Assembly (NCBI GenBank): GCA_019633425.1
Contig: WSUB01000048.1
Coordinates: 62,001 to 126,000 of the forward strand
Direction: 5' to 3'
Length of the DNA stretch: 64,000 nucleotides
Origin: Tulasnella sp. 424
Lineage: Eukaryota; Basidiomycota; Agaricomycetes; Cantharellales; Tulasnellaceae
Position 1 is the stretch's first letter; the number at the start of each line of letters is the position of its first letter. Position numbers and translations under genes: made by a program. Of this stretch, positions 1 to 64,000 are shown piece after piece. Under the pieces are notes generated by a model, which was not told the origin of the DNA, made no database searches, and saw only the letters and a list, made by a program, of their open reading frames with translations.

Positions 1-300
1 GAGAGGTGGAGGGCTTACTAGAGGAGGCACCTGAGTCGGCATGACTGGAGGCATGGGTGTTAGGACCATCCCCGTTGGATGTGGTGGGATTGGAGGTAGT
101 GGAGGAGACGCTTGTCGAACGCCCGCTGGAGGCTCTGGAGGGAGCTGCGGATAACGCTGGGCCGCATCGATGACGCTGGCGTCTTCTGAATCTGAAGTCG
201 ATGTTTGACCTGCAGACGGTTTACGAAGAAATGGATTGTTAGAGTTGGGAGGGTTTATGAACGGATTCTTTGACGGGGTAGCTGGGACTGTGGAGTTCAT
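1..300 (-). CDS. Proline-rich protein, N-terminal part (runs off window)
   Basis: The frame starting at the ATG at 300 on the minus strand stays open for 100 codons to the window edge, so this is the 5' end of a gene whose body lies outside. The visible part is low complexity: two NPF tripeptides within the first 25 residues, a Ser/Asp/Glu stretch around residues 40-50, then a long proline-rich region with repeated PP and PxxP. NPF motifs bind EH domains in endocytic adaptors and PxxP binds SH3 domains, but these short motifs do not establish a function. An intron beginning near position 15-20 is possible. The F-box array starts right at its start codon, so its promoter would lie inside the array. 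Moderately confident that it is coding; family unknown. Confidence 0.5.
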   Translation of the reverse strand, partial: MNSTVPATPSKNPFINPPNSNNPFLRKPSAGQTSTSDSEDASVIDAAQRYPQLPPEPPAGVRQASPPLPPIPPHPTGMVLTPMPPVMPTQVPPLVSPPPL

Positions 301-468
301 GGTTGCTGGTGGTGGGAGACAAGAGAACGTCGCAGCCGGCTGTGGCGCTGCGCAATGAGGTCGTGCGAAGGGGAGGGTCAGGCACGTTGGAGCCAAGCCG
401 CAATGCTGACAAATCCAAGACGTTGGAATTCGACTCGCCCCGTTGCCAGCAGCCAGCAGCTACATTCC

Positions 469-1978
469 ATGTTCCCAAAGGTTAGCATCCTCCAGTGTCG
501 CTGCTATTCAATGGAAGACTTATACATCTATCTTTCTAACTCTAGGAGTATTCGCTGCGACTTTCACGTCTCCTGAAGTCGGCAACGAACTTCCGACTCT
601 CTTGGCAAAAGTCACGAAAGTCCCAGAAATCCACGACAGTACCAAAGCTAACTGAAGGAGCTTTCAAGGTCCTCGACTCCCCAGCCCATCGGATTCCACA
701 ATCAGAGGGACCTTCCATCTATGACCTGCCGGACGAGCTCATCATCGCGATTCTGGACTGTTGTCCGCAAACCTCACTCGCTGCGGTAGCTCGGACTTCC
801 CGGTACTTGTACAGTATTGCAACTCCAATTCTCTACGAGGATATTCTCCTTCAGCATCCCCACCGGGCTGTGTTGCTCTTCCGAACGCTCATTGAGAATC
901 CGGACCTCGCGGCGTTCGTTCGGTCATTTAGACGTGCCAACCGGACCACAAGCTGTCGTTGCTCCCAAGCGTTCGCGCGATCGCTTGGTTCGACCCCTCC
1001 GGACTTGCAAGCAACAGCATTGAAAAACGCCAAGCAACTGCAAGTAATCGAGATGCGGATGGGACCCGCAGCCGCCCAGTTTCCCCAAGCAATGGATCGC
1101 GTTCGATATCTTTTGGACGACAAGGACATCAAGCTTCGCAAAATGGTTATTCATCCTCTCTCCCGTTCCTTCACGGACACAATCTGGTGGAACCAGTACA
1201 TCGTTGCCATCCTTCGGGCCCAGCCATCGCTAGAGGAACTTGATATATCATCCCTAAGTTGGGGCCACGTCGGGGGAGGCGGTTCCAACCCACTGACCCA
1301 AGAGGATCTACCCAACCTGCGGCGGGTTGTTTCGGCGTCTGCCGCAACCTTCAAAACCATCTCTCCGGCGACCTTTCCATCCATCTCATACGTCGGCTTT
1401 CGCCACATGTCACCTGAAGAGATCTCAGAAGCACTTCCCCTTCTCGGATCAAACATCCGGTCTCTCGAAATCGTAACACCTCTAGCAACGTTAATGAACT
1501 ACTTCGCTACTCCTGCATTTGACCAGCTGCGCTTTCTGCGCCTCAGAGTGTATATAGCCGACGGTGTTGACCTGGCAATAGCAGTGAGTCCCATAATGAA
1601 ACAAACTGCAGGCGCTATCTGATGCATTGCTTTGGCAAGGATCCATTCTTTGCGTACTTGGGGAGTCTGCACCACCTGGAGGAGCTAGATTTGGGGCAAT
1701 CCCCATATTCACCGCTATGGACATCTCACATCCGCAAGTGGAGACGACCAGATGAGGCCACAGAGGAGTGTCAAAGCGAGTTACCGGAGGAGCGCGCACT
1801 TCCTATTTATCAAGAACTCTTACCCAGATTGCTCCGACTCTCCTTACCCGGCGGGTTCAGCTGGCATCGCACCGCTGAAGAGAGCAGCTGGATACGGCTT
1901 CCCGAGAGTTCCTCGACACTCGGGTTCGAGCAGGATGTGCCACTTCATGAGCTCGGATTTCCGAGTTGCTCGAGATGA
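469..1978 (+). CDS. F-box protein, array copy 1
   Basis: Model: exons 469-480, 546-1583 and 1640-1978 (462 residues), with introns of 65 and 56 nt, both phase 0 with canonical ends. The F-box lies at about residues 65-105 (core 'YDLPDELIIAILDCC', then 'RYLYSIATP'), followed by a leucine-rich but irregular C-terminal region with 'AQPSLEELD' and 'DLPNLR'. F-box proteins recruit substrates to SCF ubiquitin ligases through Skp1; the target here is unknown. The four-codon first exon is chosen because no ATG exists in frame in exon 2 (the codon aligned with the ATG of copy 3 is ACG), and because copy 2 shows the same splice sites in the same phase. An alternative upstream in-frame ATG lies at 355. 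Confident of the F-box identity, less so of the exact start. Confidence 0.75.
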
Positions 1979-2309
1979 TGTGGGGAACATGATCGGGTAC
2001 TAGGTAGGCTTTCAAGTTGGATAGACAGATTGCCCTGCTTCACATAATGAACAAACTTAACAGGTACCGCTGGGACGTGGAATGGAGGATGGGATGAGTG
2101 AACGCTGCGCCAGCTGTCCGGTTATGATAATGGCTTAGCATCCGAAAGGCACCCGCCCAAACTGGACCTGTTACCTGTTGCACTGCACAGTCACAGACCG
2201 AAAACCGCCACTCACTTTACCACGACCTTCCTCCCTCCTCCAACTCCCTCCCGTATTTTCCGTATCCAAAGTGTGTCGATAGTAGCCATTGCACCATTTG
2301 ACCATTGAC

Positions 2310-2660
2310 ATGCTTGTAACACTCTCCCCCTCTTCAATCGCTCAGGAAGCTTTCGGGCCTTCCTGACGACATCTCTATCATGGATATCTCCCAGTCGGAA
2401 GCAGTTCTGGGACTCTCCAAAGTCTGCCAGTGATTCAACGAAATAGTCACTCGTTTGCTCTACACCAGATCGACCTTGTCAACCAACGAGGACGAGCTGT
2501 CCTCCTATTTGCCGTCTCTTTCGTTCCCTCCGCCTCGCCAAATACGTCCGAACCTGCAAGTGCATGGTTGACAAGCGCTTCCGTGCCGTAGCAAGGGCCG
2601 TTGCTTCCTTACCGTAGCCGCCATGCAAGAGGTGCATGACTCTACAAAGAGCCCGCAATT
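2310..2660 (+). pseudogene. Relic of F-box gene A, unit 1
   Basis: This block aligns with the start of the longer relic at 6829-8190: the same ATG context, then a degenerate F-box ('LPDDI', 'IMDIS', 'SKVCQ'). It carries a 2-nt deletion right after the start codon, a TGA after 'SKVCQ' and further frameshifts. After 'NLESLG' the homology to the long relic ends and the sequence runs into the leader of F-box copy 2. No intact protein is possible. Confidence 0.6.
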
Positions 2661-2815
2661 TGGAGTCGCTGGGGTTGTTGATTCTGAGACGGGTGACGTC
2701 GCAGAGGGCCGTGGCGCTGCGCAATGAGCTCGGGAGGAAGCCAGGCACACTGCTGACAAATCCAAGGCGTTGGAGTTCGACTTGTCCCGTTGCCAGCCAC
2801 CAGCAGCGACGTTCC

Positions 2816-4334
2816 ATGGCCATCTTCCCAAAGGTTGGCACCGTTCGTGTCACTGCTTTCGATAGAGAATTTATACATCTATATTTCCAACTCTAGGAAT
2901 ATTCCCTGCGACTTTCACGTCTCCTTAAGGCGGCAGCGAACTTCCGACTCTCTTGGCGAAAGTCGCGAAAGTCCGGGAAATCACCCACGGCAGTACCGAA
3001 TCTAGCTGAAGAAGATTTCAAGGTCCTCAGCTCCGCAGCCCATCGGATTCCACAATCAGAGGGACCTTTCATCTATGACCTGCCTGACGAGCTCATCATC
3101 GCGATCCTGGACTGTTGTCCGCAAAAAACACTCGCTGCGGTAGCTCAGACTTCCCGATATTTGTACAGTATCGCAACTCCACTTATCTACGAGGACATCC
3201 ACCTTCATGATCACACCCACCGGGCCGTGCTGCTCTTCCGAACACTAATAGAAAATCCGGACCTCGCAGCATTCATTCGGTCATTCAGACGTGACGATTG
3301 GCACACAAGCTGTCGTTGCTCCCAAGCCTTCGCGCGATCCCTCGGCTCGACCCCTCTGGACATGCAAGCAACAGCGTTGAAATGCGCCAAGCAACTGCAA
3401 GTACTCGAGATGCCGATGGGTCCTGAAGCCGCCCGGTTTCCTCAAGCAGTGGATCGCATTCGGTATCTTTTGGAGGACAAAGACATCAAGCTTCGCAAAA
3501 TGGTTGTTCACCTTGAGCTCTCCTGTCCCTTCACGGACGGAATCTTGTGGGACCAATATATAACTGCCATCCTTCGCGCTCAACCATCGCTCGAGGAGCT
3601 TGAGCTCGGTCGGGGACTCGTCGGGGGAGGCGGTTCTGACCCACTGACCCAGGAGGATCTACCTCACTTGCGACAGGTTGTTTCGGCGTCTGCCGCAACC
3701 TTCAGCATCATCTCTCCAGTGACATTTCCGTCGATCACATGCGTCGGCTTTCGGCATATGGAACGTGATCAGATTTCAGAAGTGCTTCCCCTCGTCGGAT
3801 CGAACATTCGGTCTCTCGAGGTCAGAACGGGTTTACCCCTGCTAATGGACCACTTCGCTACTCCTGCCTTTGACCAGCTGCGCTCCCTGCGCCTCAACGT
3901 GTACATGCCCAATTGGTTTGACAGGACAAAAGCAGTAAGTCGCATATTAGAGAAACCACAACCGCTATCTGACCTTCTACTTTGGCAAGGATCAATTCTT
4001 TGCGTACCTGGGGCGGCTGCAACACCTGGAGGAGCTAGATTTGAGTCCATCGCGTTACTCATCGATATGGACGTCCTACATCCGCGAGTGGAGACGACCA
4101 AATGAGGTTACGGAAGGGTCTCAGAGCGGTTCACCGGAGGAGCGGGCCCTTCCTATTTACCAGGAACTCTGCCCTAGTTTGCTCCGACTCTCCTTGCCCC
4201 TCGGGTTCAGCTGGCATCGCAGTAGTGAAGACAGCGACTGGATAAGGCTTCCCGAAAGTTCCTCCACACTTAGGTTCAACCAAGATGTGCCACTTCATGA
4301 CCTTGGATTTCGAAGCTGTGAAGATGATAGTTAG
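2816..4334 (+). CDS. F-box protein, array copy 2
   Basis: Model: exons 2816-2833, 2897-3934 and 3990-4334 (466 residues), with introns of 63 and 55 nt in phase 0. Exon 2 is the same length (1038 nt) as in copy 1. The F-box is at about residues 67-110; the rest is a leucine-rich repeat-like region with 'AQPSLEELELG', 'DLPHLRQVVSAS' and a C-terminal block containing 'EERALPIYQEL'. Predicted role is SCF substrate adaptor. As in copy 1, the codon aligned with the start of copy 3 is ACG, so translation must begin in the small upstream exon (or at the in-frame ATG at 2636). No frameshift or stop is seen. Copies 2 and 3 are closer to each other than to copy 1. Confidence 0.75.
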
Positions 4335-4639
4335 AACACCGATCGGTAAGTAGACTTTGGGTATACAGATCGCATTACGTAACATAATGAACAAACTTAA
4401 CAGGTCCTGCTTGTGCGTAGAATGGGGGACGGGATGAGTGGACGCTAATAGGCCAGACTTTCGGGTGCAAATGCAACTGGCTTGGCATCCGCAAGGCACC
4501 CGCCCAAATCGGACTTGTTGCACCGCACGGCCAAAGCTTTTGTACCACCAGATAACTCCACTCACTTCACCACGACTTCCCTGTATTTTCCGCATCCAAA
4601 GCGTGTCGATAGTAGCCATTGCACCATTTAACCATTGGC

Positions 4640-4830
4640 ATACTTTTAATACTCTCCGCCGTTCTTCGACCGCCCAGGAAACTTTCGGGTCTTCTTGATG
4701 ACATCCTCCTCTCTACTGATCATAGATACCTCCCCGTCGGAACTGCCGGTGATGCAACGAAATAGTCAGACAGTAGCCGCGATGCAATTCTTGCATGGCT
4801 CTACAAAGAATCCACCATTTTGAGTCGCTG
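4640..4830 (+). pseudogene. Relic of F-box gene A, unit 2
   Basis: Shortest of the three relics. It keeps the promoter block and the first F-box codons, but the start ATG is mutated (ATA) and a deletion removes most of the region between the F-box and the 'gagtcgctgg' word. It leads directly into the degraded leader of F-box copy 3. Confidence 0.5.
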
Positions 4831-5142
4831 GAGGTTGCTGATTTTGAGACAAGTGAACGTCGCAGAGGGCTGTGGCGCTGCGCGAGCTCGTGCGAAGAAA
4901 GGGGTCAGACACACTGCTGACAAATTCAAGATGGGAGTTCGACTAGCCCTTTTGCCAGCAGCGTGAAATTCGTCTCTCAACAGTCATCTTCCCAAACGTT
5001 AGCGCCGTTCGGTGTCACTGCTTTTCTATAGAAAAACTTATACATCTATCTTTCTAACCCTAGAGCATTCGCTGCGACTTCCACGTCTCCTTCGAACTTC
5101 CGACTCTCTTGACGAAAGTTGCGAAAGCCCGGGAAATCATCC

Positions 5143-6502
5143 ATGGCAGTACCGAAGCTAGCTGATGGAGCTTTCAAGGTCCTCGACTCCCCAGCCCATC
5201 GGATCCCACAATCAGATGGAGCTTCCATCTATGACCTACCTGACGAGCTCATCATCGCGATTCTGGACTGCTGTCCGCAAACCGCACTCCCTGCGGTAGC
5301 TCAGACCTCCCGGTACTTGTACAATATCGCAACTCCACTTCTCTACGAGGATATTCATCTTCATAAGCACACCCACCGGGCCGTGCTGCTCTTCCGAACA
5401 CTTATAGAAAATCCGGACCTCGCTGCATTCATTCGGTCATTCAGACGTCACGAATGGTCCACAAGCTGTCGTTGCTCCCAAGCCTTCGCGCGATCCCTCG
5501 GCTCGACCACTCTGGACATGCAAGCAACAGCATTGAAAGGTGCCAAGCAACTGCAAGTAATAGAGATGCCAATGGGTCCTGAAGCCGCCCAGCTTCCTCA
5601 GGCAGTGGATCGCATTCGGTATCTTTTGGACGACAAAGACATCAAGCTTCGCAAAATTGTTGTTCATCCTGAGCCTTCCTATCCCTTCGCGGACGGAATC
5701 TCGTGGGACCAATATATAACTGCCATCCTTCGCGCTCAGCCATCGTTAGAGGAGCTTGAACTCAGTTCGGAATTCGTCGGGGGAGGCAGCTCTGACCCAC
5801 TGACCCAGGAGGATCTTCCTAACTTGCGACAGGTTGTTTCGGCGTCTGCCGCAACCTTCCGCATCACCTCTCCATTGACATTTCCGTCGATCTCAAGCGT
5901 CGGATTTCGGCACATGGAACATGAACAGATTTCAGAAGCGGTCCCCCTCGTCGGATCGAACATTCGGTCTCTCGAGGTCAGAACGGGTTTACCCCTGCTA
6001 ATGGACCACTTCGCAACTCCCGCCTTTGACCAGCTGCGCTCCCTGCGCCTCAACGTGTACATACCCGATTGGCTTAACAGGACAGGCCCAGCAGTAAGCC
6101 GCATATTAGAGAAACCACAACCGCTGTCTGACTTTCTACTTTGGCAAGGATCAATTCTTTGTGTACCTGGGACGGCTGCAACACCTGGAGGAGCTAGATT
6201 TGAGTCCATCGCATTACTCACCGACATGGACATCCTACATTCGCGAGTGGAGACGACCAAATGAGGTCACGGAAGAATCTCAGAGAGGTTCACCAGAGGA
6301 GCGCGCCCTTCCTATTTACCAGGAACTCTGCCCGAGTTTGCTCCGACTCTCCTTACCCCTCGGGTTCAGCTGGTATCGCACTAGTGAAGACAGCGGCTGG
6401 ATACGGCTTCCCGAAAGTTCCTCCACACTTGGGTTCAACCAAGATGTGTCACTTCATGAATTCGGCTTCCCAAGCTGTGAAGATGAAGATGATACTAGTT
6501 AG
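5143..6502 (+). CDS. F-box protein, array copy 3 (shortened N-terminus)
   Basis: Model: exons 5143-6093 and 6149-6502, one 55-nt intron, 434 residues. The F-box sits at about residues 28-70 ('YDLPDELIIAILDCC'), followed by the irregular leucine-rich region shared with copies 1 and 2 and the C-terminal 'LGRLQHLEELDL' block in the last exon. Unlike the other copies, the upstream mini-exon has lost its ATG and the leader carries small deletions that break the frame; instead an ATG at 5143 replaces the ACG of the other copies. So this copy probably starts about 30 residues later. SCF adaptor role inferred from the family. Confidence 0.8.
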
Positions 6503-6828
6503 AACATGGATGGGTACCGTAGGTAGGCTTCGGGTATACAGATCGCATTACTTTACATAATGAACAAACTTAACAGGTCCTGCTTGGATGCGGAATGGGG
6601 GATGGGATGAGTGGACTGTAGGCCAGATGTTCGGGTGCAAATGTAACTGGCTTGGCATCGGAAAGGCACCCGCCCAAATCGGACGTGTTACCTGTTGCCC
6701 CGCAACAGTCACAGCTTTTTTACCACCGAAAACCCGCCACTCACCTCACTACGACTTCCCTCCGTCTCTCCCGTATCTTCCGCATCCAACGCGTGTCGAT
6801 AGTAGCCATTGCACCATTAACAATTGAC

Positions 6829-8190
6829 ATGCTTGTAACACTCTCCGCCGTTCTTCGATCGCTCAGGAAACTTTCGGACCTTCCTGACGACATCTTCCTC
6901 TCTATCATGGATATCTCCCCGTCGGTAACAGTTCTTGAACGCTCCAAGGTCTGCCGGAGATTCCCAAGGAAATAGTCACTCGTCTGCTCTACACCACGAT
7001 CGACATCGTCAACTAACCAGGACGGGCTGCCCTCCTATTTCACAGTCTCACTCGCTCTCCCCGTCCCGCCAAATACGTCCGAACCTACAAGTGCATAATT
7101 GAAAATCGCTTTTGCCCCATCGCAAAGGGCCGTTGCTTCGGAGCTAGGACTTACAGTAGCCGCCATGCAGGAAGACGCTCTACGAGGAGCCGGAAATTTG
7201 GAGTCGCTGGAGGTAGAGGTTGGACCCAACATCAAGGCGAAGATTCGGCCTGCATGATAAATGCGTTTCAGGTTCTAGTCTCTGCCAAGGGGACAAAGCT
7301 CCGCAGGCTGTCGCTTCATTTTCCTTCCGTTGCTCCCCGATTCTCAGACAAGCACGAAGAACAATGGGAGAGGAATTGGGGCCTCCTCCTCTCGCAAATC
7401 ATTCCTGCTCAGCCTCAACTGGAGGAGCTGGAGATTTGGGGTTTGGTCGGACGTGTTCGGGCGGAGGAGTTTGCCCTGACTCGGTTTGAACTGCGTCGTC
7501 TGCAAACACTCGGCTCCGACTGCCTACCCTTTGTTCAGGCCGTGTTCAATGTTGGCATCCGACCCTCCGGTAAAGTCGCTATATATCCGCGGTGCACCAT
7601 TATCACGTGTTGCGGAGGACATTTTACCCAGATTGGCCCATTCGAACGAAGTGGCAGAGTTCTCGTGGAGTGGGAGCGAGGTGTCGAACCCGAGTTTGGA
7701 AATAGCCCGTCTGCCAGCGCTGCTGCCGAACATACGAAAACTAGAGCTAGGCTTTCAAATACTAAATGGTGACGACTTCGAAAGGTTTTATGAGGAAGCG
7801 GGTGGCCCCTTGGATTCCGCTTGGACTCCTGACGCTGACGTCAACAAAACGTTTGGTAGACACTTCCAAAGCAGCTGCAAAACTTTTCAAACCTTCTAGA
7901 GCTGGATCTCGGCAATTGTCAAATCCAGGACGGGTCAATCATAGCTCATGCTGTGGTACCAATCTCCGGTTGGGCCGCTGCCGCGAATAGCGTTAGGCAG
8001 TCCAGGGTCGCAGGCGGGCAACGTGGACCGGCAGTAGAGTGCTACAGACTTTATTGCCAAAATCTCACCCGAATTTCGTGGTTTGACGGGTCCAAGTTCT
8101 ATCGATTGGAAGCGTCGAATTGGCTGGCCGAGCCTGCTCCCCCTCCACCTTCTTTCACAAATTCCAACGGCGACAGGACATCGAATTAGA
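6829..8190 (+). pseudogene. F-box gene A, longest decayed copy
   Basis: Begins with ATG at 6829 and a readable F-box ('LSDLPDDIFLSIMDIS', 'ERSKVCRRF'), then is broken by a 2-nt insertion near 6970, an in-frame TAA near 7013 and several later frameshifts. Fragments in all three frames match the F-box/leucine-rich family: 'AKYVRTYKC' near 7070, 'AQPQLEELEIWG' at about 7410-7440, and 'LLPNIRKLELG' at about 7720-7755. No single frame explains it and no intron model repairs it, so I call it a pseudogene. It is the only copy with the full body and probably represents the ancestral right-hand end of the array. Confidence 0.7.
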
Positions 8191-8592
8191 AATCGAGAAA
8201 CACTGCTTGTCATCAAAATTGGATGGTAAAATATCGTGGTACTTTGATTCTTTAATTCAGCGAGTTGGTGGAAGGATCAAGTGGCGCGGATGAGCAGCAG
8301 GGGGCTGGGAAGTGAGGGGGAGGTAGTAATCGAGAATCCCGTCATACGATGACCATCAAGTTCTCGCATCGCTGGGCTCTGTCTCATGACCTATGTAGAT
8401 AGAAGGATGTAGCGAAAGCCTTGTGACTGCGTGAAAAGCTCCATTGAGTAAAGATTTGTCAGCCAAACCGTGAGAACTCATCTGGCTCTCCTAACAATCG
8501 CTCCTTCTCCATCCCCAACGCCTGAACCAATTCGGGTTCACCGCCCAAGTGTACAGATATCAGTAAATTCAACCCCCCAAATAAAAATTTTA
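8191..8592. other. Intergenic, promoter side of MAPR gene
   Basis: No gene recognised. An A/T-rich, pyrimidine-rich stretch directly precedes the start codon at 8593. An in-frame GTG at 8470 exists, but the ATG gives the expected short N-terminus before the membrane segment. Confidence 0.4.
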
Positions 8593-9245
8593 ATGCTTCA
8601 AGACACCCTATTGGCCTACGAAGCTCTCTTCTGGAAGTTCATCACCGAACCTCAAGTCCTTGTCGCGCTCGCCGTTGCCATCCCAGCCGCAATTGCATTC
8701 CAGTATTTTACCATAACGAAGCAGAACAATCCCAGGAGGCCACATCAGCAATACCCTTCAAATCAAACAATAATGTCCCCTCCAACAGAGGATTTACCCC
8801 CACCGAAGTCGGACCCGTTTACACTGGAGCAGCTGAAGCGGTTCGATGGCACGGACGAGAGTCTACCGATATACGTGTCTATCAAAGGTAAGGAGGACGT
8901 GGGTTTACTTGAGTCAAAGCTCCGCAGCACTCATCCTCGAGGATTGCTGTGCATCTAGGGACTGTGTTCGACGTAACACGCAAGCGCGACGTGTATGGTC
9001 CGCCTACGGGTTCCTACCGAGTTTTCGCAGGCAAAGACGCATCTCGCGCATTCGGACTCTCCTCCCTCAAGGTCGAAGATGCCGATCCTGACTGGAGCAC
9101 TCTTCAAGAGAAGGAACTCAAGACTCTGGAAGAGTGGTGGTCCTTTTTCAAAAAGAGATACGCAGTTGTTGGAAGGGTGGTTGATATGCCAGAATCTGTT
9201 CAGCGGTTTGTCTGGCCTCCAGCGGAAGTGATTGATGATAATTAA
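8593..9245 (+). CDS. Membrane-anchored cytochrome b5-like heme-binding protein (MAPR/Dap1 type)
   Basis: Exons 8593-8887 and 8959-9245 with a 71-nt phase-1 intron give 193 residues. A hydrophobic segment at about residues 18-38 anchors the N-terminus, followed by a polar linker and a cytochrome b5-like domain at about 75-165: 'FTLEQLKRFDG', then after the splice 'GTVFDVTRKRDVYG', 'YRVFAGKDASRAFGL' and a final 'RYAVVGRVV'. This order is characteristic of the membrane-associated progesterone receptor component family. Its fungal member Dap1 binds heme through a tyrosine and supports the sterol demethylase Erg11 in the ER; that activity is established for the family and inferred here. The gene is single copy in the window and looks intact. 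Confidence 0.85.
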
Positions 9246-9589
9246 GGAAATCGGGAGCGTAATTTATGGTAAGTAACTAGTCCTGTTTTTCACTCTGCTA
9301 AGCAACTAATTAGGAACTCGTGTACCCGATCATGACAGTGCTGGGAGGTCAAAAGAAGACGCTGGTATGCTACTCATTCGATAACTCTTACGCATCCGGC
9401 AGAGAGTGTGAACATAGAGTCGTGCCGGCGGTGAACACTTGTGGGGCCAATTCTGCTAGCTCGATTTATTGTCCACGACAGGTGTTCTAATGACAAAGGA
9501 TATCAAATGTTCAATGTAAATGTCTCTGCTACCGTAATTTTAATACTATGAGGCCCCGCTCATCAGCATTGATCTTTTCGGACGGGGGA
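9246..9589. other. Convergent intergenic region
   Basis: Shared 3' region of the MAPR gene (plus) and the coiled-coil paralogue (minus). No gene, repeat or RNA recognised. Confidence 0.4.
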
Positions 9590-10865
9590 TCATTTGTCGA
9601 AATTCATTCTCGCTGCGCTGTACGCCTTGAACTTCTCCCTCTCCGCCCGTACGGATTCATCGTATTCAGCCTGGGCCTGTTCGAGTACTGTCTTCCTCCA
9701 AGCAACTGCGCGACGAGCGGCTTCCCATTCGGTCTCAGCGGTGTTGACAGCGGGAATACGCTCCGCGGCAGGACTTCGGGCTACAAGATAAGACAGTCGA
9801 GACCCATATGTTTAGCTGGTAATCATAGATCTGGGGCATAATGTACTTACGGAAGTTGACAAGGTCGCCCGTTGTGGGTTGCCCAGTAAATCTGCCAGCG
9901 AGTGGCCTTGCCGGGGTAGTCGGCCGACTGCTCAGCCCCAAAGCCGCAAACGCTTGTACTAGGTTCAGAACATATGGTATAAGTGCGCGCAACTCCAATT
10001 ATGTGATTTTGCTCCGAGCTTACTGGGCGGAGCCTCGGTTGCCCTGGTGGCTTGTCCGAAGAGTTGGTCTGAGAAAGAGGGCACAGCACGATAAGGGCCA
10101 CAATATAGACATGCAGCGGAAGTTATCCTTACTAGACGCAGCGGCAAACGGAGATTCGGGAGGGCCTAAAGAGAAATGCCAGTTCAAGGCACGTAGGTTC
10201 AGTACCTTGGAGGACCAGAGCTTGCCATTTCCGGACATTACCATTTGTGACCGAAACACGTGGTGTTTGCGTTGAGATCGGCGTTGATGGAGGCGGTTGA
10301 CCGGGAAATACGGCGGTGAATGCTGATGTCGATTGCGACGGAGGTGGGCCTTGGACGAGAGGCAACAGGAAAGTGGATAAATCCAAGGGTTCATGCATAG
10401 TAAAATTTCCTAGCAGCTTACGGGGTATGGATAAAGCTGACGGTGTCTCCCAAGACCTCTTTGAGGACGTAACCGAGGCAGTAGCTTTCGATCCATTTGG
10501 TTTCAAGTCATAGAAATAGTAGGCTACACGGAGCTCCTGTCGAGGTGTAAAAACTCTGGTCGGCCAATTGCGTGGGAGGCAGCGAGAAGCTATCTCTGGC
10601 GTACCTCAAAGCTACTGTTCTGGAACGGGCCCATGGCCGTGATCGCTCCATACCCCAGCGTCTTGGTCGGGTTATTGACCGGTTCTCCGACTGTCGAAAC
10701 TTGATAAGGGATAAGCTGCCTCGAAAGGAGGAGACCAGACCAGTAGTGGACGTTAGGTGTCGTTTCAGTATCGTTATTTGTAGTTGCATCGCCGAGCTTG
10801 AGAGCTTTAAACGCTCCAGGCGGGTTTGGCGTTGAAGTTGGTGGGTGCGGCGTCAGAGTAGACAT
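9590..10865 (-). CDS. Unrecognised family, copy 1 (conserved C-terminal helical exon)
   Basis: Model on the minus strand: exons 10865-10605, 10536-10206, 10165-10133, 10068-10024, 9958-9851 and 9780-9590 (322 residues, or 298 if the 72-nt in-frame intron 10421-10350, which has good splice signals, is removed). Phases agree throughout. I recognise no domain. The middle is Ser/Thr/Pro-rich; the last exon encodes a charged helical segment with 'SPAAER', 'NTAE', 'WEAA' and 'LEQAQA', predicted to form a coiled coil. Both the last exon (exactly 191 nt) and the 'E|ELR' splice junction are shared with the gene at 17249-18816, which supports the model. Function unknown; no signal peptide or membrane segment seen. 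Confidence 0.65.
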
Positions 10866-11451
10866 CACGTGCTATTTGGTATGATGTTGGAAGAGTCCGA
10901 ACAGGGTATATGTACACTGATGCACAAGTATGAGAAGGATAAGGTGGGGTCTTCCGATGTCCTCTTTCCCCTCTCTTCGACGCAGGGGGGTGTTGGTGGC
11001 GGGTGGTTCGAACACGCTCTCAGCCTCACGCCTTGTGCTTGGTCGAGTTTGTCTCGACGGCGACCACGACTGCCGTCTGTTTTGCTTCGGCCGCAGCCCT
11101 TTCGTCATCTCCGTCCGAAAAGTCTGTTGACTGTCCGAATGATGCTTCTTATTTCATAATCTTTCTATGAGTCGCGGAGTTAGAGTCGGGTCCTTTCTCG
11201 CGATGTATTGAAGGATCACCTGTCCATTCCTGTAATAAATAGCGGCGTGAGCTCGCAGACGGTAGGCATACACAAGCGCACATTACCCGAATAATGTACC
11301 AAAGGTGGTCAAGGTTAATTTCTCCTCGCATTGAGGGAACGAGACAGGTGGGCGACGAACCCCGAAAGAGGGGCTGGGCGAAGTTCGACTTAGTCCGCTT
11401 AGGACACTAACAATGCGACGTAAAACGCTTGGTTGTTAAAAGTGAAACATA
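10866..11451. other. Intergenic
   Basis: Upstream region of the minus-strand gene ending at 9590. No feature I can support. Confidence 0.35.
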
Positions 11452-11748
11452 TCAGTTGTTCCGAGGGCTGTGGATAATCTCTCTTTTTGATGGCTGTAAA
11501 GGTGGCAGAGCGTTAGCCACAAGCCGACCAAACGTGTAAATGCCCAAGGCAGCGGTGCCCGCAGCATTGAGAACAACGCCGGATAGATGGGAAGAAGACG
11601 TAACACTGGACGTCAGAACGAAGCTCGCCGTTCGCGGAAAGATCGCCCACGGGCTTTTCAGATTGATCCAGCTTCTAGCAAGCCAGTGAGGCCGAGAAGA
11701 ATGTAAACGAGCGTGGGGTAAAATCAATTTACTGAACAGAGAACGCAT
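11452..11748 (-). CDS. Possible small mitochondrial membrane protein
   Basis: An uninterrupted 98-codon ATG frame. The first 30 residues are rich in Arg, Leu, Ser and His and lack acidic residues, as in a mitochondrial presequence. A hydrophobic stretch around residues 57-80 could span a membrane. No homologue recognised and no splice evidence. It could be a chance frame; reported because its composition is unlike the surrounding noncoding DNA. Confidence 0.3.
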   Translation of the reverse strand: MRSLFSKLILPHARLHSSRPHWLARSWINLKSPWAIFPRTASFVLTSSVTSSSHLSGVVLNAAGTAALGIYTFGRLVANALPPLQPSKREIIHSPRNN

Positions 11749-13012
11749 GGACTATATCAGGTGGTACAAGCAAGCATTTCCCACTCAGGCGATTCTATTA
11801 TAGTCTGGCGTCGGGAAGAGCAATCACACGAGGTTCCAGAAAGGGTAGCATCCGAGGGGACAGCCACGCGCCTCGCGGTACATCAGAAAACACCGTCGTC
11901 CGAAAAGCCTCACAGAAAATCAAGAAAAGAGAGGCTTGATGCTCGAGAAACCAATCAGATCAAACACCGCCCGCAGGTAGAAATCTCTTTGAAACGCCGT
12001 TCTCCCCAATTCACCGGGGATTGCAAAGCGAGCCGGTATTTATAGAAATTCGAAGGAGTGGCGAGGCTCGAGGAATCAACAAATGACAATATAAGGTACC
12101 GCTTTAGGATATCGGCAAGGTGTATCTTGTGCGGCGCACTCTTTCGTTCCCTGATCGAACGCGGTGGGGGGTGAACAAAGGGAACTCCGGTGAAAAGAAG
12201 GGTCTTGCGGCAAACACAGGTTCTTAGACCTTGGACCGTTCACCGGTGGGGGATAGGGTGAACTTTGACACTGCGCAGCAGCTTGTACGTGCTGTGCAAG
12301 AGGCGAAGGCTGGTCTGTGAATTTGGGTGGCACGAGACGAGAGCTGCTGGACGCATTGTTCTGTCGAGGCCTGCAGGAGAAGGTCCAGAGTAGGGCGGAG
12401 GGGAGATTTGGCGGACCCTCAAAAGAAGTCATTCCAAAGTATAATATTTGAGAAAGAAGGCGAGCGTGATGGGGCGTCCGGAGAACCTTTAGCAAATTGA
12501 ATCTTCATCCGCCGCGGCGGAGCAGAGGATGGCATAAAGGGGACCTGCACTACAACCTCGACCAATCAAGCATTATCCGCGGTCGGGGAGGTGGCACTGA
12601 TGGCAAGGAGGCTTGAAAGCTTGTGGGTTTCCTGGAGAAAATCCATGATTAGGGAAGGCCGATTAGAACTTCAGATTTTGATTCCGCTTTCGAGGAAAGT
12701 TCGCCGCGAAAGGGAACAATCGTGATTCGCCACCCGCAGTATTCAAGGGATAGCCGATCCTCGCCCACTTACTCGGATGTCTGGACCGTAGGGCAAAGGA
12801 CGATCAGTACGCAGAAGTGGTAACCAGTGAGGAGTAGGCATGGCTGACGTAATCTGATTGACCCACGAACACCCACGTGCGGCAATCTTCGCTGGCTCGT
12901 CACCCGGCTCAACAAGCGGACAATTGAGAAAGTGGGTCTCATTTCCTGCCTAATACGGAGAAAATACCGACGTTTACTAACTTTGGTAAGTTATCCCAAC
13001 GACCTACAGATA
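11749..13012. other. Intergenic with one unassigned frame
   Basis: A Pro/Ser-rich frame on the minus strand (about 12435 down to 12076, starting 'MTSFEGPP') is the only open stretch. It has no recognisable domain and is not claimed as a gene. The last 100 bases are the 5' flank of the F-box gene at 13013. Confidence 0.3.
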
Positions 13013-14104
13013 ATGTCGTTTTTGGAATCTTGCCTCCGGCGCCGCCAAAAATCTGCGAGCCCTACGAAAAGTCTTCAAGATCTACCCGTCGAGATAGTGC
13101 TCAACGTATTAGAAGCGGCCGACTCTATCTCAACGTTACACTCCGCATCGGCCGTCTCAAGACATCTCCACGACGTAGCCAACTCCCTTTTATACCGCCA
13201 CATCGAAGTGCACCACGTCCACCGAGCGGTTTTCCTCCTCTCAACCCTGCTGGACAACCCAGAGCTCGGACGGTACATCAAGTCCTTCGACTGCTCGGTG
13301 TTACCATCGAGGTGCCGTCTAGCGGATTTCGTCGCCACGTCGTTTGATCTGCGGACGAACGAGCTTGTGGTTCGCGCGCTGCGGAAAGCGGTTGGCCTGA
13401 CGAGTTTGGTCGTTTCCGTCAACGTGTGCGATTTGGGTGCCGGTGGGTGGGTAACGTTGCTTCGAGGACCGATTGAGCTGCGCAAGTTAGTGTTGTGCGG
13501 GAGGACGCTTTCGTACTATGCAGAGGACGCGGTTCCTTCGACACGACAAGATTGGGCGAAGATGATCGCGGATGTGCTCAAAGCGCAACCCTCCATTACG
13601 GAGCTGGAGATCATGGGAGTCGAGCTACACGCCGTCCCCCGTTTGGGTCCTACCGACTTGCCCAATCTCCGCAAAATTACCGCCTCGTCCGCCGTTGCGC
13701 TTCAATTGGTCCTCGGAGGCGGGTCCCGGTCGCCCAGGTCGGTCACCCTCGGCGACGACATCACGATCCAACAAGTCCAAGACACCGTATTCGACCTCGT
13801 CCCAGACGGCGCGGCCGTAGAGGAGTTCACATGGCAAGGCCCAATGACGAAGAGGTTATCTGTTGGGGGGTGGGATCATGCGGATGTATTGGCGTTCCTA
13901 TCGCAGGTCGCAGTCAAATTCCCCCATGTGAGAAGTACCACACTCCCTATGAGTAAAGGGTCCTGGCAGAGGAAAGACGAGTATAGCGTGGAGTGGGTCC
14001 GAGTCTTACGGGAAGTCGCGGTAGAAGAAGACGACGAAGAGGATGGAGGAATGTTCGAAAACGACTTGAACCCGCTCGGTGTTACCCATCGTTGTTATCC
14101 GTGA
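13013..14104 (+). CDS. F-box protein, diverged single-exon member
   Basis: One exon of 363 residues from the ATG at 13013. An in-frame GTG at 12932 precedes it but is not needed. The F-box is at about residues 20-62 ('LQDLPVEIVLNVLEAA', then 'SRHLHDVANSLLYRHIE'). The C-terminal part shares the order of short motifs seen in the array copies: 'LKAQPSITELEI' and 'DLPNLRKITASSA', so it belongs to the same family although it has no intron. The C-terminus is acidic ('EEDDEEDGG'). Predicted SCF adaptor; substrate unknown. Intact. Confidence 0.75.
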   Translation: MSFLESCLRRRQKSASPTKSLQDLPVEIVLNVLEAADSISTLHSASAVSRHLHDVANSLLYRHIEVHHVHRAVFLLSTLLDNPELGRYIKSFDCSVLPSRCRLADFVATSFDLRTNELVVRALRKAVGLTSLVVSVNVCDLGAGGWVTLLRGPIELRKLVLCGRTLSYYAEDAVPSTRQDWAKMIADVLKAQPSITELEIMGVELHAVPRLGPTDLPNLRKITASSAVALQLVLGGGSRSPRSVTLGDDITIQQVQDTVFDLVPDGAAVEEFTWQGPMTKRLSVGGWDHADVLAFLSQVAVKFPHVRSTTLPMSKGSWQRKDEYSVEWVRVLREVAVEEDDEEDGGMFENDLNPLGVTHRCYP

Positions 14105-15269
14105 TACTCGGTGCGATGACGTTCTGTTGCTATCGAAGTACGTGCACCCCCTTTAGTTTCGCCACCTTGAGTCCGCTTTGTGGGTCACTGACTCCTTCCC
14201 TGGGACTTCATGTGTATTATGCGATCGTTCTAGCTTCGGGACTCGGTATCCACAAGCATCTGATCACTAAAGTTACACTCGCGGGGCAAGGTGAAGTGGC
14301 AAAAGCACGCTCCCTGTAGTGCTTTTTCCGCACTCGTTGTCCGATTGACCAGGATTGGGGGCTCATCAATCATGCAATTGAGCCGTAAGTGCACGGCAGC
14401 CAATCCTCACCGGCGTGTTTCGGCTAGCTACCAAAACCAGAATCTGAAATGTATACACCCAGAAACAGTAGCTGCCCTCCTTTTCCTTATTCTCTACTCT
14501 AAACCCTAAGGCTTTGCCCAAATCGAACGGGGCTAATCGTCAAAGGGGGGAGAGGCGCTGGAGGGGGGGATCCGCGCGATTGTTCCTCTTTTCCTCGAGG
14601 CTCGAGGCGGAGGTATTCGGCGGTTAAACTCCGGCGATGAGGAATGCCGATACCGGGCGCTTTATTGGCAGATCAAGCATTGCATCTGTGATTCGTTCCT
14701 CCCGATTCGCCCGATTCCTGGCTCAATTTCTCGTCACACGTACCACCCCTGATAAGGTGCATCGTTCAAAGACGAAAGGCTATACCGAAAAGGGATCTAT
14801 ATTAGAAGCCTTATTTACACGATGTACCTGATGATAAGCTTCGTTTGCTTAGCCTTATGGGAATGTCGGGGGGAGGAAGGGTTGCGTTTTGTGATGGGGT
14901 GAGGTTTGGGGGAGGGGGGTGAACAAAAAACATGCCGGGCGTGGTGGCCGAGTCAATTGCTTTGAAGGGGTGGATGGTGAGAGAACAAGTGGCGTTTCCG
15001 GTACTTCGGCAGCGTAACCGCATATGTAATTTGTTCGGCTTCAGGGCCCCAAATCAAGCCTCATTGGGCACGCACGGCCCAACGGTAGCCAATCGGGGCC
15101 TAAAATGTTGCGCTTGGCTTCACAAACGTATATATAAACTGAGACACGCTCACACCCCGTTGCAGCTTTCCATATCACCCCCCTGCCCCTTGTTCTCTCT
15201 CTCGCTATTTCTCTTTCGCTACTAGGCCCCGCCCCCCTCAACGGGCACGTAACTCTTACCGGCGGTTGC
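14105..15269. other. Intergenic with core promoter at its 3' end
   Basis: No gene recognised. The right end carries a TATA box (15129-15136) followed by a CT-rich stretch (about 15160-15235) typical of fungal transcription starts. Confidence 0.4.
15129..15136 (+). promoter_or_regulatory. TATA box of the DUF4499-like gene
   Basis: The sequence TATATAAA lies 134 bp upstream of the ATG at 15270 and is followed by a CT-rich tract. Confidence 0.5.
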
Positions 15270-15874
15270 ATGTCCACTGAGCGTGATCCTTTGAATGGAG
15301 GTTCGGATTGGTCGTCGGTAGGTCCTTTGTCTCTCTTTTTTGAGTCGGAGTTTTTCGTTTCGAACACCCTCCCCTAACTTTCAGGCGGACGACAGTGCAT
15401 TTCAAAAGCCTGTAAAGGTCGATGAATTCAAGTTCCCACTCACGGCTTGGCCGTTGATCCTGTTCGAAGCGGTGTTCGTGCCAATATCGTTTTTGAACAC
15501 CCCCACCACCATACGGATGAGGGAGACTATAGGCACGCAGTTTGTGTACCGGTTTTGGAAGGCAGTGTTGGTGATACACATCCTGGAGACGTCGTACATG
15601 CTCTATCTGTGCAGGAAGCATAAGACGAGTAGACGGATAGGGGTGAGTGTTTTGTGTCGTTTTCATCTCGGGTGGAGTTCTTTAGCGTCAGTCGTTAACC
15701 GCCGACGTGTTTCACGTTGCTTTTTCCTTTTTCGCGATGTGCGGTTTACAGAGCCTATACTGTGCAGGAGCGTTCATCGTCGGTTTCCCATTCATTATTC
15801 GCTTCCAAGCGTTGGCAAAGGCGGCAGAACGGAGGTTAGGACTAGGGCCATCGGGAAAGGGAACAAGTCCATGA
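15270..15874 (+). CDS. Small multi-pass membrane protein, DUF4499/TMEM254-like
   Basis: Exons 15270-15317, 15385-15642 and 15752-15874 with phase-0 introns of 67 and 109 nt; 142 residues. Three hydrophobic segments at about residues 40-58, 75-95 and 104-121 are separated by polar loops. 'IHILETSYMLYLCRKH' followed by a basic loop and an aromatic/glycine-rich last segment ('AGAFIVGFPF') resembles the small DUF4499 (TMEM254) membrane family, whose function is not established. The assignment rests on remembered family features and is tentative; the gene model itself is well supported by splice sites and phase. Confidence 0.6.
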
Positions 15875-17248
15875 CATTCACCTCAAGTCCTTCATGACAT
15901 CGACCTCGGTTTCGTGTATCGGGCGTTCTATGCTATCTCAACCATGATGGAACTTTTTTTTCTCTCTCAGTCTCGCTCGTCTCTGTTCATACGTGCATGC
16001 ATGTCCGTTGACCCGGTAGAGTCTGTTTTTTTCATCCTCATTACCCCTGTGTTGTTGTAATACCCGGGCCTGCACGCACATACGTTATCTGTCGTCATTT
16101 ATCCTGGTCCCATTTTTGTTTTTCCCTTCATTACCGCTCGCGGCGGGTGCCTGTGGTGTTATCAACTCCGTTGGGTACGTATCGGTCTCAGTCCTCGTGG
16201 TGCGGCTGTTCAATGAACGCCAGGTCTCTGGGCGAACTCGGTTCAATTACAACCAGCCACAAACTTTGTACGTCTTTTTTCTACCAGGTGATAGGTCAAG
16301 TATAACTTATCAGGTGGGATGATATACTCGTTTGTCCTCAACCTCCTTGGGCTCGGTGCATTATCTAACGCCCGCATCTTGTCGCCTATCTGTTCCACCA
16401 CAACGGCGGTTGCGGTTTGCGGACCGACGACGCCAACAATGTGGAGCGGGCAATCAGGGGGCGGGAGTGGGGGAACATGACAGGGGCGCTGAAGAACGGC
16501 CTTGGCGTTTTGATCAAATCAAAACGCAGGACGCTGCACTGCAACGCTTGTTCAGAGTCCGTTAGCCCTGAAAGGAGAGGCCTTGTGGATGAACAATTCT
16601 GCCTTTGTCCCCGTTCCCCCCCGTCCTAAAAAGGAAATTTACCCAGAGCCCATTATAATATTGCCCCGAGGAACCAAAATTCAGCCCTCACGTGGGCGTT
16701 GGATGATCCGTCGGTGATGTAAGGTCTCTTTTGTTTGGGCCCCGGCGGCGGGCGCGGGTGAACCACGCGGGCGGAAACCCGTTAACGTTATGGTTACCGT
16801 ATTCGGAAGTTCGGAACGGCGACCACCTCCCTTGCCCCTTTTACGCCAAGTGATGAGGAGCCCGAGGGCGGACCTGGGAGTCACTGTGACTTGGAGCCTT
16901 CTCGAGTTCGAAGGAGGTTCTTAAAAGACCAAATATAGTATATGGTATCAAATCCATCGGCACCGTCCAGAAAAGTCAATCACGGTCCTGGTGCGCCTCA
17001 CGAGCAAATATAACCAAGCGCGCTCCAATCTGAGTTCGAAATTCAACTGCTGAACTTAGGAACCCCCATCAGCAAAATCTATACGCAAATATAAAGTGCT
17101 AGACTGCAGAGTCATAGTAAGTTCACCTGAGAGATTACCAGCCGAATCATTCCTCAGGCAAAGTCTCATCCGTTTCTCTTTTTTCCCGGTCGTTGTCAGC
17201 GCTTTTTTTAGCCCGGTGTTCGAACTTTTTTGCTACTAATTCAAAGAG
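15875..17248. other. Intergenic; one short secreted-like frame
   Basis: T-rich downstream region of the DUF4499-like gene, then mixed sequence. A 53-codon ATG frame at 16319-16480 begins with a signal-peptide-like segment ('MIYSFVLNLLGLGALSNA') and ends in a Gly/Ser tail. It may be an exon of a spliced gene or chance. Nothing else supported. Confidence 0.25.
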
Positions 17249-18816
17249 ATGTCTACTACTGCCACATCCGCCTTCAGCAGCGGGAACCGTTCTTTTGGAG
17301 GCGATGTCCCGACGATGAGCACCTCGCACAATCCAACGGCTTCCTCAGACACGGTACTAGCACGAGAAGTGGATCCTTACTACCCTTCCAAATCCATCAG
17401 GGACGGGAACGTCGAGATGATGACAAACATCTGCGCTATGCCGCAATACAAGACGACCAGTCCAGAAGTGAGTTCTTGGGCCCAGTAGCTGTGTTTTTTC
17501 ACGTTTCCTTTTTCTCATTACATACAACGCCACCGTCACCTTCATTTCCAAACCTCATTTTTGCCCCCTCTGAATTTTGCTTGGTTGACCTTTGTATTTC
17601 CTATTTTTCTACAGGAGCTCCGCCTGTCTTGGTACATAAACGACAAACATGCAAAGGACATCAAAGAGGCGACGAGAATGGCGGGAGTTCATTCGAACGG
17701 GATGGCGATGCGGGAATGGGAGCAGGAACTGAGCTTGCTTGAGCCCGGTAAGCCTTTTACGTTCTAGTTGACCCCAAGGGTGATTCTAAATAAAGACCGA
17801 ATCCCATTTTCCCACTTTATCCTTTTTTAGACACCCCCGAACGCTCCCCTGCATCGTCTACTTCGTCGCTTGCTCCTACGCGTGCCGGGTCACCAGCTCT
17901 ATCAACTTCGAGTGGAAGTACCATCAAAGCTTCAAGGCTCCCGGGTAGCGGCGGTCGAAGTACGGATCACGATAATGCAAAGACTGAGGTTCGGCATCGC
18001 TCATACGATATATCTTCTTTTCCTTCAGCGACTCCCGCCGTTTCCGAATTCGGAACTCCAGTCCTCAAGTCGAGTGGTTTGCCAGGTTCGCTTTTCTTCC
18101 GTTTAGCATCGCTTGCTTTTGGCATCGCCACTAACCGACCTTTAAACATTTTAATTGACCGGGTGGGTTTTATTTGCCGAGCAGAGCCGAGCTCGTCACA
18201 AGCTTCTTCGTCGAAAGGAAAGGAGAAGGAAGCGCAACACACTCCAGGTGAGTAGGCTGTGCGCCGACGCACTAGTAATGAGCCCTAATCACAAGCTCGT
18301 CGAAAAGGAAAAGAGAAGAAAGCGCAAGTAACTCCAGGTGAATAAGGCTGCGCGCGGCCGAATAGTAACGTGCCTAATCACAAGCTTCGTTTGCTTGATA
18401 GTCAAGCGTTTCTCCTCCATGCCCCCTGGGACTCGTGAACCGTCCACCCCAGCAAACAACGTCACAGGTGGTCTTTGGGGTCGATCTGTATCTTTCTCTT
18501 CGACCTCGCCCGCGTCACTGATCCGTAAGTGTCCCCCGGACCACCATCTCACCCTCCTCTTACGCCGTCGTCTGACGCTAACCCACTCCCCATTCTTTTT
18601 CGTTGCTGTGCCCTGCACTTATTAGCTCCCAGTCCCGCTGCAGAGCGCTACCCGACCATCAACACCGCCGAAAGAGACTGGGAAGCAGCCGTCCGCGACG
18701 CTCGACTCAAGAAGGAACTGCTCGAACAAGCTCAAGCCGCTTACGAGGCCGCCGTTGCCTTCGAGAAAGCCAGGTTCCAAGCTTACTGCAACGTCAGGAC
18801 GAAACTCGATACGTGA
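17249..18816 (+). CDS. Unrecognised family, copy 2 (conserved C-terminal helical exon)
   Basis: Seven exons: 17249-17467, 17615-17747, 17831-18085, 18185-18247, 18296-18337, 18402-18524 and 18626-18816 (341 residues). The first intron is phase 0, all others phase 1. Like its paralogue at 9590-10865, it has a low-complexity N-terminus, the 'E|ELR' junction after exon 1, a 'NG...W' segment at the end of exon 2, a Ser/Thr/Pro-rich middle, and a last exon of exactly 191 nt encoding 'SPAAER', 'NTAE', 'WEAA', 'LEQAQA'. The last 63 residues are Ala/Glu/Lys/Arg-rich and should form a long helix or coiled coil. Exons 4 and 5 are a tandem duplication. No known domain; function unknown. Confidence 0.65.
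18197..18378 (+). repeat. Tandem duplication of an exon plus intron (two units of about 90 bp)
   Basis: Units 18197-18289 and 18290-18378 both run from 'cacaagct' through a short Lys/Glu-rich exon and its GT donor to 'cctaat'; the word 'cacaagct' follows again. Both exons are flanked by phase-1 introns, so the duplication keeps the frame. Confidence 0.75.
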
Positions 18817-21106
18817 AAAAAAGGGCCATGCCACCAGGAAAGTTGGTTGAAATCGATACGAAGTGATGGGGAACGGGTATTTTTTTGGGTACACTTCTTT
18901 GGTATATTTCTTGTACTTCAAAAGGTCGAATGACGGTGTACGTTCACGGGCCGAGATCCCCTTTGGAAGGGGGGATATAGCACGCCACAGGGAGTGCTTA
19001 GCCGTGTCAGGAGCACCAGGTGTATATGTAGGCTTGATTGTATATGTAGATACTCCTAAGAATTCCGTCTGCTATGGTTGTAGTATAATACCCCTATCGT
19101 CTATATGTAAATACTAGTGCAAAGATACCTGGATTGTCGTAAATATTTAGCGCCCGATTGTGCCGACCCCGGCAACCGTCGAAGACGGAGGCTTTTAACT
19201 ACCCCGGTCCTGGGTCTTTCCACCATCGACGCCGCTCACGAGGTTAGCCCTTTCCTCCATTGACATAGGAGTATGACATCACTTCTCAACTAGATCCAGT
19301 CGTCCCGCGAAGCTGGCGCCGCAATAGAGTCGGCGTCGCGAATGCACGCTGACTATTCAGACTATTCATACTCGATCGTCCGGCAAAACCCGAAATGGTG
19401 GACAACAGCCCCTTATTTCGAGAGATGCCGTTGTCCGCGATTCAGTTTTTCCCTCAAGCTCGGATTTTCTCGACTTTATATAGGTACATTAGGTATCGGG
19501 AACCGCTTGTTGTGTACGGACCACAAACCAATACGGCTCGTTCGCCCGCAATCCCCAAGGTGATCTTCACTTCAGGACCACACAACTTGATAACCCTCGT
19601 GCCTACTGTGATTGGTGTAGTTTCTGCATGTCGTCTATCTACCTGGGCAGGACGCTTCTCAGCTTTGCCCCTTCTTCAACTCTTTCGAGGATCGCACTAA
19701 CATGTTGCTTCTTGGTCTTAAGCCTGTCATGTCACGATATGTATCAGACTCGTTGCATCAAAACGGGTTAGAAGTAGTAAATCTTGGACAAGGTTTACTC
19801 TGACGCCGTAGACCCTAGCCCAGGCCAAATCAAGTTTACAATTAATTCCATCTTCTCCTTTTCGCAGCCTAGATCTCCGGAGATCCCCTTTGCTTCCAAC
19901 CCTGATACACTGCTCGTCACACTTCTATTCTTACCCTCAGATCGGCATCCTCCTCTGCGAAAGTAAGGCTGCTCACTGCGAGGCGTGGACCAGCGAGGCT
20001 TTTGCTTCGGCTGGCATGAAATAGTTGCGGAAGCAAGGAGGGCCGTGAAAGATCTAGACTCGGCGTTCGATCTCGAGGTTCGACTTCGCTTGTGCACCTC
20101 ACCAGCACTCTGTATGTAGCCCTAATTAAGCGAGAAGTGACGGACACCAAGATTTTCTAAAGAAGTACAATGCCAATCGAGTTATAAATGTCTCGCATTG
20201 ATGGGTATTTCTAACGTGCAACTGCTCGCGGTGGATCCTGGGCTTTTGGCTTGCAAACAAGAAGGGTGGGCTGCATAGGTACATGAAGGGTGCAAAACGA
20301 CCCCATGGTGGCCCACATTGACGCGGCCGGTTTCTTGTTTACCTTTGAAGGGCAAATATAGCGACTGTGTTAGCTTAGGAGATGACATACTACAGGCCGA
20401 AAGGGAGAGTGGCGCACTTTGCGGAGGAAACGGATGAGTGGCTCGGCCAGTGTTCACGAAATGTTTCCGCCGTGGGTGAACTGCTCTGCTTTGCCATTGG
20501 GCAGGTCGTCATCGTCGGCAACATTCCGCGTAGATCTTGGCAGACATGAAATAGGCAGGGAGGTTCTCCTGAGGTGGTTTCAGGCCTCGAGGGATAGTGG
20601 TATCTCGCGGGCATGACGGACGTATACAAATATAGAAATGATAACTGCCGAGCCCGTGTTGGCAACTTCTGCTTATCAACTCCCCAGCCTTTGGTTCCCC
20701 CGGTGGTCTCGGGGAAGTCGATTTTCAATTGACAGCGAGACACTTACCCATACATATCAGGTAAAGATTCGTTTTTCTCTCTGACTTTTTCCATGAAAAT
20801 TAAAGGATCAGGTGTCCCAGAATACTACCGGAGCTTGTTTATTGTTTAACGGGCCACCAGCTGGAGGCAGTTGTAAATTGCGTAAAGCTCCGCCTTTCCC
20901 GACGATTGTACGTTTTCGGGGACGCAGGCATAAGCGTATCCCTGCCCCCCTGGTCCAGAACTTTAAAGCGATACTTCACTCAAGGTCTCCATCAATCTAA
21001 CCAATAAATGTATAACAGACTCTAGCGAAGCCTTGTTAGCTACCTCAAGCACCCCGTACGTGAAATTTTGAAGCGATGTTGCGCGGTTTACATCCAACAT
21101 CCACAA
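18817..21106. other. Long intergenic region
   Basis: No gene I can support over 2.3 kb. Around 20400-20600 the minus strand has short fragments in different frames that look protein-like ('DDLPNGKAEQFTHGG') but no continuous model, so a decayed gene is possible. Confidence 0.35.
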
Positions 21107-21470
21107 CTACCGCCGACGCAGATCCACAGCTCGGTGTTCTCGTACAACGACACTGATCCATATAGCAAGGGCTTCACTAACAGCTTCTTCAGTGTCGGAG
21201 TATCGGCCCTGAGAGTGATAGTCTTTCCCGAGGGCTAGAAGCGTTAACGTTGCGGCTCTGCTGTTACCGGCATCAGCCGGATCATAAGAAACAGCTGCTG
21301 GTAGGACGCCTCCGCAGGATTGTATCTGTTCTGGTCGGTATAGAGGTATGCGAGGCTACGGGATGCGTGGCCGATACCGAGAGTATCTCCGATGCGAGAG
21401 TAGATGTTGTGAGCGGTGTTGAGACCGTCCTCGGCCTCTCGATGCCTCGACAGAGTGCGATAGGTATTCC
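21107..21470 (-). pseudogene. Detached 3' end of the kinase-TPR gene
   Basis: Directly past the 239-bp insertion, the minus strand resumes in TPR sequence ('NTYRTLSRHREAEDG', 'NIYSRIGDTLG') in the register expected if the insertion were absent. A later 1-nt frameshift near 21275 leads to a frame with 'LALGKDYHSQGRYSDTEEAV' and a stop at 21107. This is the original C-terminus, now separated from the main frame. Confidence 0.6.
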
Positions 21471-21709
21471 TGTTGAGCGATACTAAAGTACGAGTGCAGT
21501 AAAGTAAGAGCTAATGCATATTTTTAGACCGGCTAACATGTAAACAAAGGGAAAGCAAAAGACAATGGAGGTAGAGAGTATTACACATAGTAGAGAGGTC
21601 CAGTAGAGAGGAGACGGTAGCTAGAATACCATGCTAAGATAACTACACAAAAAGAAACACAGAGGAGAACTCGAAAGAATGGGATCGGAACGAACGGATA
21701 GCCACTTGA
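21471..21709. mobile_element. 239-bp insertion with 5-bp target duplication (solo-LTR-like)
   Basis: The insertion interrupts a TPR repeat and is flanked by a direct repeat ATTCC (21466-21470 and 21710-21714). On the plus strand it starts TGTTGAG, as many LTRs do, but ends CTTGA rather than CA. It has no coding capacity and no clear inverted termini. A non-standard intron is the alternative, but no GT donor joins the flanking TPR frames cleanly at the breakpoints. Confidence 0.45.
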
Positions 21710-24700
21710 ATTCCCCAGGCCATTTAACGCGTTCGCCGCACCCAGGTTGTCCCCGATGCGAGAGTAGATCTCATGCGCCTCCGTGAGAGCCTTCTCCGCC
21801 TCTCGATGCCTCGACTGAGCGCGATAGGTATTCCCCAGGCTGAACAATGTGTCCGCAGCACCCAGGTCGTTCCTGATGCGAGAGTAGATCTCATGCGCCT
21901 CCGTGAAAGCCTTCTCCGCTTCTCGATGCCTAGACTGGCCGTGATAGGTCTTCCCCAAGCCGAACAATGCGTCCGCCGGACCCAGGTCGTTTTCGATGCG
22001 AGAGCAAATCTCACGCGCCTCCGTGAAAGCCTTCTCCGCTTCTCGATGCCTCGACTGAGCGCGATAGGTATTCCCCAGGCCGAGCAATGCACTCGCCGTA
22101 CCCAGGTCCTCCCCGATGCGAGAGTAGATCCCATGCGCCTCCGTGAAAGCCTTCTCCGCCTCTCGATGCCTCGACTGAGCGTGATAGGTATTCCCCAGGC
22201 CGAACAATGCTTTCGCTGGACCCAGGTCGCCCCCGATGCGAGAGTGGATCTCATGCGCCTCCGTGAAAGCCGTCTCCGCCTCTCGGTACCTAGACTGTGC
22301 GCCGTAGATCCCTCCCAGACCGTTTAACGCGTTCGCCGCGCCCTGGTCGCCCCCGATGCGAGAGTGGATCTCATGCGCCTCTGTGAAAGCCGTCTCCGCT
22401 TCTCGATACCTAGACTGTGCACCGTAGATCCCTCCCAGACCGTTTAACGCGTTCGCCGCGCCCTGGTCGCCCCCGATGCGAGAGTAAATCGCATGCGCCT
22501 CCGTGAAAGCCTTCTCCGCCTCTCGATCCCTCGACAGAGCGTGATAGGTATGTCCCAGGCTGAGCAATGCGTTTGCCGTACCCAGGTCGTTCCCAATGCG
22601 AGAGTAGATCTCATGCGCCTCCGTGAAAGCCTTCTCCGCCTCTCGATACCTCGACTGAGCGCGATAGGTATTCCCCAGGCTGAACAATGCGTCTGCAGCA
22701 CCCAGGTCGTTCCCGATGCGAGAGTGAATCTCATGCGCCTGCGTGAAAGCCTTCTCTGCCTCTCGATGCCTCGACTGTGCGCGGTAGATCCCTCCCAGAC
22801 CGTTTATCGCGTTCGCCGCGCCCATGTCGCCCCCGATGCGAGAGTAGATCTCATGCGCCTCCGTGAAAGCCTTCTCCGCCTCTTGATGCCTCGACTGAGC
22901 GCTATAGGTATTCCCCAGGCCGAGCAATGCGTTCGCCGGACCCAGGTCGCCGCCGATGCGAGAGTAGATCTCCTGCACCTCCGTCAAAGCCTTCTCCGCC
23001 TCTCGATGCCTTGACTGAGCGCGATAGGTATTCCCCAGGCCGAGCAATGCGTTCGCCGTACCCAGGTCCTGCCCGATGCGAGAGTAGATCCCATGCGCCT
23101 CCGTGAAAGCCTGCTCCGCCTCTCGATGCCTCGACTGAGCGCGATAGGTATTCCCCAGGCAGAGCAATGCGTTCGCGGTACCCGCGTCGTTCCCGATGCG
23201 AGAGTGAATCACTTGTGATTCTCTGAACATATCCACCGCCTCTTGATTCCTCGACCGAGCCCGATACGCCTCTCCAAGGCCGTTCAGTGCGTTCGCCTTC
23301 GCCATGTCATCCTTCGTTCGAGTCGCAACCTCGATGGCCGACTGGTGGTGCGACTCCGCGCGCATTGGATTACCCTGGAGCCGATACACCGCTCCTAATT
23401 CATTTAACAGCGCTGCGGATCGTACCTTCTCACCGCAAGCCCCATCGGCCGAAGGAGTCGAGGATGGCTGATACACGGCTTGTTTAACAATCGGTCATGT
23501 AATACGCACTCAAGGTACTCACCATGAAGCGAACCTTTTGCCGAAACGTGGAAGTATTTATCCTCAGTGCTGGATTCGGCTTCCAACATTCCATGATTAA
23601 GCTGCACAAACTGAGGACCTGGGACAAGTAAGCGTCCTGCTGGACTGCTGGTAATTTTCCTTTTATCACATTCGATATAACCACGCTGTCCATCCGGAGT
23701 TCTTCGAACGGAATTTTGCCCGTGAAGATCTGAAGTATACTCGTATACGTGAGCACAAGGCGGCGAAGATCCTCCAGCTCATAGTGTACTTACCTCCCAG
23801 CAGATCCAGCCGAGTGCCCATATATCGCTGCCTAAGTCCTGGGCCCCAGGCCCCTCGCGCAGCACCTCAGGGGCTGTCCACCGCAATGAATACCCAGCTC
23901 CCGTTAAAGTGAGCTCCAAGGTGGATTGGTTAAATTTGATTATCGGTGATATCAATTCTTGGACGAGGTCGTCGATGTTCATTTGGCGTGGTGGCTCGGG
24001 GCCACGGTCCTCCGTCGTTGCGTCGACGTTTCCTTTAGTCCGGGCCGATCCAAAATCCGTGATCACTGCGCGGTACGAGGAATTGACTAGGATGTTCAAC
24101 TGAAACACCGTTCGATGAGTGCACAGCATCTCCAGTCACCGCTTGACGGACTAACCGACTTAAGGTCGCCGTGGCAGATCGGAGGTTGTCGCGTGTGCAG
24201 GTACTCCACCCCGTTGACTACGTCTTGAATCTAATTGATGATTCATTCATACCACTAAGTAATGGCACGCACGAATATACTCACTAAGGATATACGTTCG
24301 GGGATGTCCCACTCGCCTGACGCCAGAAACTCTCGAATGTTTCCGTTCGCCTCCCAAGGTAAAACGATCCAAGCGTCACCCTTCTCCATGTCTTCGACAA
24401 AACCAAGGAAATTGATAATGTTGGGGTGAGACAGGCTAGCCATTATACTGAGCTCGTTGACGAAGGACTGGTGTGGGCAATTAGAACCATGAAGGAAATG
24501 TATGAAGGCCAGCTTACGTTAAAAAACTTGGCCGACGCTTCGGCATCCTCACGATTCCATTCGAGTTTCTTTATTGCCAATTGACTTTCAAGAAACTTTT
24601 TAAGGAATAGTTCAGGGATCTGTGCCCCAACGTCTTCAGGAAGGATTCTAGTTCCAACCACAATCGTCCCTTGCCCGCCTTTCGCGCGTGGTTTGGGGTC

Positions 24701-24869
24701 TGTCATTTTGATTGTAGTGGGGTCGATTCGGTACCAGAACAATCCGTCAAGAATCTCCCACTTCAAGTTTCCACGTCAGTGCTTACTTCCTCCTTCGTGG
24801 ATCGGGAGGACTTACGGCCTTGCGTTGGCTTTGAGGTCTCATGGGTTGGTGTCGCAGGCTGCTCGCCAT
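21581..24869 (-). CDS. Protein kinase fused to TPR array
   Basis: Minus-strand exons 24869-24816, 24760-24518, 24467-24285, 24230-24156, 24099-23794, 23729-23523 and 23467-21581 (984 residues to the present stop), all junctions phase 0. The kinase domain spans about residues 35-350: glycine loop 'GGQGTIVVG', catalytic Lys in 'QLAIKKLEW', catalytic loop 'HGDLKS' + 'LNILV' split by an intron, 'DFG', 'TAPE' and 'DIWALG'. The HRD arginine is replaced by Gly (non-RD). About 14 TPRs of 40 residues follow, with consensus 'YRAQSRHREAEKAFTEA'. The final 40 residues come from the inserted DNA and include a hydrophobic segment; the native C-terminus is at 21107-21470. Kinase-TPR fusions are common in Agaricomycetes; their ligands are unknown. 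Confidence 0.8.
21715..23290 (-). repeat. About 13 direct 120-bp repeats encoding TPRs
   Basis: Successive 120-bp units start with 'cgaacaatgc/cgtttaacgc' and share long identical stretches such as 'cgatgcgagagtagatctca'. They encode 40-residue TPRs. Divergence between units is concentrated at a few codons. The uniformity also keeps long antisense frames open. Confidence 0.9.
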
Positions 24870-26158
24870 GTTCAGTTCAGTGGTGTCCAGTTTGAAAGAT
24901 GTTCAGGGATCAAGGGTAGGACAAGGTTATGGGCCACGGACTCGTGATCAACAGAGACGAAAGGAGAATGTCAGTTCGGTGGTGGTAATTCAATCGCCGT
25001 GGTCACGTGTGCACAGTGGTCACGTAATAGTTCCCATCATACTATGCACACCAACCGTGGAAGTCGGTAGGCCGCTAACCCCAACGTAGATAGGCTTCAC
25101 CTTCACCCAGCTCCTTATCAGCAGTAAACGGAAATGTTCACAACTGAGATCGTACAACTTTGTCGTCCTAAATGCTGAGACGAGCCGATGGAGTGCATTT
25201 CGCCGCTTTCACGCGAGACCATCAAGCAGAGAGTCGCCTCGAGAATGGGAATCGACTTGCACAATCTCGGCGGGACGTACTCTCTGTTTACCACGTCGTT
25301 TGGGCTAAAGTAGTCTACAGATTTACATTCATCTTCTTCAACCTCTGAGCTCCCTTGACGCTTGAACCTCCCGGTGTCCTCGTCGGTATGCTTTGCATCA
25401 GGCTGATCAAGAGCTCCGTTGACAGAGCTTTGAGCCAGACCTCACAGCTAGGTCGGGATCAAGCTTGCACAAACCCAGTCAGCCGACTGTGCCCTTTTCA
25501 GTCCGAAATCATCTTAGTGCTACAGCAAAGGGGGTGGTCTAAATCAAACCGATTCCTGGATGAATGGTTGCCATGTCTCCGCCGCAAGAAGCGATCTCTT
25601 CTATAGGAATATCAAGATCGGCAACGTTTCTAGTTTAACGCAGCCAGGCAGATCTATTGATCATACCACAGGCGGTCTAACACGATCTGCTTAGGGCTGA
25701 GGTACAAGGAAATCCTCTTATGTCGGGCTACCGGTCGAGCTGATCGCATAATCAAGAATGACTGCGCTGGTCACGATTCCTGGGGTTGTTTGGGCTTGGA
25801 TTGTTCAGTCTTCTGCCCTGGGACGAGGCGATTGCGGAGCCCTCGAACAACCTCAAAGAAAGAAGCATCTTGACACTCGAGAGGGTAGAAGACCCGCTAC
25901 ATACCCGGAGATCAGAATCTCTATTCGCACGGGAACATAGCAACAACGAAAGCTACGAGACAGTAGGACAGCGATAGCAGGGATACAACTGGAATGGAAC
26001 CCAATAGAGGGCATAGCGATGAGACGAGAACGAAGTGTCGGAGAGAATAAGGGAGAACACGAGATGCGAGAATATATAGTATTATCCTTCGACCTGGGCG
26101 AATGGATCTAGGGTAAACTTCCGCACAGTAGCGGATGGTGGGTGAATATAGGAAGTGC
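24870..26158. other. Intergenic between pheromone gene 3' side and kinase promoter
   Basis: The left part is the upstream region of the kinase-TPR gene. No gene recognised elsewhere; short frames lack family features. Confidence 0.35.
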
Positions 26159-26229
26159 CTGTAGAAAACAGAGAGTCAGTGTCGAGCGTTAAGAGTTAAG
26201 GGAGATCAGATTCCCACTCACGTAGCACT

Positions 26230-26355
26230 TTAAGCGATTGTGCAGTAGCCGTTGCCTCCTCCGCTGCCCTTCTCCTCATCGACAACAAAGATTTCAGTTT
26301 CGGGAACTGGAGCAGCGGGAGCGCCGGTAGAGAAGAAAGTGGTGTAGAAGTCCAT
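26230..26355 (-). CDS. Lipopeptide mating pheromone precursor (CaaX)
   Basis: A complete 41-residue frame from the ATG at 26355 to TAA at 26230. It begins 'MDFYTTFFS', has an acidic middle ('VVDEEK') and ends 'GGGNGYCTIA', with the CaaX farnesylation signal CTIA at the very C-terminus. This layout (MD start, 40-60 residues, charged processing site about ten residues before the Cys, CaaX end) is that of basidiomycete B mating-type pheromone precursors, which are farnesylated, trimmed and secreted to act on STE3-type receptors. A TATA box (26478-26487) lies 125 bp upstream, and an intron with good signals (26221-26159) follows in the 3' UTR. No STE3-like receptor is visible in the window. Confidence 0.85.
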   Translation of the reverse strand: MDFYTTFFSTGAPAAPVPETEIFVVDEEKGSGGGNGYCTIA

Positions 26356-26477
26356 TGGAGTAGTTTGTGTGGAAGAAGTGGAGATGAGAGAGTGGAGTAG
26401 TTGCAAGAGATTGCAAGTGGAGATGAGAGGTGAGTGAGGAGGTGAGGATGGAGGGAATGTTCCGGTTCACAGCGACG

Positions 26478-26487
26478 TTATATAGTC
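26478..26487 (-). promoter_or_regulatory. TATA box of the pheromone gene
   Basis: Minus-strand ACTATATAAC about 125 bp upstream of the ATG at 26355, followed by a leader rich in TCTC/CCAC before the start codon. Confidence 0.5.
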
Positions 26488-28523
26488 GTTGGACTTCAGG
26501 GTGTTGTATCACAACGATTGCCAAGGTTCGTTGCCGGGAAAAAGCGAGTGGTAAGAGAAGTGAAGCCTTTCGCGTGGGGTGAGGGGACCGCCGGCCGAGG
26601 ATGGAAGAAAGACATTAGATGAAAAAGGGAGAATCGGTATCGCATCAGAAAGGAGAGGGAAATAGACCGAATCAGGAAATCGGGCACGCAATCTCGCTTG
26701 ACGTGCAATTACCCTAGCGAGGGGCGGTACGGTGCGTCGATATGAGCACGAGAAAGGGAACTACTTGAATAGGGGCCATCGGCGAACACACCTTCGCGAG
26801 GCTTGAGATTTCCATAGAGAATTAGGCAGGTGGGAACCCAGGGCTACAGGTGTTTCGTAACCTCCCAGGATGGAACCCGTTGGCACGCGTGAGCCTCGTG
26901 GTAAGGTTTGTTTGGTCCCTACCCGTTTGTTGCCAAATTGGGATGAAGCGGGATCACTTGGAACAATCACCGTCGCAACGCACTCTCGAAACCAGCACCT
27001 AGAGAGCCGAAAGCAATGCTCGCAGTAACGGATACAATGTTGCACACCAACGAGGGCCAAGTGATCTGCAGGCAAGGATGTAGTGAGAGGGGCAGGAGAT
27101 ATCCATTACAAACCCAAACACCGAGGGCCCGTGGGTTCACTTGAGACCGCAGCGAGTGGTTCGAATATTGATCCTGTATTCTTCGTCATCCAGAGTGTCT
27201 GAACAAGCACCCAAACGGTATTCCATAATATTTCAGATGGGCCACTCGAGACCTTTGGCTGCAGCCACTGAATATCAATCGGAAAAAAAAACGGTCAATG
27301 CCAAGTGAAACTCCAAACCCAAAAAGGTTTACAAGCGGCGTTAGTGACCAATAGTCCTGGCTTTTGTGTTTCAATTACCTACCACCGTTTGAAGTACTAC
27401 ATTGTGCTGTGGACGTCACTACCGTGCGGTGGAGGAGAAAGGTGGAAAGGGGTTGGAGAAAATGGGAGGACCAAACAATCTCAAGGCTTCCCACGCTCTC
27501 ATTGGCTCCCGACTTTCTCTCACCCGCCCCTTCGTGGCACGGTCTCGGGGCTTACTCGGTACCTTTGACCTCGACTTGACTGGAACTTCTGACTGAGTTT
27601 ACCGTAAGTGCTTCGTGAATCCTTTTGTATCAGATTTGGAAACTAGCAAGAAGAAGACGCGAAGTGCGGTCAGTAGCCGAAGCGGGTACCGTAGCTTCTG
27701 GTGGCTCGAGAGCATCGGTATCATTGGCACATATATATCATCAAAAACATCATTTAACATGAACTGAGTCTGTAAGTCTGTGATTGTCATGTTTTTGGCG
27801 TCGACCAATCAGATCGTTATTCCGATGGGTGCCACTGAAAACTGATACGTCTACGAATCCGTCTATTGAGCTGAAAGGTGCTTGGGAATACCCTCATTTT
27901 ATCACAATCGGAGGTTTACGATGCTGAGTTTCCCGGGGGGGGGGGGGGATCCAGCCGCCTCCCAGGCACATTGCTTCCTCCTGTGCCACGAGCCACCCAG
28001 GTTCATTAACCACGCAAGAACACGCATCCGAAGACGCCCGGGTCGACTTATCAAGATTGCGGAGGCGCATGAAATCGATTGGCTAGCTTCATCTACAGAA
28101 GCGGCTCGGCATGCGCCGTCTGTCTCGGTTCTGTCTCCACGAACGTGGTCTTCCCCTGTCGTCCCGCTTCGTGGACTTCGACTTGTAAGCTTGGCGGGAG
28201 GTCTTGTTCGGTTAGATTTTCACATCACCCTTGCTGCGCTGAGTTCGCCGAATGTTCTGCCATTGTCTCCATTCTGGCACCTCCTTGCGTCCAGAATCGT
28301 ACTCGTGGGTTCTCCAGGCCCCGATGTCGGAGTCGGGTGGATGCCGACCCCGACGCGAACCGAGGATCACCATCGTTTAAACCTAACATCTTCCGCTCCT
28401 CGGTCCTGGTTACTGCTTTTGAGAAAAGCGAGAACATTTCTCAGAAGATTGTCTCCCGACTTGGGATGCAAAAATGTTTAATCTTACCTCGGGCCTGCTG
28501 CTTCATTTCGGGGGCCGATGCAT
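26488..28523. other. Intergenic with a G14 tract
   Basis: No gene supported. A run of 14 G lies at 27935-27948. Overlapping plus-strand frames at 27882-28606 have neither codon-use contrast nor a recognisable domain. Confidence 0.3.
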
Positions 28524-28779
28524 TACGACACTCTTCCAGCAGCAATTATTTGGCTCAGCAGCCCGGAATGAAACTTGTGGCTCTTGTAATCAGATTTCAA
28601 CTCTGAAGTCACGTTGTAGACGACGAAAGCCGCCTCGTGTCAGGCTCGAACGCGGTCTATGTGGTCCGAATACCAACTACCCAGGACCGCAAAAAATGCC
28701 ATATTAAATAGTTTACGACGCCCCTAAATTGTTAATACAGGATGCACTAGTACCCCACGTTTTCAGGCCCGCAGCTTGG

Positions 28780-31435
28780 TCATGGACCATCCCTCAGCGC
28801 ATCTTCGGCTTCCTTTCCTGCTTTCCCATTTGGAGAAGTTACCGAGACGCTAGCTGCTTCTGGCGTCTGGCCTCGCTCAGCTGCTGTAGTCGGAGTCGCT
28901 TCGCTTCCTTCTGCCGCACGTTCCACATCCCTATCATGGTCATGAGTCGCCCTGCCCGCCTCCGCGTCTGTCGTTTTGCCTTTCTTCTGTTCGTGAACGA
29001 CACCCCGCTTGAGAGTATAACCGCGAACGAAGAAACCTAGTAAACATATTAGGGTAGAGGGGAGGAAATCAGCTTGGGTGTATCTAAAGCGAACACAAAA
29101 GCAGCTCGTCCTCGCGGGCTTCCTCGTCACGTACTCAACACCAGACCTAACGCCACCAACGGCGTGCAAACCAGCCAAATCGAAGAGATACTCTTGGCAT
29201 ATGCTCCAACGACTTGTATACGTACTGAGTCCGGTTGGATGCTTTTCAGGGAACCGACGCCATTGATTAGTTGGCCGTTAGGAATCCGAGAGGCATCGTA
29301 GCCTTGGATATCATCGAGTCGACGCCGAAGGAAAGAGACATAGACGGAGCCAGATGCACTGATACCGACTGTCGCTCCAATTTGTCTGTCGGATATGAAA
29401 ATTAAGGTTAAGGGCAAGGTCTGAGGAAGGGGGGGGGGGGCAAATGATTACGTGCCTCACGAGACCGAAGGTAGAGGTAGCAGTTGCCATATCTTTCTGA
29501 GGCATTGCAGCTTGCATTCCTGGACACAAAGGAAGAGCGAATGAGCGGGGAGGTAGTGTGTCATGCGTAAAACGTTCTCCCTAACCCAGTAAGGGAGTCA
29601 GGAAGAGACAACCGGTCCCAATGGCTGCTACGAACAAGAACAAAATCTGCTTGGCCCTGTAAACGTCGGTTTCAGGATTACGTTGGACAATGACACCAAG
29701 GTAGACGACATACAAGTTCGAGTTCCCATCTAAATCGATCATCAGCCCGAACCCGAGAGTCATTACAACCCATCCGAACCACATGGTGGGTCTGTACGCC
29801 CCCATTCTGGCGATTGCTTGCCCGCTAAGAGCAGCGAAGAGACTTGCGACCAGAGAGAAGGGTAACATGCGAACACCGGACATAAGAGCGCTTGCTCCTC
29901 GGCTTTGGAAGTATAAAGGAAGGTCTGAGAAAGAGTGGCGGTCAGTTTGAACTCTCTGGATATCTTCATGCAATTCGCTAGAAGATAGCTTACAAAATGC
30001 TGCGGAGAAAAACGCAAACCCGTGTAAGAATACCGTGATGAGGATGAGTAACGTGGTGCGGGTCTTAAATAACCGAGGGGGGATGATGGGTCGACGAGAG
30101 GTGTAGAATTCGTTGACGATTCCTTCAAAGGGATATTGTTTCAGTCAAATTTGAGCAGCAATTCAATAATGAGGGAGCTTACCAGCAGCAATGATTGGCA
30201 CAGAAACAGTAATGAGAGCTATGGTGGCGGGAGAATGCCAGTCCGACTCGCTTTGATTGAAACCGACCAGAAGGCAGGCGACACCCCCAATTATGAGAAA
30301 TAGGCCTAGGAAGTCAAAGTCGGCTATATGACTACGCAGCGATTTCCTGGGAGTAGGGTTGAGACGAAGCTACGAATATACGACGGTGAGTCCTCCATTA
30401 CGGTGGTAGATGGGATTTAGCACCTACTCGTAAAAGCAGCGCAGCAGCAACTCCTCCAGTCGGCAAATTGATATAAAAACACCATCTCCAAGACGCTCGG
30501 TCCGTCAGGGCACCACCAATCAACGGACCCAATACACTCGCTATACCCCAAGTCGCACCAATCGCACCAGCATATTTCCCCCTCTTTTCAAGCTCAACAA
30601 TGTCCGAGATGGTTATCTGCGTGAGTTGGATGATGCAACCCCCACCAATTCCTTGTACAGCTCTGCAGAGAATGAGCCATATCATGGATTTGGCAGCACC
30701 ACAGAGAGCTGAGCCGAGGACGAATGTCAGGATCCCAAAGTAGAGGACAGGTTTACGACCGACGAGGTCCTGTAGAGTTGGAGTTGTGTCAGGTTTCTAG
30801 TAAAGGCGAAGAGGGGGGGATTGTGGGACTTACGGAGAGGATTCCCCATAGGGGAGCCAGAGCAGATGCGGCGAGGAGGTAGGCTGAGCCGACCCAGGCG
30901 TAACCACTACTGCTTCCGAGGTCCCGAACGATGGTTGGAAGGGCGACTCCGACTGGGAAAGTAGAGATCGAACGGTTATGATCCCGTGTTGTACGGAGCA
31001 AGAGAAGACCGTTTACCAATGGTTTGGTCTAACGCCGCCAAGAAGACTGTATCGAAGTTAGGGCACCTCGGGACGAACAGAGTCAATCACAACGATACAT
31101 ACCTGCAAGCATTAGACTAACGTCCTCAATTAAATATTAGAAATGATCGAGGGGGAGTCTTAGGTGCTTACCCTGGGAATATTATCAAAAGATTGCTGAG
31201 GAACGAACAGACGATCCGAGATCAGAACAGAAAGCTGGGTCTGGTTGGGAACTGACTTGTGCGGAATCTGGACAACTTCTCTCTTCGTCCAATGCTCCTC
31301 CTTTGCATCAGGTGATTTGGCGGAGTCTGGTTGTTTTTGCTCAGAAGTGAGGTTCGGTTGCTCGGCATCGTTTGGTCCCGGTTCCACCTGGTTCGACGGC
31401 GGGCTTGTCCGCTTTTCGTTTTCATTCGTCGACAT
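28780..31435 (-). CDS. MFS drug:H+ antiporter-like transporter (DHA2, 14 TM), copy 1
   Basis: Thirteen exons on the minus strand: 31435-31257, 31195-31172, 31116-31103, 31046-31017, 30952-30834, 30769-30428, 30369-30183, 30122-29994, 29924-29714, 29656-29586, 29519-29456, 29385-29135 and 29036-28780; 625 residues, phases consistent. Features: 60-residue polar N-terminus, 'FLAALDQTI' in TM1, 'GRKPV' after TM2, the antiporter motif C region '[14 protein letters not shown]', and a Lys/Glu/Ala-rich tail. DHA2 proteins export drugs and small toxic molecules across the plasma or vacuolar membrane; the substrate is unknown. Exon 3 is only 14 nt. The intron after exon 11 has a GC donor ('ag|gcacgt') and contains a G12 run at 29429-29440. 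Confidence 0.8.
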
Positions 31436-31594
31436 TATCCAACTCGATGCGAATCGATGTGGTGGAAGAAGAGATGTCGGTTGTTGCTGTTACTTGGTGG
31501 GAAGTTTTTTAAAGCGAATCTGGTGCCTGATGCGATCCTGGCCTCTTGTCATCGGACGAGCGGTTGGAGAACCGATGACATATTTCTCGCGGTG

Positions 31595-31600
31595 CACGTG
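31595..31600. promoter_or_regulatory. CACGTG E-box, MFS copy 1 promoter
   Basis: Palindromic CACGTG 160 bp upstream of the start codon at 31435, conserved at nearly the same distance in copy 2. bHLH factors such as Pho4/Cbf1 bind this site in fungi; its use here is inferred. Confidence 0.4.
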
Positions 31601-32041
31601 ACCCAGGGGTGCTCCGACTAACAGTACGCGTCAAGGTCGACGGCGAGCTGTAGTGGAAATATCAAGCAACATTATATGATTTGGGATGAGAGGTAAACAA
31701 ATTTGGTATTCAAGGTGGATGTACTATCTTCCCTTGACTATGACCCGCTGGACTCTCCTCGTGGACTTGTGGCCCGTCTACGACACTCTTCCAGCAGCAA
31801 TTCTTTTGGTCAGCATCTCGGAGTAAAACCTGTGATTCTTGTAATCAGATTGAAATTCGAAGTCACCTTGTAGACGACGAAAGCCTCCTCGAGTTTGGCT
31901 CGTATTGAATGGTCCGAATACCAATGACCCAGGACCACCACAAATGCTATACAATAAATGCCATATTAAGTAAATTACGACGCCCCTAATTCTTTACTGC
32001 AAAATGCACTGGTACCCCACGTTTTCAAGCCTGCAGCTTGA

Positions 32042-34696
32042 TCATGGACCATCCCTCAGCGCATCTCCGGCTTCCTTTCCTGCTTTCCCATTTGATGAGG
32101 TTACTGGGCCGTTAGCTGCTTCTGGTGTCTGGCACCGCTCAACTGCTGTAGTCGGAGTCGCTTCGCCTTCCTCTGCCGCATGTTCCACATCCCTATCATG
32201 GTCATGGGTCGCCCCGCCCGCCTCCGCCTCCGCCGTTCTGTCTTTCTTCTGCTCGCGAACGACACCCCGCTTGAGAGTATAACCCCGAACGAATAAACCT
32301 AATAAGCAGATTAGGAGGGAAGGGGAGGAATCAGCTTCGCTACACCTAAAGCGACAACAAAAGCAGCTCGTCCTCGCGGGACTTCCTTATCACTTACTCA
32401 ACACCAGAGCTAACGCCACCAACGGCGTGCAAACCAGCCAAATCGAAGAGATACTCTTGGCATATGCTCCGACGACTTGGGCGCGTAGTGAGTCCGGTTG
32501 AATGGTTTTCAGGGAACTGACCCCATTGATGAGTTGGTTGTTAGGAATCCGAGAGGCATCGTAGCCCTGAATATTATTGAGTCGACGCCGAAGGAAGGAG
32601 ACATAGACGGAGCCGGATGCACTGATACCGACTGTTGCTCCGATTTGTCTGTCGGATGCAAAAGTTAAGGTTAAGGGCAAGGTCTGCGGAAAGGGGAACC
32701 AGATGTTTACGTGCCTCGCGAGACCGAAGGTAGCGGTAACAGTTGCTATATCCTTCTGAGGCATTGCAGCTTGCATTCCTGAAAAGAAAGGAAGAGCGAA
32801 TGAGGGGGAAGTTATGTGTCACGAGTAAAACGTTCTTCCTAACCCATTAGAGTAGTCTGGAAGAGGCATCCTGTCCCGATGGCTGCTACGAATAAGAACA
32901 AAATTTGTTTTGGCCTGCAAATATAAAATTAGGATTTGGCCCGACAAAAACAGCACGGTCTGCTCCCAAGATGGGCGACGTACAGGTTCGAGTTCCCATC
33001 TAAATCGATCATCAACCCGAACCCGAGAGTCATTACAGTCCATCCAAACCACATGGTCGGTCTGTACGCTCCCATCCTGGAAACGACCTGTCCACTAAGC
33101 GCAGCGAAGAGACTTGCAACGAGAGAGTAGGGTAACATGTGAACACCGGACGTCAGAGCGGTTGCCCCTCGAGTTTGGAAGTATAAAGGAAGATCTGAAA
33201 TAAAATGACGGTCAGTTGAATATCTTGCAACTGCTTGAGAATAACCTACAGAATGATGCCGAAAAGAACGCATAGGCATGTAAGAAGACTGTGATAAGGA
33301 TGCATAAGGTGGTGCGGGTCTTGAATAAACGAGGAGGGATGATGGGTCGACGTGAGGTGTGGAATTCGTTCACGATTCCTTCAAAAGCGATATTTTTTTC
33401 AATTAAATCAAAGCAGTAATTCAATAATGGAGAGCTTACCAGCAGCGATGAGTGGTACAGAAACAGCAACGAGAGCAATGGTGACGGGGGAATGCCAGTC
33501 TGTCTCGCTTTGATTAAAGCCGACCAGAAGGCAGGCGACGCCTCCAATTATGAGAAAGAGTCCTAGGAAGTCAAAGTTGGCTATGTGACTGCGCAAAGTT
33601 TTCCTCGGGGTCGGGTTGAGACGAAGCTACGAAAATGCTACGATGAGTCCTCTGTTGCACATGCAAATGGCGTTTGGTACCTACTCGTAAAAGTAACGCA
33701 GCAGCAATACCTCCGGTCGGCAAATTGATGTAAAAACACCATCTCCAAGACGCTCGGTCCGTCAAAACGCCACCAACCAATGGGCCCAACACACTCGCTA
33801 TACCCCAAGTCGCAGCGATCGCACCGACAAATTTGCCCCTCTGTTCGAGCGAAACAATGTCCGAGATGGTTATCTGCGTGAGTTGGATGATGCAACCCCC
33901 GCCAATTCCTTGGATTCCTCGACAGAGGATGAGCCATATCATGGACTTGGCGGCACCGCAGAGAGCCGAGCCAACGATGAATGCCGAGATCCCGAAGTAG
34001 AGGATGGGTTTACGACCGACGAGGTCCTGTAGAGTTGACGTTGTGTCAGGTTTCTAGTAAAAGCGAAGAGGAGGGGATGAAGAGACCTACGGAGAGGATT
34101 CCCCATAGCGGGGCGAGGGCAGACGCGACGAGGAGGTAGGCTGAGCCGACCCAGGCGTAACCACTACTGCTTCCGAGGTCCCGAACGATAGTTGGAAGGG
34201 CGACTCCGACTGGGAAAGTAAAAATCGAACGGTTATGATCACGTGTTGTGCTAACCAAGAGCAGGAGACCGTTTACCAATGGTTTGGTCTAATGCCGCCA
34301 AGAAGACTGTGCGGCATCGAAGTTAGGCAACTCGGGACGAGAAGAGTTAATCACAACGATACATGCCTGAAAGCATTAGACTAATGTCCTCAATCAGCTA
34401 TTAGAAATTTTCGAGGGAGAGGCTTAGGTGCTTACCCAGGGAATACGATCCAGAGATTGCTGAGGAACGGAATCAGAGATCAGAACAGAACGCTGGGTAT
34501 AATTGGGAACTGACTTGTGCGGAATTTGGATGACCTCTCTCTTCGTCCAATGCTCCTCCTTTGGATCAGGTGGTTTGGTGGAGTCTGGTTGCCTTTGCTC
34601 AGAAGTGAGGTTCGGTTGCTCGGCATCGTTTGGTCCCGGTTCCACCTGGTTCGAAGCTGGCGGGCCTGTCCACTTTTCGTTTTCGTTCGTCGACAT
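32042..34696 (-). CDS. MFS drug:H+ antiporter-like transporter (DHA2, 14 TM), copy 2
   Basis: Tandem copy of the gene at 28780-31435 with the same 13-exon layout. I followed all exons and found the frame intact from ATG 34696 to TGA 32042. The conserved motifs are kept ('FLAALDQTI', 'GRKPI', '[12 protein letters not shown]'), including the mini-exon 3. Differences: intron 3 has a GC donor ('g|gcatgt') where copy 1 has GT, intron 11 has a GC donor in both copies, TM-region substitutions such as 'TTLMG' for 'TPLLG', and a two-residue longer N-terminus balanced by other changes. Substrate unknown; likely a diverged duplicate. Confidence 0.75.
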
Positions 34697-34863
34697 TACC
34701 CAACTCGATGCGAATTAATGTAGTGGGAGGAAATATGTTGCTTGTGGTTCCTTTCACTGGGTGGGACGTTTTTAAAAGCGAATGTGGTGCCGAATGCGAT
34801 CTTTGTCGCCCGTAATCTTGCCGGTGCCGGAAGATTTAGACTGATAACATATTTACGGTGGTG

Positions 34864-34869
34864 CACGTG
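34864..34869. promoter_or_regulatory. CACGTG E-box, MFS copy 2 promoter
   Basis: CACGTG 168 bp upstream of the start at 34696, in the context 'gtgcacgtga' shared with copy 1 although the surrounding promoter has diverged. Confidence 0.4.
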
Positions 34870-35060
34870 ATACGGGGTAACATGACTAAAAGAGTATTGC
34901 GTCAGAGTCGACGGCGGGCTGTAAGCGCAAATGTCAAGTGCTCTTACGATGATTTGGGATGAGAAGTATATAAAGGTAAACCGTCGAGGTAGATGTACCG
35001 TCTTCCCTTTGCTGTCGACACGCTGGACTCTCTTCGTGGACTTGTGGCCCGTCTCGGACC

Positions 35061-35867
35061 GACCACCAGTGACCATATCAGCTATCCCAAAATGCACGCA
35101 GTTCATATCCGCGCGTAATTCTTCTTGCAATCTGTGGAAATGCTTCTGAATATTGTTGCCTTGACTTCCTATCTTTGGGTGCGACGGCATGAAAGCAGAA
35201 GTGACAGCTTGCCGCGAATTGCGCCGCGGGACGGCGACCTCGGCTCAAACATGTCATGCTGGAAGCAAAGATAGTTGGTATCCTCGTTCGACTGCGGTAT
35301 ATGTGGAGGTCTTGGTGGAGTTCTTGTGGAGGTCTCTCCCGCAAGGGTCTAGGCGTTTGGCCAAATTGGGAAAACTTCGAGCCGGCGGCCGGCGGTCACG
35401 CAATTTATGTAATCACGGAGCCCGGATGACAAAGAACTTGCCGGAAGCAGTTAGACGTTCGGCTCGGGGTGCCCTGTAAAGGCCAAGAATAAAAGATCGT
35501 CATGGAGGGCGTGCAGCGTCAATGGCAATCTCTTTGGCGGCGTCAACGCCATGGGGCCCTTGTCAGGTCCGGAGGGCGGCAGTGGCTGCATTTAAAGTTG
35601 CAACAGGTCCCGGACACGCCATCCCACTATTGTTTAGAGTCATCGGCCTCCCAGGAATTGCATAAGCACTTTCAATCGGACCCCGCACTTCGTGCATCTG
35701 GTTTGCATGGCGATTGCAACCCGCCGAGTGGAGGAGGTGTTGCCGAAATTAGAATTCACACGTGACCGGCCAAGAACATAGAAAAACCTGGGATCCCATG
35801 TCCTCTCTTTTTCCGTGAGTCCTCTGTCGGTCGTTCCCCCGTTCCCCTCAACGCCCAACTTTTGACC
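35061..35867. other. Intergenic, divergent promoter region
   Basis: Between the duplicated unit and the plus-strand MFS gene. Short frames are present, none with recognisable features. Confidence 0.35.
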
Positions 35868-38561
35868 ATGGCAAGCCAAACCAACACGACTTCAGTCGAT
35901 GAGAAACATCATGAACCGGTGACGCCCAGCCAACTCGAAGCAGGTGTCCCACCCAGCGAAGTAGACGATAAGGAGAAAAATGCCGCTGGTGCATCGGAGG
36001 AGGCAACCACTCAACCGACTGACGCCCCAGCCAAGGAGGAGCACTGGACTAAACGAGAGGTCATGTCAATCCCGCACAAGTGAGTGTCGAGCATCCCAAT
36101 TGTTCGAGTGTGTTTGCTGACTAACATTTTGCAGTAACCTCAAAATCGTTTTCCCTGGGTTCGACAGATTTCATCCTAGCGCAATTTTTGATAGCTAACC
36201 AGATGCCTATTACAGTTTGATGTTGGCAGTATTCTTAGCCGCTCTGGATCAAACCATTGGTAAGTTTTCGTCGGGAGGCTTTTTATGCCGAAGTCTCCGG
36301 ATCCCTTTTCAGTGTCTCATCTGACCTCCCCCTTCCTCGACAGTCGGAACTGCATTACCAACAATCGTCAGAGAATTAGGGAGCAGCAACGGCTATTCAT
36401 GGATCGGCTCAGCATACCTTCTCGCTGCTTGTGTCCTCGCGCCACTCTGGGGTATTCTCGCTGTTCGTCACTCCACCTTCCCCCTGCCGTAATCCATCTC
36501 CAAGAAGCTGACAAACACCCCTTGCCCTCTTTAGGAACTCATCGGTCGCAAGCCCGTATTCTTCACCGGCATTGGGTTGTTCATGCTTGGCTCCGCGTTA
36601 TGTGGAGCTGCCAAATCCATGATCTGGTTGATCCTCTGCCGGGCGATTCAAGGTATCGGAGGCGGTTGCATCATCCAGCTCGCCCAGATTACCATCGCCG
36701 ATATCGTTCCTCTGGAGTCAAGAGGGAAGTACGCAGGATCTATGGCCGCGACTTGGGGAATTGCGAGTGTCGTTGGTCCTCTGGTCGGCGGTGCCTTGAC
36801 CGACAGGGTGTCCTGGAGATGGTGTTTCTATATCAACTTGCCCACCGGTGGCTTCGCTACCTTACTCTTGCTCAGGGTAAGTCGTGATTTTGTTAAAGCG
36901 TGTATTGAACTTGGGCTGACTTTGGGAATGCTCTGCTTTCGTAGCTCCGGGTGAGAATATCTCGTTCCTGACGGCTCCATTCACATTGTTCGTACATGCT
37001 AACCACCTTCGGCACTCCTTTTTCAGCTCAATCCAATCCCAAGCCGTCCGTTCAAGACTCACCTCAAGGAATTCGACTTCTTGGGACTCATCCTCATTAT
37101 GGGCGGCGTTGCGTGCCTTCTCCTCGGGTTCAACCAAAGTGAAGACAGCTGGCAAAAACCGTCCACCATTGCACTTATCGCTGTCTCGGGTCCGATCCTT
37201 GCTGCCGGTACGTCGTTCTCTGCAATAACGCTTCCCGTTCTTCTTGTACTCACAATGATATACAGGTATCGCCAATGAATTCTACACGAAGAGACGTCCT
37301 ATCATCCCTCCACGAGTGTTCCAAACCAGAACGACGCTTTGCATCTTGCTTTGTGTGTTCTTGCACGGATTTGTTTTCTTTGCGGCTGCATTCTGTGGGT
37401 GTCTTCTATCTGCTCTGCGGGTCGTTCCTCGGGACTGACATGGGCCTTCCGGAACTCTTAGATCTTCCATTGTATTTCCAAGCCCGCGGTGCATCGGCGC
37501 TCATGTCTGGAATCCTCCTGATCCCTTATTCCTTCGGAGGCAGTATCCTTGCCGCCGTCAGCGGGCAGGTCATCTCCAGGACCGGGAAGTACAGGCCAAT
37601 GATGTGGTTCGGGTTTGTCATTATGACTCTGGGAACCGGGTTGATGATTAACTTGGACGGGAATTCGAGCCGGTACGTGTGGCGAGCTTCCCTGGATTTG
37701 TCGTATCGTTTGAGGTTTGCTTACCATGGGCTCCTTTTAGTGCGAAGGAAATCCTTTACCAACTCGTCGCTGCAATTGGAACTGGCTCTCTCTTCATGAC
37801 CCCGCTGCTTGGTATGCATCCCATACTTTGCGCGACTGGCGTTCGCCGATTTGACCGGTCTCCTCCCCTTTCAGCCATGCAAGCTGCTATGCCTCAGAAG
37901 GATATGGCTACGGCAACGGCCACGTTCGGTCTCATGAGGTAATGCACATTCAATGCTTGCGTTACACCGTCGAAGGGAGCACTCACACGCATTCTCGTCC
38001 CACAGGCAACTCGGTGGCACAACCGGCATCAGCGCTTGCGGAGCGGTGTACTTCAACTTCCTCCGCAAGCGCCTGAATAATATCCCAGGATACGACGCTA
38101 GCCAAATCCCCAACAGCGCCCTTATCAACAACGTCGGTAGCCTCAAGAACATTCAGCCGGAGTCCTTGAGAGTGGAGGTTATTGGTGCCTACGCGAAGAG
38201 CGTTTCGTCTATCATGTGCGTTTCGAAAAGAAGTATTTTCTCCTGGATCCATCAACTAACTCATTCTGCCCGAATTAGGTTGGTTTGCACTCCGCTTGTA
38301 GCTCTCGGCCTCGCTCTCAGTAAGTGCTTGTTTGCCGAACGTTGAAGGTCGGCTGCTTACGACGAAACCCCCTTTCCGAACTTAGGCTTCCTGATCCGGG
38401 AGTACTCAATGAAGCGTGCATTCACCCGGGCGCCACCAAAGGGAGATGCTGCACCGACGGACGGCGACCAGAAAGTGGCGGCTGCGACGACGGGAGACAA
38501 AGTGATGGATGATGGTGCAGCAGACGATTCCGCGGCACCAACGATCGCCGAGGGGAAGTAA
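35868..38561 (+). CDS. MFS drug:H+ antiporter-like transporter (DHA2, 14 TM), copy 3
   Basis: Fourteen exons: 35868-36079, 36135-36158, 36216-36259, 36344-36462, 36535-36876, 36945-36950, 37027-37207, 37266-37394, 37462-37672, 37741-37811, 37875-37938, 38006-38215, 38279-38319 and 38386-38561; 609 residues. Every phase agrees and several exon lengths (342, 211, 71, 64 nt) equal those of copies 1 and 2. Motifs: 'FLAALDQTI', 'GRKPVF', '[14 protein letters not shown]'; charged Ala/Asp-rich tail. Compared with the tandem pair it is inverted, has lost the 14-nt mini-exon (fused into exon 3), gained a 6-nt micro-exon and has one extra intron near the end. Predicted proton-coupled exporter; substrate unknown. 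Confidence 0.85.
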
Positions 38562-39103
38562 GAACATCGGCCAGGAGGAAGGGTAGCTTCGGAACGTGGA
38601 GAGGAGACCGATGACATAATTGTCAGGCTAGGCTGCTGGAAACGCCATGTTACCAAGACCGTCAACGACCAATGGACGGAGCTCCGGATGGGTCTCAGGG
38701 GCAAAATTACTTTATTTCAGTGGAATATTTCGGTTTCTGAGTTTGTATGTTAGCCTTCTTGCCTTTCCATGCTTAATCATTGAGGGATAGACTTTTTATA
38801 TGTGGAACCCTACCGCCGGTAGGGGCAGTCGCACTGGGGAGTAACCTTTTTGAGGGCTGGGAATTTTACGCGTGCCTTGTGTGTGAAGTTCGATTATTCT
38901 AACTCGGACCGCGCTTTAGCTTCCACCTACAACCCCTCTCTCCCAATTTATTTACCACCCCCGCGACCTTCGAGTGTGTGCACTCACCGCTCAGACATTC
39001 TCGTCGCTCGACTTCCACCATTAAAGCGGGAGCAAGACTCACCCCCAACACCCTCACACTCGTTTACTGAACAAAACGTAACAATCGGTCTGCAATCTCT
39101 CCG
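38562..39103. other. Intergenic, promoter of the GDP-mannose transporter
   Basis: Pyrimidine-rich stretches at about 38920-39060 precede the ATG at 39104. No other feature seen. Confidence 0.4.
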
Positions 39104-40815
39104 ATGACGGCTACCCCGCCCCGACGAAACTCTGGCGCCCTCTCGCCACGTATCACCTCTGGGTTCAATCTCAACACCGATAGCAAGCAGAAGGATCTCT
39201 CTTCTAATGTGAATCGAGATGATGATATTGTGGAGCTGAAGAAGAATGCTGGGGCTAACAACGATAACTCGGGATTAACTGCTGGTGAGCGCGATGCTTG
39301 TGTCCGCTGGAACTTACACAGCTTGCTCACGAATCGACATGACCTCGATCGTTGCTTTCAGCTTTACCGGTTGTGTCGTACTGCATTGCCTCGATCATGA
39401 TGACCGTCGTGAACAAGGTTAGTTGTCTACGAGGCTTATCTGCGCCCCTTGGCCGAAACGACAAGCTCCATGTTGGGAACGGCCCATTCTGATGCCTTCT
39501 TTGCACTCTCAACTTGCAGTTCGTCGTCTCTGGGGCCCACTTCTCGATGAACTTTTTACTGCTCGCAATGCAGTCCATCGTGTGCATCGGTTGTGTCGTC
39601 GTGTCAAAACGTTTCGGCCTAATATCGTTCCGGGATTTCGACGCGGAAGATGCAAAGAGGTGGTTCCCAATTAGCTTCCTCCTCGTGTGTGTTATCTACA
39701 CGGGAAGTAAAAGTTTGGTGAGCACATATCTTCCGCAGCAGAACCCGTTGTGAATCTTCGGACCCGAAGCTGTCAAAAAGACTGACGGGCACTTTCTTAT
39801 TTTAGCAATTCCTGAGCATTCCAGTGTACACTATCTTCAAGAATCTTACCATCATCTTGATTGTACGTCCTTCGTACCATTTTTTGAGAAATGCGGTGGC
39901 GCTTATGCCGTCTCCGAAAGGCCTATGGCGAAGTATTATGGTTCGGAGGCGCCGTAACCAACCTAACGTTATGCTCCTTCGTTCTAATGGTAGGTCCCAC
40001 GTACGCTATTATGTTTAGCATTTCCACTTATTCGGAGCGCCTTAGGTTGTTTCCTCTATCGTTGCGGCATGGTCGGACATCTCCACCACGTTCTCCACAC
40101 TGTCAGGGGCGTGGTCGGACCCTGCGGCGGCTGCTGCACAACTTCCGAACATGTCCCATGTCATGGGTAATCTAAACGCGGGCTACGTGTGGATGCTCCT
40201 TAACTGTTGCGTCTCTGCGGCATACGTGGGTGCCTTGTACCAAGCATGACGTATTGCAGCTGACATGTGGCTCCCCCAAATCGACAGGTCCTAACGATGC
40301 GAAAGCGTATCAAGTCCACCGGCTTCAAAGACTGGGACACGATGTACTACAATAATCTCCTCTCGATCCCGGTGCTCGTAATATTCTCTTTCCTGGCGGA
40401 AGATTGGGGCATCGAAAACTTGAACCGCAACTTCCCCGCTGAAACTCGGACCATTCTCCTTGCTGCTATTGCCTTCTCAGGTGCTGCGGCCGTTGGTATC
40501 TCCTTCACTACTGCCTGGTGCATTCGTGCGACATCTAGCACTACATATAGGTAAGGCGCTTGACGCAAACCCCGTGCTAGACGAGGATTGACGATCGAAC
40601 CGCTTTTTTGCAGCATGGTTGGCGCACTTAACAAACTCCCAGTGGCAGCGTCCGGCATGATCTTCTTCGGCGATCCAGTCACTCTCGGCTCTGTTTCAGC
40701 TGTTTCACTCGGCTTCGTTGCAGGCATCGTCTACGCTCTCGCCAAAAATATCCAGTCCAAGGCGGAAAAGGCTCGTGCTGGGCCAGCGCCGTTGCCCATG
40801 TACCGGAAACCATAG
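39104..40815 (+). CDS. VRG4: Golgi GDP-mannose transporter
   Basis: Eight exons: 39104-39284, 39362-39417, 39520-39717, 39806-39862, 39921-39989, 40046-40225, 40288-40550 and 40614-40815; 401 residues, phases consistent. After a polar 60-residue N-terminus come about ten hydrophobic segments. Diagnostic stretches are '[14 protein letters not shown]', '[16 protein letters not shown]' and '[13 protein letters not shown]', the last containing the GALNK motif that binds GDP-mannose in Vrg4. The protein exchanges cytosolic GDP-mannose for GMP across the Golgi membrane and feeds protein and lipid mannosylation and cell-wall mannan. Compared with typical orthologues (about 330-400 residues) it is full length, with a somewhat long Asn/Ser/Asp-rich N-terminus. 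Essential housekeeping gene in other fungi; single copy here. Confidence 0.9.
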
Positions 40816-41224
40816 CCCCTGACCCTTCTTTGTATGCGTCTCGCCTCCAACTCGCAAAGTTGGTTTTTCTTTTGCTTTTGGAATATACGTCATCGTCGTT
40901 GTCTGGCTGTTTTTTATGTATCTGTACCTGTCAGCGTTAGGCTAGCATAGCTTTTCTGTCGTGCCAGGATTGCATCGCCCCGCCCTAGGACTAGGATCCG
41001 TCGTTTATGGGGCTTCAGCGAATTTGTCAACTCCATGAGGCAAAGTGGTAAGCTGTTCTCCCCGAAGTCCCCCTGGCGGAATGCCTCCCTAAGATCACGT
41101 GGGGCACCCGCCCGATCGGACCACCTCCGTCAAACTGTAAATCCGCAAGCCATCAACCTGACCAGATCTCTTTTTCAGTACCTACGTTGAGAGGAAAAGG
41201 GAAATAGTCTACTCCAACGCGAAA
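40816..41224. other. Intergenic
   Basis: 3' flank of the transporter gene and 5' flank of the MYND gene. Nothing else recognised. Confidence 0.4.
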
Positions 41225-43084
41225 ATGTCATCGCAAGCTTCACAAATCGCCAAGAAAATTGCTGCCCTAAAACGAGGCTTGCAAGACGGAAAGCAAGACC
41301 CATCAGTTGGGTGGAGAAGCCTGGAAACGCTCATTGCACAGGCAGGAAAACCAAAGGAACTATGGAAAGATGCTCTCACAAAGGACGTTCTGCAAGATTT
41401 AGTCGACGCTGCAACATCCACATTTCAAAAGGACCAATCTGTCAGTGTCCTTGATTATGCGATCAAGAGGGCGCAGAGTTGACGATCATCTCTATGTAGG
41501 GTACTTCATCGACATCAGTTGGGAACGCCATTGGAGGAATCTGGGCGGCTCTTCAGCCTGTCGCTGCTCATATCGGCCCACCAGATATTGCGCGAATCAA
41601 CGCGTTCGCAGAGGGCACCATACATGTGGCCGAAACATGGTGGTTAGCTTATAAAGATTCCATCCCAAGCTGGAAGAAACAAGGTGCCGGAGTATACGAA
41701 GCTAAATCAGCGGCTATTTCCTCCGCACTGGGCACCATGCAATCGCAGGCAGCCAAAATTCCTTCGGCAAATCGGGCGGGGTTGAAGACTCTGTGGGTGG
41801 TATTTCATTTGGACCTGGGGTGGCTCTGGTTAAATAACTATCGCATTTCAGATCTAGGCTCGCTACAGCGCCGATCCAAGAGCTGGTCATCGCTGAGATG
41901 GCGCTCGGCTACGACTCGTCCAATGACTCCCAATACGATCAGTCGTTTTATCGACTGACCAGCCTATCCTTTGCGATTTTCGAACGTATCAAGATAACAG
42001 ATTTTCCATCTGTTGTTGAGAACCCGTCTAGCCTGGCTCGGCGATTCAATCGAAGTGCCGACCCGAATCGCGCTAAGGTCGAAGATCTGACAAGGGTGTA
42101 CGTCATACCCTCGTTCATCCCCTTCCAGGAACCATTACTCACGAATATTTCTCTTTGGTAGATACGATTTTCTCTACCGCCTCTTAGTCATTACTAGAAT
42201 TGCAGATGTCTTGAGGACGGACGACAACCTGTGCATCACGGTCGCCTCAGGCATGTGGAAGTGGTATGAAGAATGTGGTATTATGCCAATACCTGTAAGG
42301 AACAAAAGATTCGCTCGCATTGCCTCCGTCGTAGCGTGAGTCTGTTCTGAAGTCCTGCGCAACCCGAGGAGAAAAAATTTCTGAATGCGAGCAATCCGAA
42401 CCTAGGCAACTTCTCCCAGGAAAACCTGAGCAGATGGCAACTCGCTTCCCTTCTGTTATGCGCGAACATGATTTCATCTCGGTGATTATTAAAGTCCTCT
42501 TCGCTTTTGGCAAGCTCGAAGGGCCACTTGATTGTAAGTTATCTACTCGCCTGGCTCCACGAATTTCTCACTTGCCAAACTTGGGATAGCTGCTCCCGGA
42601 CCGGAAACCCAGCCTATCTGGAAGCATTGGGATAATTTAAAGACGTATATCACCTCCAATCCGGCCTTATTTAAAGCACCGCTGCAACCCATTTTGAAGG
42701 GTAAACTCCTGGGGGCCCTAGACATTATCCGATGCAACCGGGGACCGTCATACGCAGCCGAGGCAACTAAATACATGGAGGAGTTGGGTACTTTCGCCGA
42801 CCTAAAGGAAGCGGACTTGCGGAAGGCAGCCATCGAGGAGCGCCAGGAAGCTCAAGGCGGAATCGTTGGCTGTAGCTGGTATCGATGCGTTCTCTATCGA
42901 CAAGCGACAGATCAGGTGATGCACTGGTGCGCCGGCTGCCGAAAAGTCGTTTATTGTGGGTTCCTTTGCCAATCAAGGTGGGTTGTTTCACGGTCCCGAG
43001 CGCGTAGCTATTGCAGCTCATCACGCGTAATAATACAGAGATTGGGAAGAAGGGCATAAGGATCAATGCCAAGGCAACTCTTAA
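41225..43084 (+). CDS. MYND-type zinc-finger protein
   Basis: Seven exons: 41225-41440, 41500-41792, 41852-42097, 42162-42335, 42406-42533, 42590-42977 and 43039-43084; 496 residues, all phases consistent. The N-terminal about 440 residues are helical and match nothing I recognise. The C-terminus is a MYND finger: Cys pairs in 'CSWYRC' and 'CAGC', then 'YCGFLCQ' and, across the last intron, 'RDWEEGHKDQC'. The exact fit of the last splice to complete the finger supports the model. MYND fingers bind proline-rich peptides and act in protein interaction, often in transcriptional regulation. Fungal MYND-only proteins of this size are numerous and mostly uncharacterised. Exon 5 could use a different acceptor; the chosen one keeps the frame open. 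Confidence 0.75.
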
Positions 43085-43289
43085 CAACCGCTCGGAAATG
43101 CCCAGCCAGTCGGAATTCACGCCCCTTCGTGCTGGAATCCCAATCTGCGACGACCTTCTGTTAATTCTCCTACAACTAATCATCTCAAATGAATCAAATT
43201 CTTTATCGAACAATAATGTATCTTGTCACCACGACACAGTGTTTTTGGGCAACCTGAGTTCGCCACGGCCCAGGCCTGAACCCCACCCA

Positions 43290-45524
43290 TCATTCTGCCC
43301 GCCTTTCCTGCGCCATTCTCTGTCCAAGCCGCTTCATGAGACTAGGCATAGATGTTCGCTGGTCATCCTCAGAGTCGTTGCTGGACCCCGAGTCTGAAGT
43401 TCGATCCATTTGATCACATTGGCTTTCCAAGTAAAGTTTAAATTTATTCCTAAGTTCCTTGAGGATGTTCTGTTTCGTCTCTTCAGTGGCTTCAAGTGGC
43501 GGACTCCAGCTGTAGACTTTCCCGTGCTCTACAATGTCTCCATCGTTGACGTTGAGGGCTTTCAGTAGTGCGGCGCAACAGAAACAGCAGCGTTTTGATA
43601 TCCCGATCAAGCATTTCTGGCCCTAACTCGAGAGGAACGTATCATTAAAAGGCTTAGTATAAATAACTCGACACCACCCACCGCCGGACTCTTCTGAAGG
43701 ATTTTGTAAGCCAGCTGTGCCTCACAGTGAATGCCGCCGCGAAATCCTGATCCCCATGAATCCGATACCGCTTCATCGGTTAACTCCCGATTTGCAAGTG
43801 TTTGGAGGAGCCCTTCCCTGGCACCACTCTGACATCGTGCCACAGCGTTTGTGCGAAGAATGCCTATCATCAAGTTTACATCGGATTTAGGGAAAATCGA
43901 CTTCACTGTGTCGACGAGAGAGGCTTGCTGATTAGGGGAAGGGGATATTGGCGCTACTGTGACGTCGATGGCTAGGTTCTTCGACAAAATCCCGAGTTTC
44001 TTCGGGCCCCGTTCAAGATCCTCGAACCCATGATGCCACTGGGTGATAGACTTCATCCAATGACGAGTCATTCTAGTAACCTGGGACCAGAATTTTGAAA
44101 TGACGTCGTGCATGTCCTCCACCTGTTCGGTTTTTCTCCCGGACCGAGCGTTCCCCGTCGTCTCAACGTCGCTCGTTGCGTCTTCGTCATCAGACTCGTC
44201 GGAGTTATCGACATCAATCGTTTCCATTGGTTGGGGGCTTGTTGGTTGGCCTACATGCGCTGTGGAAGGTGGAGAATGTCCAACGGATTCTTGACTTGGA
44301 AAGGCTCGACCAGTGCTAGGAGTACCCTGTTCACGATGTATTTCTGAGCCCTGCTATATGAAATAAGATTGGATGACGAAATCATGAGCCGGAAAGATAC
44401 TCACTAGTCGACGTTCAAGCAGAGGGGCCATCCTTTCCATGACGATCCAAAAGCTCGGCGAATGATGTGCCAAGAGGAATATGAAGCCCATGTATTCTTC
44501 GACCTCGTCGAGAAGGTCTAGTGCAGATTGAAACTCCTCCTCCTTGATTTTATCCCGTTTGATTTTCAGTTTTTGAATATTGGTGAGAGTAGTTTCAAGA
44601 TGTCCAAGACAATCCTTGAAGCAAGTCCATACTGCCCACTGCTCCTCGATGTCGAGGATCAAACGGTACGGTTTTGCGGTCGAGAGTTCGAACTTGCGTT
44701 CAGGGTACACCCCTTTTAGTACGATCTTCAACGTTGACTCGTCCTTAGTAGCCAGTCTTCGTGGTATAACGACGTCCTTGGTGCTGTTCGCGCGATAGTC
44801 GTCAAGTGTGATCTCGTTCACAGTAGATAGAAATAAGGCCTTGTAACGGGATTGATACCCGGTAATCTTAGACTTAAACCGCCGAAGGATCTTGTCAAAG
44901 CAGAAGGAGTAGAGGTAACGACGTAAAACCCTGGTCGCATTTCCTCTATCATCTGCTGTTTCGGTTTGGTACACGCATCTAAGTAGATGCTGAAGGATGA
45001 CGCCATGGGCTTTTGGAGAGATGTGTTTGGGACCCCTGCCAGTAGGGCACGATCAGAACGATAGCAGACGAGTTGTGAGGTTACACACCATTGAAGGCAA
45101 CACCGGGCCGGTTCTCTGAGGATATCAGGCGATACATCGTTTAATAACTCGGAGTGTTCGTTTTTGCTATTGATGGCAAAACATTAAATTCCCCGCTCAT
45201 GCAGGCTCATGCTATCTTGACGCACCTGTAATCCGGATTCTTCACGACGGCGAGCCGACCCGCATCGCTTTCGGCTTGTACGGTTTGGAATGTGACGTGA
45301 TTGTCCTCAACTAGAGCCGTAGTTGCTGCAACATCGCCAGATGCGCCAGACACGAAGAAAAGCGACATGCGGTCGAACTGGTCATATCGACCACTTTGGT
45401 GGTACCGGTTCTTATCTCCTGAGTTGGGCGAGAAAAGAGCTAATGCCGTGGTTAGAGAACGTATGTCTAAGTCTGTTTGACTGAGGGTTTGGGGGTGGGG
45501 CAAAGCGCTAGTGGAATCTGCCAT
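43290..45524 (-). CDS. OTT_1508-like deaminase-fold protein, free-standing copy (D1)
   Basis: Minus-strand exons 45524-45226, 45166-45089, 45035-44405, 44353-43682 and 43622-43290 (670 residues). A further 5' exon (from ATG 45888, joined in phase across 45705-45540 or nearby) is possible. A helical region comes first ('YLYSFCFDKILRRFKSK', 'SPSFWIVMERMAPLLERRL'), then an acidic linker and a C-terminal domain with 'GGIHCEAQLAYKIL' and, after an intron, 'LIGISKRCCFCCAAL'. The spaced HCE and Cys-x-x-Cys motifs are the zinc-binding signature of the deaminase superfamily; the arrangement fits the OTT_1508-like family (PF14441), which is expanded in basidiomycetes. Catalysis is unproven. Intact in this model. 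Confidence 0.65.
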
Positions 45525-45888
45525 CGGAGTCTGAGTGGTCGCAAACTGAGGGACGAATGGGTTCGCCGCTATGTCCGATATTCTCCGCTGAGGTCACCCG
45601 AAACTGTCGCGACCGAGCTGTTCCCGAATTCAGAAAGGAATTAAGTATGCGGTTGCGGAACTCATAGGGGCAACCGAGGTGTTCGAAAAACAAGGACCCA
45701 AGCTTGTTGAAGGAAGGTGCAGTTGTGGGGTCAGCTGCGGGCTCGGGGAGCGCGAGATGTCGGCTTACATCGACTTTTCGCTCCTTGACACGATGAATTT
45801 CAGCGTGATGTCCACTCTGATCTTTAATTTTTGATCCAAGTTGTGGACATAGAGATGGAGTCGAGTTCTTACCTTGGCCCCCCCTCAT

Positions 45889-46205
45889 TTTGCACTTGGC
45901 GTACGTCCTAGTCCTTTTCTCTCCGATTCATATCGTCACTTGATGAAAGCAGTATGTCGGAAGCGTCGTTTCCTCGCGCGGCATTTGGATTCGTGGGGAC
46001 GAACTGATCTTAACGAGTCTTCTCTAAGTGTTGCTTATCTTGATCCGCGAGCGGAGGCGTCAAATTTCTCGGATGGGTACGACACAGATAGGAAGCGGCT
46101 TTTGAAAACGCGTGTAGGTGATTACAAAACAGATCAACTGATAGACTGTCAGACGAAACTCTTCACGCACTACTTAGACCCTACACTAGCTATTACGCCT
46201 TAACG
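45889..46205. other. Intergenic between the two deaminase copies
   Basis: A 109-codon plus-strand frame (45874-46203) is present but shows no family features and would overlap the 5' end of D1; I see no gene. Confidence 0.3.
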
Positions 46206-47939
46206 CTATTCCATCGCCTTGATTTTCGTGATGAGGTAATCCACCAGAAGTGGACTAAGACCTCCATTCGAGTCGTTGCCGGACCCCGAGTCAGGAGTTC
46301 TGTGCCCCCGGCGATCGCAGCCTTTCAAGTAAGCTTCAAATTTTTCTCTGAGCTTCTTCAGGACGATCTGTTTCGTCTCTTCAGAAGCTTCACATGGTGG
46401 GCTCCAGCTGTAAATTTTCCCGTGCCCGACAATGTCCCCGTCATTCACTTTGAGGGCTCTGAGTAGCACCGCACAACAGAAACAGCAGCGCTTTGATACA
46501 CCGATCAAGCATTCGTGTCCTAAATTGGAAGAAACGATTATTGGAAGGATCGATAGAAACAAGTCGGCACCACCCACCGAGCTCCTTTGGACGATGTTGT
46601 AGGCCAGCTGCGCCTCACAGTGGATGCCACCGAGAAATCCTGACTCCCACATCTCCGATACCGCTTCATCTGTTAAATCCTGATTTCCAAGCGCTTGAAG
46701 GAGCTCTCCGGTGGCACCGTTCAGAGATAGCGACGTGGCGTTTCCTCGAAGAATGCTTAACGCAGCCTCTACATCGGAGCTGTAGGACGTTGATTTGATC
46801 GTTTCGATGAGGGAGGTCTGCCGGGATGGGAGAGGAGACATGGGTGCTACTGTGACGTCGATAGTCAGGCTCTTCGACAAGATCCCGAGTTCCCTTCGGC
46901 CGTGTGCAAGGTCTTCCATTCCATGGTGCCACTGGGTGATAGATTTCATCCAATGACGGATCATTATGGTAACCCGAGACCAGGACTTTGAAATGACATC
47001 ATGCAAATCTTCTGGCCGTTCTGTCTTTCTCGCGGAGCGACGACTCGGATTGCGTGTTGTCTCCACATCGCTTGTTGCATCGTCATCATCTGACCACTCC
47101 GAACTGTCCGCATCAGCCGTTGCCGTCGAATGGGGGCTTGATGGATGATCGCCCGGACCTGTTTGTGTTGTGGAGGATGGGGGAGAATATTCAGCCGAGT
47201 CTTGACCTGGCTCTGGGTGACGGGTTGGACTAGCGCTAGGAGTACGGTTGCCACGCGTTTCAGGACCCTGTTATAAAAAATAAGCTCGACAAATCCATCC
47301 GCCAGGGAGATACCTACTAGTCGCAGTTCAAGCAGGGGGGCCATTCTTTCCATGACAATCCAGAAGCTTGGTGAGTAATGTGTCAAGAGAAAAATGCCGG
47401 CCATGGCCACGTTAAGCCCATCGAGATGTGCTAGCGCAGACTCTATCTCCTCCTCCTTGATCTTGTGTGGTATCCCTTTCAGAGCCTGAAGGTCGCGAAG
47501 ACAGTCTTGTGCCTTTCCAAGGAAGTGCTTGAAGCACTCCCAAAGATTCCACTGATTCTCAGTGTCGAGAATCAGTCGCTTATCAGCGAGCTTGACATTG
47601 CGGCGAGGTAATAGCGCTTTGAGTAAGGCGTATATTCTCGTTTCGTCCCTAGAGGCGAGCCTTTGTGGCAAAACGACTTCCTTTTCGCTATATGTTCGGT
47701 ATTCTTCAAGCGTGATACTGTCGGTCGGCGGTAAAAGCAAGGAGACGTAATGGGGCTTAAAGCCCGGGATTTTAGAGTTAAACCGCCGAAGGATCTTGTC
47801 AGTGCAGAATGAGTAAATGTAGCGGTGGAGAACCTCGGCCCGTTGATTTCTGTCCGCTGGTATTTCCACTTGATACATCGATTTAAGAAGGTGCTCGAGG
47901 ATAGCGCCGTGGGTCTGGGGAGAGATGCTTTTGGGACCC
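46206..47939 (-). CDS. OTT_1508-like deaminase-fold domain, copy fused to NACHT-WD40 gene (D2)
   Basis: Minus-strand exons 47939-47318, 47267-46571 and 46519-46206 (about 544 residues; the last intron, 51 nt, is in frame and may be retained). It aligns with D1 from D1's third exon onward: 'ISPQTHGAILEHLL', 'RYIYSFCTDKILRRF', 'HYSPSFWIVMERMAPLL', acidic linker, 'GGIHCEAQLAYNIV' and 'LIGVSKRCCFCCAVLL'. The metal-site residues HCE and CxxC are kept. It lacks D1's first two exons. Instead, the splice acceptor before its first exon is followed upstream, within about 45 bp, by WD40 sequence of the kinase-NACHT gene, so it may be the 3' part of a chimeric gene. The frame is open 5' into the WD40 region but in a different register, so fusion needs splicing. 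Confidence 0.65.
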
Positions 47940-47984
47940 CTAGGACACCGCGATAAGAACACAAACTGGTCTCGTCTGTGAGGT

Positions 47985-50900
47985 CGTAGGATCCGGATGC
48001 CAGAACATTGCCGTCTGGTGAGAACGCGACGGACACAACGAAGCCGTTGTGGCCTGTCAGTGGCTGGCCCAAAGGCGTTCCCGTCTGAACATCCCACAAT
48101 TGAACCGTAAAGTCATCCGATCCGGATGCCAGAACCTCACCATCCGGCGAAAATGCAACTGTGTTCACATAATCACCAGCGCCTCTAGTCCACAGATTCG
48201 CTGACCATGTTAAGGGCTGAACACCGCGCAGCGTTCTGATTTTCGCGTGCTCCCCATAGCATTTCCATAGCTGAGTCTCCTGAGGACAGTGGGAAAGTGC
48301 CGAAATATAAATGTGGAGCGCTCCGAAGGAAATCGGCTCTGAAAATGCGACGATGAACCGCTGGGCATCATTCCACAATGTGGTTAGAGACTTGGAATCG
48401 AAAATCGCCTCGTCATGAGATCGCTGTGACAGTCTATTCAGTACACCCAGTTGAATTGAGAAATTGAATCCGACCGGTAGACTCACCGAGAGCCATGAGT
48501 ACACGCGTTTTGCGATCACAATTGCCTCCGTAGTACCTCCAATCAGGCTCATTACTTCAAGCCAGTACAGGAGCTTCCCTGTGCTGAACCGTTCGAATTC
48601 CGCTGCTTGGCCATCGGGGCCCTCTGCGACCAGCTTCGACCACTCCGCCCCTTCGGTCAGATGAATGGACCAAGCTCGGCTGCAGTAACGAATAGCCGGG
48701 GACACCTCCCGTTCGATAACATCCTGCATCTCCGAGTTCGCCTTCGAGAGGTCCGACAGGTTGCAGATATTCTCCTTCAGACATCGAACCATGATGCTAA
48801 GGCATAGACTTGCAAGTCGTTCATGGTGCTGATGTACATCGATATAGTACCCCAGTTCCTTGCATCGCTGCTCGTTAATGAGAAGGTCACGGATGGAGGT
48901 GTGCACGAGGTGCATAGATTCGGTGGGTGAAGCTGGGATGAGGAGGAGGGAGTTGAGGTCCGCAAGAATGTCTTGGCGTAGATACTCGATCACACTCTCT
49001 TGATCAACCCCTTCGAAGATGATGTTGTCACCGTAGAATGCAGCAATGGCATTAAGGGAGACGGGATACGGCGCAACAACCAGGGTTCCTAGTACGGTGT
49101 ACAGAACCGCTTGCTTCGCTGCGTCGAGCCTGACGTTCTCGAACGCCTTTGAAAGGATCTGGTGGTACAGCTCGTCGAGCCCATTCCATGTCGACGGTCG
49201 CTTGAGCAAGTCGCGTAGTCGATCTACAGGCGATCCGTTTCCAATGTACGTGATCACAGTTCGGGCCCATTGAAATAAGCCTTGTGACATATCCACCAAG
49301 CTTCTGATGTCACTGGATGCAGGCCAGTCTTCTGAGAGACCATGGTCTTCCCGAATCTGCGTGCAACCTTCCTTGATGAACCGGGCAACGTCGTCCACCA
49401 CATTGACTGACGATTCTAGATCTTCTACTAGCCACCTCCTTGGTTCGAGGGCACGAAGTAGCTGTGCCTCTGGGCGACAAGTGAGGAGGAATTTGACGTT
49501 GGTGGGAAACGAGGCAGAGTGTCGGTCAATGAGCTTGACGAAATCCACGACATCTTTGGGACTTTGAGATTCGTCAAGGGCGTCGACAATAATGAGGATA
49601 GGGTGAGGGTGATGTATGAGCTTTGAAAGGGGTACGACAAACAGGGTCTCAAATTGGACGTTGAGTCGTTGGTCCGCGATGTCCCCGTTTTGCTGCACAC
49701 TGTCTAGGACCGCATTCTTGACCTCTGGGATCAGACTGCTACCAAGCTGCCTTGCGAGAGCACAGACAATACGCGCGTTCAGCGTATTTTGGCCACGGCG
49801 GAAGTGAAAGATGGCACAAGACGCTCGGGATTGCCAGCTGTGAGCCACGGTGGATGCGATGGTGGATTTGCCTCGCCCAGCCATCCCGCGGACCCATAAC
49901 ACCCGGTCCGGGGTGGATGCGTCCCTGATCCACTCGTCAATCCGTCCCAATATTTCGACCCTGGTTCCTGGCAAGCAAACGACATCCTTGACCGCATTTC
50001 CCTGTGCTCCGTAATTTCCATCTCCCAGGCGATCGAGTAGACCACGGCTTTGCTCTTGAATTCCAGCGTTTCCTGGACACAAACGTGTTAGCCTACCCAA
50101 GGCTTCCAAATGTAAGGCTACGTTGCCTACCGAATTCAGCCAGAAGAAAACTAGTGTCCAGAGTGACGAGGAGCTAAAATTACGAAAGATTAGCCAGGGT
50201 CATTAGTAATGATGCTCCATAACGGACCTGGACTTCCTCCAACACCTTATGAATTGTTCCCTGACACCCTTCTTGACTTGGCGGGTTGGACGAAGAAAAC
50301 TTATTCCGGCCGACTCTAAAGAAATCCCGTTCTTTAATCTTCCCTCGCACCCATTCGAGTTCCCTGGAGAGGGCGTTAGAGTTCTGATATCCAACCACTG
50401 GGAGACCGGATCCCACGTACTTCCGTATATCAGTAACACGAGCACCCATATCACCGCCCCGATGCTGCCTCAACTGTTCCCCAAAGTCTTGAAGATACTT
50501 GGCCAATTTCCACGGGTTGAGCTCCAGACTGCTTAACACATTTTCGCCTTTGTTCATCGCCTAAATAGGGAACTTTAGCGGCAACGACGGACGAAAGCGA
50601 AACCATTGACTCCACCTCAACAATCTCCACCAAGTTTAGCCCTACTTCCGCGACGGCTCCAATATATTTTCCAAGAACCGGAATAACTTTTGAGTGTAAT
50701 TGCACACTTTTCAATGTCTTACGAGTGATATGTAATGATTCTCCACGCATCGCAGAGTGCTTTATGTTCGCCACGCGCACGCCTGATGGCGAAGATCCCG
50801 TGGGGATAGGATCAGCAGGGAGTAAGGGCAAGTTGCCTCCGTGTTGCGGGGCACCTGGAAACTAGAGGGCTGATGTTAGATGGAGTTCCAATGATATACG

Positions 50901-52136
50901 CGGGCTTACATCGAGATCCATGTCCCAGTGTTCGCGGGCGCCGCCGTCAGGAATAGACCCAGGGTCGGGTCCTGACAGCTGATTAGACTCTTCGTGGATA
51001 GTTTGTCCCAACAACTAGGTAAAACAAATGTGATTTTTACTATCTGGGTCGGAATGGACTGTCACGAAGGCGTACCTCCAGTACCTCCCGCATCGTGGGT
51101 CGGGCAGCTGGATCCTTCTTCCAGCAACGGCGCATAAGATTCCAGAGAGGATCATGGGGCGGTAGGTTCGGGTGGTCCTTTGGAATAGGTGGTCGGTCTT
51201 CCATCAAACGGCGGAGAATGACGTGATCCAGCAGGCCGTCAAATGGTGGTTTTCCACTCATGACCTAGCGAAACGTGCTGGCTCGTGAAACCTCCCCTAG
51301 TGCTCGCTTGCACATACTCACAGTTAAAATAAGACCACCAAAAGCGTATACGTCCGACTCCGGGTTTGGTTTCTGTCCAGTGGAGACTTCGTTGGCCATA
51401 TACTTCCAAGTTCCTTTGACCGATACGCTGGTTGTGAAGCCACTCTTGGTGTCCTGGACAACCTGACTCAGGCCAAAGTCTGAAAGCGCGGGATCATGCC
51501 CGTTGTTGATCAGCACATTTTCCGGCTTAATGTCGGCATGGCAGATTGGAGGGGTTCGCGAGTGCAGATGCTCTAGGCCGCAAGCTGTCTGGGAGATCTG
51601 GAAGGATATGATGAACAAAGACCTAAGGAGAGAAGATAATGTGGAAGGCGACACACCAGCCGAAGCTTCTCGCATCGGGTGAGGCCAGGATTCGCCAGTA
51701 AGTAGTCTGTTAAATTGCCGTGGTGGCACCAAGGGCTAATGAGCCACGGGTGGGGGTACGAACGATATCCGAGTAGGGGATGAAGGTTTGGGTGTTTCGC
51801 TTGGCTCCAAACGAAAGCTTCTCGTTTTAGACGCTTTAAACAAGCAAAAGTTGAGACGTACCGCACTAAATACATATATTTCAAAATACCCACCATATCT
51901 ACTCTCCGCTTCAGCGCTTCCTGCTCAGTGTGCCTGTCCTTCGGGATAGTCCTCAGTTGCTTGATTGCCACTTGAACTCGCTCGCCCTGAGGGCTTATCC
52001 AGAACCCGCGATAGATATCTGCATAACCGGCGGTCATCGTAGGTTGCTCAGGAACTTCTATGAACCCTGTGAGTTCTTCGACTGTCTCGAAGAACTCCAA
52101 CTGTCGGCCAGGTTGAACGAGTGAACTCGATTCCAT
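47985..52136 (-). CDS. Kinase-helical bundle-NACHT-WD40 protein, copy 1 (WD40 truncated, joined to D2)
   Basis: Minus-strand exons 52136-51894, 51833-51657, 51597-51322, 51264-51076, 51014-50910, 50861-50616, 50560-50455, 50397-50228, 50173-50131 and 50072 to the breakpoint at about 47985; all phases agree with copy 2. Kinase at about residues 35-295: 'QVAIKQLRTI', 'HADIKPENVL' (HRD Arg replaced by Ala), 'DFGL', 'ANE' in place of APE, 'SDVYAFGG'. A helical region at about 345-515 ('TLKSVQLHSKVIPVLGKYIG') resembles the four-helix N-terminal domain of fungal NLRs and MLKL. NACHT follows, with Walker A 'GMAGRGKST' near residue 585 and Walker B 'LIIVDALDES', then the helical 'YCSRAWSIHL...WLEVMSLIG' region and 1.5 WD40 repeats. 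STAND NTPases oligomerise on ligand binding; allorecognition or defence is inferred. Confidence 0.75.
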
Positions 52137-52354
52137 CAAAGAGACGTTTGGATCTGAACTTCGGTTTGTTTCAGTCCTTTTGTATGAGATTGTGTGACGT
52201 GGGACCGGGTCAGCGAGGCCAAATGCAAACCACCCGGGTGCTTGTTCGAGGATGACGAAATCTCCATCCTGCTTACCTTTTTCGACCAAGGTAGAGGTTT
52301 CAACCGTATACGGCTCGGGATATCAGTTATACACAAGAGAAAGAGAGCACAACG

Positions 52355-52558
52355 TTAGGCGGTGGTGGCCGGGTTCAGTTGCACACCGAAGACACGTGTT
52401 TGTTCTGACCTAAGCTTGAACAAGCAGACGAAGAGAATGATGATGAGGGCCACGCCGATCATAATCGCGTCCAACCTGGACATCGCCGAAGACATGTCCT
52501 TGAGCGACACCAAGAGGGCTTTCCATTCGCGGTGGATGCGTTGAACTGCTTCGCGCAT
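52355..52558 (-). pseudogene. Fragment resembling a fungal MscS-type channel
   Basis: A 67-codon ATG frame with 'REWKALLVSLKDMSSAMSRL' followed by one hydrophobic segment ('IMIGVALIIILFVCLF'). This resembles the stretch before and within a transmembrane helix of fungal mechanosensitive (MscS/Msy-like) channels, which are far longer, so it would be a fragment. The identification is from memory and uncertain. Confidence 0.35.
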
Positions 52559-52689
52559 TGCCTAGTGGTCATCTTCACCCTCGCAGAGCACTCCAGTAGC
52601 GCCGACGCCGACGCCCTATACCAGAACGCAGGCACAAAGTGCGGCCATTATTTCGAGGAAAACGCAAACGTCGCGCTTCACAGGTAGCT

Positions 52690-52870
52690 ACTAGTCAACT
52701 ATTCTTTCCCAATTGACCTCTACTACTCGGCCGATTACCACCCACAATCTCCGGATCGAACCCATCGTCACTTTCATACGTCGGAAGTCTCCTAACCGTG
52801 GGTTTCGGCACCTTCAACGTACCTCATTCCATCTCATCGTCCTCCTCGAACCAATCGAAGATTGTCACGA
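52690..52870 (-). pseudogene. Truncated copy of the right-edge gene
   Basis: Nearly identical to the C-terminal codons of the gene at 63691-64000 ('DDGFDPEIVGG', 'RPSSRGQLGKNS'), but a Trp codon has become TGA after 'DEME' and the 5' part is missing. Shows that the duplication that made the two kinase-NACHT genes extended past their 5' ends. Confidence 0.65.
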
Positions 52871-52921
52871 TCCCGAAAAACAAAAGGTTTATGGCCAAGG
52901 TACAAAATGGTAAACACCTAC

Positions 52922-54899
52922 CTCTTCACTTCCAGGCTCGGTTAACCGTTTCTGGAGCTCGCGTTCTAGCAAGTGTTGGAATACCGCTGATGATACGGCA
53001 ACCCCGGACACTTGACCGATTCCTCGGAAGAGTTGGGTGAAACCCGTACCCACCGCGAGCATAGAATCTGATTGGAAAGGAGTGGCATAGGTTTGGCAAA
53101 TAGAACCGTGAATTTGAGTTAAATTGAAGAAAATGTTTATTCTGTCGGCTTACGGGGGATTGACGCCAGGAGTGCGACTTTAGGGACGAGGGAAAAGGTC
53201 AGAAAAAGACGACATTCTAGCGTTGGTCGGCGTTTCGGATTCCTTTCCCAACTCACTCAAAGCCGATTGTAGGACCACGGCATTTCCAAATCCCAAAGGA
53301 ATCTAAGGTCGAAAGCACAAGGAAAGAGGTCAGCCGCCAAGTCCCTCTATCACGAAGACGCGCATCAGCCTATGGAACTCACGATACTCAGCCACTGAGT
53401 GATAGCCCACGAGTTCTTTTGGAGTCTGGCGAGAAGCAAAGCAGCAAATGTAGGCAAGATCCCAAACATGGTCGTGAGGGACTTGTATTTTCCCGTATGG
53501 TGCATCATGTACCCTGCGAAGAGAGAGCCGATACTAGGCAGGGAGGAGATCAACGACAAAGGTAAGTAAGGAGTTTAGGGGGTACGTACCTCATGGAAAT
53601 AGAATTAGGCATGATATGTAGTCCTGGATGATTAGGAACCTGGAGTAAAGGGTTGAGTGATGAATCGCAGACTCGAGTCCATTTACTTACCTGCAACTGT
53701 GACACTCGTGCGTTGAACCGTCTCAAACCTAGACTCAAGAATGAATCTCGTTATTATCCGCTCGCGTATTCAACAAAAAAAAACGGGGTGCCTGCTCACC
53801 ACATCCGAAGGTAAAACTGCACCGAGAAATTGCAAACTGACACGATCATGTTCGAGACCCTTACAAGCAGGGGCGTTCTTTGCACGAGCAAGTTGGGGGC
53901 CAAGACTGGTTCCGCGGCGACGAAGAGTTTCGCGAAGATGAACGCGACGAACCACGTTGCGGTGGAGATGATCGACATTATGACGCCCGGGTGAGAGAAC
54001 GGGAGGTCTTCGTAGTATTTGAGCGAGAGGAACATGATGTACGACGCGACAGCGCAGAGCAAGGTCAGGCATCCCCAGTAGTCGATCCGTTTGAGGACTT
54101 GGAGTGGAGATTCGCTTCGGCCGGGAGTTGCGTAGGTGAGGTTGATGGTGATCGGTGTGAAGGAGAGAAGGAAAACCGGTGCTGGGATAGTGAGAGGGAT
54201 CAAGCCGCTATCCGTCAGCAGTCTTTCTAGCAGGAGAAACGTCTGACGGAGCATAACTTCTCACCTTGAAGGCAGAATGCATATCTCCATCCGAGCCTGT
54301 CTGATATGTACCCTCCTATTTGGACCGCCCAAGCCAAGTCCGAGGCCGACGGAGATGTTGGCGTAGCCTTGGGTAAGACTTCGGTCTCGCATGGAGTAGA
54401 GGTCGGATACGCAGATGGACGAGGCTGTGAAGATCCCTCCTCCACCAAGTCCAGCGAGCTTTTGAATCAAGGGCCAGTTAAGCTCTTAGACCGAACTTGG
54501 AATCGCAGAGCAAGATAACCCACGAAGCGAGCAGTAATGAGAAGCTCCAATCTCTTACAAAATCCACATGCGACGGTTCCCAGAGCGCAGAAGAATACCA
54601 CTGTTTGATAAGCTGCTCGACGACCTGCGGCGTTGCTTAGACGTCCGTATAGGGGTGTGAACGTGCATGTCGCGAGAAGGAAGCTGAGCTCCGAGTTACG
54701 TTAGAAGTTTGACTTTTCGCGCAGGGGCGAGTGGGGAGGATACGTACGATGTGCCGAGCCAGCTGATTTGATTTGCACTTGTAAATTCTGAGGCAAAGGT
54801 CGAGAGCACTAGGTGGGAATGAATAGGGGGGTGGTCAGCGAGAAAAGTATTGAGAGGAGGACAAGCAGTAAATGATATATGCTCACGTGTCGCCACCAT
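52922..54899 (-). CDS. MFS transporter, degraded at both ends
   Basis: Multi-exon MFS gene on the minus strand. Readable order: 'STFASEFTSANQISWLGTS', 'FTPLYGRLSNAAGRRAAYQ', 'GLGGGGIFTASSICVSD', 'GGYISDRLGWRYAF', 'EPVLAPNLLVQRTPLL', 'VCNFSVQFYLRMW', 'HIMPNSIS', 'GSLFAGYMMHHTGKYK', 'TGFTQLFRGIGQVSGVAVSS', ending at 52922 with 'LTEPGSEE' before a GT donor. This matches the fungal MFS group of vacuolar basic amino acid and related transporters. Upstream of the ATG at 54899, in-phase coding for TM1 is broken, though exons to about 55270 look transporter-like. The last exon is absent: about 50 bp beyond the donor the sequence switches to the duplicated fragment at 52870. Probably non-functional or making an altered C-terminus. 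Confidence 0.55.
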
Positions 54900-55270
54900 T
54901 GTTGCTATAGTGCGCGAAATTTAACAGGAGAGCCGAATTATTCGTTGAAGAGCTCGGCGAGAAGTTTTGGATGTAGTTACAGTTCACAGCCTGCCGGTCA
55001 CACGACAAGTTAGAGATTACAAACTGGGAGCATTAGAAAGAAGCGCTCACCGGTAGAAATTTTGCTAGCCATAAGCCGCAGGGAGTAGCTAATCTCTGTC
55101 GCTTCGAGACGTCAAGGGGATCCAGCTCCACGTTTCCCGGCAAAGGCAGCTCTCTTCTGGTCGCAAGGTCTTTAATTGGGAGGGCGTCATCTGAGTCGGT
55201 CGAACTTCTGCTAGCTAGGAATGATTAGCTTCCTCACTGAGGTGGCACGGTCCCTTCGCCCCGTTGTTTT

Positions 55271-57476
55271 AAGTTAGAGGCGTCGTTTGGTGGTTGTGGA
55301 GAAGGAGTCGGGGCGTCGGTGGCGGTGATGCCATTGTCCACATGGTTTAATTAGGATGAACCGAAGGGCCAGAGGCCGAAATGGCGCGAGCGAAGATTGC
55401 ATAACAAGTCGTTCTTTGTTCTCCCTGGCGGTTGGGATACGAGCAGAGAGCGCATGACTTGGACGGGATGCGTTGGAAGGAAAAGTTCATGGGGGATGTG
55501 AAATATGAAACTTGGCAAGGAGCTCCCTGTTTATCGGTAGCGCCGGTTAGGTCCGAGGTCCCCCGTTCAGCGGACTTGAGATTGGACCACCATCCGACGG
55601 CTCCCCCTTTCATCATCATCATGAACTCCCCTTCCTCTGACCGCGATGCAGGTCATGGCAAGGTCGTCCAATCACAGCACAAAGCAAGTTACAGCCAAAT
55701 TGTCCGCAACGCCACCTGTGCAAACCACCTGCCGTCCCAGTCCATCCGGGAGGACCAACCCCCCATCACACGCAGAGACGCCCCAGTTCGAGGCAGACGG
55801 GTTCTTACCATCACCTTTCACCCGAATATGTACTGCCATGACTGGGCGCTCTTCCGAGGTGGCACTTGGTTGAGCGAGGATGATACTCGCCCGACCAGCA
55901 GCAGCATCTCAGAGACTGGGTGCTGAAGTATATACTTCCTCGGCCGCTGTCGACTCTCTATTATACTCGACTCTGATTACAAACACTCCCGCACACATCC
56001 CCTCGATGAACAAGACATACAAAATCCAACCTGGTGCACATATATAAACGACAGTCCACACTCAAATCTCGCCTCGCCCTCTGTTGTCTCCCAGCCAGCT
56101 GTGGATTGGGGTCCCATAGCCCGTTGGCAAGGGATGAAACAGCTCTCCCGATACAGCAATAAACGAAGCAGAGGGAGCGAGGGACCTTCCGGACGATGGG
56201 GAGCTGGGGTTGTCGCCCAGCAACATGGCTGAAGGGGGGGAGGGGTTCGAAGGACGCAGGGGAGGCTTTGGACGAGGTTAGCAAGACACCATGGTATCAA
56301 AACCAGGAGATCTCCCCACCGCAACCGGACCGCGAACCATCTCGACCTACAAGTTACTGCTCCAACATGCGGGAGATTTTTCGACGTCGCCGCCGGATTA
56401 CACTTAGGATTGGGGTGCGTTTTCCGACGAAATCGCCCCCAAGACCGACTTTCAAGCCTCTCAGGAAGGATGTTGCGGTGGTTAATATGGGGCCCACTGG
56501 CAGTCACCTCAGGCGATCTACTACGACTGCGGAAGACGTCGCCGAGGATGACGCGGAGGGGAACCAAACCAGGTCCGAAAGCGACAAGGTCATCGTCCGC
56601 CTTCGGTCAAGGTCGTCAACTCGTCCTGGGCGCGACGGAATGAGATCCGTTCTGGGTGAACACCGAGTCTACGCGACAACGGCGAAGGAGGTCTGATGAT
56701 TTAGAGGGTCCGAGGTAGTTTGAGGATGGGAAGGTGGGGTCTGTGAGGTTGCTGGGTGATCCGGAGGTTGGGAGCGAGCAGTTCGTCAAGAAGTAATGAA
56801 GTGGGGGGATAGGTATGTACATGCGAGGCGCGTTGTGCTTTTGCGAGGTGAGAGAGTGCTCATTGATGTTCTTTCTCTGCCCTGTATAGGTTGATCACTC
56901 TACACAACAATTCTCCTCTCATGGCGGCTCTACTCAAATGAAGGCACAACAAGTATGCGCTACCGAAACATCATCTCCGCCATTAGCTTCGAGCGCATCC
57001 GATCGAGAACGTCCCTCGCCGCCCACGAGTTCAAGTTTACACCCTACTAATGCTGCGATGAGCGTGAAGGAGGAGACCTTGGGGACAGGTTGTGCTCGGG
57101 GGTGGAGTAGTACGGAGGGGTTTTGTGCTCTGCCAGTATACATTTTATTTCGTTTCCTTCGTTTCGCTTTCATCTCTGGCACGAGCATACTACTTGCACG
57201 TGTCCACATATTATAAATCATACAGCCATTCTCATTTCACGTATAGGCCCATTACAACACCATTTGCAAGCCACAAATCAAATAAGCATGTCGCATGCGA
57301 GGAAGCAAATACCTTGTTACGATCAAATGAGACATAGGTCACGACCCTTCCTCTAATGTGCGTTTCCAACCAATCATTACCGCCTAAAGGCACGGAATCA
57401 ATTGTACCTCAAAAGTTCTCCAGCCGGTTTGAACGCACGCGGCACTACGTATCGAGCATGCAAGGATTCATTCAAG
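55271..57476. other. Mostly unassigned region
   Basis: Open frames overlap on both strands (plus from ATG 55622; minus 56567-55961), but none shows a recognisable domain, signal peptide or clear splice pattern, and I cannot choose between strands. The last 250 bases are the 3' flank of the kinase-NACHT copy 2. Confidence 0.3.
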
Positions 57477-60400
57477 CTAGAGGACATGGGAGACATCGAA
57501 GATACCAAGCTTGTGGTTGGAGACGATGACAAGGGTTCCATTCAAAAGAAGTACTGTCGAAACCGAGTACACCCAATCGTTCCAGTATCGAGGGGGAAGC
57601 CAGAACAAGCGAGAAGAAGATAATTTCACCCAATGATCCTCCATATTCGGAATATAGTATTTAGGGCTCGAGGGCCCTTGCGGATCTGAAAAAAAAGGGA
57701 GATTGTGAGCTGTGATGAAACACTCATCTGTAGCATGGATTGCAACAAATGTACCTGCATGTGGAATGGAAACAAAGGAGACCGTGGAGTTCCAACCCTT
57801 CAATGGCTGGCCTAAAGGCGTCCCGATCTGAGCATCCCACAATTGAATCGTGCCGTCGGCGGATCCGGATGCCAGAACTTTGCCGTCTAGTGAGAACGCA
57901 ACGGACCGAACGGAGGCGCCATGGCCTGTCAATGGCTTGCCCAAAGGCGTCCCGGTCTGAGCATCCCACAATTGAACCGTGCGGTCGCGGGATCCAGATG
58001 CCAGAACCTTGCCATCTGGTGAGAACGCGACGGACAAAACGTAGTCGCCATGGCCTGTCAATGGCTTGCCCAAAGGCGTCCCGGTCGGAGCGTCCCACAA
58101 TCGAACCGTGCCATCGCGGCATACGGATGCCAGAATCTTGCCGTCTGGTGCGACTGCAACGGACCGACCCCAGCCGTCGCGGACCATCAGTGGCTGACCC
58201 AAAGGCGTCCCGGTTTGAGCATCCAACAATTGAACCGTCTCTTCCTCAGATGCGGCTGCCAGAAGCTTGCCGTCTAGTGAGAACGCGACGGACTCAATGG
58301 TGTCTTCGTGGTCTGTTAGTGGCTGGTCCAAAGACGTTGTAATGTGAGCATCCCACAATCGAACCGTGAAGTCATTCGATCCGGATGCCATAACCTTGCC
58401 GTCTAGCGAGAACGTGACGGATAAAACCCACCCATTGTGGTCGGTCAATGGCAGACCCAAAGGCGTCCCGGTCTGAGCATCCCACAATCGAATCGTGCCA
58501 TCACCGGATCCGGATGCCAGGACATCACCATCCGGCGAAAATGCAACTGTGTTCACATGATCACCAACGTCTCTACTCCACAGATTCGCTGACCATGTTA
58601 AGGGCTGAACACCGCGCAGCGTTCTGATTTTCGCGTGCTCCCCATAGCATTTCCATAGCTGAGTCTCCTGAGGACAATGGGAAAGTGCCGAAACATAAAT
58701 GTGGAGCGCTCCGAAGGAAATCGGTTCTGAAAATGCGACGATGAACCGCTGGGCATCATTCCACAATGTGGTCAGAGACTTTGAATCGAAAGCTGTCTCG
58801 TCATGGGATCGCTATGGCGGTCGATTCAGTACACCCAGTTGAATTGAGAAATTGAATCCGACCGGTAGACTCACCGAGAGCCATGAGTACACGCGTTTTG
58901 CGATCACAATTGCCTCCGTAGTACTTCCAATCAGACTCATTACTTCAAGCCAGTACAGGAGCTTCCCTGTACTGAACCGTTCGAACTCCGCTCGTTGGCC
59001 ATCGGGGCCCTCTGTGACCAGCTTCGACCACTCCGTCCCCTCGGTCAGATGAATGGACCAAGCCCGGCTGCAGTAACGAACAGCCGGGGACACCTCTCGG
59101 TCTATAACATCCTGAACCTCCGAGTTCGCCTTTGAGAGCTCCGACAGGTTGCAAATATTGTTCTTCAGACATCGAACCATCATGCTAAGGCATAGACTTG
59201 CAAGTCGTTCATGGTGCTGATGTGTATCGATATAGTAGTCCCGTTCCTTGCATCGCTGCTTGTTGATGAGAAGGTCACGGATAGAGGTGTGCATGAGGTG
59301 CATGGATTCGGTGGGTGAAGTTGGGATGAGGAGGAGGGAATTGAGGTCCGCAAGAATGTCTTGGCGTAGATACTCGATCACACCCTGTTGATCAACCCCT
59401 TCGAAGATGCTGCTGTCACCGTACAGTCCAGCCACGACACCAAGGGAGACAGGATACGGCGCAACAACCAGGGTTCCTAGTATGGAGTACAGGACTGCTT
59501 GCTTCGCTGCATCCAGCCTGACGTTATCGAACGCCTTCGAAAGGATCTGGTGGTACAGCTCGTCCAGGCCATTCCATGTCGACGGTCGCTTGAGCAAATC
59601 GCGTAGTCGATTCACAGGCGACCCGTTTCCAATGTACGTAATTACGGTTCGGGCCCATTGGAATAAGCCTTGTGACATATCCACCAAGCTTCTGATGTCA
59701 CTGGATGCAGGCCACTCTTCTGAGAGACCATGGTCTTCCCGAATCTGCGTGCAGCCTTGCTTGATGAACCGGGCAACGTCGTCCACCACATTGACTGACG
59801 AGTCTAGATCTTCAACTAGCCACCTCCTTGGTTCGAGGGTGCGAAGTAGTTGGGCCTCTGGGCGACAAGTGAGAAGGAATTTGACGTTGATGGGAAACGA
59901 GGCAGAGTGTCGGTCAATGAGCTTGACGAAATCCACAACGTCTTTGGGACTTTGAGATTCGTCAAGGGCATCGACAACAATAAGGATAGTGTGAGGGTGA
60001 TGTCTGAGCTTTGAAAGGGGTACGACAAACAGAGTCTCAAACTGGACGTTGAGTCGTTGGTCTGTGATGTCCCCGTTTTGCTGCACACTTTCTAGGACCG
60101 CATTCTTGACCTCTGGGATCAGACTGCTGCCAAGCTGCCTTGCGAGAGCACAGACAATACGCGCATTCAGCGCATTTTGGCCTCGACGGAAGTGAAAGAT
60201 GGCACAGGACGCTCGGGATTGCCAGTTGTGAGCCACTGTGGACGCGATGGTGGATTTGCCTCGCCCAGCCATCCCGCGGATCCAGAGCACCCGGTCGGGG
60301 GTGGATGTATCCCTTATCCACTTGTCAATCCGCCCCAATATCTCTACCCTGGTTCCGGGCAAGCAAACGACATCCTCGACTGCATTTCCCTGTGCTCCGT

Positions 60401-62470
60401 AATTTCCATCCCCCAGGCGATCAAGTAGACCACGGTTTCGCTCTTGAATTCCGGCGTTTTCTAGACAAAAACGTGTTAGCCTACCCAAGGCTTCCAAATA
60501 TAAGGTTATGTTGCCTACCGAATTCGGCCAGAAGAACATTAGTATCCAGAGTGACGAGGAGCTAAAATAACCAAATATTAGCCAGGGTCATCAGCAATGA
60601 TGCTCCGTGACAGACCTGCATCTCCTCCAACACCTTCTGGACCGTTCCTAGACTTGAATGGCTGACCGACGAAAACCCATTCCGGACCAGGTTGGAGGAA
60701 TCCCGTTCCTTGATTTTCCCTTGCACGGATTCAAGTTCCCTGGAGAGGTCGTTAGAGTTATGATATCCAACCACTGGGAGACCGGTCCCCCGTACTTCCG
60801 TATATCCGTGACTCGGGCACCTATATCACCGCCTCGATCTACCCTCAACTGCTCCCCAAAGTCTTGAAGAAGCTTGACTAACTTCCACGGGTTAATCTCC
60901 AGGCCATTTGAGACGTTTTCGTCTTTGTTCATCACCTGAACAGGAACTTTAGCGGCAACAACGAACGAAAGCAAAGCCAATGGCTCCACCTCAACAATCT
61001 CCACAAGGCTTAGCCCTGCTTCAGCAACGGCGCCAATATATTTACCAAGGACGGGAATGACCTTCGAGTGTAATTGTACACTTTTCAGTGTCTTACGAGT
61101 TGTGTGTAATAATTCTCTACGCATCGCATTGTGCCCGACGTTCGTCACGGGCACGCCTGATGGCGGGTTTCCTCCGTGTAGCAGGGTACCTGGAACCTGA
61201 GCGGCCGATGTCAAATGGAGTCCCAATGAAGTATGGAGGCTTACACCGAGATCCATGTCACCGTGTTCGCTAACGCCGTCGCCAGTAACAGACCCAGGGT
61301 CGACCCCTGGCAGCGGTTTGGGCACTTCGTCGATAATAAGTCTCAACAGCTAGAGAAGCCAAATGCGCCCTTAACTATCTAGGTCAGAATGGATTGTCAT
61401 GAAGGCTTACCTCTAGCATTACCTCCCGCATCGTGGGTCGGGCAGCGGGAGCGTTGTCCCAGCAATGGCGCATTAGTTTCCACAAAGGATCATGTGACGG
61501 CAGGTTCGGGTGGTCCTTTGGAATAGGTGGTTGGTCTAGCATCACACGGCGGAGAATGACTTGATCCAGCAGGCCGCCAAATGGTGGTTTTCCACTTATG
61601 ACCTAACACAGGGTGCAGGGTTGTGAAGCCTCCCATTTTGCTTACTTGTACATACTCACAGTTAAAATGAGACCACCAAAAGCATATACATCGGACTCCA
61701 GATTCGGCTTCTGTCCAGCGGAAAGTTCGCTGGCCATATACCTCAGAGTTCCTTTTACCGTTTTGCTTGTTGTGAAGCCACTCCTGGCCTCGAGGTCGTG
61801 GACAACCCGACTCAGGCCGAAATCGGAAAGCGCCGGACAATTCCAACCGTTGATCAGCACATTTTCCGGTTTGATGTCGGCATGGCAGATTGGGGGGGTT
61901 TGCGAATGCAGGTGCTCGAGGCCGCAAGCTGTTTGGAAGATCTGGTACGACACGGTGAACAAGGACCGAGGGAGATAGGATAATACGCACTAATCGAAGC
62001 TTGTCGCCTCGGGTGAAGCCGGGATTCGCCTGTAGGTAGTCTTTTAAATTTCCGTGGTGGCACCAAGGGCTAATGAGCTGCGGCTGGGGGTGCGAACGAT
62101 ATCCGAGTAGGGGATGAAGGTTTGGGTGTGATGTTTGGCTCCAAACAAAAACTTCTCGTTTGAGGCGCTTTATAGAGGCAAACGTTGAAATATGTCACAC
62201 TAAATACCGATCATTCAAAGTACCCACCATATCGGCTCTCCACTTCAACGCTTCCTGCTCAGTGTGTCTGTCTTTTGGGATGGTTCTCAGTTGCTTGATT
62301 GCCACTTGAAACCGCTCGCCTTGCGGGTTTATCCAGAGCCCGCGATAGATATCTGCATAACCAGCGGTCATTGTAGGTCGTTCAGGAATTTCTATGAACC
62401 CCGCGAGCTCTTCGACTGTCTCGAAGAACTCGAACTGTCGGCCAGGTTGAACGAGTGAACTCGATTCCAT
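57477..62470 (-). CDS. Kinase-helical bundle-NACHT-WD40 protein, copy 2 (nonsense codon before WD40)
   Basis: Minus-strand exons 62470-62228, 62167-61991, 61941-61660, 61602-61411, 61349-61245, 61196-60990, 60935-60830, 60773-60616, 60561-60519 and 60460-57477 (an in-frame 69-nt intron 57754-57686 is likely). Domains: kinase about 35-298 ('QVAIKQLRTI', 'HADIKPENVL', 'DFGL', 'ASE', 'SDVYAFGG'; non-RD), helical domain about 340-510, NACHT with 'GMAGRGKST' and 'LIVVDALDES', helical linker, then six to seven WD40 repeats. The codon at 58814-58812 is TAG where copy 1 has CAG, with the frame unchanged on both sides. As it stands the product is 1053 residues without WD40; readthrough would give about 1475-1498. 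Fungal NLR-like receptor, function inferred; no other disabling change seen. Confidence 0.75.
57790..58560 (-). repeat. Near-identical 129-bp WD40 repeats
   Basis: Six direct units of about 129 bp (43 codons), each containing words like 'gatgccagaaccttgccatc' and encoding 'SVAFSPDGKVLASGS' plus 'QTGTPLG'. The DNA-level uniformity is far higher than expected for an old propeller. Confidence 0.85.
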
Positions 62471-63690
62471 CCAGGAGGCGTTTGGATCTGAGCCTCGGTT
62501 CATTTCAGTTTTTCGGATGACCAGTCTGAAATTGTGCATGAGGCACGACATAGGGACGGTCAGCAAGGCCAAATGCAAACCACCCACCACGGCGGGCGCT
62601 TGTTCGAGGATTACGAAATCTCCATCTTGCTTACCTTTTTTGACCAAAGCAGAGATTTCAATCGTATCAGGGAAGAGGTATCAACTATTGCACACAAGAG
62701 AAAGAGAGCAATGTTAGGCGGTGGCGGACGAGTCCAGTTGCACGCCGGCTGAAGAAACGTGTTTGTTGTGATTTGCCTCGCGTATTCAACGCTTTACCTC
62801 TGTCGATTCTACAAGCGGAACCAAAGATACCCAAAGTACTTAATTATACTGCTTGGTGGATGCACACTCCGTCACCCCTTTCCCGCGTTCGTTCTAGCGC
62901 TGTTTGCCTCGTCATGTCAAACTCTCGTGTGGGCGGCATTTCCCGCTCGTTGCAAACTCCAATCCGACTCGACTGCCGCTCACTCCATCCCGTCGACATC
63001 GAATTGCTCTACATCCCACCGTATGGGGCGTAGCACGTACGCCTCGGATAATTGTCATTACGGCTCCGGCCTTGACTTAGGATCGAATCGAAGAACCGCT
63101 TCTTTTCGGTGTAAGCTTCCATCCAGCGACGAAGATCTGTAGTAGATCTCTCCGTCCCGAACAGCCCGATAAATATCGACACCGTTGGAGACACACCACT
63201 CGCACATCGTCGTAATACGTTTGAGCGCCGTTTCTACTTTTCCGTTTCGGTCTCCTCATGATGATCCTACACCGCGTACAACAGCGCCCAGCTTTGGTTT
63301 GGAGAACAACTGTCGATTATCGTCCGCCACGTTGCTGTTTAGTGTCCTTGCCAACGTGCCTCTCTTCCTCGGCGTTTCGGTTTGCAATGCATTTGCGGCT
63401 TTGCCACTTCAACGAATGAAAGTGGATCGGGCGTTCTCGGCGAATCTTATAGATACGAGCACGAACTCACAGCTTAATTTTCGTTTGCAGGGCACCCAGA
63501 GAACTCGATGAGGGTAGCGCCGAAGTCGGTTCAATCTTCGACAGGGTTTTGGGGAAATGCTCTATCACACACGCCGACGCCGTAAACCAGAACGCAGGCA
63601 CAAAGTGCGGCTATTATTAAAGGAAACTGCAATGTCGCGCTTCGCAGGTAGATACTTAGTTACAGGCCCCAGTCCCATAGCCAAGCTCCG
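62471..63690. other. 5' flank of kinase-NACHT copy 2, no gene assigned
   Basis: 62471-62750 aligns with the copy 1 leader (52137-52420) and may hold a 5' UTR intron starting at 'gtaagcaagatgg'. 62760-63540 has no counterpart at copy 1. A minus-strand stretch at about 63060-63240 could be an exon but no model forms. 63580-63690 is again shared with copy 1. Confidence 0.35.
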
Positions 63691-64000
63691 TCAACTATTC
63701 TTACCCAATTGACCTCTACTACTCGGCCGACTACCACCCACAATCTCCGGATCAAACCCATCGTCACTTTCATATGTCGAAAGCCTCCTAACCGGGGGTT
63801 TCGGCACTTTCAACGTACCCCACTCCATCTCATCGTCCTCCTCGAACAAGTCGCTCCTCGGGTCCACGTCGTGCAAACCTCGATCCATCTCTTCGTCCGG
63901 CTCGGCATTAGCTGCGTGAGCGATGTTGGTGCCTTCACTGCGACCTGATTGTTGTTCTTGAGGGTCCCCGTCTCGTGGTCGGTCGAGTGAGAATTCAGGT
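63691..64000 (-). CDS. Unrecognised protein, C-terminal part (runs off window)
   Basis: The frame ending at the TGA-side stop at 63691 stays open for about 102 codons to the window edge. The visible part is polar and acidic: 'DVDPRSDLFEEDDEMEW', 'KVPKPPVRRLSTYESDDG' and 'SRPSSRGQLGKNS' at the C-terminus, typical of a disordered tail. No domain visible, so the family cannot be named. A damaged copy of this tail lies at 52690-52870. Confidence 0.55.
   Translation of the reverse strand, partial: PEFSLDRPRDGDPQEQQSGRSEGTNIAHAANAEPDEEMDRGLHDVDPRSDLFEEDDEMEWGTLKVPKPPVRRLSTYESDDGFDPEIVGGSRPSSRGQLGKNS

Follow-up and report, generated by a model that had tools for sequence, protein, structure and literature searches.

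A kinase-NACHT-WD40 gene joined to a 5'-truncated deaminase gene inside a former intron in Tulasnella sp. 424, and its putative fusion product

In a 64,000-nucleotide stretch of contig WSUB01000048.1 from Tulasnella sp. 424, a member of Tulasnellaceae in Cantharellales (the window, to which all coordinates refer), a kinase-NACHT-WD40 gene, NLR1 (52136-47986), continues directly on the minus strand into a 5'-truncated deaminase gene, D2 (47939-46206). The locus raises the question of whether the two parts are read as one protein. That the DNA join is chimeric, with the front of NLR1 and the back of D2, is nearly certain. An expressed in-frame NLR1-D2 fusion appears plausible from the features of the sequence, although we put it somewhat short of an even chance. 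The features are summarized in Table 1.

Table 1. Features of the NLR1-D2 locus and of the neighbouring deaminase gene D1, in window coordinates.
Feature	Position	Strand	Evidence
Protein kinase exons 1-4 of NLR1	52136-51894, 51833-51657, 51597-51322, 51264-51076 (51076..52136)	-	Pfam on spliced model
NLR1 linker exons	51014-50910, 50861-50616, 50560-50455, 50397-50228, 50173-50131 (50131..51014)	-	Exon model
NLR1 NACHT/NPHP3_N exon	48487..50072	-	NPHP3_N 91 bits, NACHT 39 bits
Last NLR1 exon, two WD40 repeats at its end	47986..48423	-	Two WD40 stretches matched by profile
Breakpoint zone CGACCTCAC	47978..47986	-	Partly common to both parents (microhomology)
3' remnant of the ancestral intron 2 of the deaminase gene	47940..47986	-	Match to L038 and to L039 not equalled in 5000 shuffles
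D2 exon 3, first surviving exon of the deaminase gene	47318..47939	-	Alignment with D1, L038 and L039
D2 last exon(s), OTT_1508_deam	46206..47267	-	PF14441 match and alignment
D1, neighbouring deaminase gene with N-terminal exon	43290..45524	-	Annotated as FRC04_008561, 643 aa

The join and its NLR parent

For the junction search, window positions 47000-49000 were used as query against the organism's own genome (46.8 Mb, 448 contigs). After the self match, the best 23 matches to NLR paralogs begin at query 978-991, corresponding to window 47977-47990, and those to the two nearest deaminase paralogs break off at query 985 and 987 (window 47984 and 47986). Among the matches listed, some lower-ranked and shorter ones begin elsewhere (e.g. 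at query 1071, 1407 and 1460), and more distant copies also occur there. The starts of the NLR paralog matches agree with a preliminary description of this DNA, which had placed WD40 repeat 2 of the kinase-NACHT gene immediately upstream of the D2 remnant. A 29-mer across the junction occurs once in the genome. At the breakpoint the NLR copies L002 and L007 read GACTTCACGG and GACTGCACGG, respectively, so the stretch common to both parents is at most about 8 bases. NLR1 and D2 have the same orientation, and by coordinates D2 is the sole deaminase match less than 5 kb from a NACHT match among the best 150 of 167 NACHT candidates.

The predicted ten-intron model of NLR1 is open throughout. Nine of the introns have their GT..AG ends conserved across seven copies, and the tenth (50454-50398) was inferred from NLR1 together with breaks in its paralogs at that position. 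In the spliced model the kinase matches PK_Tyr_Ser-Thr with 127 bits and Pkinase with 120 bits and contains VAIK, HAD and DFG motifs, while a Pfam search of the linker gave no match. The NACHT exon encodes a Walker A motif (GMAGRGKST) and a Walker B-like motif (LIIVDALDES). By gene model and collinearity, kinase, NACHT and WD40 belong together in NLR1. Across the genome, 46 matches to the kinase-linker stretch were found; 21 of them, NLR1 included, span at least 1,850 of its 2,101 bases. Since these copies are collinear, kinase-NACHT-WD40 is an established local family. The parent gene proposed in the preliminary description is supported. What is absent from NLR1 is a complete WD40 array, as it has two LWD-like motifs compared with 10, 12, and 10 in the copies C434, C299, and C303. 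Two WD40 repeats are too few to close a propeller.

Values of dN/dS for NLR1 against six paralogs range from 0.24 to 0.33. Taking N147 as the sister and C434 as the outgroup, we count 55.5 amino-acid and 79.5 silent changes on the NLR1 branch, against 64.3 and 73.7 on that of the sister; with NLR2 as sister, the figures are slightly less favourable (67.5:71.5 vs 54.5:64.5). The idea that NLR1 is the only intact copy was dropped, as unmodelled introns caused most of the apparent breaks. After intron masking, C303 still shows a 1-nt gap (codon 474), and both N147 and N173 carry a stop at codon 469, directly beyond the masked intron. When annotated proteins were searched for an NLR at this locus with the read-through model as query (lengths about 750-2400 aa), the best 120 of 153 matches at E<=1e-20 all showed at most 68% identity.

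The gene order, combining the window with L048, is MFS2, NLR2, broken MFS1, NLR1, D2, and D1. The MFS gene that lies upstream of NLR1 is a copy, at 87% over 2702 bp, of that upstream of NLR2 (window 52605-55507 and 63571-66921) and has an internal gap as well as a stop near its end. MFS and NLR look tandemly duplicated. Two partial annotated proteins, P0006 and P0008 from Tulasnella sp. 408 and 417, run from the C-terminus of an MFS transporter into the N-terminal part of a member of the deaminase family; both carry the deaminase N-terminal exon and both stop short of the CxxC motif. The MFS-deaminase fusion in these models is probably an annotation error, while the adjacency itself is plausible, and in these two strains the transporter appears to be followed immediately by the deaminase gene. 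In the present genome an NLR lies between the two, and one deletion or insertion at the microhomology would explain the join.

The intron remnant and the deaminase family

The sequence preceding the first surviving exon of D2 corresponds to the 3' part of deaminase intron 2. Over 45 nt (47986-47942) it aligns with this intron with scores of 56 (C393/L038) and 55 (C235/L039), and none of the 5000 plain shuffles scored as high. The preliminary description had reached the same identification by comparison with D1. The direction of that claim was right, and it holds against L038 and L039. In intron 2 of D1, only ACCTCACA aligns with the remnant (score 16), and 308 of 5000 shuffles scored as high; D1 alone was therefore rejected as proof, which needs the two nearest paralogs. 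In L039 the ancestral intron is 52 nt long and reads GTATGC followed by GACCTCACAGACGAG...CTAG. When the introns are aligned, L039 has GTATGC-GACCTCACAGACGAGATCAG...TGTACTAG and D2 retains GACCTCACAGACGAGACCAG...TGTCCTAG. As D2 thus keeps the L039-type intron from about position 6, the breakpoint lies some 6 nt from the original donor, within the distance of about 10 bp first suggested. A branch-point-like CTCAC is seen by eye at 47982-47978, and the acceptor CTAG, ending at 47940, scores 4.94, inside the range of the modelled acceptors. The event had been called exon shuffling. The rearrangement and its place inside an ancestral intron are supported; the term is less apt because a deletion or insertion at short microhomology took away the 5' end of D2.

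D2 matches PF14441 with 36.9 bits against a cut-off of 27, which supports the supposed deaminase family, and with 40.5 bits in the genome search. Its putative catalytic motifs, HCE (HxE) and CCFC (CxxC), are aligned with those of its relatives. In the genome, 20 PF14441 matches were found at E<=1, 18 of them above the cut-off; four deaminase genes lie next to one another on C406, at 72-85 kb. When PDB sequences were searched with the alignment of the deaminases, there were two matches, with E values of 0.71 and 0.84, which were taken as chance. D1 has its exon-1 match at 45524-45228, and pieces of exon 1 and exon 3 were found in FRC04_008561. A profile of exon 1, made from five relatives, has matches at 19 of the 20 deaminase genes, D2 being the one without. 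Of these matches, three belong to genes built into the profile (D1, C235, and C393) and four are weak, with domain E values between 1e-4 and 0.01. Exon 1 of C393 is that of P0002. As all 13 exon-1 matches of the protein search (E<=0.001) fall at deaminase genes, no orphan exon 1 and no reciprocal product of the rearrangement was seen.

Under the spliced model the reading frame of D2 runs through 542 codons without a stop or frameshift. The last exon(s) may contain an intron (46573-46520), and the frame is also open when this is retained. One nucleotide has been lost beside the last acceptor, where the frame is open only with the intron retained or with a weaker donor. An out-of-frame opening of 137 codons on D2 was also considered and dropped, because the same frame in L039 is, after one stop, likewise mostly open. 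The locus L039 (C235:121001-131000) has an in-frame stop and a 1-nt deletion in its deaminase gene, and the annotated protein, P0009, stops early (389 aa). Against the two nearest paralogs, dN/dS of D2 is 0.55 (L038) and 0.50 (L039). Amino-acid to silent changes amount to 45:29 on the D2 branch vs 35.5:36.5 for L039, and to 37:24 vs 38.5:33.5 for L038; the corresponding figures for L038 against L039 are 33:16 and 28:24. As judged from these substitution patterns, the coding sequence shows past constraint on NLR1 and D2, which may predate the join.

Splicing across the join and competing readings

Deaminase intron 2 is a phase-2 intron, and a single protein would need a phase-2 donor in the WD40 coding sequence. 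Candidate donors were scored with a matrix made from the 16 modelled introns of NLR1, D2, and D1, which are 48-63 nt long. Neither of the donors named in the preliminary description survives: there is no GT at 48042, and the one at 48090 (GTTCAG) is in phase 0, whereas the acceptor at 47940 needs phase 2, and scores below all modelled donors. An in-phase candidate is GTGGGA at 48097, located in the LWD motif of the first remaining WD40 repeat. Its score of 4.7 is above 95% of 187 exonic GTs and above 31% of the modelled donors; against a fusion, it implies an intron of 158 nt, well outside the modelled lengths. The donor GTCCGT at 48034 reaches the 71st percentile among exonic GTs and the 6th among the modelled donors. 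It would give an intron of 95 nt to the ancestral acceptor or, with an acceptor that ends at 47976 and scores below all modelled acceptors, one of 59 nt. In-phase donors are thus present, but none is strong at a typical intron length. All six fusion models (three splice choices times two) are open to the D2 stop, with predicted products of 1698-1749 aa. Without such a splice, and again against a fusion, the NLR frame departs from the deaminase frame and stops at 47572. Also against it are the base lost beside the last D2 acceptor, the D2 branch counts of 45:29 compared with 35.5:36.5 for L039, and the annotation of a letter-identical D2 as a separate 540-aa protein in Tulasnella sp. 425. Among 7998 candidates scored, no annotated protein of about 970-3100 aa, as expected of a long fusion, matched the deaminase part at E<=0.001. 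In three paralogs (L045, L046, and L047), 26 of 32 LWD motifs carry a phase-2 GTGGGA, so a WD40 break combined with a phase-2 intron would readily find an in-phase donor. Phase-2 GTGGGA in LWD codons could ease the in-frame capture of genes that broke within phase-2 introns.

At the DNA level, a kinase-NACHT-WD40 gene cut off after WD40 repeat 2 is joined, inside intron 2 and via short microhomology, to an OTT_1508-like (OLD-type) deaminase gene minus exons 1-2; a single deletion between tandem genes or insertion of an NLR copy would be enough. In the reading that we tentatively prefer, the NLR promoter would now drive one transcript over both genes, in which the retained branch-point-like site and acceptor would recruit a donor from the WD40 coding sequence, the best in-phase site being that at 48097. 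The putative product of about 1700 aa would comprise, in order, kinase, linker and NACHT, a fragment of a single WD40 repeat and the deaminase. The deaminase domain would stand in place of the presumed WD40 sensor and would act as an NLR-gated RNA deaminase or as bait for viral factors directed at OLD enzymes.

The join may instead be a rearrangement scar, a serious possibility to which we would give well over one chance in four, though under one in two. NLR1 would then yield a repeat-less protein, or its mRNA would be destroyed, and D2 would be a silent 5'-truncated relic, with no fusion protein made. Such an outcome is suggested by the lack of a strong donor at typical intron length, by the loss from D2 of an N-terminal exon matched in all other family members, and by the nucleotide missing at its last acceptor. 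Broken copies in the same families also occur nearby, namely L039 and the MFS gene upstream of NLR1, and the unspliced NLR frame has introns downstream of its stop, a setting in which mRNA decay would be expected. The 542 intact codons of D2 and its preserved catalytic motifs argue in the other direction, as does the D2 branch ratio of 45:29, which is below a neutral ratio near 3:1 as estimated from site numbers. D2 is no outlier in this respect, because L038 against L039 gives 33:16.

We consider it improbable that the locus holds two genes, with a D2 promoter in the 3' part of the NLR and translation from an internal methionine (codon starting at 47878). P0001 (FRC05_007948, 540 aa) from Tulasnella sp. 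425, annotated as a separate gene, is letter-identical to D2 from this methionine onwards, with the last intron retained, and this favours such an arrangement; the absence of the N-terminal exon that 19 of the 20 family members have, and the loss of the natural 5' end of D2, weigh against it. An assembly chimera is highly improbable, for although WD40 arrays are repetitive and the assembly is in 448 contigs, the bases common to both sides at the join are probably too few to mislead an overlap assembler, the window contains no N, and the assembly of Tulasnella sp. 425 also annotates D2 in a model without exons 1-2, which bears on the D2 gene only and not on the junction.

Relation to known systems

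The closest functional reference for the deaminase part is OLD, the OTT_1508-like deaminase of the OLD-ZAO system of Neurospora, described as carrying out antiviral A-to-I mRNA editing (Honda et al. 2025, as given in PMC12754623; see also PMC13327615). D2 belongs to the same PF14441 family and has the HxE and CxxC motifs; it differs in lacking the N-terminal exon and in its place behind an NLR. With regard to the zinc-finger partner of OLD-ZAO, none of the 30 PF00096 C2H2 matches listed lies at D1/D2 or at other deaminase loci, a result that concerns the PF00096 type only.

On the side of the NLR, fungal proteins of this class are described with NACHT and WD40 domains (PMC9815663), and PKinase is among the domains listed for them, so that the kinase-NACHT part alone is not new (PMC4986451). 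Kinase, NACHT, and WD40 follow in the same order in NLR1, as they do across its collinear kinase-linker copies, and P0012 from strain 425 has kinase, NACHT, and 13 WD40 stretches. NLR1 departs from these proteins in being left with only two WD40 repeats, followed by a deaminase gene. In plants, NLRs with integrated domains have a foreign domain fused to them, possibly as bait. The putative NLR1-D2 fusion would resemble them in having acquired a foreign domain, although it comes from another kingdom and a bait role is hypothetical.

A further-reaching proposal is that the locus makes one kinase-NACHT-deaminase protein whose WD40 sensor has been replaced by an antiviral-type RNA deaminase, acting either as an NLR-gated RNA editor or as an integrated decoy for viral attack on OLD enzymes; we regard this as rather unlikely. 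In the first case, NACHT activation would gather deaminase units. In the second, the deaminase would serve as the bait. For most fungal NLRs, no trigger is known. If true, a natural OLD-NLR join would offer a direct clue to the link between editing and NLR sensing, and the join would represent a case of NLR domain acquisition via a retained half-intron. A literature search, judged by the titles listed, returned no report fitting a NACHT-deaminase with RNA editing in fungi or Tulasnella NLRs, and nothing on a deaminase as integrated domain of fungal NLRs. The NLR repertoire of these fungi appears in two further observations: the 46.8-Mb genome has at least 150 NPHP3_N matches, and a related NACHT protein of strain 425, P0057, has an MLKL_N match ahead of NACHT (residues 332-454).
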